A DNA stretch of 36,703 nt. It comes from Candidatus Altarchaeum sp. (GTDB lineage Archaea; Altiarchaeota; Altiarchaeia; Altiarchaeales; Altiarchaeaceae). Below the pieces are notes generated by a model. That model ran no database searches and was not told the DNA's origin. It worked only from the letters and a program-made list of their open reading frames with translations. The first letter of the stretch is position 1, and every line of letters begins with the position of its first letter. Where the stretch lies: assembly GCA_018260755.1 (NCBI GenBank), contig JAGTWP010000002.1:1-36703 (forward strand). Reading direction: 5' to 3'. The translations under genes and the position numbers were made by a program. Positions 1 through 36,703 of the stretch are shown piece after piece.

Positions 1-140
1 TATTTATCTTATTCAATATTATCTTATTTGTCTTATTTATCTTATTCAATATTATCTTATTCAATATTATCTTATTCAATATTATCTTATTTGTTTTATT
101 TATCTTATTCAATATTATCTTATTCAATATTATCTTATCT
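1..140. repeat. AT-rich short tandem repeat (unit approx. TTATTCAATATTATC, 15 bp, with variant units)
   Basis: Repeated 'cttattcaatattatcttatt' visible by eye from base 1 to about 140, just 3' of the DUF763 gene. Confidence 0.85.
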
Positions 141-148
141 AATCTTAT

Positions 149-1264
149 TTAAATTTCTTCCGGTAAAAATTCCTTTAGTCGCCTCAATGCCTTAATTTTT
201 TCATGAGCACCTATTTTTGCATTTTCAAGCCCTGTCTTTAATGTTTCTATTGACTTGTCTAATAATTTCCTACTCACTTTGTAGGGATAACCGTCCTTCC
301 CGCCGTGAGCAAAACTATATTTAACAGGATCTTTCCACGATGGCTTTTCACCATAAACCAAATCACTAAGCAAGGCCAGCGCTCTTATTGTTCCAGCTCC
401 AATACCCTTAATTGAAATTAAGTCCTCATAGTTTTTCGGCTGGGATTCATAAGCCAAATTCAGTGCTTTTGCAATTCTTTCCGAATTCATCAGATTTTCA
501 TAGCCATTCAGATAAATTTCGTGGTGCCTTGGCATTTTAAAATTTTCAAGTTCAAACAATGTGGTTTGTTTGCCGAAATAAAATTTTGTACCTTTTTCTT
601 TTGCTAAATCAACGCTGCATTTTCTCGCATTTTTGCTTTCTTCGGCAACCATATTTAACGGATTGACCTTAACATCACAGCTTATGCCCGTATGTGGTTC
701 ATTAACAAAACTTTCATATTCTCTTAAATTTTCAGAAAGCCAGTGATACCTTCTTGCATACGATGTTTCCTGATTCATCCCCTGCTGAATAACTGCCCAT
801 TTCCCATCCTCGCTCAAAACAAAAGAATGATGGTAAATTTCAAAATTATCCTGCAAACAATTATTATCAACCTTTGCGGAAAGACGGCTCGCTTTAATAA
901 CTTCATCGGTTTTTTGCTGCGACAGATTAAATTTTTCAGAAAAATTTTGTATTTCAGCAGGTGTATTTCTTGATGCATTTCCCTTGCCACCCAAAAAAGC
1001 AATTCCGATATCTTCATTGTTCAATGCCTGTTTCAATGCCCCGCAGGAAACCGTTGTCGTTCCGGATGAATGCCAGTCAAAACCGATAGCGCATGCAAAT
1101 CCCTGAAACCAGAAAGGATCGCTCAATCTCCTCAGAAATTCGTCCCTTCCGAACTCGTATATTATGACCTTTGAAATTTCCCTGCTCAAATTAACCATTC
1201 GTTCAAAAAGCCATCTCGGAGTTGTGCCAGGGTGTAAAGGTAAATCAACAAAGCCGGTTTTCAT
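149..1264 (-). CDS. DUF763 family protein
   Basis: 371 aa ORF; N-terminus MKTGFVDLPLHPGTTPRWLFERM and GxDWHSSGTTTVxxGALK typical of DUF763. Confidence 0.9.
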   Translation of the reverse strand: MKTGFVDLPLHPGTTPRWLFERMVNLSREISKVIIYEFGRDEFLRRLSDPFWFQGFACAIGFDWHSSGTTTVSCGALKQALNNEDIGIAFLGGKGNASRNTPAEIQNFSEKFNLSQQKTDEVIKASRLSAKVDNNCLQDNFEIYHHSFVLSEDGKWAVIQQGMNQETSYARRYHWLSENLREYESFVNEPHTGISCDVKVNPLNMVAEESKNARKCSVDLAKEKGTKFYFGKQTTLFELENFKMPRHHEIYLNGYENLMNSERIAKALNLAYESQPKNYEDLISIKGIGAGTIRALALLSDLVYGEKPSWKDPVKYSFAHGGKDGYPYKVSRKLLDKSIETLKTGLENAKIGAHEKIKALRRLKEFLPEEI

Positions 1265-1349
1265 AGGAAATTTATGAATTTTTTAACAAGAATTAAATTT
1301 TTAAGTTAATGTTTATATTTTGACTTAATGTTTATATCCATAAAAGTAT

Positions 1350-1719
1350 AACCGTCATTATACAAATGGCCATTATAGAAAGATCGAAGAAGAGCGAAAT
1401 TTATCATTGGTTTATGAAGGGATATTGATGGCAATTGCTATTGGAAAAGAAAATTATGGAGAAATTTCATCTAATTTATTCTCAAAGAAACGGATAAAAA
1501 AGGACGATCCGAGTATAATCCAGCGATACCTGCACAATCTTCGACAATTTGGAATAGTTAAAGGAATAACTGTTTATCAAAGAAAGGGGGTTTGTGTATA
1601 AACTTACTGAGACAAAAGAAAAGATATTATTTGTTCTTGATAAAAAAATTTATCTGAAAAATCCGAAAAATTTGAAATGGATAAAGATAGTTGATGTTAT
1701 GGATTTTGTTAAATTATAA
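1350..1719 (+). pseudogene. C-terminal fragment of an archaeal AAA-type ATPase (winged-helix region), frameshifted
   Basis: Reading upstream of ORF 1407..1601 in the same frame gives NRHYTNGHYRKIEEERNLSLVYEGILMAIAIGKENYGEISSNLFSKKRIKKDDPSIIQRYLHNLRQFGIVKGITVYQRKG. After a shift at the GGGGG run near 1587 it continues VYKLTETKEKILFVLDKKIYLKNPKNLKWIKIVDVMDFVKL*. No ATPase domain is present upstream. Confidence 0.5.
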
Positions 1720-1757
1720 ACTACTCATATTCCTTTATTTCTTTCTATATTCCTTGT

Positions 1758-2228
1758 TTATCCTTTTTCTTTTTTAAATAATGTGTTTTTAAGTATGTAT
1801 TCCATTGCATATAAAATGCCGCCAGCAATCATTAAGATAGCAAAAACTTCAAGAACTATATCTCCAGTATTTTCCATATCCTCCACTGTTTGAAATATTA
1901 ATATACCTGCAATATTATACATTAACATGATTATCCCCATCACAATAATAAACACAAATCCAAGTACAACAAGTAATAAACCAATGCTTTTATTTTTCAT
2001 GAATTTTGCAGTAAGATATATGGCAAGAAATATAAAAAATGTTATCACAACAAGCAGGGAGAAATTTTCTGCTAAATCATTTTTTACAAAGATTCTAATA
2101 TTCATTGCTATCATAAGTAACAACCAAAAAAGAGATACTTCTATTTGATGTTTTTTGGCCCATTCCGGATCCCATAATTTATCTATTTTTTCTCCAAATT
2201 CCAGAATTTTATTTTTTATTCTGTACAT
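1758..2228 (-). CDS. Small multi-TM membrane protein (hypothetical); start moved to MYRIKNKILEFGEKIDKLWDPEW
   Basis: ORF track start at 2315 lies in sequence that resembles DUF763 5' end; in-frame ATG at 2228 is more plausible. Hydrophobic segments SLFWLLLMIAMNIRIFV, FSLLVVITFFIFLAIYL, LLLVVLGFVFIIVMGIIMLMY. Confidence 0.55.
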   Translation of the reverse strand: MYRIKNKILEFGEKIDKLWDPEWAKKHQIEVSLFWLLLMIAMNIRIFVKNDLAENFSLLVVITFFIFLAIYLTAKFMKNKSIGLLLVVLGFVFIIVMGIIMLMYNIAGILIFQTVEDMENTGDIVLEVFAILMIAGGILYAMEYILKNTLFKKEKG

Positions 2229-2234
2229 TGTTTG

Positions 2235-2328
2235 ACTTATAACCTTTAAAATTTCCCAACTCAAATTAACCCTCCTTTCAAAATTGTTCCAAAATGCAAA
2301 TGTAAAGCAAACCAAGTTTTAACCACAT
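2235..2328 (-). pseudogene. Relic of the 5' end of a DUF763 gene
   Basis: Reverse complement aaaacttggtttgct..ttacatttgcattttggaacaatt..ttgaaaggagggttaatttgagttgggaaattttaaaggttata aligns with the intact gene aaaaccggctttgttgatttacctttacaccctggcacaactccgagatggctttttgaacgaatggttaatttgagcagggaaatttcaaaggtcata. Confidence 0.65.
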
Positions 2329-2336
2329 CGGCACAT

Positions 2337-2465
2337 CTAATGTATTAAGCCATACAAAGACAGATACCACACCGCAAGCACAATTACACCTATTAAAACC
2401 AATGCGGTAAATATAGGCCATATAACCATATTCATATCCCAAAAGTATTTTTTCACTCCACCCAT
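2337..2465 (-). CDS. Small single-TM protein (42 aa)
   Basis: Not in track (below length cutoff): MGGVKKYFWDMNMVIWPIFTALVLIGVIVLAVWYLSLYGLIH*. Confidence 0.45.
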   Translation of the reverse strand: MGGVKKYFWDMNMVIWPIFTALVLIGVIVLAVWYLSLYGLIH

Positions 2466-2582
2466 TTTACTATATTTTTTAACAAATATATAATTATAAT
2501 CCTAGATATAATAAATTTATAATTTTATCTTAAATAATTTAATCTTTAAACCAATAAATTCATATTAATAAATATAATCATA

Positions 2583-4205
2583 ATGACAGACGATGCAAAA
2601 AAGGCAACAAAATATATAAAAAATGTAAAATTTCCCCGCCTGACTATATTGATATTACTGGACTTGTTAATTCCACTGGTATTTTCAATCGTATTTTCGG
2701 ACTTTGTGTTTCTTTTATTGTTTGGGATTCCATCGGTCATAGCAACATTTGTGCCGGGGGGAATAAAGTACAGGCAGGCAGAGATAATAAATTTTATCTC
2801 AACAATAATTGAATGTATCATATTTGCGTTCGGAATTTTAATATCCAAAGAGTATGAAATATCTAATATCGTTTATATATCGCTTGCGGTGGCGATTTCA
2901 TTTACATTTGCGGCAAGAATTGCCATATACAGGACTTTAAAAATGTCACTCCAAAAAGCCATTGTAAGAAGCAGCATAAGATTGTTAATTGCGTTCTTCT
3001 TCTTCTCTTTTTTTAAGTTAGGAGATGTAAGATTTATGGGTGAACGGCTTGTGCTTATTGTCTCAATGTTTACCTTAATCGTCATAACTTTTATTTACTT
3101 ATTATCAAAGCCGTTTGAGAAAACAATAGGTATAAATCCTTTTGATATGGCGTGGGCATTTGCGAATGACTGGGTAAATGGCACTAATACTATTGAATCA
3201 TCACTTATGAAAGGAAGCGAGGAAGGAAACGTTGTTGTCCACATTATAAATTTTACTGACAAACACGGAAATTTAAAGGCAAATTTTATTATTCCTTACA
3301 TTCATCCCGGTCCCTTTGGAAATGTCGGAAGTGCGAACATGCCTAAAATTTTTCACGAAAATATAGAACATTCTTTTACCTTTCACGGCTCATGCACACA
3401 CGAATTAAATTTAATAAAAAACAGCGATGTTTATGCTATAATGAATGATATAAAAGAAGAAATAAGCCATCTTGCAGACAGGGACAATGAAAATGTATTA
3501 ACCGAATACGGGAAATTTATTTCGGACGGGAAAATTTCTGTATTGCAGGTGGATTCACCATATTTAGAAAGAGTTGTTTTTTGTGACGGAGACGGAGATA
3601 TTGATGTCGGAATAGGATTGGCATGCAGCAATGTGTTTATTGACCTGCACAGTTCGGGAAATGACGAAGAAATTACTACTGCCTCCACAAAAAGAGGTAT
3701 GGAAATTATAAATAAAGCAGGAAATTTAATAGTAAATTTAAAAGAGATTGAAAGTAAGAAAATACATCTGGGAATTGCAAAAGGCACTGTTCAGGATTGT
3801 GATGTCCGTGTCGCATTTTTTGATTTAAATGAGCCATTTGCATTATTATTATTTGATTCAAACAATATGCAAAACCGGGAAATTTTAAATATATTAAGGC
3901 AAAAATTTAAATTTCCCATCTTTATCTGCACGACAGATGACCATCAGAGAGATAACGGAAAATTTATGATTGAAATTGTCAAAGATGATGTTAATGATGT
4001 TTCAAATTTAATTGAAAAGGCAATGAATGATATATGTGATGTATATGTTAAATTCGGAAAAATTGAGAGAGATGTAAGGGTCATGGGAAGGGAATATGAA
4101 ATGTTACAGGCGGCAAATTTTATGACTGTGTTGCTGAAATTTTTACTTCCGTTTTTGATTTTTATTACTGTATTTTTTGTTTTTGTCGCGATTGTGATGC
4201 TGTAA
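2583..4205 (+). CDS. DUF2070 family membrane protein
   Basis: 540 aa; N-terminal TM helices, IIPYIHPGPFGNVGSANMP motif, C-terminal TM helix. Confidence 0.85.
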   Translation: MTDDAKKATKYIKNVKFPRLTILILLDLLIPLVFSIVFSDFVFLLLFGIPSVIATFVPGGIKYRQAEIINFISTIIECIIFAFGILISKEYEISNIVYISLAVAISFTFAARIAIYRTLKMSLQKAIVRSSIRLLIAFFFFSFFKLGDVRFMGERLVLIVSMFTLIVITFIYLLSKPFEKTIGINPFDMAWAFANDWVNGTNTIESSLMKGSEEGNVVVHIINFTDKHGNLKANFIIPYIHPGPFGNVGSANMPKIFHENIEHSFTFHGSCTHELNLIKNSDVYAIMNDIKEEISHLADRDNENVLTEYGKFISDGKISVLQVDSPYLERVVFCDGDGDIDVGIGLACSNVFIDLHSSGNDEEITTASTKRGMEIINKAGNLIVNLKEIESKKIHLGIAKGTVQDCDVRVAFFDLNEPFALLLFDSNNMQNREILNILRQKFKFPIFICTTDDHQRDNGKFMIEIVKDDVNDVSNLIEKAMNDICDVYVKFGKIERDVRVMGREYEMLQAANFMTVLLKFLLPFLIFITVFFVFVAIVML

Positions 4206-4261
4206 GATAAGAAAATAGAACATAAAAAAATTTTAAAATTTTAAAAAAGAACATAGATAAA

Positions 4262-4927
4262 ATGATTTTGGGCTTTTACGGGAATTCAAATTCAGGAAAG
4301 ACCACATTGATAGAGAAAATTTGCAGGAAATTAAAAAAGGAAAATTTAAAAATTGCAGTTATTAAGCATATTCCCCACAAAAATTTTTCCATTGATATCA
4401 AAACAAAAGATACGGGAAAATTTAAAAATTTGGGAGTTGATGTCGTTGCATTTTCTCCCGATGAGACGGCTTTTATACTTGACGGGATGAATTTTAGCGA
4501 TATGATTTCCAAATTAGAACATATAGACAGTTATGATGTCCTTTTGGTTGAAGGACTAAAAAAACAGAATATTCCGAAAATCAGAGTGGGGGATTGCCCA
4601 ATGGAAAGTAAGACAATAATAGATTATAAAGGTCCAAACGATTTAAAAACTATTTTAAAATGGATAAAAAACGAGATTCAAAAAGAGGAAAAGGAGTGGG
4701 AAGAAAAAAAGAAGATTTTGGTACGGATAATACGAGGGGAAAAGATAAGAACAACAAAGTTAAAAGGGACGAAGGTAAGAACGACAAAGTTAAAAGAGAG
4801 AGGGGTAAGAACGACAAAGTTAAAAGAGAGAGGGGTAAGAACGACAAAGTTAAAAGAGAAGAAAGTAAGAACGACAAAGTTAAAAGGGAAGAAGGTAAGA
4901 ACGACAAAGACAATAAAGACGAAGTAA
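4262..4927 (+). CDS. mobB: Molybdopterin-guanine dinucleotide biosynthesis protein MobB (zero-frame product, basic repeat tail)
   Basis: P-loop GNSNSGKTTLIEKI, AVIKHIPH, DVLLVEGLKK; then a tail of VRTTKLKERG repeats. Confidence 0.8.
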   Translation: MILGFYGNSNSGKTTLIEKICRKLKKENLKIAVIKHIPHKNFSIDIKTKDTGKFKNLGVDVVAFSPDETAFILDGMNFSDMISKLEHIDSYDVLLVEGLKKQNIPKIRVGDCPMESKTIIDYKGPNDLKTILKWIKNEIQKEEKEWEEKKKILVRIIRGEKIRTTKLKGTKVRTTKLKERGVRTTKLKERGVRTTKLKEKKVRTTKLKGKKVRTTKTIKTK

Positions 4928-5064
4928 TTGTTATCGTGAATGGAAAAAGATTACCGATGGGAAATTTTCCGAAAAAGATAATAAAAGAGATTGTTGTAGC
5001 GATGGTATCTTCATTAAGAGGCGGAGAAGGAGTGGAAGAAATAGAGATAAATATTATAAAATAA
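4660..5064 (+). CDS. -1 frame continuation carrying the C-terminal domain expected of archaeal MobB
   Basis: Ends VIVIVNGKRLPMGNFPKKIIKEIVVAMVSSLRGGEGVEEIEINIIK, resembling the C-terminal segment of archaeal MobB-type proteins; overlaps the MobB ORF in the -1 frame. Confidence 0.6.
   Translation: MDKKRDSKRGKGVGRKKEDFGTDNTRGKDKNNKVKRDEGKNDKVKRERGKNDKVKRERGKNDKVKREESKNDKVKREEGKNDKDNKDEVIVIVNGKRLPMGNFPKKIIKEIVVAMVSSLRGGEGVEEIEINIIK
4747..4920 (+). repeat. 30-bp tandem repeat (5 full copies plus a partial), open in more than one frame
   Basis: aagaacgacaaagttaaaagagagaggggt repeated at 4747, 4777, 4807, 4837, 4867 and partly from 4897. Confidence 0.95.
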
Positions 5065-5088
5065 GAAAATCAAGAATTCATAAGAAAA

Positions 5089-5538
5089 ATGAGGGTTAAT
5101 ATGGTTGATATTTCGGAAAAAGACATTGTTGAAAGAATCGCAATTGCAGAAGGAAAAATTTATCTAAAAAATGAAACAATAAACAAAATTTTAAAAAAAG
5201 AAATCAAAAAAGGCGATGTATTAACAGTCGCAGAAATTTCAGCAATAAACGCAGTTAAAAAGACCCCGGATTTAATTCTGTTGTGCCATCAGATTCCGAT
5301 AGCAAATGTTGATGTCTATTTTAAAATTAATGAAAAGGAAAATTCAATAACTGCAAATGTTAAGGTTAAGACAATTGCAAAAACAGGTGTTGAAATGGAC
5401 GCATTGACTGGAGTAACCGTTGCATTGCTGACAATCTGGGATATGACAAAGTATCTTGAAAAAGACAATAAAGGACAATACAAAACAACAAAAATAAGTG
5501 ATATTGAAGTTATTGAAAAAATTAAAAAAGAAAAATAA
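5089..5538 (+). CDS. moaC: Cyclic pyranopterin monophosphate synthase MoaC
   Basis: [39 protein letters not shown]. Confidence 0.93.
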
Positions 5539-5600
5539 AAAACAAGAAGAAAAAAGGTATTCACGCTTTATATTTCTTTGCATCTAATTTATGATTTACC

Positions 5601-7205
5601 TCACATTCCTGGTGGCATACCTCCTCCTTTTTTTGTTGATGCGATTACATCATCAATTCTTAAAATCATATCAACTGCTTCCGTTGCAGATTTCAATGCC
5701 TGAATTTTTACCTTTAACGGCTCTACAACATTCTTTTCATACATATTGCCGGTTTTTCCTGCTACAACATCCACTCCGTAGTCCTTTTTCCCTTCGCTAT
5801 AATGCTTCCTTAAATTTACCAAGGTATCAATCACATCCATTCCTGCACTTTCCGCAAGTGTTTTCGGAATATCTTCTAATGCATCTGCAAATTTTTTTAC
5901 TGCTAACTGCTCTTTTCCGCTTTGTGTTACTGCAAATTTTCTTAATTCTTCTGCCGCCGCAATCTCAACAGCGCCACCTCCGGTTACAATCTTTTTCATC
6001 TCTAATGCACTTGAAAGAGAACCCAAACCGTCTTTTATAGCTCTTTCCAGTTCATCAATAACATGTTCTGTTCCGCCCCTTAATATAATTGTAGCCACCT
6101 TCGGATTTACGCAGTCCTTTACAAATATAAAATCATCCCCTGCCATTTTTGTCTGCTCAACAACACCCGCCTTTCCAAGTGAGTCGGAACTTAAATTTCT
6201 CATAGAATTTATAATCTTTGCATTTGTTGCCTTTGAAAGTTTTTTCATATCACTTTCCTTTACTCTCCTTGCAGCCATAATTCCGCTTTTTGCCAGATAA
6301 TACTGTGCCATATCATCAATTCCTTTCTGACAAAACACAACATTTGCACCCGTTTTCTTTACTGACTCAACCATGTCTTTTAACATTTTTTCTTCTTCAT
6401 CCAAAAATGCCTGCATTTGTGCCGGTGAGTCAATTTCTATCTCGCCCTTTGTTTCTGTTTTCTTTACTTCAATAGCAGCATTAAGAAGTAATATTTTTGC
6501 CTTTGTTACTTTTTTTGGCATTTGCGCATGCACAACTTCCTTTTCAATAACCATGCCTTTAACAATCTCCGAATCGCTTACTGATCCACCCTTTTTCTTT
6601 ATTATCTGTACATTGTCCTGATCAATCTTTAATTTTCCATCGGTAGTTTCTGCTATTGTTTTGATTGCTTCCACACATAATTTTCCTATATGTGACGGAT
6701 CTACATCAAGTGTTTTTCCTGCTACGGAAACGGATGCAATTTTAATTAATGCCTCATTGTCGTTTAAGTCAATATCCTGTGCATTATCTTCCAAATACTT
6801 TTGTATATGTTCCTGTGCTGCTCTATATCCGGATATTATAACTGACGGATGTATATCCTTTCCAAATAAGTCCATTGCCCCTTCCAATAATTTACCTGCA
6901 TATATCAAAGCGGTAGTTGTTCCGTCACCGACTTCTTTATCCTGTGTTTTTGCTATTTCAACCATTAGTTTTGCCGCCGGATGTTCAACCTTTAATTTAT
7001 CTACGATAGTTGCCCCGTCATTTGTTATGGTTATATCCCCCATATCATCCACAAGCATTTTATCCATTCCTTTAGGTCCTAATGTTGTCTTAACTGCGTC
7101 ACTTACGGCCTTTGCCGCAGATATATTTGCCCTCATTGCATTACCTCCCAAAAGTCGTTCATATCCCTCAGGTAATACCAAAACTTGCATTTGTTGTTGT
7201 GCCAT
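5601..7205 (-). CDS. ths: Thermosome subunit (group II chaperonin)
   Basis: 534 aa; TTLGPKGMDKMLVDDMGDITITNDGATI, GDGTTT, C-terminal GGMPPGM. Confidence 0.97.
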   Translation of the reverse strand: MAQQQMQVLVLPEGYERLLGGNAMRANISAAKAVSDAVKTTLGPKGMDKMLVDDMGDITITNDGATIVDKLKVEHPAAKLMVEIAKTQDKEVGDGTTTALIYAGKLLEGAMDLFGKDIHPSVIISGYRAAQEHIQKYLEDNAQDIDLNDNEALIKIASVSVAGKTLDVDPSHIGKLCVEAIKTIAETTDGKLKIDQDNVQIIKKKGGSVSDSEIVKGMVIEKEVVHAQMPKKVTKAKILLLNAAIEVKKTETKGEIEIDSPAQMQAFLDEEEKMLKDMVESVKKTGANVVFCQKGIDDMAQYYLAKSGIMAARRVKESDMKKLSKATNAKIINSMRNLSSDSLGKAGVVEQTKMAGDDFIFVKDCVNPKVATIILRGGTEHVIDELERAIKDGLGSLSSALEMKKIVTGGGAVEIAAAEELRKFAVTQSGKEQLAVKKFADALEDIPKTLAESAGMDVIDTLVNLRKHYSEGKKDYGVDVVAGKTGNMYEKNVVEPLKVKIQALKSATEAVDMILRIDDVIASTKKGGGMPPGM

Positions 7206-7249
7206 TTTTACCTTTATTATTTTTTAAAAATTTATTTTATATTATCTTA

Positions 7250-7390
7250 TTTTATTATCCGATTTTATTTTATTATCTTATTTTATTATCCGATTTTATT
7301 TTATTATCCTATTTTATTATCCGATTTTATTTTATTATCCTATTTTATTATCCGATTTTATTTTATTATCCTATTTTATTTTACTTTTTA
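7250..7390. repeat. 31-bp tandem repeat upstream of the thermosome gene
   Basis: gattttattttattatcctattttattatcc units starting at 7261, 7292, 7323, 7354. Confidence 0.9.
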
Positions 7391-7529
7391 TTATTTGGCT
7401 TTATTATTTGACCTATTAATTATTTCTTTTTATTAATTACACTTATTTTATTAAATATTCTTGTTTTATTAATTAGTTTGAGTGTATATAAATTAAATTT
7501 TAAAGATTAAAAATAAATTAGAAATTTCA

Positions 7530-8816
7530 ATGGAAACAGCAATAAAAGAAACAATAGTTGAGCAGTGCAAAGCAGGAAAAATTCCCGAAGAAGCAAAATT
7601 TATCGCAAGTACCGAAAACAAAGATGTAAATTTCATAGTAAAAGAAATAGCCAGCGGAAGAATTGTTGTATTAAAAAGGTCACCGAAAAATTCAAAATTT
7701 GTCGGAATCGGACATGGATTAAGAACAAAATTAAATGTGAATCTCGGAACATCGTCTGTCGGAGAAATTTCAGAAGAGGTTGAAAAAGCAAAAATTGCAG
7801 AGAAATTTAAAATAGATGCAATCACTGAAATGTCTATGTGCGGAGATATAGATAAAATAAGAGAAAATATCTTTAAGTCCGCAACAATGCCGGTAATTAC
7901 CTGTCCGATATATCAGGTTGCGGCAGAAAGTTTTGGCAAAAATAATGGCTTTAAATTTAATGACGGAGAAATTTTAAGTATGATTGAAAGGCACCTAAAA
8001 GAAGGTGTTAGTGCAGTTGTTCTGCATTTATCAATGACAAAGGAGGCAATACAAAAATTAAAAAATACGAAAAGAATAGATAATATTGTTTCAAAAGGCG
8101 GGGCATTAACCGCTGCTTATATGATTGAAAATAATTGTGAAAATCCCTTTATTGAAAATTTTGCTCAAATTATGGAAATTTTGCATGCTTATGATGCAGC
8201 ATTAATTCTAGGAAATGTTATGCGTTCGGGAGGTGTTTGCGATGAAATGGATGAATTGCACATAGGGGAGATGAAAATGAACAGAAATTTTGCAAATAAG
8301 GCACACAGGCACGGAATTCAGGTTATAATTGAAGCGTTGGGCGGGCATATTGCGGCAAAAAATTTAATAAAATATACAAAATTTTACAGAAAGAATATAA
8401 AATTTCCGTTGTTTGCTTCGGGACCTGTGCCTATTGACAGTGCACTTGGATATGACCATATTGCGGCATCTCTCGGAGCAGGGATTATTGCGGGACACGG
8501 TGCTGACTTTTTATGCTGCATAACTCCTGCCGAACATTTGGCGTTGCCGACCGTTGAAGATGTGAAAGAGGGAATTATTACATTTAAAATTGTTGCTGAA
8601 TTTGCCGATGCGATGAAATATGGAATAAGCGAGAGAGATAGAGTAATGGATGAAGCAAGGGACTTACATGACTGGGAAAAGCAGTTTGGTCTGGCAATAG
8701 ATGGCGGGGAAAGAGCAAGACAAAAAGGCAAAAATTTAATTAAAGGAATAGGTTGTACAATGTGTGGGAGATATTGTGCGGTTGATGTGATGAAAAAATA
8801 TCTGAATAAGATTTAA
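7530..8816 (+). CDS. thiC: Phosphomethylpyrimidine synthase ThiC
   Basis: 428 aa; MCGDID, CPIYQVAAES, MRSGGVCDEMDELHIGEM, C-terminal CTMCGRYCAVD cluster motif. Confidence 0.95.
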   Translation: METAIKETIVEQCKAGKIPEEAKFIASTENKDVNFIVKEIASGRIVVLKRSPKNSKFVGIGHGLRTKLNVNLGTSSVGEISEEVEKAKIAEKFKIDAITEMSMCGDIDKIRENIFKSATMPVITCPIYQVAAESFGKNNGFKFNDGEILSMIERHLKEGVSAVVLHLSMTKEAIQKLKNTKRIDNIVSKGGALTAAYMIENNCENPFIENFAQIMEILHAYDAALILGNVMRSGGVCDEMDELHIGEMKMNRNFANKAHRHGIQVIIEALGGHIAAKNLIKYTKFYRKNIKFPLFASGPVPIDSALGYDHIAASLGAGIIAGHGADFLCCITPAEHLALPTVEDVKEGIITFKIVAEFADAMKYGISERDRVMDEARDLHDWEKQFGLAIDGGERARQKGKNLIKGIGCTMCGRYCAVDVMKKYLNKI

Positions 8817-8842
8817 TAAGATTTTGTGTTGTGGGAACATTT

Positions 8843-9503
8843 TTAACTGGATAATAATTTAAATAATTCTTTCCATTTCTTTATATGTTCTTTCTTAATC
8901 TCTGTCGTTTTTGAGAACTCAATTTATAAGTTTTTTGTATAATTATCAATAAATTTACTATGGTCATCCAATAATTAAGTAATACTTTAATGAAGATATT
9001 AACCCATTCACTATAACTTCGCAACCATGCTTATTTCTTATATCCTCAATCAATTCTAAAATTTTAGTAACTATTCAGAGGGTATTTTCAAAATGAAATT
9101 TTGAAATACTAAAAATTATAAATTTTTAATCTTTAAAAATCTGCAAGATTTTTAAATACTGAAAATATTCAGATTTTCAATCTTACAAAATGCAAAGCAT
9201 TTTGTAAATCTCCGAACGAAGTGAGGTGACAAAATTTTACTGAAAATTTATAAATAAATATTCAATCTTAAAAAATATTTCAAATATTTTTTAATACATG
9301 CGATTTTCAAACTTGTTTGAAAATACACGAACGAAGTCCGCTCACTTTCGTTCGTGTATTTTTCAAACGAAATCGTTTGAAAAATGAGCGTAAAATTTCA
9401 AAAAATTTACCATTAATTTTTTGGGTGGCTGAATAGTTACAAATTTTATTTTCTTCACCCTGCATAATATTTGGTTCTAATGTTGTTAGCAAATAATATC
9501 TTT
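8843..9503 (-). pseudogene. Decayed gene, C-terminal part of a restriction-endonuclease-like protein, interrupted by element A
   Basis: Minus strand with 9067-9440 and one TSD copy removed reads YYLLTTLEPNIMQGEENKILELIEDIRNKHGCEVIVNGLISSLKYYLIIG, then frameshift, DDHSKFIDNYTKNL*IEFSKTTEIKKEHIKKWKELFKLLSS*. Restriction-enzyme assignment is from recollection of motif style only. Confidence 0.55.
9067..9440. mobile_element. Element A: non-coding inverted-repeat element with 8-bp TSD
   Basis: TIR GTAACTATTCAG (9067-9078) / CTGAATAGTTAC (9429-9440); flanked by AAATTTTA at 9059-9066 and 9441-9448; interior is a chain of palindromes with no long ORF. Confidence 0.8.
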
Positions 9504-9767
9504 GTATTTGTTTAGCTAATTGGATTTTACTGAAAACTACAGGTTTTCAATCTTTAAAAATTTATGAAATTTTTAAATTACCTCGTCATATTTGATTTTG
9601 GGTAGTGATAAACATGTAATGCCGAAGGATATTTTCAAAACCCAGAGTTTTGAAAATCTCCGAGCAACAGCGAGGTGATTTTTAAATTTATTTAAAAATC
9701 TCCGAATGAAATGAGGTGATTTTTTCACACTTTTCACACTTAATTTTTTAAGCAGCTAAACAAATAC
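9504..9767. mobile_element. Element B: non-coding inverted-repeat element (no TSD seen)
   Basis: TIR GTATTTGTTTAGCT (from 9504) / AGCTAAACAAATAC (to 9767); long near-identical stretches shared with 31141-31338. Confidence 0.75.
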
Positions 9768-9921
9768 CTATTTTTTTATTTTTATTTTTTTTATTTTATT
9801 TTTATCCTTTGATTTTATTATGATTTTTTTCTAATCTTTCTGATACCTGTATTTTTCTAATATTTATGTTTTTAATCTAATTTTTAAGCCATATTTGTAA
9901 AAATTTTGTATATGTGCAAAA

Positions 9922-10863
9922 ATGAAATTTAAGAATATTGCGGTATTAGGGAACAACACATTCGGTGATGTGTTAGGAAAAAAGGGAACGGAAAGCGATA
10001 TAACTCTTTACAGTTATAAGGAAGAATCACAGGCATTAAGTTTTGTAGTTCCGACAGAATATCCGGGAAAAGTTCAGCCAATGGTATATGCGATAAATAT
10101 GACAGATGCAGCGTTGGTCAAGGTAGATGCAATAAGCAGAACTTTGGGAGAAATAATAATAGCATTGGAATGTGCCAATATAAAAAAGGGCTATATCATA
10201 ATGGGGGAAAATTTAATCAAAGAGCAAATTTTGCCACTCATTAAAGGCACAGTACTTCAGAATTATAAATTTATAGATAATGACAGAATCACAATAATAG
10301 AGACATTATCCAACGAAGACATTTCTTCAACCTCCGGCATTACAAAAGTTCCGATTGATCACTTTTTTGATGTCAAAAGTGTCGGAACAGTAGTGTTAGG
10401 AACAGCTTATGGAAAGGTCAGGAAATTTGATGACTTTATTATGTATCCGACAGATAAAAAAGTAACTGTAAAATCAATTCAGATTTATGATAAGGATGAA
10501 GACGACGCGGAAAACGGTTCAAGAGTGGGCTTAAATTTAAAGGGAGTAAGTGTGGCAGAACTTGAAAGAGGATATGTATTGGCAAAAGAAGGAACAATGA
10601 AGGTCGCTAAGGAAATTAATGTTAAATTTAAGGTTCAGAAGTTTTGGAAATATCCTGTTAGTACAGGTGGAGAATATGTTTTTGTTTGCGGGCTTCAGCA
10701 ATTACGGGCAACCATTAAGGAAGGAGGACTAAATTCCGGTGAGGAAGGAACAATAAAGATAGGTCTTGACTGGAAACTTGCTTATGTACCAGGGGACAGA
10801 ATATGGCTTTTAAGGCCTGATTTACCGGATAACAGGGTTGTCGGATGCGGAGAAATAATTTAA
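9922..10863 (+). CDS. SelB-like elongation-factor paralog without GTPase motifs (aSelBL / EF-Tu domain 2-like)
   Basis: 313 aa; N-terminus KNIAVLGNNTFGDVLGKKGTESDITLY where a translational GTPase would have GHVDHGKT; EF-Tu domain-2-like GTVVLGTAYGKVRK and VKSIQIYDKDEDDAENGSRVGLNLKGV. Confidence 0.75.
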   Translation: MKFKNIAVLGNNTFGDVLGKKGTESDITLYSYKEESQALSFVVPTEYPGKVQPMVYAINMTDAALVKVDAISRTLGEIIIALECANIKKGYIIMGENLIKEQILPLIKGTVLQNYKFIDNDRITIIETLSNEDISSTSGITKVPIDHFFDVKSVGTVVLGTAYGKVRKFDDFIMYPTDKKVTVKSIQIYDKDEDDAENGSRVGLNLKGVSVAELERGYVLAKEGTMKVAKEINVKFKVQKFWKYPVSTGGEYVFVCGLQQLRATIKEGGLNSGEEGTIKIGLDWKLAYVPGDRIWLLRPDLPDNRVVGCGEII

Positions 10864-10907
10864 TAAATAAATTTTAATCAATAAATAAATTTTAATCAAT
10901 ATAAAAA

Positions 10908-12572
10908 ATGTCAAAAAAAATTAATGGAATAAATCTGAACTTGGGCGTTTTTGGGATTTTAGCAGTTGTTTTAATGTTGGCTTTGAGTGGATGTGTCGAA
11001 CAAAAAAAAGATGTAACTTTAAAGATGGCAGATGAAATGAGTTCTCCTGTAAATTTCTCACCGATAGTTTTCTATGCAAAATTTAATGAAAGTGTAAATG
11101 CGAGTGTAGATTTTTACATAGATGCTCAATTTATAGGCAATGCAAATTCAAATGGCAGCAATGTTTTTATGGAATACTACGGAAATTTAACTGCCGGAGA
11201 ATACAAAGTAAATGCAATCTTTCCCGGAAATGCTCAATTTAATAATGCATCTGCATCCAGCATACTTAAAATTCATAAACGCAATACTATTTTGGATGTT
11301 GGTTTTGAGCCGGAAGACAGAATTTATTTCAAGGACTCATTAAATGTGAGTGCTCATCTTACTATTGGTAGCACAGACAGCAAAGAAGAATGTGCGAATA
11401 AAGAAATTTTGCTTTATGTAGGCAACAAATTTTTGGGTAAAAATTTAACAAACGATGAATGTTTTGCTTACTGGACACTTAGCAATTTGGATGTCGGGGA
11501 GTTAAATATAAAAGCCGAATATAAAGGAAATGAAATATATGAAGATGCAAACGCAGCTAAAAGTATTACTATAATATCCAAGATTCCCGTTAAAATTTTT
11601 GCAAATAGTACGGAGGTTGAACTTAAGGATAAAGATGTAACAATATCTGCGGATATGAAAGATTATTTGGGTAGGAATGTTCCGAACAGGGTATTAAAAC
11701 TAATATCCGAAGGAAGGTTAATTGCTAATTTAACTGCCGAACACAATATATTCGTTTTAAACATTTCAGAATTTGGATTAGGAAGTCATCGCTTACAGGT
11801 TGTTTTTGACGGGACAGAAATTTATGAAAATGCAAGCAATGATGTATTTGTGGAAATAATAAACAAATACAATATTTCAGGTGTTGAAGTAAAGGCAGAA
11901 ATTCCGCTTGAACAAATGTTCAATAAAAAAATATCTGTCTATGCGGATGGTTCAAATGCAAGTGAGTATTGTGCGTATGAATTTGAATCAATTGCAGATC
12001 AGAAAAATGGCTACCGCATTCAGATTCAAGAAGGAAATAAAGACAGCATATTTTTGGGGAAAAATTTCGGAATAATTACAGTAAAACAAGGTTATGGGAT
12101 GCTTTCCTGCCATGTATTTTTGTGCATGGATAAGAATATTAACTGCTCAATTCCGGATGTTTTTGAGGCAATCGGAAAACTTGAAAATTTAAGCATTGCA
12201 TTAGATAAAGATGTGAGTGGAAAGCCATTGGTTGTCTATAATGAAATCAGGGGAACATTAGGTTACATTCAGGCGTATTTCGTTCAAAACAGGAGACAAA
12301 TTTATATAAAGCCATATTTGATAAATGGCAGCAAATGTGAATTATCTCCGACGAGAACTGCCTATCAGAATTTAACCGTAAAAGAGGTGAATGACTGCAA
12401 TTTCAACGGAATATTCATAAGAAATGCAGATAAGCGGTTTATGGGCGTGAAGGATGGAAAAATTTTATTAGAAGGTGATGAAAATGGTTTGTTTGCCGAA
12501 GAAACAATTTTAAAGTGGCTCATTGCACCGGGATATGCTTATGATTTGAGAATCAAAAATCAAAGTGAATAA
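10908..12572 (+). CDS. Predicted secreted lipoprotein with Ig-like repeats
   Basis: Signal peptide ending LMLALSGC (lipobox); repeated Ig/YVTN-adjacent-type segments 'SVDFYIDAQFIGNANSNGSN...GEYKVNAIFPGNAQFNNA'. Confidence 0.6.
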   Translation: MSKKINGINLNLGVFGILAVVLMLALSGCVEQKKDVTLKMADEMSSPVNFSPIVFYAKFNESVNASVDFYIDAQFIGNANSNGSNVFMEYYGNLTAGEYKVNAIFPGNAQFNNASASSILKIHKRNTILDVGFEPEDRIYFKDSLNVSAHLTIGSTDSKEECANKEILLYVGNKFLGKNLTNDECFAYWTLSNLDVGELNIKAEYKGNEIYEDANAAKSITIISKIPVKIFANSTEVELKDKDVTISADMKDYLGRNVPNRVLKLISEGRLIANLTAEHNIFVLNISEFGLGSHRLQVVFDGTEIYENASNDVFVEIINKYNISGVEVKAEIPLEQMFNKKISVYADGSNASEYCAYEFESIADQKNGYRIQIQEGNKDSIFLGKNFGIITVKQGYGMLSCHVFLCMDKNINCSIPDVFEAIGKLENLSIALDKDVSGKPLVVYNEIRGTLGYIQAYFVQNRRQIYIKPYLINGSKCELSPTRTAYQNLTVKEVNDCNFNGIFIRNADKRFMGVKDGKILLEGDENGLFAEETILKWLIAPGYAYDLRIKNQSE

Positions 12573-12745
12573 AAATTTAATACCCTTCTAATAGCACTGT
12601 GTTTTAAAAACAATCTTTGAAGGGAATGTAATTTTTGTTGTTATACTCATTTGTTTGTATGTATTTTTAAATTTAAATAACAACGTAAATTTTTTAAAGA
12701 GCATAAAATTACAAGCAAGGAGTTGAATTTTTCGTAAAGACGAAT

Positions 12746-12901
12746 ATGGGCAGGTATAAGGGACAGCATAACGCATTGGTTAGAGATAAAATAGTAGCAA
12801 GCGGAGGGAATGCAAAAGTCGTCTGGAATGAGGCAAAGAAGAAAACAGATAAGGTGCCTGCAATAGCAAAAATTCCAAAAGACGATGCTTTGGTTTTATA
12901 A
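12746..12901 (+). CDS. 51-aa basic protein upstream of eL31
   Basis: Not in track: MGRYKGQHNALVRDKIVASGGNAKVVWNEAKKKTDKVPAIAKIPKDDALVL*. Confidence 0.5.
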   Translation: MGRYKGQHNALVRDKIVASGGNAKVVWNEAKKKTDKVPAIAKIPKDDALVL

Positions 12902-13069
12902 ACAACCTATTTTTAAATTATTTGATATAAGTTTTTGTAAAAATCAAAAAATAACCGTCAGGAATTAAAGAATTCCTAATTAACATAAAATTTAAACAAG
13001 TTTTTTATCTGGCATTCATAATTTTAAAGAAAATTATAAATTTAAATATTTAAATTTTACTAATTTCAA

Positions 13070-13681
13070 ATGGCACAGGAAAAAGCAGTTAAAAAAGAAG
13101 GGAACAAAAAAACAGCAGAAGAAATAAAAAAGGAAACAAAGGCAACCAAAGAGGTAATCTCTGAAGATAAAAGCAAGAAAAAAACTACAAGTGCAAAGAA
13201 AACAAAGACAAAATCAGAGGAAAAAATAGAAGAGATTAAAGAAGAAGCAAAGCATGAGGAAAATGTAATCCCTGAAATCAAAGAAGAAGCAAAGCATGAG
13301 GAAAATGTAATCCCTGAAATCAAAGAAGAAGCAAAGCAGGAAATAAAACCAGGGGAAAAAGTAACAAAAGTAACCGAAGAAAAAACTACCAAAACCAAAG
13401 AAGAAGGTGCAAAGGTAGAAAAACCGGAAGAAAAAAAGACACTCGGAAAGGTTTATACTATTCCATTAAGTGATGTATATAATCAACCGTGGAGTAAAAG
13501 AGCAAGAAAAGCAACAAGGATGGTGAGGGAATTTTTGCAAAAGCATACCAAGAAAGAAGTAAAAATAGCAGGTGATGTTAATGAAGCAATATGGGCTCGC
13601 GGAATGAAACACCCTCCGAGAAAAATAAGAGTTAATGTTGAAATTGAAGATAATCTTGCAACTGCAAGGTTATTAAAGTAA
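13070..13681 (+). CDS. rpl31e: Ribosomal protein eL31 with about 120-residue Lys/Glu-rich N-terminal extension
   Basis: C-terminal KVYTIPLSDVYNQPWSKRARKATRMVREFLQKH...DVNEAIWARGMKHPPRKIRVNVE is canonical eL31; N-terminal part is low-complexity with a 42-bp tandem repeat. Confidence 0.9.
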   Translation: MAQEKAVKKEGNKKTAEEIKKETKATKEVISEDKSKKKTTSAKKTKTKSEEKIEEIKEEAKHEENVIPEIKEEAKHEENVIPEIKEEAKQEIKPGEKVTKVTEEKTTKTKEEGAKVEKPEEKKTLGKVYTIPLSDVYNQPWSKRARKATRMVREFLQKHTKKEVKIAGDVNEAIWARGMKHPPRKIRVNVEIEDNLATARLLK

Positions 13682-13706
13682 AGAAAGAGAGAGGCATAAT
13701 AAAAAA

Positions 13707-14357
13707 ATGCTCAAGCAAATTTCCATCAAAAAAGATGCCTTTATCGGTCTGTTCGGATTGCTTACTGATAAATATTGCCTTCTTTCTTACGACTTTCCGA
13801 ATGTTGAGTTGGATGTTCCTGTTTTAAGGGCAAAAATTTATTCTACCGATTTAACAGGAATTTTTTGTGTCGGAAACTCTAACGGTTTGCTTATACCTGA
13901 TGTTATAGAAAACGATGAAGAAAAAAAGATAAATGACTTTTGCAAAAAAAACAATATAAATTTATGGAAAATTTCAACTGATTTTAATGCACTAGGAAAT
14001 TTAATTGCCTGTAATGATAGTCATGCCTTGATTAGCGAGTTAATTCCAAAGAAAAATTTAAAGGACATAAAGGATATTTTAGGTGTTGAATGTTCCTTTG
14101 GTTCTGTCGGAGGACATACGGAGGTCGGAAGTTGTTTGGTTGTGACAAATAAAGGATTTTTGGCACATGCCGATGCCGAAGACACTTTAGAAGGTATCAG
14201 GGAAATTTTCGGAATTGATGGAAAGGTAGGAAGTGTAAATATGGGCTTTCCTTATGTGCGGGCAGGGATTGTAGCGAATTCCAAAAATGCCTTTGTAGGT
14301 GATGAAACTACAGGGATAGAAATGAATGTGATAAGTGATGCGTTGAAGATTGATTAA
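13707..14357 (+). CDS. eif6: Translation initiation factor 6 (aIF6)
   Basis: GLFGLLTDKYCLLS, SVGGHTEVGSCLVVTNKGFLAH, VNMGFPYVRAGIVAN. Confidence 0.95.
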   Translation: MLKQISIKKDAFIGLFGLLTDKYCLLSYDFPNVELDVPVLRAKIYSTDLTGIFCVGNSNGLLIPDVIENDEEKKINDFCKKNNINLWKISTDFNALGNLIACNDSHALISELIPKKNLKDIKDILGVECSFGSVGGHTEVGSCLVVTNKGFLAHADAEDTLEGIREIFGIDGKVGSVNMGFPYVRAGIVANSKNAFVGDETTGIEMNVISDALKID

Positions 14358-14385
14358 TAAAATTTTATTAAATAGGTAAATACAA

Positions 14386-15387
14386 ATGGAATCAGAAGAG
14401 ATAATAAAAATATTTGAATCATTTGTTAAGAAAGATAACGAAACATTTTATAAAATTGCTCATGAAATCATAGAAGACGAGAAAAGAAAAAAGCATTATT
14501 TGTTAGTTAAAAAGTTGGAAAATATTTTGTTAGAATCTCACGAATCTTCAAATTTAAATCACATCGAACAAATACCAATAATACCTCGAGATAATGAAAA
14601 AGGTTTTAAATTATTTGAAGTAAAAAAGATTTTCCTTGATTGGAACGATGTAATTCTATCAAAAGACGCCAAAGAAACGCTAAATCAAATAATAGAAGAA
14701 TTGAAAAATGAAGATGTTTTAGAATCTTATGGCTTAAAAGCAAAACAAAAAATACTTTTTTATGGCCCTCCAGGGACAGGTAAAACACTTACAGCAAAAG
14801 TCATGAGTTCAGTTATAGGATATCCTCTTGTCACTATTAGATTTGATTCTGTTATATCTTCATATTTAGGTGAGACTGCATCTAATTTAAGGAAAATATT
14901 TGATTTCATAGAAAAGGGCAAATGGGTGGTTCTTTTTGATGAATTCGACATCATTGGAAAACAAAGAGATGACCCTACCGAACATGGGGAGATTAAAAGA
15001 GTTGTTAATAATTTCATGTTGATGCTTGAAAACTATGAAGGAGATAGTGTGATAATCGCATCTACAAATCACCAGCACTTACTTGATGTTGGAGTATGGC
15101 GAAGATTTGACGATGTTGTTTATTTTGATCTTCCTGATGAAAAAAGGCGGAAGAAAATTTTTGAAAAATTTTTGAGGGTTTTAAAAAAAGATAAAAATCT
15201 TAATTTAACTAAACTTGCAAAGGATACTGAAGGATTTTCAGGGGCAGATATTGAACAGGTTTGTATTGATGCTCTTAAAAAAGCAATATTAAAAAAGGAA
15301 GAATTTGTTAATTATAATAATGTTCAAGAATCTGTTTCAAAGCAAAGAAACAAAATGAATGCTAAGGAGGTGGTTAAACATGAGTGA
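14386..15387 (+). CDS. ietA-like: AAA+ ATPase, IetA-like
   Basis: Walker A GPPGTGKT, Walker B VVLFDEFD, sensor IIASTNH, Arg-finger region WRRFDD; paired with a downstream S8 protease. Confidence 0.85.
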   Translation: MESEEIIKIFESFVKKDNETFYKIAHEIIEDEKRKKHYLLVKKLENILLESHESSNLNHIEQIPIIPRDNEKGFKLFEVKKIFLDWNDVILSKDAKETLNQIIEELKNEDVLESYGLKAKQKILFYGPPGTGKTLTAKVMSSVIGYPLVTIRFDSVISSYLGETASNLRKIFDFIEKGKWVVLFDEFDIIGKQRDDPTEHGEIKRVVNNFMLMLENYEGDSVIIASTNHQHLLDVGVWRRFDDVVYFDLPDEKRRKKIFEKFLRVLKKDKNLNLTKLAKDTEGFSGADIEQVCIDALKKAILKKEEFVNYNNVQESVSKQRNKMNAKEVVKHE

Positions 15388-17785
15388 ACATCTTAACCTT
15401 CCATTCTATGAAAAGGAATTTGAAAGGAAAAAGCGTGGAGGTAGTAGAATAAAACCTCGTGAGGATAGAAAACACTTCTTCGAGATTCAAATTCGTAAGC
15501 TCGGTGAAATAAAAAAAGATTTTGATAAAGATAAAGAAAGATTTAAGCAATTCTTTGATCCTAATCTCTTGTTTAAAATCGAACTGAAACAGCACGTATC
15601 TGAAGAAGATTTTAGAAAATTTTTGGAAAGAAATAAAATACAAATTGTATCTCCTTCACCGGAAGGCATAGGTTATTGGATTTCACTAGCAAAAAATGAG
15701 AATCTGGATGAAGTTAAAAAAAGATTAGAAGAGTATGGTAAGGACGATGAAAAGGAAGCAAAATATAAGGATATATTTGATGCTATAGAAAAATTTGATG
15801 TCATTCCTCCTGAAGATAAAATAGGTGAACGTTTAAAAGAAAATCCATTACAAAAAGGGAAAGAATATTATTTAGATATTGAAATCTGGATAATGGAGAA
15901 AGAAACCCTCGATAAATTCTTGGTCGGATTTGAAAAATTAATAGTCCATGAAAATGGGCAAATAACCGACAAACTCGTTACCGATAATCTATGTATTCTA
16001 AGAGTTAAAATAAACAAGTCTCTATTTGACGAAATAATAAAACTAAAAGAAATAAGTAGAATAGATAGACCTCCAAAGCCATACATAACCTATCAAATGT
16101 TGTCTTCTCCATTAGAAGGATTTAATGTTGGAGATTCGCCACCTAATGATGCTACAGCTATTGCTGTATTAGACAGTGGAATTTTATCAAATCACCCTTT
16201 ACTTGAAAAAGCAGTAGGGGATGAAATAGCAGTGCCATTTCTGTACAGTAACAAAATAAAAGAGGATAAACCACAAGATGATGTTGGGCATGGCACAGAA
16301 GTTGCCGGAATTGCACTTTATGGAGACATAAAAAAGTGTATTGGCGAGAAAATTTTTCAACCAGAAGTATGGATACTTTCAGCAAAGATTATGTTTAAAA
16401 ATGAAGATGGTGAAGCAGAATATTTTCCTGAAGAATTATTAGAACATCAACTGGAAAAGGCAGTAAGATATTTTGCTACCACTTATCATAATTTTAAGGT
16501 CGTAAATCTTTCCTTAGGGGATATGGATAAAAAAATGTTTGGCGACCAAAGGCAGTTTCCATTAGCAATTTTGATAGATGAATTAGCAAAAGAATACAAT
16601 ATTGTTTTTGTTATCTCCGCAGGCAATCTGGATTTTACTAATCTTCTTCCAAAATATCCTAAAGAATATCCTAATTATCTAATTGAAGAAAGAAAAGAGG
16701 TTAAAATTATAGATCCTGCTTCCTCTGCTTATGCGATTACAGTAGGATCTATTGCCCAAGAATTTGGTCCGTCTGACATAGATCCAAAAGAGATTTTATT
16801 TTCACCCGCTAAAACAAATTACCCTTCTCCTTTTACTTGCGTGGGGCCAGGATATAAAGGAATGATAAAACCCGAACTTGTGGAGGAAGGAGGCAATATC
16901 ATCTTTTCACCAAAAGATCTTAAAAAGTTTGAAGACATAGGCAGTAAACTTATAGTTTTAAATCATAAATGGATTGAAGATGAAAAGCTCTTTGCTGTTA
17001 GTTATGGAACAAGCTTGTCAGCTCCAAAAGTCGCTAATTACATAGCAAAACTTTTCAATCATTTTCCAAATTACTCTTCAAATTGTATAAAAGGATTACT
17101 TTTGGCATCTGCTGAAATACCTTCCGATAGACCATCTCCTTTAGAAGGAATAAATTTTAATGACTCGAACACAAAACTTATAGATTTGTTAAAAGTATAT
17201 GGTTACGGCAAACCAAACTTTGATGTGGCTAAGTCATCCGAGCATAATAGGGTTCTACTTCTGGCAGAAAATAAAATCAAATTAAACAGCATTCATCTAT
17301 ATTATTTTTATTTGCCAAAAGAATTTGTTGAAATCAATGGTGAAAAAGAAATTTCTGTTGTTCTTGTGTATAATCCACCAATAGCAGGAAACAGAAGTAC
17401 TAATTACTTTGGTAGTACGATGGAATATCATTTGTTTAAAAATGCTGAAATTGAAGAAGTAATAGAATGTTACAAAAACATTAAAAAGGAAATAGATGAT
17501 GTGGTTCCTAATGAACTAAAATTGAAAGAAATAGATTTGCACCCGGGAGTTAATATACGAAAAAGAGGAATACATCAAAAAGGAATTAATATTTATTTAA
17601 ATAAACCAGATATTGATACTTACAAACCACTAGTGCTTGCAGTTATATCTAAAGATAATTGGATAAAGGACGACAAAAAACTCCAAGATTATGCTGTTGT
17701 GGTTACAATAAAACACAAGATGAAAATAGATCTTTATAACCTTATAAGACAACAAATACAACAAAGAGTGAAAATAAAACAATGA
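15380..17785 (+). CDS. ietS-like: S8 subtilisin-like serine protease, IetS-like
   Basis: Triad motifs AIAVLDSGI (Asp), DDVGHGTEVAGIA (His), VSYGTSLSAPKVA (Ser). Start MSEHLNLPF at 15380, preceded by aaggaggtgg, preferred over 15359. Confidence 0.87.
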   Translation: MSEHLNLPFYEKEFERKKRGGSRIKPREDRKHFFEIQIRKLGEIKKDFDKDKERFKQFFDPNLLFKIELKQHVSEEDFRKFLERNKIQIVSPSPEGIGYWISLAKNENLDEVKKRLEEYGKDDEKEAKYKDIFDAIEKFDVIPPEDKIGERLKENPLQKGKEYYLDIEIWIMEKETLDKFLVGFEKLIVHENGQITDKLVTDNLCILRVKINKSLFDEIIKLKEISRIDRPPKPYITYQMLSSPLEGFNVGDSPPNDATAIAVLDSGILSNHPLLEKAVGDEIAVPFLYSNKIKEDKPQDDVGHGTEVAGIALYGDIKKCIGEKIFQPEVWILSAKIMFKNEDGEAEYFPEELLEHQLEKAVRYFATTYHNFKVVNLSLGDMDKKMFGDQRQFPLAILIDELAKEYNIVFVISAGNLDFTNLLPKYPKEYPNYLIEERKEVKIIDPASSAYAITVGSIAQEFGPSDIDPKEILFSPAKTNYPSPFTCVGPGYKGMIKPELVEEGGNIIFSPKDLKKFEDIGSKLIVLNHKWIEDEKLFAVSYGTSLSAPKVANYIAKLFNHFPNYSSNCIKGLLLASAEIPSDRPSPLEGINFNDSNTKLIDLLKVYGYGKPNFDVAKSSEHNRVLLLAENKIKLNSIHLYYFYLPKEFVEINGEKEISVVLVYNPPIAGNRSTNYFGSTMEYHLFKNAEIEEVIECYKNIKKEIDDVVPNELKLKEIDLHPGVNIRKRGIHQKGINIYLNKPDIDTYKPLVLAVISKDNWIKDDKKLQDYAVVVTIKHKMKIDLYNLIRQQIQQRVKIKQ

Positions 17786-18621
17786 AGATGAAAATAAATT
17801 TTGCCCATTCACCTGATGCAGACGATGCATTCATGTTTTATGCAATTGAGGAAAGAAAAATTGATACTGGTGGATTTGAAATTAAAGGAATTTTAAGTGA
17901 TATTGAAACATTAAATAATAAAGCATTAAATTCGGTATATGAAGCGACAGCAATATCATTTCACCTTTATCCTTACATTGCCAAAAATTATTATCTTATG
18001 AAAACAGGTGGAAGTATTGGCTACAATTACGGGCCTATTGTTATTTCAAAATCAAAAATTGATGGAATAAAAGGCAAAGTTATTGGAATTCCTGGAAAAT
18101 GGACAACTGCTTATTTATTATTAAAAATCTTTGAGGAAAATTTTACCCCTGTTTTTATGCCTTTTGATAAAATTATAGATGCCGTAGAAGCGGGAAAAAT
18201 TGATGCCGGCTTGATAATTCACGAAGGACAAATTACCTACGCCGAAAGAAATTTATTTAAAATTATAGATTTAGGAGAATGGTGGTTTGAAAGCCATAAA
18301 TTGCCTGTTCCGTTGGGATGTAATGTTATCAGAAAGGACATAGGAATTGAAAATGCAAAAAAAATTTCCGAAATTTTGAAAAAAAGCATTTTATACAGCA
18401 TAGAGCATAAAAAAGAGGCAATTAATTATGCATCAAAATTTGCGAGAAATTTAAGCGATCTCAATAAGATTGAAAAATTTGTTGATATGTATGTGAACGA
18501 AAGAACAATTGAATTGGGCGATGATGATATCGCTGCCATAAAAATTTTGCTGAACGAAGGACACAAAAAAGGTGTGATTCAAGGTATAACTCCATTCAAA
18601 ACAGAACTTGAAATCGTATAA
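17782..18621 (+). CDS. MqnA/MqnD-family (1,4-dihydroxy-6-naphthoate synthase-like, periplasmic-binding-protein fold)
   Basis: FAHSPDADDAFMFYAIEERKID, SIGYNYGPIVIS, DAGLIIHEGQITY, GEWWF. Confidence 0.85.
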   Translation: MKMKINFAHSPDADDAFMFYAIEERKIDTGGFEIKGILSDIETLNNKALNSVYEATAISFHLYPYIAKNYYLMKTGGSIGYNYGPIVISKSKIDGIKGKVIGIPGKWTTAYLLLKIFEENFTPVFMPFDKIIDAVEAGKIDAGLIIHEGQITYAERNLFKIIDLGEWWFESHKLPVPLGCNVIRKDIGIENAKKISEILKKSILYSIEHKKEAINYASKFARNLSDLNKIEKFVDMYVNERTIELGDDDIAAIKILLNEGHKKGVIQGITPFKTELEIV

Positions 18622-18640
18622 ATTTTAAATTTTTTAAGTC

Positions 18641-18787
18641 ATTTTCAAATCGCAGAGATTTGAAAATCTCCGAGCAACAGCGAGGTGATTTTCAAAACCC
18701 CGAGTTTTGAAAATCTCCGAGCAACAGCGAGGTGATTTTCAAAACCCCGAGTTTTGAAAATCTCCGAGCAACAGCGAGGTGATTTTT
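18641..18787. repeat. Three tandem copies (47-bp period) of the hairpin plus CTCCGAGCAACAGCGAGGTG module
   Basis: attttcaaaaccccgagttttgaaaatctccgagcaacagcgaggtg; CTCCGAG at 18668, 18715, 18762. Confidence 0.92.
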
Positions 18788-18818
18788 TTAAAAATTTTAA
18801 CCCGTTAATTTTGTAAAA

Positions 18819-19571
18819 ATGGAACTAAAAATTTTAACCAAATTTTTTGACGAATACCTTAAAATTTCTGAAATTGAGGATGTATCTGTAAATGGTCTGC
18901 AGGTTGAAGGTCGGAAATATATTGAAAAAATTTGCTTTGCGGTTGATGCGTGCGCTGAAACATTCAAATTAGCAAAGGAGGAAAATGCAGATATGTTATT
19001 TGTTCATCACGGAATGATATGGAACGGGATAAAGAATGTTACAGGAATAACTTATAAACGACTAAAATTTATTATTGAGAATGAAATTTCCCTTTATGCA
19101 GCACATCTTCCTCTTGACATGCACGGTGAAGTTGGCAATAACATACAATTTTTAAAAATTTTCAGAATAAATGAAGCGATTGAGGAATTTGGGACATATC
19201 ACGGAATAAAGATAGGGTATAAAGGAATGTTTGAAAAGGAAAAAAATTTAAACGATTTTGTAAGTGAAATTGAAAAACACCTGAATACGAAATGTAAAAT
19301 TTTAAAATTTGGAAAAAACAAAATAAAAAGGGTGGGGGTTGTTTCAGGCGGTGCCGCTTCTTTAATTGATGAGGCAATAGAAAATGTTGACTGCTTTGTT
19401 ACAGGCGAGCCGTCGCATCAAATTTATCACATCGCAAAGGAAGCTAATCTCAATGTTATTTTTGCAGGACATTATGCAACGGAAACGCTCGGAGTTAAGG
19501 CAATGGCGAAATTAATTGGCAAAAAATTCAGCATTGAAACAAAATTTATTGACTGTCCGACGGGACTTTAA
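18819..19571 (+). CDS. NIF3-like dinuclear metal-centre protein (GTP cyclohydrolase I type 2 family)
   Basis: SVNGLQVEGRKYIEKICFAVDA, MLFVHHGMIW, CFVTGEPSHQ, FAGHYATE. Confidence 0.93.
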   Translation: MELKILTKFFDEYLKISEIEDVSVNGLQVEGRKYIEKICFAVDACAETFKLAKEENADMLFVHHGMIWNGIKNVTGITYKRLKFIIENEISLYAAHLPLDMHGEVGNNIQFLKIFRINEAIEEFGTYHGIKIGYKGMFEKEKNLNDFVSEIEKHLNTKCKILKFGKNKIKRVGVVSGGAASLIDEAIENVDCFVTGEPSHQIYHIAKEANLNVIFAGHYATETLGVKAMAKLIGKKFSIETKFIDCPTGL

Positions 19572-19599
19572 ATTTTAAAACAATTTGTAAATAAATGAA

Positions 19600-20034
19600 T
19601 TAAAGAAATTTAAGGAAATACATTACAGAATTCGTAGTTGTTTCAGGTATAAATTCATTATCAGTAAAAAATTTTATTGCATTAGAATTTTTGTCCGAAA
19701 CCCTTGCGATGCATTTCCTGACATTATTTTCTTTCGCAAAATTTAACACATAATTTAACAAACTTGTTCCGATATGCTGATTTAAAAATTTTTTATCAAC
19801 ACCTATGGGACCGATTTCTGCATATGAGTTGGGATAAAAATAAATTCCGCAGAAACCAAGTATGATGCCGTTATCATAAACAAAAATCTTAAAATTTTTA
19901 TCCCGTAATGAATTTGTCAGGAAAATTTCATCTATCGGAAATTCAAAATTTTGAATATAGAAATTATAAATTTCTGCAATTGTCTTTAATTCATCTAATT
20001 CATCGGATTTTACCTTCCTTATAAAATTTTTCAT
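19600..20034 (-). CDS. GNAT family N-acetyltransferase
   Basis: MKNFIRKVKSDELDEL...GPIGVDKKFLNQHIGTSLLNYVLNFAKENNVRKCIARVSDKNSNAIKFFTDNEF; track start at 20103 lies in a strong hairpin so the internal ATG at 20034 is preferred. Confidence 0.85.
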   Translation of the reverse strand: MKNFIRKVKSDELDELKTIAEIYNFYIQNFEFPIDEIFLTNSLRDKNFKIFVYDNGIILGFCGIYFYPNSYAEIGPIGVDKKFLNQHIGTSLLNYVLNFAKENNVRKCIARVSDKNSNAIKFFTDNEFIPETTTNSVMYFLKFL

Positions 20035-20139
20035 TTTTAAAAATGTTCGCCGAGAATACTTATCAAAGCTCATTTTTTCTCGCTTTGTATCACATCTCGG
20101 CAACTAACACATCAACCCATTTAAATTAAAATTCAATAA

Positions 20140-20577
20140 CTAAATTTTGATTTGATTTATCTGTCTCAATGCACCCCTAATTATATCTTTATGGTCAAAT
20201 GCTAATTCCATACTTAAAATTTTGCTTATTTTAAAAAATTTTGCATTTTTCGCATCATCACATCCTAATGGATTTGAATTTTCCGGTGGAACGCACAAAA
20301 ATGCTGCTGTTATAGTATGTCCTCTCGGGTCTCTGTTGGGCTTTGAATATACCCCGATTAACCTTTCAATTTTAACATCCAAGTTTGTTTCCTCTTTTGC
20401 TTCTCTGATACATGCTTCTTCAACCGATTCCCCATATTCTACAAAGCCACCGGGAAGGGCAAAATTTCCCTGAAACGGAGGATTTTTGCGCTGAATTAGC
20501 AAAATTTCGTATTCATCATCAGTCATTACTTTTCGGTAAATAACTGCATCGGCAGTATTTCTAATAAATTTTTCCAT
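20140..20577 (-). CDS. Nudix hydrolase
   Basis: Nudix box GGFVEYGESVEEACIREAKEETNLDV. Confidence 0.95.
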   Translation of the reverse strand: MEKFIRNTADAVIYRKVMTDDEYEILLIQRKNPPFQGNFALPGGFVEYGESVEEACIREAKEETNLDVKIERLIGVYSKPNRDPRGHTITAAFLCVPPENSNPLGCDDAKNAKFFKISKILSMELAFDHKDIIRGALRQINQIKI

Positions 20578-20747
20578 TTGAACTTTTGCTTTTATAAGAA
20601 TTAGATTGTATATAAATATTAAATTTAAAGTTAAAAATTTCTATTTTCAATGCTCTTATAATATATTAGAAATTGAGGTTTCAATGATGTTGTAATATAA
20701 TAATCCGCATGTAAAATTTGGAACTTTTTCGTCAAAATACTTTTAAG

Positions 20748-20808
20748 GTATTTGTTTAGCTAATTATGTTTTTACTTTATTAAAGTTGTTCGTGTATTTG
20801 TTTAGCTT
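20748..20808. repeat. Two direct copies of the element-B terminal sequence GTATTTGTTTAGCT
   Basis: GTATTTGTTTAGCTAATT at 20748 matches the first 18 nt of element B; second GTATTTGTTTAGCT at 20794. Confidence 0.7.
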
Positions 20809-20862
20809 TTATAATTCATGCTGTTTGTGTAAGATAATTTAAAAATTTATTGTAGGTTAAAT

Positions 20863-21312
20863 TTATTGAATATATCTTGTTGCATCACTATTAACCTCTG
20901 TCGGTTGAACTGTTTGCTCTTTTCCCAGCTGAACATGCGGAATTGGAAATGGCGGAGGAAGTTGTATCTCTCTTGAAATAACTGCGGTCTCCATCATACA
21001 ATTAGAAATTATGGAGTTATGGACAGTTTCTGCCATCTCCTGCGGAAGGTGCTTATTTTCACTTGACTCCCATTCTTTAAGTGCATTATTTGCTTCTTCT
21101 GGATTTGCTGGAACATAAATTTCTCCCTCTATTCTTATAAATCCAATATTCGGCTCATAATTACTTGCGAAAACAAATCCCACAGATAAACCGTTTTCTG
21201 CCTTCGTAAGATGTGTTAAAGTGCTTTTGCTGCTTATCTGTATTGTTTGTTCGCTTATTCCGCTTCCGAATTTTCTTGCTTCAATTGCCTTATAACTTGC
21301 AGTTACATTCAT
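20863..21312 (-). CDS. Conserved archaeal hypothetical protein (possibly SecB-like)
   Basis: 149 aa ORF with FIRIEGEIYVPANPEEANNALKEWESSENKHLPQEMAETVHNSI...LPPPFPIPHV pattern. Confidence 0.55.
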   Translation of the reverse strand: MNVTASYKAIEARKFGSGISEQTIQISSKSTLTHLTKAENGLSVGFVFASNYEPNIGFIRIEGEIYVPANPEEANNALKEWESSENKHLPQEMAETVHNSIISNCMMETAVISREIQLPPPFPIPHVQLGKEQTVQPTEVNSDATRYIQ

Positions 21313-21371
21313 TTTGTTGATATAATTAATTAAAGATTAATTAAAAAATTTGCTGTTTTGAATTTTCTGTT

Positions 21372-21794
21372 TTACAATTCAATTAATTTTACAATATCTT
21401 TTGTCTTATAAATATTTACTTTGTTTTGTGAATCAAAGTGTTTGTAATCACTCCACAAAGAACATTTTAGGGCAAGAGAAGTGGCAATAAATATTGAATC
21501 GTCCATATCAATCTCTTTCATCACTTCTTCTACCAACTCCAATTTTTTCATATATTTATCTTTTGGAACGAATAAAATGTGTTTTTCTATGAACATTATT
21601 AAAGCACAGTGAAAACGATATCATTCATCCCGGATTTTTTCAGTATTTTTTTTGGGTTAAGATTTCCTTAAACATATACTCTGGAGCACATAACTCAAAA
21701 ATATCGCTCAATATCATCTTTCTAAGTAAAGAGTCCTTTATCCATGCTCCAATAATTATATTTATATCGCATTTGTAGCAATCACTAATCTCAT
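21372..21794 (-). pseudogene. Decayed PIN-domain (VapC-type) toxin
   Basis: Frames concatenate to MRLVIATNAI / NIIIGAWIKDSLLRKMILSDIFELCAPEYMFKEILT / KKILKKSGMNDIVFTVL / MFIEKHILFVPKDKYMKKLELVEEVMKEIDMDDSIFIATSLALKCSLWSDYKHF; several frameshifts and the first catalytic Asp (DTN) is ATN. Confidence 0.75.
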
Positions 21795-22009
21795 TCTTGT
21801 TCGCTTTTTACTCTTTCATAAAGTCCCTTCTTTATTATATGGTCTAATTTATCTATATCTTCCTGCTTTAAGGAACTTCCATAAGTAAGAACATTTCTTA
21901 TTTCAATATCAAGTAATTTATTTATGATACTTTTCTTTACTATGTTAATTGTTTCTTTTTCTCTGAGAAATATTCCAAGATCAGACGCCAGCTCTACTGT
22001 TACAACCAT
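21791..22009 (-). CDS. Antitoxin of the adjacent VapC relic
   Basis: 72 aa MVVTVELASDLGIFLREKETINIVKKSIINKLLDIEIRNVLTYGSSLKQEDIDKLDHIIKKGLYERVKSEQE; stop overlaps toxin start by ATGA (21791-21794). Confidence 0.65.
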   Translation of the reverse strand: MVVTVELASDLGIFLREKETINIVKKSIINKLLDIEIRNVLTYGSSLKQEDIDKLDHIIKKGLYERVKSEQE

Positions 22010-22049
22010 CTGATTAGTTTATTTTTCATTATTAATTAGAAAAGATAAA

Positions 22050-22115
22050 CAAAAAGATATAAAAACAAAAGATATAAAAACAAAAAGATATAAAAACAAA
22101 AGATATAAAAACAAA
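22050..22115. repeat. 31-bp tandem repeat (16+15 bp half-units) upstream of hel308
   Basis: caaaaagatataaaaacaaaagatataaaaa at 22050 and 22081. Confidence 0.9.
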
Positions 22116-22126
22116 AAGATACTATA

Positions 22127-24160
22127 ATGCTAAATTTTACCGAAATTTTAAAAATTCGTAATGTTGCAAAATTTTACGATTATCAGGAAAAAGCAATAGC
22201 TGAAATAGACAAAGGAAAAAATTTAATTGTTTCAACGCCCACAGCAAGCGGAAAAACCCTGCTTGCAGAATACGGAATAGTCAGGGCATTAAATAATAAC
22301 GGAAAAGCCATATATGTTGTGCCGATGCGTGCATTAGCAAGCGAGAAGTTCAGGGAATTTGAAATTTATAAAAATTTCGGATACAAAGTAGTGCTTGAAA
22401 TGGGGGATATGGAAAGTTTGGATGTTGAAACACTGAAATACAAATACAGCCGTTTAAATTTTGATGTTTTATTCGCTACTGCTGAAAAATTAGATGCAAT
22501 TTTGAGGGCAAATGTTTCCCTGAAGAACTTAAAATTTTTGGTTGTTGATGAAATTCATTTTTTAGGCAGTCCCGACAGGGGTTCTGTTTATGAAATTTTA
22601 ATTGCCAAATTAAGAAAAAATTTTCCCGACATTCAGATTCTGGGATTATCCGCTACTATTGGAAATACGGATGAACTGGCAAAATGGTTAGATGCATCAT
22701 TAGTTCAGTCATCATTTCGTCCTGTTCCGCTTACAGAGATAATTGAAACAAAAAATGACTTAAATGCAATAGTTGCTGAAAATTTACCCAAAGGCAACAT
22801 TCTGATATTCACAAATTCAAAAAAAAGATGTCAGGACTTGTGCGGGGAATTAAGCGAAATGAGTATATTTAAAAATATCAATGAAGTTGAACTCAGCAAA
22901 GAAATTTTAAACGCTGTAGAGTCCCCTACGGAACAGTGCAAATTGCTTACAAATTTTGTTAAAAAAGGAATTGCCTTCCATCATGCGGGACTTACAAATA
23001 AACAGCGCGAGTTGGTTGAGGAAAATTTTAAAAACAACAAAATAAAGGTAATCATTGCCACTCCCACTTTGGCTTACGGTGTAAATTTACCTGCACACAC
23101 GGTAATTATTGAACGACTAAACAGATATACTAATAAAGGAATGGTTGAAATTCCTGTGTTAGAGTATAAACAAATGTCTGGTAGGTCAGGAAGGCCAAAA
23201 TATGATAAAGAAGGAACTGTAATAATTAAGGCAAATAAAGCCAAAGAAAAACACATCCGTGAAAAATACATAAACGGGAAACCCGAGGATATTGAGTCAT
23301 ATATTCTGGCAGAGCCAAATTTAAGATTTCATACATTGTCTTTAATTCCGGAAATTTCCAATGTTGAGGAAATTATCCGATTTTTTGATACGACCTTTGG
23401 AATGTTCAGATACGGGAATCCGGAAGCGGTTGAAAGAAACATTATTAATATCATCAGTGGATTAAAGGACTGGAAATTTGCCGAAGAAAAAAATAAAAAA
23501 TTAAATTTAACTCCTGCGGGAAACAGGATTAATCAGATGTATATAGATCCGTTAACCGCAGAACGATATATTGTAAATTTTTTAAATATTTCTTCACAAT
23601 TTGGCAGTTATGATGATATTAGTATTCTTTTTATTTTATGCACGGCAACGGAAATGCCTTTGCTTTACATAAGTAGGGGTGAAGAAGATGACATTCTCGG
23701 TGAATTTTTATCACAGGAGAATCATAGGTATCTTGAGGAAATAGGAGGGGATGACTATTTAGAAAAATTTAAAACTGCAAATATGTTCAATGCGTGGCTC
23801 AGCGAGAAATCGGAAAATTATATTTATTCAACATTTAATGCACCTCCCGGATTGCTGCATCAGAAGGTTGAAATTTTACAGTGGCTTACTTATGCTGCCT
23901 GTGAAATAGGAAAAATTTTAAAATTTCCACAGATAAAACAGCTGATGGAGATGCATATAAAGGCCAAGTACGGAATAGGGAAGGAACTGATTGAATTAAT
24001 AAGTATAAAAGGAGTCGGAAGGGTCAGAGCAAGGGCTTTGTTTAATGCAGGTTTTGTGAATAAGGATATGCTCAGAAAGGCAAGTGTTGATGAGATTGCG
24101 AGGATTTTAAAGAGTAAAAAGATAGCAGAGGAAATTAAGAAAGAGGTTGAAGTGATATAA
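22127..24160 (+). CDS. hel308: Ski2-family DNA helicase Hel308
   Basis: TPTASGKTLLAEY, DEIHFL, LSATIGN, YGVNLPAHTVII, QMSGRSGRP, C-terminal ISIKGVGRVRARALFNAGF. Confidence 0.95.
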   Translation: MLNFTEILKIRNVAKFYDYQEKAIAEIDKGKNLIVSTPTASGKTLLAEYGIVRALNNNGKAIYVVPMRALASEKFREFEIYKNFGYKVVLEMGDMESLDVETLKYKYSRLNFDVLFATAEKLDAILRANVSLKNLKFLVVDEIHFLGSPDRGSVYEILIAKLRKNFPDIQILGLSATIGNTDELAKWLDASLVQSSFRPVPLTEIIETKNDLNAIVAENLPKGNILIFTNSKKRCQDLCGELSEMSIFKNINEVELSKEILNAVESPTEQCKLLTNFVKKGIAFHHAGLTNKQRELVEENFKNNKIKVIIATPTLAYGVNLPAHTVIIERLNRYTNKGMVEIPVLEYKQMSGRSGRPKYDKEGTVIIKANKAKEKHIREKYINGKPEDIESYILAEPNLRFHTLSLIPEISNVEEIIRFFDTTFGMFRYGNPEAVERNIINIISGLKDWKFAEEKNKKLNLTPAGNRINQMYIDPLTAERYIVNFLNISSQFGSYDDISILFILCTATEMPLLYISRGEEDDILGEFLSQENHRYLEEIGGDDYLEKFKTANMFNAWLSEKSENYIYSTFNAPPGLLHQKVEILQWLTYAACEIGKILKFPQIKQLMEMHIKAKYGIGKELIELISIKGVGRVRARALFNAGFVNKDMLRKASVDEIARILKSKKIAEEIKKEVEVI

Positions 24161-24164
24161 TGGA

Positions 24165-24220
24165 GTTGTTGTAGATTAGTTGTTGTAAATTAGTTGTTGT
24201 AAATTAGTTGTTGTAAATTA
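24165..24220. repeat. 14-bp tandem repeat (GTTGTTGTAAATTA)
   Basis: Units start at 24165, 24179 and onward, after the hel308 stop. Confidence 0.85.
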
Positions 24221-24314
24221 AAAATTTTAAGGTAGAAATTAATAAAATTCAAAGGTGAAAAAGTTATTTTGCAACATGTCTAATATAATTGATCTAAATT
24301 TTAGATGAAATTTT

Positions 24315-25625
24315 CTAAATTTTTTCCACAATTAAAGTATAATTATCTTTTCCTTTAATTTTTACCTTCTCTCCTTTTAAAATTTTCTCATCCATTTTTA
24401 AATTTTTTGCCTTCCATAATTCACCTTTATACATAACAAATCCAGTGTTATTTTCAAATTCCTCTGTTGATTCGGCTGTTTCTCCGAGCATACTTTCCCC
24501 GATTACGGGCTTCTTTTTCCATGATTTGAAAATTTTTGTAACTGCAAAAATCAGAAATGCGGCAAATATTACCGACGGAAAAATTATTGAATACAGCAGT
24601 GTATTAAAGAATTCCTGCGATACATAAAATTTTGGAGATGATAATGGCCCGATAGAAATTATTCCCATAATCAGGGCAATGACTCCAACTCCTCCGACAA
24701 TTCCAAAACTATGCGAACTCAATTCATAAATTATTAAAGCAATTCCTAAAATCAGCAAAGCAATTCCGACTAAATTTACATCAAAACCCAGTCCGATTAA
24801 GCCCAATAGTATGCATAATATTCCTAAAATTTCTGCACCCATTCCCGGACTTGAAAGCCCAAAAATTAATGCATAAATTCCGAGCATAAGTAAAAGAGAC
24901 GCGAGCAATGGATTTGAAAGGAGGGTCATTATCTTTGTCTTAACACTTGGTTCATAATGCAATATTTCCGCATTTTTTGTAATTATTGTCTTTTCTCCAT
25001 CTGAAACACTTACCTTCATTCCGTCAATTTTATCAATCAAATCCTGCTCATTATTCGCAATTATTTCAACCACATTAAATTTCGTTGCATCATCCGCATT
25101 TAAATTTAAATTTTCAACGATAAATTTTTCTGCAAGCGAGAAATTTCTGTTATGCATTTTCATTCTTTCCTTCATTACCGCAATTACAGCATTTAAAATT
25201 TTTGATTCGTTTATCGGAATTGATTTATCTGCTCCGATATAAACCGGCTGACAGGAACCGATTATGGAATTTGGAGACATTGCCGCAATATGTGTTGAAA
25301 GTAAAATAAATGTTCCCGCACTCCATGCATGTGCGCCTTTTGGGCTAACATATCCTACAAAAGGAATTTCGGAATTATCAATGATTTGTATTATTTTCAG
25401 TGTGGAATCCAAATCCCCGCCGGGTGTATTCAGCCGCAAAATTATAACATCCGGCTTTTCATTAACCGCTTCCGTTATTATTTCTGTTGTTGCCGAAGTT
25501 ATTGCATCATCAATATCAATTACATAAATTTTTTTCGCATGAATTTCATCTGCCTGAACATTTACAAATCCAAATAATATAAAAACCAAAAGTCCGATAA
25601 ATCCGATGAGTAAAATTTTTTTCAT
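24315..25625 (-). CDS. NfeD-family membrane-bound ClpP-class serine protease
   Basis: LRLNTPGGDLDSTLKIIQ, GAHAWSAGTFILLS, TM block then C-terminal OB-like NfeD domain. Confidence 0.93.
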   Translation of the reverse strand: MKKILLIGFIGLLVFILFGFVNVQADEIHAKKIYVIDIDDAITSATTEIITEAVNEKPDVIILRLNTPGGDLDSTLKIIQIIDNSEIPFVGYVSPKGAHAWSAGTFILLSTHIAAMSPNSIIGSCQPVYIGADKSIPINESKILNAVIAVMKERMKMHNRNFSLAEKFIVENLNLNADDATKFNVVEIIANNEQDLIDKIDGMKVSVSDGEKTIITKNAEILHYEPSVKTKIMTLLSNPLLASLLLMLGIYALIFGLSSPGMGAEILGILCILLGLIGLGFDVNLVGIALLILGIALIIYELSSHSFGIVGGVGVIALIMGIISIGPLSSPKFYVSQEFFNTLLYSIIFPSVIFAAFLIFAVTKIFKSWKKKPVIGESMLGETAESTEEFENNTGFVMYKGELWKAKNLKMDEKILKGEKVKIKGKDNYTLIVEKI

Positions 25626-25666
25626 TTTAAATTATAAAATTAATTAGTTGTTTATTTATTAGTTAT

Positions 25667-26236
25667 TTGATGTTTAATTTAAAAATAAAAACCAATAAAA
25701 AAAAACCAATAAAAATGAGTCACGAAGAACACTTGAAATATGCTTCAAAAGAAATTTCAAAACCAGTTAATGTTGCCGTCTTAACAGTTAGCGATACAAG
25801 AACAAAGGATACAGACGAATCGGGAAAAATTTTATGCGAAATACTGAAAAATAAAGGGCACAACATTGTTTATTATGAAATTGTGAAAGATGAAAAGAAA
25901 GAGATAGAAAATTTTGTAAAGAAAGCAATTTCAGACGAAAATGTTGATGTTATAATAACAAATGGAGGCACAGGAATTTCAAAAAGAGATGTAACAATTG
26001 AAACAATTTCAAAATTTTTTGAAAAAACACTGAACGGATTCGGGGAAATTTTCAGATATTTGAGTTATGAAGAAATCAAAAGCGGGGCAATTATGTCAAG
26101 GGCAACGGCAGGAGTGTGTAATGGAAAAGCAATATTTTCAATTCCCGGCTCACCAAATGCGGTAAAACTCGCTGCGGATAAAATTATAATTCCTGAAATT
26201 TCCCATATTGTCTGGGAATTAAAAAGACAAATGTAA
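25667..26236 (+). CDS. moaB: Molybdenum cofactor biosynthesis protein MoaB/MogA
   Basis: VAVLTVSDTRTKDTDESGKIL, ITNGGTGISKRDVTIE, FSIPGSPNAV. Confidence 0.92.
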   Translation: MMFNLKIKTNKKKPIKMSHEEHLKYASKEISKPVNVAVLTVSDTRTKDTDESGKILCEILKNKGHNIVYYEIVKDEKKEIENFVKKAISDENVDVIITNGGTGISKRDVTIETISKFFEKTLNGFGEIFRYLSYEEIKSGAIMSRATAGVCNGKAIFSIPGSPNAVKLAADKIIIPEISHIVWELKRQM

Positions 26237-26239
26237 TTT

Positions 26240-26320
26240 AATCGAATCAGATAATCTACTAATTGAATCAGATAATCTGCTAATTGAATCAGATAATCTG
26301 CTAATTGAATTTAGATAATC
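26240..26320. repeat. 21-bp tandem repeat with palindromic core CAGATAATCTG in a convergent intergenic region
   Basis: gaatcagataatctgctaatt at 26244, 26265, 26286; last partial copy overlaps the 3' end of the sixA-like ORF. Confidence 0.88.
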
Positions 26321-26793
26321 TGCTCCACTTTTTTAAATTTTCCGTTTGTGATTTCAACCTTGCATAAACATCCTTTTTTCAAATCAACGCATTCCTCGTC
26401 ACTTTTTATAAATTTTACGCTCACTTCCTTTGTGTATTCCAAACGAGTTTGAAATGCCAACATCTTTCCAAGAAACGGCTGATGTCCTACTATTAAAATT
26501 TTGTCTTTGTTGAGGTAGTTAAGATGATTTAAAATTTCATCGGGATTTGACAAAGGATTCAGCAAATCATTTATTTTAATCTCGTTCTTAAAATCTGTCT
26601 CTTTTGCAATTATTTCTGCCGTTTGAATTGCCCTTGTTAAAGGACTTGAAAATATTTCATCCATCTTTACATCTAAATTTTTCAGTATTTTTCCTACTTT
26701 CTTTGCCTGCTTTTTACCTTTTTTAGATAACTCTCTCAATTCATCAATATCTCCTTCTGATGCATCCCCGTGTCTGACAATATAAATTTCCAT
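26311..26793 (-). CDS. sixA: SixA-type phosphohistidine phosphatase
   Basis: MEIYIVRHGDA, SPLTRAIQTAEII, ILIVGHQPFLGKML. Confidence 0.9.
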   Translation of the reverse strand: MEIYIVRHGDASEGDIDELRELSKKGKKQAKKVGKILKNLDVKMDEIFSSPLTRAIQTAEIIAKETDFKNEIKINDLLNPLSNPDEILNHLNYLNKDKILIVGHQPFLGKMLAFQTRLEYTKEVSVKFIKSDEECVDLKKGCLCKVEITNGKFKKVEQII

Positions 26794-26794
26794 T

Positions 26795-28075
26795 TCATAA
26801 AATTTTTAAAATTTTTTCTGCCACCTCAATGGCATCCCTTCCGAAAACCCTGAGCATTGCTTCCTTCCCAAAGCCACCTTTATCATAAATGAGCTCCGCT
26901 TTTGGATTTTTTGTTAAGGCATTTTCAATTCCAAATTCCATTGTCTTTCCTTCCATTAACTTATTTTCCTTTGGTTCTGCATTTCTGTCAAAGTCCGAAA
27001 TTTCAAATTCCAAATTTTTAAATTTTTCCAAATTTTCCTCGCTGAATTTTACATTTATTACCGCTCTGTTGTTGGTTTTTGAATATTTCATGTAAGCAGA
27101 TAATGCCCTCGCCAAATGATGCTCGCCCCCAAATTCAACATCCCCTATTGCTTTCAGTTTTTTATCAAGTCCGTCATAAAAAATCCTTCCGGAAAATTCC
27201 CCAATATCAAATATATCCTCGGAAAAATTTGTTATTTGTGCGATATTTATTCCAACTTCAGGACAAATTTTATCGAGGTTTCTACCTTTATTTAAAATTT
27301 TTAATGCCTGCCTTATATTTTCCTTAACAACATCTTTTTCAACTTCAAAGAAAGGATTTAAAATTGCCATTTTCAAACCATCATTTATTGAGTGTTTTAT
27401 TGATTCGTAAGTAAAAATTTTTGCCTTTTTTATTGCCTCAAACATTTCATAGTTTTGTGCCAAATAGCAGGTTATTGCAGATGAAAATGTGCATCCAGAA
27501 CCGTGTGTTTTGAGCGGAATTTTGTCAAATTTCAAAATTTCAAATTTGTTGTTGTAATAAATTAAGTCCTCTCCTTCATCCTTTATCACACAATTTCCGA
27601 TAATTTCTGCTGCTTTCTTTTTATCATCAGGGTTTTTGATTTCAATTCCGCTCAAAATTTCTGCTTCTTTTAGATTAGGTGTTGTTAATTTTGAAATTTT
27701 TGAAAGTTGTTTTAAAGAGTTGAGCAAGCATTCATCATAAAATTTGAAACCTGTTGTTGAAATTAAAATTGTATCTAAAATAGGGGAACAACCGTATTCT
27801 TTCATTTTTTTATAAATCGCATTACAAATTTTTCCATTGCCAATCAGTCCAATTTTCACTTCATCTGGCTTTAATTCCATTGCAGCATCTATTTGTTGTT
27901 CAATAAATTTTGTGTCTAAAAATTGGACGTTGTAAATTTTTGAGGTATTTTGTGCTGTAACTGCGGTTATTACATTAGTTCCGTAAATTCCCAATGCACT
28001 GAATACCTTTAAGTCCTGCTGAATTCCAGCGCCGCTTATGCTATCGCTTCCGGCAATTGTAAGGCAAGTTTTCAC
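26795..28075 (-). CDS. thiDN: Bifunctional HMP(-P) kinase / thiamine-phosphate synthase ThiDN
   Basis: TIAGSDSISGAGIQQDLKVFSALG, GSGCTFSSAI (ThiD); C-terminal ThiN domain ...DKGGFGKEAMLRVFGRDAIEV. Confidence 0.93.
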   Translation of the reverse strand: MKTCLTIAGSDSISGAGIQQDLKVFSALGIYGTNVITAVTAQNTSKIYNVQFLDTKFIEQQIDAAMELKPDEVKIGLIGNGKICNAIYKKMKEYGCSPILDTILISTTGFKFYDECLLNSLKQLSKISKLTTPNLKEAEILSGIEIKNPDDKKKAAEIIGNCVIKDEGEDLIYYNNKFEILKFDKIPLKTHGSGCTFSSAITCYLAQNYEMFEAIKKAKIFTYESIKHSINDGLKMAILNPFFEVEKDVVKENIRQALKILNKGRNLDKICPEVGINIAQITNFSEDIFDIGEFSGRIFYDGLDKKLKAIGDVEFGGEHHLARALSAYMKYSKTNNRAVINVKFSEENLEKFKNLEFEISDFDRNAEPKENKLMEGKTMEFGIENALTKNPKAELIYDKGGFGKEAMLRVFGRDAIEVAEKILKIL

Positions 28076-28148
28076 TCTTTTAAATTTTTAGGTTAATTTT
28101 AAATTTATTAATTAAATTTATTAATTAAATTTCAATCAAATTTTTAAA

Positions 28149-29405
28149 ATGTCAAAAATAAAAGTCGGTGTTATAGGGATCGGAACAATAGGACACAGAG
28201 TTACTGCTTATGGTGCAAGACAAAAAGACATGGAAATTTGCGGTGTTTCCAAAACAACCCCCGATGATGTATATAATATAACTGCAATGCTGTGGAAATC
28301 CGGAATTCCTGTTTATGCTTCATCAAGAATCGGAAAGGATGGTTTAAACAAATCGCTTGAAGAATTCAGGACTTATTTTAATAAGGTAAAAGATAAAGAA
28401 AAAATTTACGGTGATGTCAATGAATTGGTTCCCGGAACTATTGCGGATTTGGTTAACGAAAGTGATGTCATTGTTGATGCCTCAGCAGGAACTATAAACA
28501 AGACAAGTGTTCCAGAATATAACAAGAAAGAATTTTACATCCCGCATAACGAAAGAGCAGGCAAGAAAGTTAAGGTTATCTTTCAGGGCGGTGAGAAATC
28601 GGATATTGGGAAAATTTCATTCAATGCGGCTGTAAATTATGATGAAGCAATAGAAGTAGGAAGAAGCGATGAACCATACATCAGGCAGGTTTCATGTAAT
28701 ACAACGGCACTTTCAAGAATTTTGTACATCTTTCTTGAAAATTATACAATAAACAGAGTTTATGTTGTAATTGTTAGGCGTTCAACCGACCCAGGAGAGG
28801 AAAGCAAGAACATACTTAATGATATTTATATCGGAGAGCATTTGCCTTCACATCATGGACCTGATGTTGAAGAAGTATTTAAGAACTATAAAAATTTTAA
28901 AAATTTAATTGACCAACAAATTTTGACAAGTGCGATAAAGGTAACAACCGACCAGATGCATATTCATGATATAACACTTACAGTTCCAGTATCCGCTCCT
29001 TACAGCGAAGAAAATTGTCCAACAAAAGAAAAATTTATTGAAATCTGCAAAAATTCAATATTAAAGAATCGTATATCTCTTGAGGACAAAGTAATACACA
29101 CCTCCCGACTGAGAGAATTTGCGAGGCGAAAGGAAAGAATGCTTCATATAAACAATAAAATTTTCCCGAACTGCGGAGATATGTTTGCAGTTACTGTCGG
29201 ATTAAATTCTTATGCATTTATAAGAAGAACAACCATGTATGGAAATAAGTCGATTCATTTAAAACTTCAGACAGCAGTTCATCAGGAGGCAATTGTAATT
29301 CCCGATACGATTGATGCAATAAGAGCATTATGCTATGATAAATTACAGGTTTCAAGGGATGATTCAATAAGAATGACAGATGAAAGTTTGGGGATGAACG
29401 AATAA
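28149..29405 (+). CDS. gap: Archaeal type II glyceraldehyde-3-phosphate dehydrogenase
   Basis: KVGVIGIGTIGHRVT, FQGGEK, VSCNTTALSRILY, LPSHHGPDVEEV, AVHQEAIVIPDTIDAIRAL. Confidence 0.9.
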   Translation: MSKIKVGVIGIGTIGHRVTAYGARQKDMEICGVSKTTPDDVYNITAMLWKSGIPVYASSRIGKDGLNKSLEEFRTYFNKVKDKEKIYGDVNELVPGTIADLVNESDVIVDASAGTINKTSVPEYNKKEFYIPHNERAGKKVKVIFQGGEKSDIGKISFNAAVNYDEAIEVGRSDEPYIRQVSCNTTALSRILYIFLENYTINRVYVVIVRRSTDPGEESKNILNDIYIGEHLPSHHGPDVEEVFKNYKNFKNLIDQQILTSAIKVTTDQMHIHDITLTVPVSAPYSEENCPTKEKFIEICKNSILKNRISLEDKVIHTSRLREFARRKERMLHINNKIFPNCGDMFAVTVGLNSYAFIRRTTMYGNKSIHLKLQTAVHQEAIVIPDTIDAIRALCYDKLQVSRDDSIRMTDESLGMNE

Positions 29406-29460
29406 TAAATTTAACAGCAATATATAAATGTAGAAACGGGTTTGGGTATCGCGATGTTGT

Positions 29461-29529
29461 TTTTTTTGGCTTTTTATAACAATGCCCCTTGTTATCGCAA
29501 TCGGAAATTTTATACCTTGTGCCAAAAAA
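29461..29529. other. Nested inverted-repeat structure 3' of gap (candidate structured RNA or terminator)
   Basis: TTTTTTGGC (29462-29470) pairs with GCCAAAAAA (29521-29529); inside it ATAACAA-TGCCCC-TTGTTAT (29476-29495). Confidence 0.45.
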
Positions 29530-29624
29530 TAAAACAAAATTTTCCAAATGTTTCCGTTCTGCTGAAGGAGCAAATTAAAATTTAATATTTCAACTGTAAT
29601 TTTTTTTATATCCAATATCTAAAA

Positions 29625-29750
29625 ATGGAAAAAGGGAATAAAAAAGAACCAATATATGAAAAACTTGTTCCAGGTGAGATTTTGATAGGTTATATACCAT
29701 ATAAAAGGGAACACATTTTTGCTCTTATAATCAAAAATCCAAATTTATAA
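29625..29750 (+). CDS. Short hypothetical ORF (41 aa)
   Basis: Not in track: MEKGNKKEPIYEKLVPGEILIGYIPYKREHIFALIIKNPNL*. Confidence 0.3.
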   Translation: MEKGNKKEPIYEKLVPGEILIGYIPYKREHIFALIIKNPNL

Positions 29751-29761
29751 AGCATCCAAAT

Positions 29762-30841
29762 TTATAAACCCTTTACAAATTTTCCTTCAAGCATAATCTT
29801 GCTCACATCACTACTTTTACATCTATTTACCAAACTCGTTATTAAATTTTTACTGTGTCTTAAATTTAGACCATTTTTATTGATAAATATAATGTCAGCA
29901 ACTTTTCCTTTGTCTATGATTCCAGCGTTTAAATTTAACGCTTTTGCAGGATTTATTGTCACTGCTTTTAAAATTTCTTTTGGTTCAACAAAGTCATGGA
30001 GGGATGATATTTTGTAAGCGAATTCCATTTCTGCCCATAAATCAGGAGAGTTCAGCATCACATTATCTGTTCCCAGACAAACATTAATTTTTGCATCTGT
30101 CAATTGCCTTAAATTTGGAATTCCACATTTAAGAATAGCATTGCTTCTCGGACATAAAACAATTGTTATTTTGTTCCTTCCTGCGGCTTTAATTTGTTCT
30201 TCACTCGGATTTAAAAAATGAATAATCATATCGGGCAAAATTTTTAAGTTGAACACTTCTGAAATTTCATCTTTTGCTTCACCGGCATGCACCGCAAATA
30301 TTTTTTTATGCGTTTTGATGTATTTCAGCCCTTCTTCGTAGGTCTCAAAATTTTTCAGATTATATAAATTTAATCCGAGCCCGTCAACATAATCCAGGTC
30401 ATCAATCTGGACATCCCGTGCTAAAATTTTTGCTTTTATCTGAATATTTTTTATACTCTTTTTTAATTGCTCAACCCCGTTCATTCCGAATTCCCTGAAA
30501 TCAACAAAGGTTGAAATTCCCGAATCGAGCATTTGTAAGCATGAGTCCTTCATTGCATCCGAAATTTCCCGCTGGCTCGCCTTTTTATAAAATTTCCACT
30601 TGCTTCCGTTCTTTCCGCAGCACTCTTTCGCATTTAAATTTTGAACCGCGTCTTTTGCAAATGAGTCGCCGATGTGTGTATGTGTGTTTATTAACGAAGG
30701 CATAACCACAAAATTTTTAAAGTCCGCACCATCACTAACATAACCTTCATTACACTCTGAAATTTTTCCATTTTCTATTACCAAATTTCCTTCTTCAATA
30801 ATTTCAAAATTTTTGTCAAGAAAGGAACAATTAATGAGCAT
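29762..30841 (-). CDS. Amidohydrolase family protein (cytosine deaminase/Atz-Trz-like)
   Basis: PSLINTHTHIGDS, FAVHAGEAKDE, IVLCPRSNAI, CLGTDNVMLNSPDLWAEMEF. Confidence 0.88.
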   Translation of the reverse strand: MLINCSFLDKNFEIIEEGNLVIENGKISECNEGYVSDGADFKNFVVMPSLINTHTHIGDSFAKDAVQNLNAKECCGKNGSKWKFYKKASQREISDAMKDSCLQMLDSGISTFVDFREFGMNGVEQLKKSIKNIQIKAKILARDVQIDDLDYVDGLGLNLYNLKNFETYEEGLKYIKTHKKIFAVHAGEAKDEISEVFNLKILPDMIIHFLNPSEEQIKAAGRNKITIVLCPRSNAILKCGIPNLRQLTDAKINVCLGTDNVMLNSPDLWAEMEFAYKISSLHDFVEPKEILKAVTINPAKALNLNAGIIDKGKVADIIFINKNGLNLRHSKNLITSLVNRCKSSDVSKIMLEGKFVKGL

Positions 30842-30943
30842 TTTTATTAAATTTATAAATTTTATTGAATAAATTTTGCCTTTGAGACATCCGCTTATTA
30901 TTTCACATTTCTTATTTCTATTTCTTATTTCTATTTCTCATTT

Positions 30944-31458
30944 CTATTTCTCATTTGGCGGATCAAGAGATATACCTGAATTTTGCATAAAGAAGACGCC
31001 TATGATAACCTCCTCTATCAGGTTGTCTATAATAACAAATTCAGGATTATTTACAGAAAAGCCACCTATTTTTATTTCTTTAAATCTGGCTTTTTCTCAT
31101 TTTACTTTACTGCCATCTGCCAAAATGGGATTAAAAATTAGTATTTGTTTAGATAATTGGATTTTACTGAAAACTACAGGTTTTCAATCTTTAAAAATTT
31201 ATGAAATTTTTAAATTACCTCGTCATATTTGATTTTATAGTTATTTTCAAAACCCAGAGTTTTGAAAATCTCCGAGCAACAGCGAGGTGATTTTTTCACA
31301 CTTTTCACACTTAATTTTTTAAGTAGCAAAACAAATACAAAAATTATTCTTTCAGAATGATAATACATTATATTCACACCTTCACCGCTTTTAAATTGTC
31401 TTCTGATATAATTCCTCCCTGCTCCACTGTCAAATAGTGCCAGAAGATTTTGGCTCAT
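30944..31458 (-). pseudogene. Retropepsin-like (clan AA) aspartic protease gene, interrupted by element B' and carrying an in-frame stop
   Basis: With the element removed: MSQNLLALFDSGAGRNYIRRQFKSGEGVNIMYYHSERIIFNPILADGSKVK*EKARFKEIKIGGFSVNNPEFVIIDNLIEEVIIGVFFMQNSGISLDPPNEK*; LFDSGA and ADGSKV motifs. Confidence 0.75.
31141..31338. mobile_element. Element B': non-coding inverted-repeat element with perfect 8-bp TSD
   Basis: Starts GTATTTGTTTAGATAATTGG, ends AAGTAGCAAAACAAATAC; flanked by AAAAATTA at 31133-31140 and 31339-31346; near-identical to element B over most of its length. Confidence 0.88.
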
Positions 31459-31550
31459 ATTTCTTAAGGAGTGATTAATTATATTTGTTATAAATTATAT
31501 TTGAAATGAAAACGAAAATTTTTAATATTTTAAATTTTTGTAGGTTATTT

Positions 31551-33194
31551 TCATTCTTTATAGCATTCAATGATTTCCTTTTTCGGAACATAAACATCTT
31601 GAACCGCATAATTCTCAAACGAAACCGAATAATAATTCGCAAATGCCTCTTTTATTTCGTCATTTGCTTCTCCCTTAACTTTAACATAGTATGTCCTTCC
31701 AATGTGATTTCTGACAATTTCTCCGTCTTTAACAACAATTTTTCCATCCTTTATTACATACTTTGCCGATGAGAATGAATTAGCAATATTATTTTCATCA
31801 AATTTATAAATTGCTATATCCGCATCTGCTCCTATTCCGAGATGTCCTTTATTTTTTAATCCCATAATTTTAGCAGTTGCTGCTCTTGTAATTGTTGCTA
31901 TTTCCTGCAAGGTATATTCTCTGTCAAGATCTACTAATGTTGTTTTTTCTTTTGCTTTTGCGTTTATTTTATTAAGCATTTCGTCTCTTTTCTTTTTGCT
32001 CATTAAATATTCAACAACATTCGGATAATAATAAAACGGACCGGCATTAGGGTGATCTGTTGTAAGGCAAACCTTGAACGGATCTTTAATTAGCAGTAAA
32101 ATTTCCAGTCCGATTGCCCACTGAATCGCATTTACGGCATTATTTTCTTTAAATACATAAGGAACAATTCCAGCCCCTGTTTCCATTTCAGCATCAACAT
32201 TCGCCCATTTATTTTGATGCGAAAGCTTATAAACAGTATGCTGCCACGGTCCATCTGCTGTCATCGTTGTTGCAGGTCCAAAAATAACCTGACCTACATC
32301 AACGGTTACATTATCGCAGGAATTAATTTTGTTTGAAATTTCGCTTGCCGCAGATGCAAAGCTTGCCCAACCATCACCTGCATAAGAATTGAACTGAATG
32401 TGGGTTATGTGAATCGGCTCGCCTTTGAGCGCATCAATGGTTTCCAAAGTTGTTTTGAAATTTCCGGGAGAACCGAGATTGTTGCAATGAACATGAATTG
32501 CATGAGGCAAATTTAATTCTCTTCTGACTTTTGCCAGATTTTGTAAAATTTCCCTCGGAGTTACTCCGTAATTTATTACCGGATCATCTAAACTATTCAC
32601 ATTCTTTCCCCATTTCCAGTTCTCAACACCACCGGGATTTACTATTTTTATTGCATATCCCTTTGTCGCATTAAGCAAAAAGCCAACATAATTTTTTAAT
32701 CCGTCAAAATTATTGTTTTTGATATTATCAAGCACAAAATGATTGCTCCCCATCACAATGTAAGCAGTTTTATCAATTAGCGGAATATCATTAAGTTCTT
32801 CGTGTGTATGTCGTGTTGCTATCGGAGGACTTGCTGCTTCTGCAACAAATGTATAACCGAGTTTGGCATATCTGTATCCTGTAACAAAGGTAGTCGGGAT
32901 TGTATAGCCTGTTCCGCTTCGTGTGATTTTTGTTTTGCGGACAACATCTTTACGATGGTCATCAGGACACATAACTCTTGCCTTTGTTACTTTTGGTCCT
33001 GCAATATGAGCATGTATGTCAACACCTCCGGGCATTACGATCATTCCTTTCGCATCAATAATAATATCCTCATTATTATTTCTTTCATTCATTGGTTCTT
33101 CAACGACCTTTCCATTTTCAATATAAATATCTATTATTTCTCCGTCAATCTTATTTATGGGGTCATAGACCTTTCCGCCTTTTATTATCATCAT
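31551..33194 (-). CDS. fwdA: Formylmethanofuran dehydrogenase subunit A
   Basis: 547 aa; VMPGGVDIHAHIAGPKV, HAIHVHCNNLG, TTDHPNAGPF. Confidence 0.95.
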   Translation of the reverse strand: MMIIKGGKVYDPINKIDGEIIDIYIENGKVVEEPMNERNNNEDIIIDAKGMIVMPGGVDIHAHIAGPKVTKARVMCPDDHRKDVVRKTKITRSGTGYTIPTTFVTGYRYAKLGYTFVAEAASPPIATRHTHEELNDIPLIDKTAYIVMGSNHFVLDNIKNNNFDGLKNYVGFLLNATKGYAIKIVNPGGVENWKWGKNVNSLDDPVINYGVTPREILQNLAKVRRELNLPHAIHVHCNNLGSPGNFKTTLETIDALKGEPIHITHIQFNSYAGDGWASFASAASEISNKINSCDNVTVDVGQVIFGPATTMTADGPWQHTVYKLSHQNKWANVDAEMETGAGIVPYVFKENNAVNAIQWAIGLEILLLIKDPFKVCLTTDHPNAGPFYYYPNVVEYLMSKKKRDEMLNKINAKAKEKTTLVDLDREYTLQEIATITRAATAKIMGLKNKGHLGIGADADIAIYKFDENNIANSFSSAKYVIKDGKIVVKDGEIVRNHIGRTYYVKVKGEANDEIKEAFANYYSVSFENYAVQDVYVPKKEIIECYKE

Positions 33195-33235
33195 TTTGGT
33201 AAAATTTTAATGAAATTTTAAAAAATTTTAAATTT

Positions 33236-34531
33236 TTATTGCTCTTTCATTTTTTCTTTTAGTCGTTCAATTATTCGTTCCAAAATTTCCCTGTCCGGAG
33301 GAAATTCCGAATTCACAACCTTTTTTAGTCGTAACGGAATTCCATCCATTCTGTAGGCAGTTCCTTCCGCTTCTATGCCAGCAGTCGCACAGGGAATAAC
33401 AACCTCGGAAATTAATGCCGTAAGGGAAAATTTCGGGTCAATAGTTATTACAGGAATACCTGCAAGATGCCTTGCGGCTTCATTGGGAAAATGGGCAACA
33501 GGATCTGTCGCTACAATCAATGCGGCATCGCATTCTTTTCTTACTAACATTTGCGTTGCAGAAAATTCTCCCGGATTGTATCTTGGATATTGTAATGCAA
33601 AATTTATGGAGAAAGGATAACCTGACTGCCAGCCCCATACATGTACTGCCCCGGCTACATTATAATGCCCGAGCATAGGAATAATAGAAAATTTAGTCCA
33701 TTCGTTCAAATCCTTAACAAGAGAAATGGCGTTATCAGTATTTAATTCCTTTCCAAACGACTGAGTTAAACCCATCCCGTAAAACACAACGCCATATTTT
33801 GCATTTTTCATCCGGTTTGTTAAATTTTCAAGGTCTTCCTTTTTTACTCCTGTAATTTCTTCAACATTGTCCGGAATTCCCTGCCCTTTAATTGCCGCCC
33901 TTATTATTGAAATTAATTCATAATCCTTTCCATGAGAAATTTTTATAAATTTATCTGATTTTTTTGCTGTACTGGTTTCTCTCATATCTATTGTTACAAT
34001 GTATCTTTTGCTTCTGTCGCTCCACATTCCTTTTGCAGCCCCTGAATATCTGTTAAAGAACCTCGGATGTGCTTCAATCGGATTGCATCCCCAGAATATA
34101 ACCATATCAGCTCTGTTCTTTATTTCTCCCAATGTTGCGGTTGTTTGTCCGACACTCTGCAATGCCATTATACTGGGGCCGTGACAGACCGAAGGTAACT
34201 GGTCAATTGTTGCCCCTATTAATTCTGCAAGTTCCAATGCCTTACTTTGTGCCTCGCATTCTGTTGTTGATAATCCGAATATTAAAGGATAATTTGCATT
34301 TTTTAAAATTTCAGCAGCTTTATCTATCGCTTCATCTATTGAAACATCAACTAAATTTCCTTCTTTTTTGAGCATCGGGCTTTTTACTGCATTGACATGA
34401 TGTTTCATAAATTTTGTAATGGAGATTCCACAGCCATTCTTAACGCTTTTTATCTCGTTATTTTCAACATTTACGATTATGTCATCGCATAGAGATCCGC
34501 AAAACGGGCACGGAACATTTTTTATTTCCAT
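33236..34531 (-). CDS. fwdB: Formylmethanofuran dehydrogenase subunit B
   Basis: PCPFCGSLCDDI, SVCHGPSIMALQSVGQTTATLGEIKNRADMVIFWGCNPIEAHPR. Confidence 0.95.
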   Translation of the reverse strand: MEIKNVPCPFCGSLCDDIIVNVENNEIKSVKNGCGISITKFMKHHVNAVKSPMLKKEGNLVDVSIDEAIDKAAEILKNANYPLIFGLSTTECEAQSKALELAELIGATIDQLPSVCHGPSIMALQSVGQTTATLGEIKNRADMVIFWGCNPIEAHPRFFNRYSGAAKGMWSDRSKRYIVTIDMRETSTAKKSDKFIKISHGKDYELISIIRAAIKGQGIPDNVEEITGVKKEDLENLTNRMKNAKYGVVFYGMGLTQSFGKELNTDNAISLVKDLNEWTKFSIIPMLGHYNVAGAVHVWGWQSGYPFSINFALQYPRYNPGEFSATQMLVRKECDAALIVATDPVAHFPNEAARHLAGIPVITIDPKFSLTALISEVVIPCATAGIEAEGTAYRMDGIPLRLKKVVNSEFPPDREILERIIERLKEKMKEQ

Positions 34532-34532
34532 T

Positions 34533-34898
34533 TTATTTTAATTTTTGTATAATTTCTTTGACATTTAAGATATTTTCATCTGTTTTTAAAATTTCCACCT
34601 CAATTCCCTTAAAATCGGGCATACCTGTCCCACCGGTATTCCCGCCTATAAGTATATTTGCCCAGGGTCCCATAGGAATAAGCAAATTTCCTTCGTCAAT
34701 CACAACTTTACCGCATTTAACAACGACCTCTCCATAAGATGTTTTTGCTTTGAGCAAATCACCTTCTTTCAGGTTAAATTTTGCCATGTCATTTTCATTG
34801 AGAAATGCAATTGCGCAGGCATCCTGGTAACTTTGAGAAAGTTTGCTTTCTTCCATTGTCATACCCTGTTTTAGAGTTCTTGCAGTTATAAGTTTCAT
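34533..34898 (-). CDS. fwdD: Formylmethanofuran dehydrogenase subunit D (molybdopterin dinucleotide-binding)
   Basis: MKLITARTLKQGMTMEESKLSQSYQDACAIAFLNENDMAKFNLKEGDLLKAKTSYGEVVVK. Confidence 0.9.
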   Translation of the reverse strand: MKLITARTLKQGMTMEESKLSQSYQDACAIAFLNENDMAKFNLKEGDLLKAKTSYGEVVVKCGKVVIDEGNLLIPMGPWANILIGGNTGGTGMPDFKGIEVEILKTDENILNVKEIIQKLK

Positions 34899-34984
34899 CC
34901 TTGTAAATTTTTTGATTTTATTGGTTTTATAATTTATAATTTTATTATTAATTACAGAATTTGATTATTAATTATTAATGTTAA

Positions 34985-35040
34985 TAAAAATTATTAAAAT
35001 TTTAATGCAAAATTTTAATGCAAAATTTTAATGCAATATT
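34985..35040. repeat. 15-bp tandem repeat (AAAATTTTAATGCAA)
   Basis: Three successive 'aaaattttaatgc' units downstream of the ATPase and upstream of fwdD. Confidence 0.85.
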
Positions 35041-35062
35041 ATTGTGGAGGCAATAAATTAAT

Positions 35063-36568
35063 TTAAATCAAAAGCCAGTACTTCAATGGTAATTTGACAA
35101 ATTTATCATCAACCAATTCAAGTTCATCACTGCCGATGATTATTCCATAAGAAAAATTTTTTATCTTTTTAGCAGTATCTTTTATCTGTTTTATGCCATA
35201 GTTTTCTTTATTAAAGCCTATTTCGATAACAATCTCTTTGTCTTCGTTTTTTAAAATAAAGTCTGCACCTTTTTTTGAAGAATCATACATAAATTCAATC
35301 CTCGGACATAATTTTTTGAAGTCCCGAATAAATATCATAGAGCAATAATCCTCAAGTATTTTACCTTTAATCTCTACGGGATAGACGCCTCTTAATATGC
35401 CTGAACGCAACGATGGTGAAATGAACAAATATTTCGGAGGCTTCCTTATTTTTGTATATTTCCCGCCGTAACTTCTGATTTTCATTAGAATTCCACTTAT
35501 AACTAAAACATCTAATAGCGATGTTAATGTACGATGATTAATTTCCAAAGAACTACATAAATTTCCATAATTTATCGTGTCCGAATTTGCTAAAAGATAA
35601 AGCAAATCATTTATTTTTGACAACGTTTCCGAATTAAATTTTTTAAGTATCAGAATGTCTTTGTTGATTAACTTCTCAATGACATTTTGGATTGTCTCAT
35701 AAATTTTTTGTTTAGTCATTTTTGTTTTCAGTGTAAAAGGAAATCCGCCAATATCTAAAAATTCTTCTTCAATTCCTAAAGGCAAGGTGGCAAAAAAACT
35801 GTTTGCCATTGACAACGAGGAATTAAGCAGAGCATATAATTCCTTGGCATTTTCGCTTTTTAATATCGCAGTTGACAATAAGTAAGAAAAATTTTTTACT
35901 GGAAATTTGTTTTCTTTCAACATTAGGTATTCCGTAAATTTGAGGGGATAAAGTTCTTCAAGATGTGCCCTTCTGGCTAGGTCGGGATTTATCTTGATAT
36001 TTAAAGCAGAAGATCCGGTAGCAATAACTAAAATATTTTTGTGCCCTTTGGTTCTGTCAAAAAGGGTTTTTAAAAAAAGCCCCCATTGTTTGTCATAATG
36101 AACTTCATCCAGCAAAATTAAAAGTTTTTTGTTTAATGTCTCAAATCTGAATCCTTTTATTTCCTCATAAAGGCCAAAGAAGTCATTTAAAGTAATGCCT
36201 TGTAAATGCAGCCGGCTTACATCAAGATAAATTTTCTCATAGTCCTCTGTAAATATTTTTTGATATCCTTCACTTATTTTTACGAATTTCCTAGCATAAA
36301 AAATCTGGGCGAATAGCGTTGTTTTCCCAACACCTCTAATACCTGACAAAAGATTGATTTTTTCTAATTCCTCAATATTATTATTTAGGAAGTTTTCCAA
36401 AAGGGTTGCGTAATGAGAAAAAATATAACGGGTTGGCAGCAAGTTGTTGTTTTCATCATAAATATATCCCAAAAGAAAGTTATCAAGCTCCGTTGTCCAC
36501 AACCTATAAAATTTATCTAATTTCTCTGATTTTATATTGTTCATTTTACTTAATTTTATATTGTTCAT
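35063..36568 (-). CDS. AAA_14/DUF4143-type ATPase
   Basis: Walker A SGIRGVGKTTLFAQI, Walker B KLLILLDEVHYDKQW, IATGSSALNI, C-terminal EIKGKILEDYCSMIF...DFILKNEDKEIVIEIGFNKENYGIKQI nuclease-like segment. Confidence 0.85.
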   Translation of the reverse strand: MNNIKLSKMNNIKSEKLDKFYRLWTTELDNFLLGYIYDENNNLLPTRYIFSHYATLLENFLNNNIEELEKINLLSGIRGVGKTTLFAQIFYARKFVKISEGYQKIFTEDYEKIYLDVSRLHLQGITLNDFFGLYEEIKGFRFETLNKKLLILLDEVHYDKQWGLFLKTLFDRTKGHKNILVIATGSSALNIKINPDLARRAHLEELYPLKFTEYLMLKENKFPVKNFSYLLSTAILKSENAKELYALLNSSLSMANSFFATLPLGIEEEFLDIGGFPFTLKTKMTKQKIYETIQNVIEKLINKDILILKKFNSETLSKINDLLYLLANSDTINYGNLCSSLEINHRTLTSLLDVLVISGILMKIRSYGGKYTKIRKPPKYLFISPSLRSGILRGVYPVEIKGKILEDYCSMIFIRDFKKLCPRIEFMYDSSKKGADFILKNEDKEIVIEIGFNKENYGIKQIKDTAKKIKNFSYGIIIGSDELELVDDKFVKLPLKYWLLI

Positions 36569-36589
36569 TTTACTTATTTTATTTGTATT

Positions 36590-36703
36590 GTTTTACAATT
36601 AAAATGTATGTTTTATTAGTATTACTCTACAATTAAAATGTATGTTTTATTAGTATTACTCTACAATTAAAATGTATGTTTTATTAGTATTACTCTACAA
36701 TTA
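36590..36703. repeat. 34-bp tandem repeat at the right edge of the window
   Basis: acaattaaaatgtatgttttattagtattactct; 'aaaatgtatg' at 36601, 36635, 36669; runs off the window. Confidence 0.93.

Follow-up and report, generated by a model that had tools for sequence, protein, structure and literature searches.

Archaeal MobB/FeS proteins (NCBIfam PRK14494.1-1 to -4) consist of a MobB GTPase N-terminus (TIGR00176/PF03205), which is joined in a single continuous frame to an FeS segment with a Cys motif and then to a C-terminal domain (CTD). Changes of reading frame within a gene are known from both bacteria and archaea. The E. coli dnaX frameshift relies on an SD stimulator and a hairpin. A review (PMC5009743) ties the high slipperiness of A_AAG and A_AAA_AAG in E. 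coli to the presence of only one tRNA-Lys; in Thermus, where there are two, dnaX depends on polymerase slippage. The same review gives a predicted A_AAA_AAR case in the methanococcal magnesium chelatase. The only experimentally supported archaeal -1 programmed ribosomal frameshift is that of fucA1 in Saccharolobus solfataricus, where the slip takes place at A_AAA_AAT, and the archaeal ribosome is thus able to slip (PMC8211752). In fucA1, the overlap of 40 nt is accompanied by a putative stem-loop and rare codons, and the protein is full length in most Sulfolobales.

Here we describe the mobB locus of a species of Candidatus Altarchaeum, an uncultivated archaeon, in a DNA stretch of 36,703 nt (the window), which is contig C13 of a draft genome of 1.32 Mb in 78 contigs (G000). 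Together with the congeners G001, G002 and G003, the comparison covers four independently assembled Ca. Altarchaeum species. Genome-wide statistics refer to a 378-kb sample of G000 stretches, made up of the window and L110-L129, rather than to the whole genome, and to the 222 long ORFs in this sample.

Compared with MobB/FeS proteins, Ca. Altarchaeum has charged tandem repeats in place of the FeS segment, and its CTD lies in the -1 frame. The locus resembles fucA1 in having two ORFs that overlap in -1 phase, an A-rich heptamer and a protein that is continuous in relatives. It differs from fucA1 in its variable heptamer, in the lack of a stem-loop common to the species, in having its layout fixed throughout the genus and in the strong start codon of the downstream ORF. 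The window species also resembles bacterial dnaX in its A_AAA_AAG with an upstream purine box, but, unlike E. coli with its single tRNA-Lys, it has two Lys tRNAs, avoids SD motifs at starts and shows no shared structure. The explanation we favor, with a probability of roughly 55% judging from sequence comparison, is that mobB underwent fission into a pair of overlapping genes, an arrangement now conserved, and that translation of the CTD begins at ATG 4660. No paper on recoding of Altarchaeum mobB was found in the literature.

A sequence-only reading of the window had instead proposed a programmed -1 slip in mobB at A_AAA_AAG, aided by an SD-like stimulator and citing the Sulfolobus fucosidase as archaeal precedent. 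The precedent is genuine, and the landmarks were located exactly: both in-phase heptamers, the purine box at its 8-nt distance, and the -1 frame, which is open from 4630 and runs to a stop at 5062-5064 with the C-terminus it had given (Table 1). The CTD is real, belongs to MobB and is conserved in the -1 frame; the heptamer and the box did not hold up as evidence of a slip.

Table 1. Features of the mobB locus, in window coordinates
Feature	Position	Strand	Evidence or remark
DUF2070 membrane protein, upstream neighbor	2583..4205	+	PF09843, E 1.6e-67
mobB, frame-0 ORF, 221 aa	4262..4927	+	PF03205, E 1.2e-23; TIGR00176, E 3e-27
TATAAA, read as Tyr-Lys in frame 0; lies 29 nt upstream of ATG 4660 and may be a TATA box for an internal, nearly leaderless transcript	4625..4630	+	in 4/4 species
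Internal start context ATTTTAAA-ATG, matching the genome start motif	4652..4662	+	identical in G003 and G001; TTATAAA-ATG in G002
-1-frame ORF from the internal ATG: variable linker and CTD, 134 aa; proposed separate gene product	4660..5064	+	first ATG of the -1 ORF in 4/4 species
In-phase heptamer A_AAA_AAC	4666..4672	+	kept in G000, G001 and G003; absent from G002
Purine box AAAAGGAG, termed SD-like	4689..4696	+	ends 8 nt before the 4705 heptamer; not conserved in G003 or G002
In-phase heptamer A_AAA_AAG, candidate slip site	4705..4711	+	also at this position in G001; shifted one codon upstream in G002; replaced by G_AAA_AAG in G003
Linker in frame -1, mostly 30-nt tandem repeats (KNDKVKREEG) replacing the FeS segment of relatives	4712..4923	+	codon score
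CTD of archaeal MobB/FeS proteins (VIVIVNGKRLPMGNFPKKIIKEIVVAMVSSLRGG...)	4924..5064	+	profile match; selection in frame -1
moaC, downstream neighbor	5089..5538	+	profile match; directly downstream in all three congeners too

A frame change shared by four species

In frame 0, mobB scores above the curated cut-offs of both MobB profiles (83.9 bits against 26.6 for PF03205 and 95.5 bits against 76.2 for TIGR00176). The P-loop GTPase domain spans residues 1 to ~123 and is followed by a helix extension to residue 150. Residues 151-221, rightly described before as the basic repeat tail in which the unshifted protein ends, are unconserved and read through the repeats. A match of the -1 ORF to positions 180-225 of PRK14494.1-1 (E 1.8e-5) independently assigns the C-terminal domain to archaeal MobB, and the CTD of G003 matches PRK14494 with E 6.8e-8; the CTD match falls below the whole-protein cut-off because the CTD is only part of the protein. 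The N-terminal part of the locus belongs to MobB and the C-terminal part is the PRK14494 CTD, but two defining properties of PRK14494 are missing. The FeS segment is absent from the locus in the window species, where a KNDKVKREEG linker without Cys occupies the space between MobB and CTD, and none of the four Ca. Altarchaeum species has the single continuous frame.

All four species share the same layout, with the MobB GTPase in frame 0 and then a repetitive linker and the CTD in frame -1. Two other genera of the class carry mobB as one uninterrupted gene. Among the congeners, none shows the fusion that the sequence-only reading had named as counter-evidence. The closest three mobB-bearing relatives are the Candidatus Altarchaeum/Altiarchaeales genomes HURL_140, CG2_30_32_3053 and A3, and no further relatives were found among the plasmids or viral contigs searched. 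From the overlap to the moaC start, the species differ in length by 27, 105 and 120 nt. Each difference is a multiple of three, and so the -1 offset has been kept constant.

We used simulated substitution tests with BLOSUM scoring to ask which frame is under selection. All six species pairs show constraint on MobB in frame 0. For the CTD, purifying selection in frame -1 is seen in five pairs (BLOSUM p 0.002 or less), with the sixth pair, G000-G001, at p 0.058. Codon usage in the linker gives frame -1 scores of 16.3 in the window and 12.9, 9.6 and 6.7 in the other species, against 1.6, -2.4, 0.7 and 1.4, in the same order, for frame 0. Constraint on frame 0 extends as far as the A-rich site at ~4710 (BLOSUM p 0.0075), and the substitution test detected no amino-acid constraint on the -1 frame between 4660 and 4710. 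Coding in frame 0 before the A-rich site and in frame -1 after it is conserved across species. No other convincing long same-strand frame transition was found in the 378-kb G000 sample; a second candidate, in Hsp20 (L127:6640-7283), turned out to be false, as its zero frame ends normally.

The frame-0 tail varies among species from 72 aa down to 3-4 aa. A functional tail was rejected because its openness is no greater than chance and because a stop ends it at once in G002, and the tail, at most 72 residues long, seems to be a by-product.

The linker has been rebuilt from tandem repeats that differ by species: 30-nt units in the window (4742-4909) and 21-nt units coding CKKDEVN in G002, while the linker is short in G001 and G003 (linkers compared in L024 and L026). 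As for the downstream neighbor, moaC perhaps starts at ATG 5101 (MVDISEK...) instead of 5089 (window 5089-5103).

A candidate start codon inside mobB

According to the explanation we favor, mobB would have been split in the Ca. Altarchaeum ancestor when the reading frame changed within the linker that joins the MobB GTPase to the CTD. MobB would be translated in frame 0 from 4262 and carry a meaningless tail up to whatever stop comes next. The linker-CTD protein would be translated in frame -1 from ATG 4660, using the native SD-free start signal (TTTAAA-ATG), and the separate CTD would presumably act beside MobB in molybdenum/tungsten cofactor synthesis. The layout is conserved, both parts are under selection in their own frames and the ATG lies in a start-like context; initiation at 4660, the separateness of the products and the continuing cooperation of the two are what we infer.

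The native start motif was learned from 220 predicted starts in long ORFs of G000 and scored over positions -12..+11. It is T-rich and then has AAA directly before the ATG (TTTAAA-ATG-like), with A at -3..-1 in 79%. SD motifs accompany only 4% of ORF starts, compared with 20% of out-of-frame ATGs taken as background. Such avoidance of SD motifs at the genome's starts speaks against the proposed SD-like stimulator. The anti-SD CCTCC is retained in the G000 16S gene despite the SD-poor starts.

ATG 4660 heads the -1 ORF and stands 6-10 codons past the upstream stop in all four species, so that the second ORF begins with a conserved in-frame start codon in a native initiation context. This context falls in the 98-99th percentile of the 220 predicted starts in three species and in the 59th in G002. 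In those three species, no other sampled -1-frame ATG inside long ORFs scores equally high. Since the ILKW codons alone yield a start-like string, we compared the real sequence with synonymous recodings, of which only 4.3, 1.7 and 1.6% are as start-like in the three species and 12.6% in G002. After this control (p 0.016-0.13), and with the four species sharing ancestry, the case for a start signal at ATG 4660 may be called moderate, although its signals agree in direction. Moreover, no species has a stop in the -1 frame between the ATG and the A-rich site, whereas recoding keeps this stretch open in only 10-12% of cases (32% for G002). A slip at 4705-4711 needs no open -1 frame upstream but an internal start does, and therefore the openness favors the internal start.

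The TATAAA ahead of the ATG is weak evidence, because the coding requirement explains it; TATA-like positions showed no peak upstream of G000 gene starts. We also considered an SD-led internal start at GTG 4696, or at neighboring ATGs in G002 and G003, and rejected it, because G001 carries GCG at this position and the genome avoids SD motifs.

An internal ATG is a simpler route to CTD expression than a programmed slip. It is supported by the position of this ATG as the first in all four species, its start context, the open -1 frame, the SD-free starts of the genome, the variable frame-0 tails and the stand-alone CTD at locus L009 (see below). On the other side, 13 of the 14 CTD-bearing loci read outside Altarchaeum encode the CTD as a fusion with MobB, and so physical linkage may matter. 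Furthermore, the lack of -1 constraint at 4660-4710 and the frame-0 constraint up to the A-rich site fit a switch at that site equally well.

Slippage at the A-rich site and other alternatives

Such a switch could be a programmed -1 ribosomal frameshift at the A-rich Lys codons (4705-4711), giving a minority or majority of MobB-linker-CTD fusion in addition to unshifted MobB. We rank this explanation second and hold it only tentatively. The frame-0 constraint that reaches the site, the strong -1 coding signature thereafter and the -1 offset preserved through indels in multiples of three are all in its favor. In addition, all four species have the dicodon AAA AAG following an A or G, a fused MobB-CTD is the norm in other archaea, and both fucA1 (PMC8211752) and the predicted magnesium chelatase case (PMC5009743) offer precedents.

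The heptamer itself, however, is common in the genome: in-phase A_AAA_AAG was observed 91 times in the 222 long ORFs of the 378-kb sample, compared with 65 expected, and another copy lies inside mobB itself, near 4333. Given the amino acids, the chance of finding it in the K/E-rich overlap is 0.28-0.50 per species. Nor is a slippery heptamer conserved at one position in the orthologs, as A_AAA_AAG stands at codon 17 in two species only, being displaced in G002 and imperfect, with A5, in G003. The purine box fares no better across the orthologs, and an ordinary gene in the window shows the same pairing of heptamer and purine box. Downstream of the site, no fold is common to the four species (z -0.36, -0.18, -0.61 and -2.23), which led us to reject a hairpin as stimulator; neither a downstream structure nor an upstream stimulator is conserved. 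The window's genome encodes both tRNA-Lys UUU and CUU, the latter also present in G002 and G003. The tRNA-Lys(CUU) should hold AAG in frame, whereas the slipperiness in E. coli is tied to a single tRNA-Lys (PMC5009743). Finally, a frameshift leaves the open upstream -1 frame and the start-like ATG 4660 unexplained. A genus-wide programmed -1 ribosomal frameshift in an archaeal housekeeping gene that sets the amounts of MobB with and without the CTD, and does so in the presence of both Lys tRNAs with no RNA structure, SD stimulator or conserved heptamer to help it, seems rather unlikely. The other heptamer, A_AAA_AAC at 4666, was rejected as the main slip site, since it is absent from G002 and frame-0 constraint continues beyond it.

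Third, RNA polymerase might slip on the A-run and add or drop an A, so that part of the mRNA pool would be in frame for the fusion. The runs comprise 7, 7 and 8 A in three species, and Thermus, likewise with two Lys tRNAs, resorts to slippage at dnaX (PMC5009743). The ORFs of the 378-kb sample contain fewer in-phase A_AAA_AAA than expected (111 against 178), a pattern that would fit long A-runs being costly, while A_AAA_AAG, A_AAA_AAC and A_AAA_AAT are enriched. The run in G003, however, is only A5 and yet the layout is the same -1 layout, and we consider polymerase slippage improbable.

It is less likely still that mobB is decaying and that the CTD is the pseudogene tail of an inherited frameshift. 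The mobB N-part of G001 (L025/L056) does carry an insertion of 170 nt, in which a 45-nt repeat (AACCTCACTTCGTTCGGATATTTCAAAATCTGATGATTTAAAAAT) recurs about four times; the insertion interrupts the MobB domain and shifts the frame after residue 31. However, the selection on MobB in all pairs and on the CTD in all but one at p 0.002 or less, together with the maintained -1 codon usage in the linker, speaks against decay. An assembly or sequencing error in the A-run has a negligible probability: homopolymer runs are error-prone and the genome is a draft, but the same offset occurs in four independently assembled species with differing run lengths, and its recurrence in all three congeners excludes a single-genome A-tract error.

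The preferred reading, a split mobB with an internal start, suggests that a conserved, uncharacterised MobB CTD may work without covalent linkage, and also that gene callers are likely to miss or mislabel the CTD here. Natural tests of the ways in which archaea express a broken gene are rare, and this genus-wide frame change, in a cofactor-synthesis gene whose two halves are both under selection, is one of them: the means could be slipping ribosomes, slipping RNA polymerase or internal initiation.

The CTD in other archaea

A stand-alone CTD ORF of 55 aa is found in another archaeon (L009 in G035, 1498-1662; NCBIfam E 8.5e-9). As in Ca. Altarchaeum, the CTD is encoded apart from mobB, but at a distance from it, whereas the Altarchaeum pair overlaps. 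The neighbors of the L009 ORF are a membrane transporter-like gene on one side and an aminotransferase-like gene on the other.

In most archaea the CTD occurs beside MobB, which suggests that it takes part in molybdenum/tungsten cofactor maturation. A search for solved structures gave no match to the CTD. Its AlphaFold model alone is weak (pLDDT 66), and the domain is uncertain in the model of a fused relative too.

In one further locus, L013 (G059, 1501-1650), the mobB CTD is cut by an in-frame TAG at a position where the close relative L012 has Glu; this TAG could be a nonsense mutation or a case of recoding.

What the first reader, a model, noticed from the sequence alone, without database searches (positions are those of the whole stretch)
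14386..17785. IetAS-like ATPase/subtilase pair embedded in a housekeeping region
A 333-aa AAA+ ATPase with intact Walker A/B overlaps by 8 nt (ATGAGTGA, SD aaggaggtgg) an approximately 800-aa S8 protease with a complete Asp/His/Ser triad. This size, order and domain pairing matches IetA/IetS, known from Agrobacterium plasmid incompatibility/toxicity and later as an anti-phage system. Here it sits between aIF6 and an MqnA/D-like gene in an archaeon, with no signal peptide evident on the protease, consistent with a cytoplasmic regulated protease. An archaeal copy would be a useful divergent member.
Basis: partly seen in the sequence, partly recalled or inferred. Interest (0 to 1): 0.75.

Follow-up and report, generated by a model that had tools for sequence, protein, structure and literature searches.

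The report
Mobile IetAS defence pair in archaeon
An archaeon carries, squeezed between two housekeeping genes, a complete copy of a known bacterial two-gene 'toxin protease plus guarding ATPase' immune module that has moved across the bacteria-archaea boundary; it is a genuine but fairly ordinary new member of a known family, sitting at a spot where sister species carry other small toxin or defence modules.

Summary
Window 14386-15387 encodes a 333-aa AAA+ ATPase and 15380-17785 an 801-aa S8 protease (8-nt overlap, strong SD). Both match PADLOC IetA (E=1.7e-95) and IetS (E=1.6e-127) nearly end to end, with all catalytic residues conserved. They fall far below NCBIfam's equivalog cut-offs, so this is a divergent branch. 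The pair is accessory: 1 of 29 genomes in its phylum has it. In sister species the same L31e-aIF6-[X]-MqnD-NIF3 slot holds other modules (MNT/HEPN pair; aspartic-protease pair; decayed remnants). Closest relatives (69-73% aa identity) are in Chloroflexota, Nitrospirae, Psychracetigena (Bacteria) and Ca. Pyrohabitans (Archaea); DNA similarity covers only the two genes, IetA and IetS trees agree, and dN/dS is about 0.1-0.16. So: a mobile, selected IetAS cassette that moved between domains. Best mechanism (inferred): IetA restrains the toxic cytoplasmic protease IetS, which is unleashed on infection or loss of IetA. Archaeal copies exist elsewhere (Methanothrix, Methanoperedens, Geoglobus), so an archaeal copy alone is not new. 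Function was not tested.

The parts
14386..15387 (+). IetA-like AAA+ ATPase, 333 aa (classical AAA clade, three-helix N-terminal segment, AAA + lid)
   Evidence: PADLOC IetA PDLC02196 E=1.7e-95, residues 3-327; PF00004; AF2 mean pLDDT 86; Foldseek to PAN/FtsH/p97 ATPase domains
14764..14787 (+). Walker A GPPGTGKT (residues 127-134)
   Evidence: sequence; G127, G130, G132, K133 invariant in 64 homologues
14863..14871 (+). pore-loop-1-like motif Y160-L161-G162
   Evidence: aromatic Y/F at 160 in 63 of 64, L161 and G162 invariant; pore-loop role by analogy with AAA unfoldases (inference)
14926..14943 (+). Walker B VVLFDE (residues 181-186)
   Evidence: D185 and E186 invariant in 64 homologues
15067..15105 (+). 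sensor 1 N228 and arginine-finger pair R239-R240
   Evidence: invariant in 64 homologues
15364..15370 (+). Shine-Dalgarno AAGGAGG for IetS, inside the 3' end of ietA
   Evidence: sequence
15380..17785 (+). IetS-like S8 (subtilisin-family) protease, 801 aa, no evident signal peptide
   Evidence: PADLOC IetS PDLC02198 E=1.6e-127, residues 10-800; PF00082 E=2.4e-35; AF2 mean pLDDT 88
15569..16066 (+). N-terminal region of IetS (residues 64-229): two successive beta-alpha-beta-beta-alpha-beta-like units resembling subtilase propeptides; possible built-in inhibitory prodomain
   Evidence: AF2 secondary structure; Foldseek best hit is propeptide-bearing ProN-Tk-SP 3afg; assignment as prodomain is inference, no Pfam I9 hit
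16172..16174 (+). catalytic Asp265
   Evidence: invariant
16289..16291 (+). catalytic His304
   Evidence: invariant
16625..16627 (+). oxyanion-hole Asn416
   Evidence: invariant
17012..17014 (+). catalytic Ser545
   Evidence: invariant
17249..17716 (+). C-terminal beta-rich domain of IetS (residues about 624-779)
   Evidence: AF2 secondary structure; Foldseek hits to KP-43/SubHal type subtilases
14378..17796 (+). maximal extent of DNA similarity to the closest relatives: the transferred unit is only the two genes
   Evidence: blastn 72-73% to L067, L068, L069, L073 within this span only
13707..14357 (+). upstream flank: aIF6 (conserved in sister species; 28 nt before ietA)
17782..18621 (+). 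downstream flank: MqnA/D-like (conserved in sister species; start overlaps ietS stop by 4 nt)

Best explanation
A complete, selectively maintained IetAS module acquired horizontally into a variable slot between aIF6 and MqnD in an archaeon. Likely mechanism: IetS is a cytoplasmic subtilase that damages essential proteins when free. IetA, presumably a hexameric classical-AAA ATPase, normally binds and restrains it (antitoxin/guard). When infection or mobile-element entry disturbs IetA, or IetA is lost, IetS is released and growth arrest or cell death stops the invader; the same logic makes the pair addictive and stabilises the locus. Shown here: gene anatomy, family placement, conserved active sites, accessory distribution, cross-domain transfer of exactly the two genes, purifying selection. 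Known from relatives in the literature: protease toxic, ATPase neutralising. Inferred: that this archaeal pair does the same, its trigger and its targets.
For: PADLOC IetA/IetS nearly full-length hits; invariant catalytic residues; ATPase directly upstream of the protease in all five plasmid loci opened and IetS directly after IetA in 68 of 74 genome loci with room downstream; congruent IetA and IetS trees; absent from 28 other genomes of the phylum with different cargo in the same slot in sister species, of which the MNT gene and the aspartic protease hit PADLOC candidate models PDC-S09 and PDC-M08B; DNA similarity limited to the two genes; dN/dS about 0.1-0.16; relatives sit next to restriction-modification and Fic genes, on plasmids and next to phage terminase genes. 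Literature: subtilase toxin neutralised by AAA-ATPase in Mycoplasma (PMC8562856) and in SGI1 sgiAT (PMC5006074); a review table lists ietAS among systems overcome by mutations in core phage proteins (PMC10286901).
Against: Both proteins score far below NCBIfam equivalog cut-offs (258.7 vs 510; 85.7 vs 900), so transfer of tested function is over a large distance. No clear defence island or recognisable integrase around the pair in the window. No experiment; trigger and substrates unknown; no IetA or IetS structure found in the PDB by sequence. G000 is 85% complete and the sister genomes 65-87%, so some absences elsewhere in those genomes could be assembly gaps (though the slot itself was read through in two of three).
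Confidence: 0.8

Rival explanations
1. The pair works mainly as an addiction or stabilisation module (toxin-antitoxin), retained for its own persistence and without a protective role against viruses in this archaeon.
For: Founding description is plasmid stability/incompatibility (Yamamoto 2009, cited in PMC8562856); sgiAT stabilises a genomic island; the slot in a sister species holds an MNT/HEPN pair, a TA type; insertion into a co-directional ribosomal-gene run with 4-nt overlap to MqnD may make loss costly.
Against: Chromosomal location without an element to stabilise; family is listed as anti-phage by PADLOC and NCBIfam; relatives cluster with restriction-modification genes.
Confidence: 0.35
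2. IetA feeds substrates to IetS as a split ATP-dependent protease (ClpXP/FtsH-like) used for infection-triggered or regulatory proteolysis, and IetA is an activator and not only a restrainer.
For: IetA keeps a pore-loop-1-like aromatic Y160-L-G and the closest solved folds are PAN, FtsH, Rpt and p97, i.e. unfoldases; near-obligate pairing with a peptidase.
Against: In tested relatives the ATPase neutralises the protease, and the protease alone is toxic; the modelled subtilase fold shows no obvious secluded chamber.
Confidence: 0.25
3. Housekeeping regulatory protease unrelated to IetAS, conserved in the lineage.
For: Location between aIF6 and MqnD; IetS matches generic subtilase profiles too.
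Against: Near full-length IetA/IetS hits; absent from all relatives; slot occupied by other modules; nearest kin in other phyla and the other domain.
Confidence: 0.02
4. Binning or assembly artefact: a bacterial fragment wrongly joined to an archaeal contig.
For: Nearest relatives are mostly bacterial; IetA/IetS have the lowest GC3 of the window genes compared (0.21 vs 0.24-0.35).
Against: Single 52-kb contig with archaeal genes on both sides, tight 28-nt and 4-nt junctions, same slot occupied by accessory modules in sister genomes, ordinary codon-usage distance.
Confidence: 0.03

Closest known systems
IetAS (PADLOC; NCBIfam spelling IteA/IteS; DefenseFinder Gao_Iet), founding member ietA-ietS of the Agrobacterium Ti plasmid
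   Same: Gene order ATPase then S8 protease, sizes, overlapping or abutting genes, catalytic motifs, near full-length profile matches to both PADLOC families
   Different: About 26-31% identical in IetS to plasmid-borne proteins, below NCBIfam equivalog cut-offs; chromosomal slot in an archaeon, no plasmid or prophage context seen. The Ti-plasmid proteins themselves were not compared here
IetAS of Ca. Pyrohabitans JdFR-17 (L069), Dehalococcoidia AH-958-J08 (L067), Nitrospirae L.E.N.5_1 (L073), Ca. Psychracetigena (L068)
   Same: 69-73% identical in both proteins, tightly packed genes in the same order; one well-supported clade
   Different: Different neighbours: restriction-modification-type genes in L067, L068 and L073; M24 peptidase and nickel-insertion protein genes in L069
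TA132/3 AAA-ATPase/subtilisin-like pair of Mycoplasma mycoides (PMC8562856)
   Same: ATPase 353 aa upstream, protease 757 aa downstream; protease toxic, ATPase neutralises; chromosomal
   Different: Tested experimentally there, not here; no sequence comparison was made here
sgiAT of Salmonella Genomic Island 1 (PMC5006074)
   Same: AAA-ATPase antitoxin and subtilisin-like toxin in one operon
   Different: Closer to the Agrobacterium pair (50%/36% identity per that paper) and carried by an integrative mobilisable element

Membership tests
IetAS (PADLOC two-gene system) | IetA-family AAA+ ATPase with near full-length profile match | tested here: met
   PDLC02196 E=1.7e-95, protein 3-327, profile 4-328/374
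IetAS (PADLOC two-gene system) | IetS-family S8 protease with near full-length profile match | tested here: met
   PDLC02198 E=1.6e-127, protein 10-800, profile 12-786/795
IetAS (PADLOC two-gene system) | Adjacent, co-directional, ATPase first | tested here: met
   8-nt overlap; same order in relatives
IetAS (PADLOC two-gene system) | Intact Walker A/B and Asp/His/Ser triad | tested here: met
IetAS (PADLOC two-gene system) | Accessory, horizontally mobile distribution | tested here: met
NCBIfam equivalogs IteA_antiphage NF042959 / IteS_antiphage NF042956 | Score above curated cut-off (510 / 900 bits) | tested here: not met
   258.7 and 85.7 bits: same broad family, not the curated orthologue group
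IetAS as anti-phage / anti-plasmid system | Protection against virus or plasmid | not testable with these tools
   needs a plaque, virus or plasmid assay
Type II-like toxin-antitoxin (subtilase toxin, AAA antitoxin) | Protease toxic alone, neutralised by ATPase | not testable with these tools
   shown for relatives only
ClpXP/FtsH-like split ATP-dependent protease | Substrate-threading pore loop in the ATPase | tested here: met
   Motif Y160-L161-G162 (Y or F in 63 of 64 homologues); threading itself not tested
ClpXP/FtsH-like split ATP-dependent protease | Self-compartmentalising protease chamber | tested here: inconclusive
   model is a subtilase fold with extra N- and C-terminal domains; oligomer not modelled

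The most novel reading that the evidence does not exclude
The aIF6-MqnD interval is a chromosomal exchange site for small toxin/defence cassettes in this archaeal genus. Promoterless two-gene modules (IetAS, MNT/HEPN, aspartic protease plus small partner) replace one another inside a ribosomal-protein/aIF6 co-directional gene run and are expressed by read-through, giving an archaeal counterpart of bacterial defence hotspots that uses a translation operon as the landing pad.
Probability: 0.35. Interest if true: 0.45.

Novelty: new member of a known kind. Interest (0 to 1): 0.3.

Why it matters
It documents an intact IetAS module in a sparsely sampled archaeal lineage, with about 70% identity to copies in several bacterial phyla and in Ca. 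Pyrohabitans, which makes it a good case of cross-domain transfer of a protease-based immune module. This clade of closely similar IetAS from very different hosts is useful material for biochemistry: no IetA or IetS structure was found in the PDB by sequence, and a 2023 paper still describes the mechanism of ietAS as unknown (PMC9958689).

Tried and rejected
Housekeeping-protease reading: rejected by distribution. Low IetS hits in other genomes of the phylum (for example G002 C9, G020): rejected as generic subtilases, at most 31 bits and only over part of the catalytic core. Composition as proof of recent transfer: IetA/IetS have the lowest GC3 of the genes compared but their codon-usage distance is ordinary, so not used. 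Direct or inverted repeats flanking the pair in the window: none convincing. Yamamoto 2009 and Gao 2020 are not in the held library, so their content is second-hand or from memory. Species identity of the host could not be established; it is called an archaeon from aIF6, L31e, the TCP-1/cpn60 family chaperonin, the archaeal-type helicase (PF21280) and ThiN.

Full report
OBSERVATION. The ATPase is 333 aa (14386-15387). The protease ORF can be read from 15359 (808 aa), but homology and a strong ribosome-binding site AAGGAGG (15364-15370) point to ATG 15380, giving 801 aa and an 8-nt overlap ATGAGTGA. The flanks are aIF6 (28 nt upstream) and an MqnA/D-family gene whose ATG overlaps the IetS stop by 4 nt. 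Hence L31e, aIF6, IetA, IetS and MqnD form one tight co-directional run.

FAMILY. PADLOC gives IetA (PDLC02196, E=1.7e-95) and IetS (PDLC02198, E=1.6e-127), both nearly end to end; Pfam gives AAA + AAA_lid_3 and Peptidase_S8. NCBIfam's anti-phage IteA/IteS equivalogs are recognised (E=9e-77 and 2.3e-24), but scores are far below the equivalog cut-offs (258.7 vs 510; 85.7 vs 900 bits). So the pair belongs to the family at the PADLOC level and is not a close orthologue of the NCBIfam reference proteins.

CATALYTIC ANATOMY. In alignments of 64 IetA and 56 IetS homologues, Walker A, Walker B (D185, E186), N228, R239-R240 and the pore-loop-like [YF]LG are invariant or nearly so in IetA, and D265, H304, N416 and S545 are invariant in IetS. 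AlphaFold models are confident (mean pLDDT 86 and 88). IetA's AAA domain is closest to PAN, FtsH, Rpt and p97. IetS is a subtilase with an N-terminal region whose secondary structure resembles two tandem propeptide-like units, and a C-terminal beta-rich domain; the best structural match is the propeptide-bearing Tk-SP. Reading the N-terminal region as a built-in prodomain is inference; I did not examine coordinates. By sequence, only one distant subtilisin matched IetS in the PDB, and IetA matched general AAA ATPases.

DISTRIBUTION IN THE LINEAGE. The window's order and family hold 4 genomes of one genus, and its class and phylum hold 29. A full-length IetS occurs only in the window's genome; all other hits are short generic subtilase matches of 31 bits or less. 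The flanking genes are present in all four genomes of the genus.

THE SLOT. In sister G003 (L014) aIF6 and MqnD are on one contig and enclose a nucleotidyltransferase plus HEPN pair, followed by a 48-nt duplicate of the MqnD start. In G002 (L013) they enclose a 78-aa protein and a retropepsin-like aspartic protease. Copies of GGACTTACGnAA lie on both sides of that module (3 matches in the contig, 0.04 expected), including an imperfect 22-nt inverted repeat. In G001 the two flanks lie on different contigs: a weak match to a Mu-type transposase C-terminus follows aIF6, and a decayed tail resembling the G002 aspartic protease precedes MqnD (by eye). The MNT gene and the aspartic protease themselves hit PADLOC candidate-defence models PDC-S09 and PDC-M08B. 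The slot is therefore variable, and IetAS is one of its occupants. With four genomes, calling it a dedicated exchange site remains a hypothesis.

RELATIVES. On plasmids 172 records match IetS (39 over at least 80% of its length; all below 60% identity, the listed best about 26-31%); the five loci opened all have an ATPase directly upstream. In viral contigs, full-length pairs occur, one (L038, 40% in IetS) close upstream of terminase and portal genes. In the genome collection the best IetA matches are Dehalococcoidia 73%, Ca. Pyrohabitans 73%, Psychracetigena 70%, Nitrospirae 69%, Omnitrophota 61% and Geoglobus 55%. Of 74 genome loci with at least 1.5 kb downstream, 68 have IetS directly after IetA.

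TRANSFER AND SELECTION. IetA and IetS trees agree on the clade of window + Dehalococcoidia + Psychracetigena + Pyrohabitans + Nitrospirae + Omnitrophota (100/100 in both), with Geoglobus next; order inside the clade is mostly open, so direction of transfer is not resolved. DNA similarity (72-73%) to the four closest loci lies within 14378-17796, i.e. the two genes and nothing of aIF6 or MqnD. dN is 0.15-0.21 against dS of 1.1-2.1 for the four closest relatives, hence purifying selection on both genes. The Nitrospirae locus has a RadC-like gene next to ietA and a DNA methylase after ietS; the Dehalococcoidia locus has a methylase and a ResIII helicase-type gene; Methanoperedens has a Fic gene. 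Several of these neighbours are typical of defence-rich regions.

OTHER ARCHAEA. Besides the above, IetAS is found in Methanothrix and Methanoperedens. In a sample of 394 genomes of the phylum of the Methanothrix genome, 9 matched at E<=1e-20 and 8 of them at over 300 bits; in the phylum of Ca. Pyrohabitans 1 of 23. Archaeal IetAS is thus rare and patchy but not unprecedented. A 2026 survey of archaeal immunity does not mention it in its main text (PMC12988326).

MECHANISM. For relatives it is reported that the subtilase alone is toxic and the AAA-ATPase neutralises it (Mycoplasma TA132/3, PMC8562856; SGI1 sgiAT, PMC5006074), and a review table lists ietAS among systems escaped by mutations in core phage proteins (PMC10286901). 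That IetAS is anti-phage rests on Gao et al. 2020, known to me but not held here, and on its naming in PADLOC, NCBIfam and DefenseFinder. My preferred reading is guard-and-release: IetA restrains IetS until infection or loss of IetA frees it. Family and active sites are shown; toxicity, restraint, trigger and targets are inferred for this copy.

VERDICT. The finding is a well-supported new member of a known system with clear evidence of cross-domain mobility. It is not a new kind of system.

Noticed in passing
L014:1894-2831 (G003), L013:2535-3315 (G002), L016:5502-5714 and L015 upstream of MqnD (G001): The aIF6-MqnD interval holds different modules in each sister genome (MNT/HEPN pair with a 48-nt duplicate of the MqnD start; aspartic-protease pair with flanking repeats; transposase-like fragment and decayed aspartic protease).
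   Followed up: partly
L087:3097-8177 and L119:2924-8190: IetA-like ATPase gene without IetS, directly after an SNF2-type helicase gene of about 950-990 aa and followed by a gene of about 390 aa (an M78/IrrE-type peptidase in L119): possibly IetA recruited into a different system.
   Followed up: no
L013:2617-3224: 78-aa protein plus retropepsin-like aspartic protease pair (PADLOC candidate PDC-M08B), flanked by copies of GGACTTACGnAA.
   Followed up: no
window:13070-13681: Ribosomal protein L31e carries a lysine/glutamate-rich N-terminal extension of about 125 residues whose length varies between sister species (164-205 aa proteins).
   Followed up: no
window:35063-36568: AAA_14/DUF4143 ATPase gene, a type often seen as accessory in archaea.
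   Followed up: no
L013:3-923 (G002): Downstream of NIF3 in G002 lies a gene with many 'ATFSGEA' pentapeptide-like repeats that is not at this place in the window.
   Followed up: no
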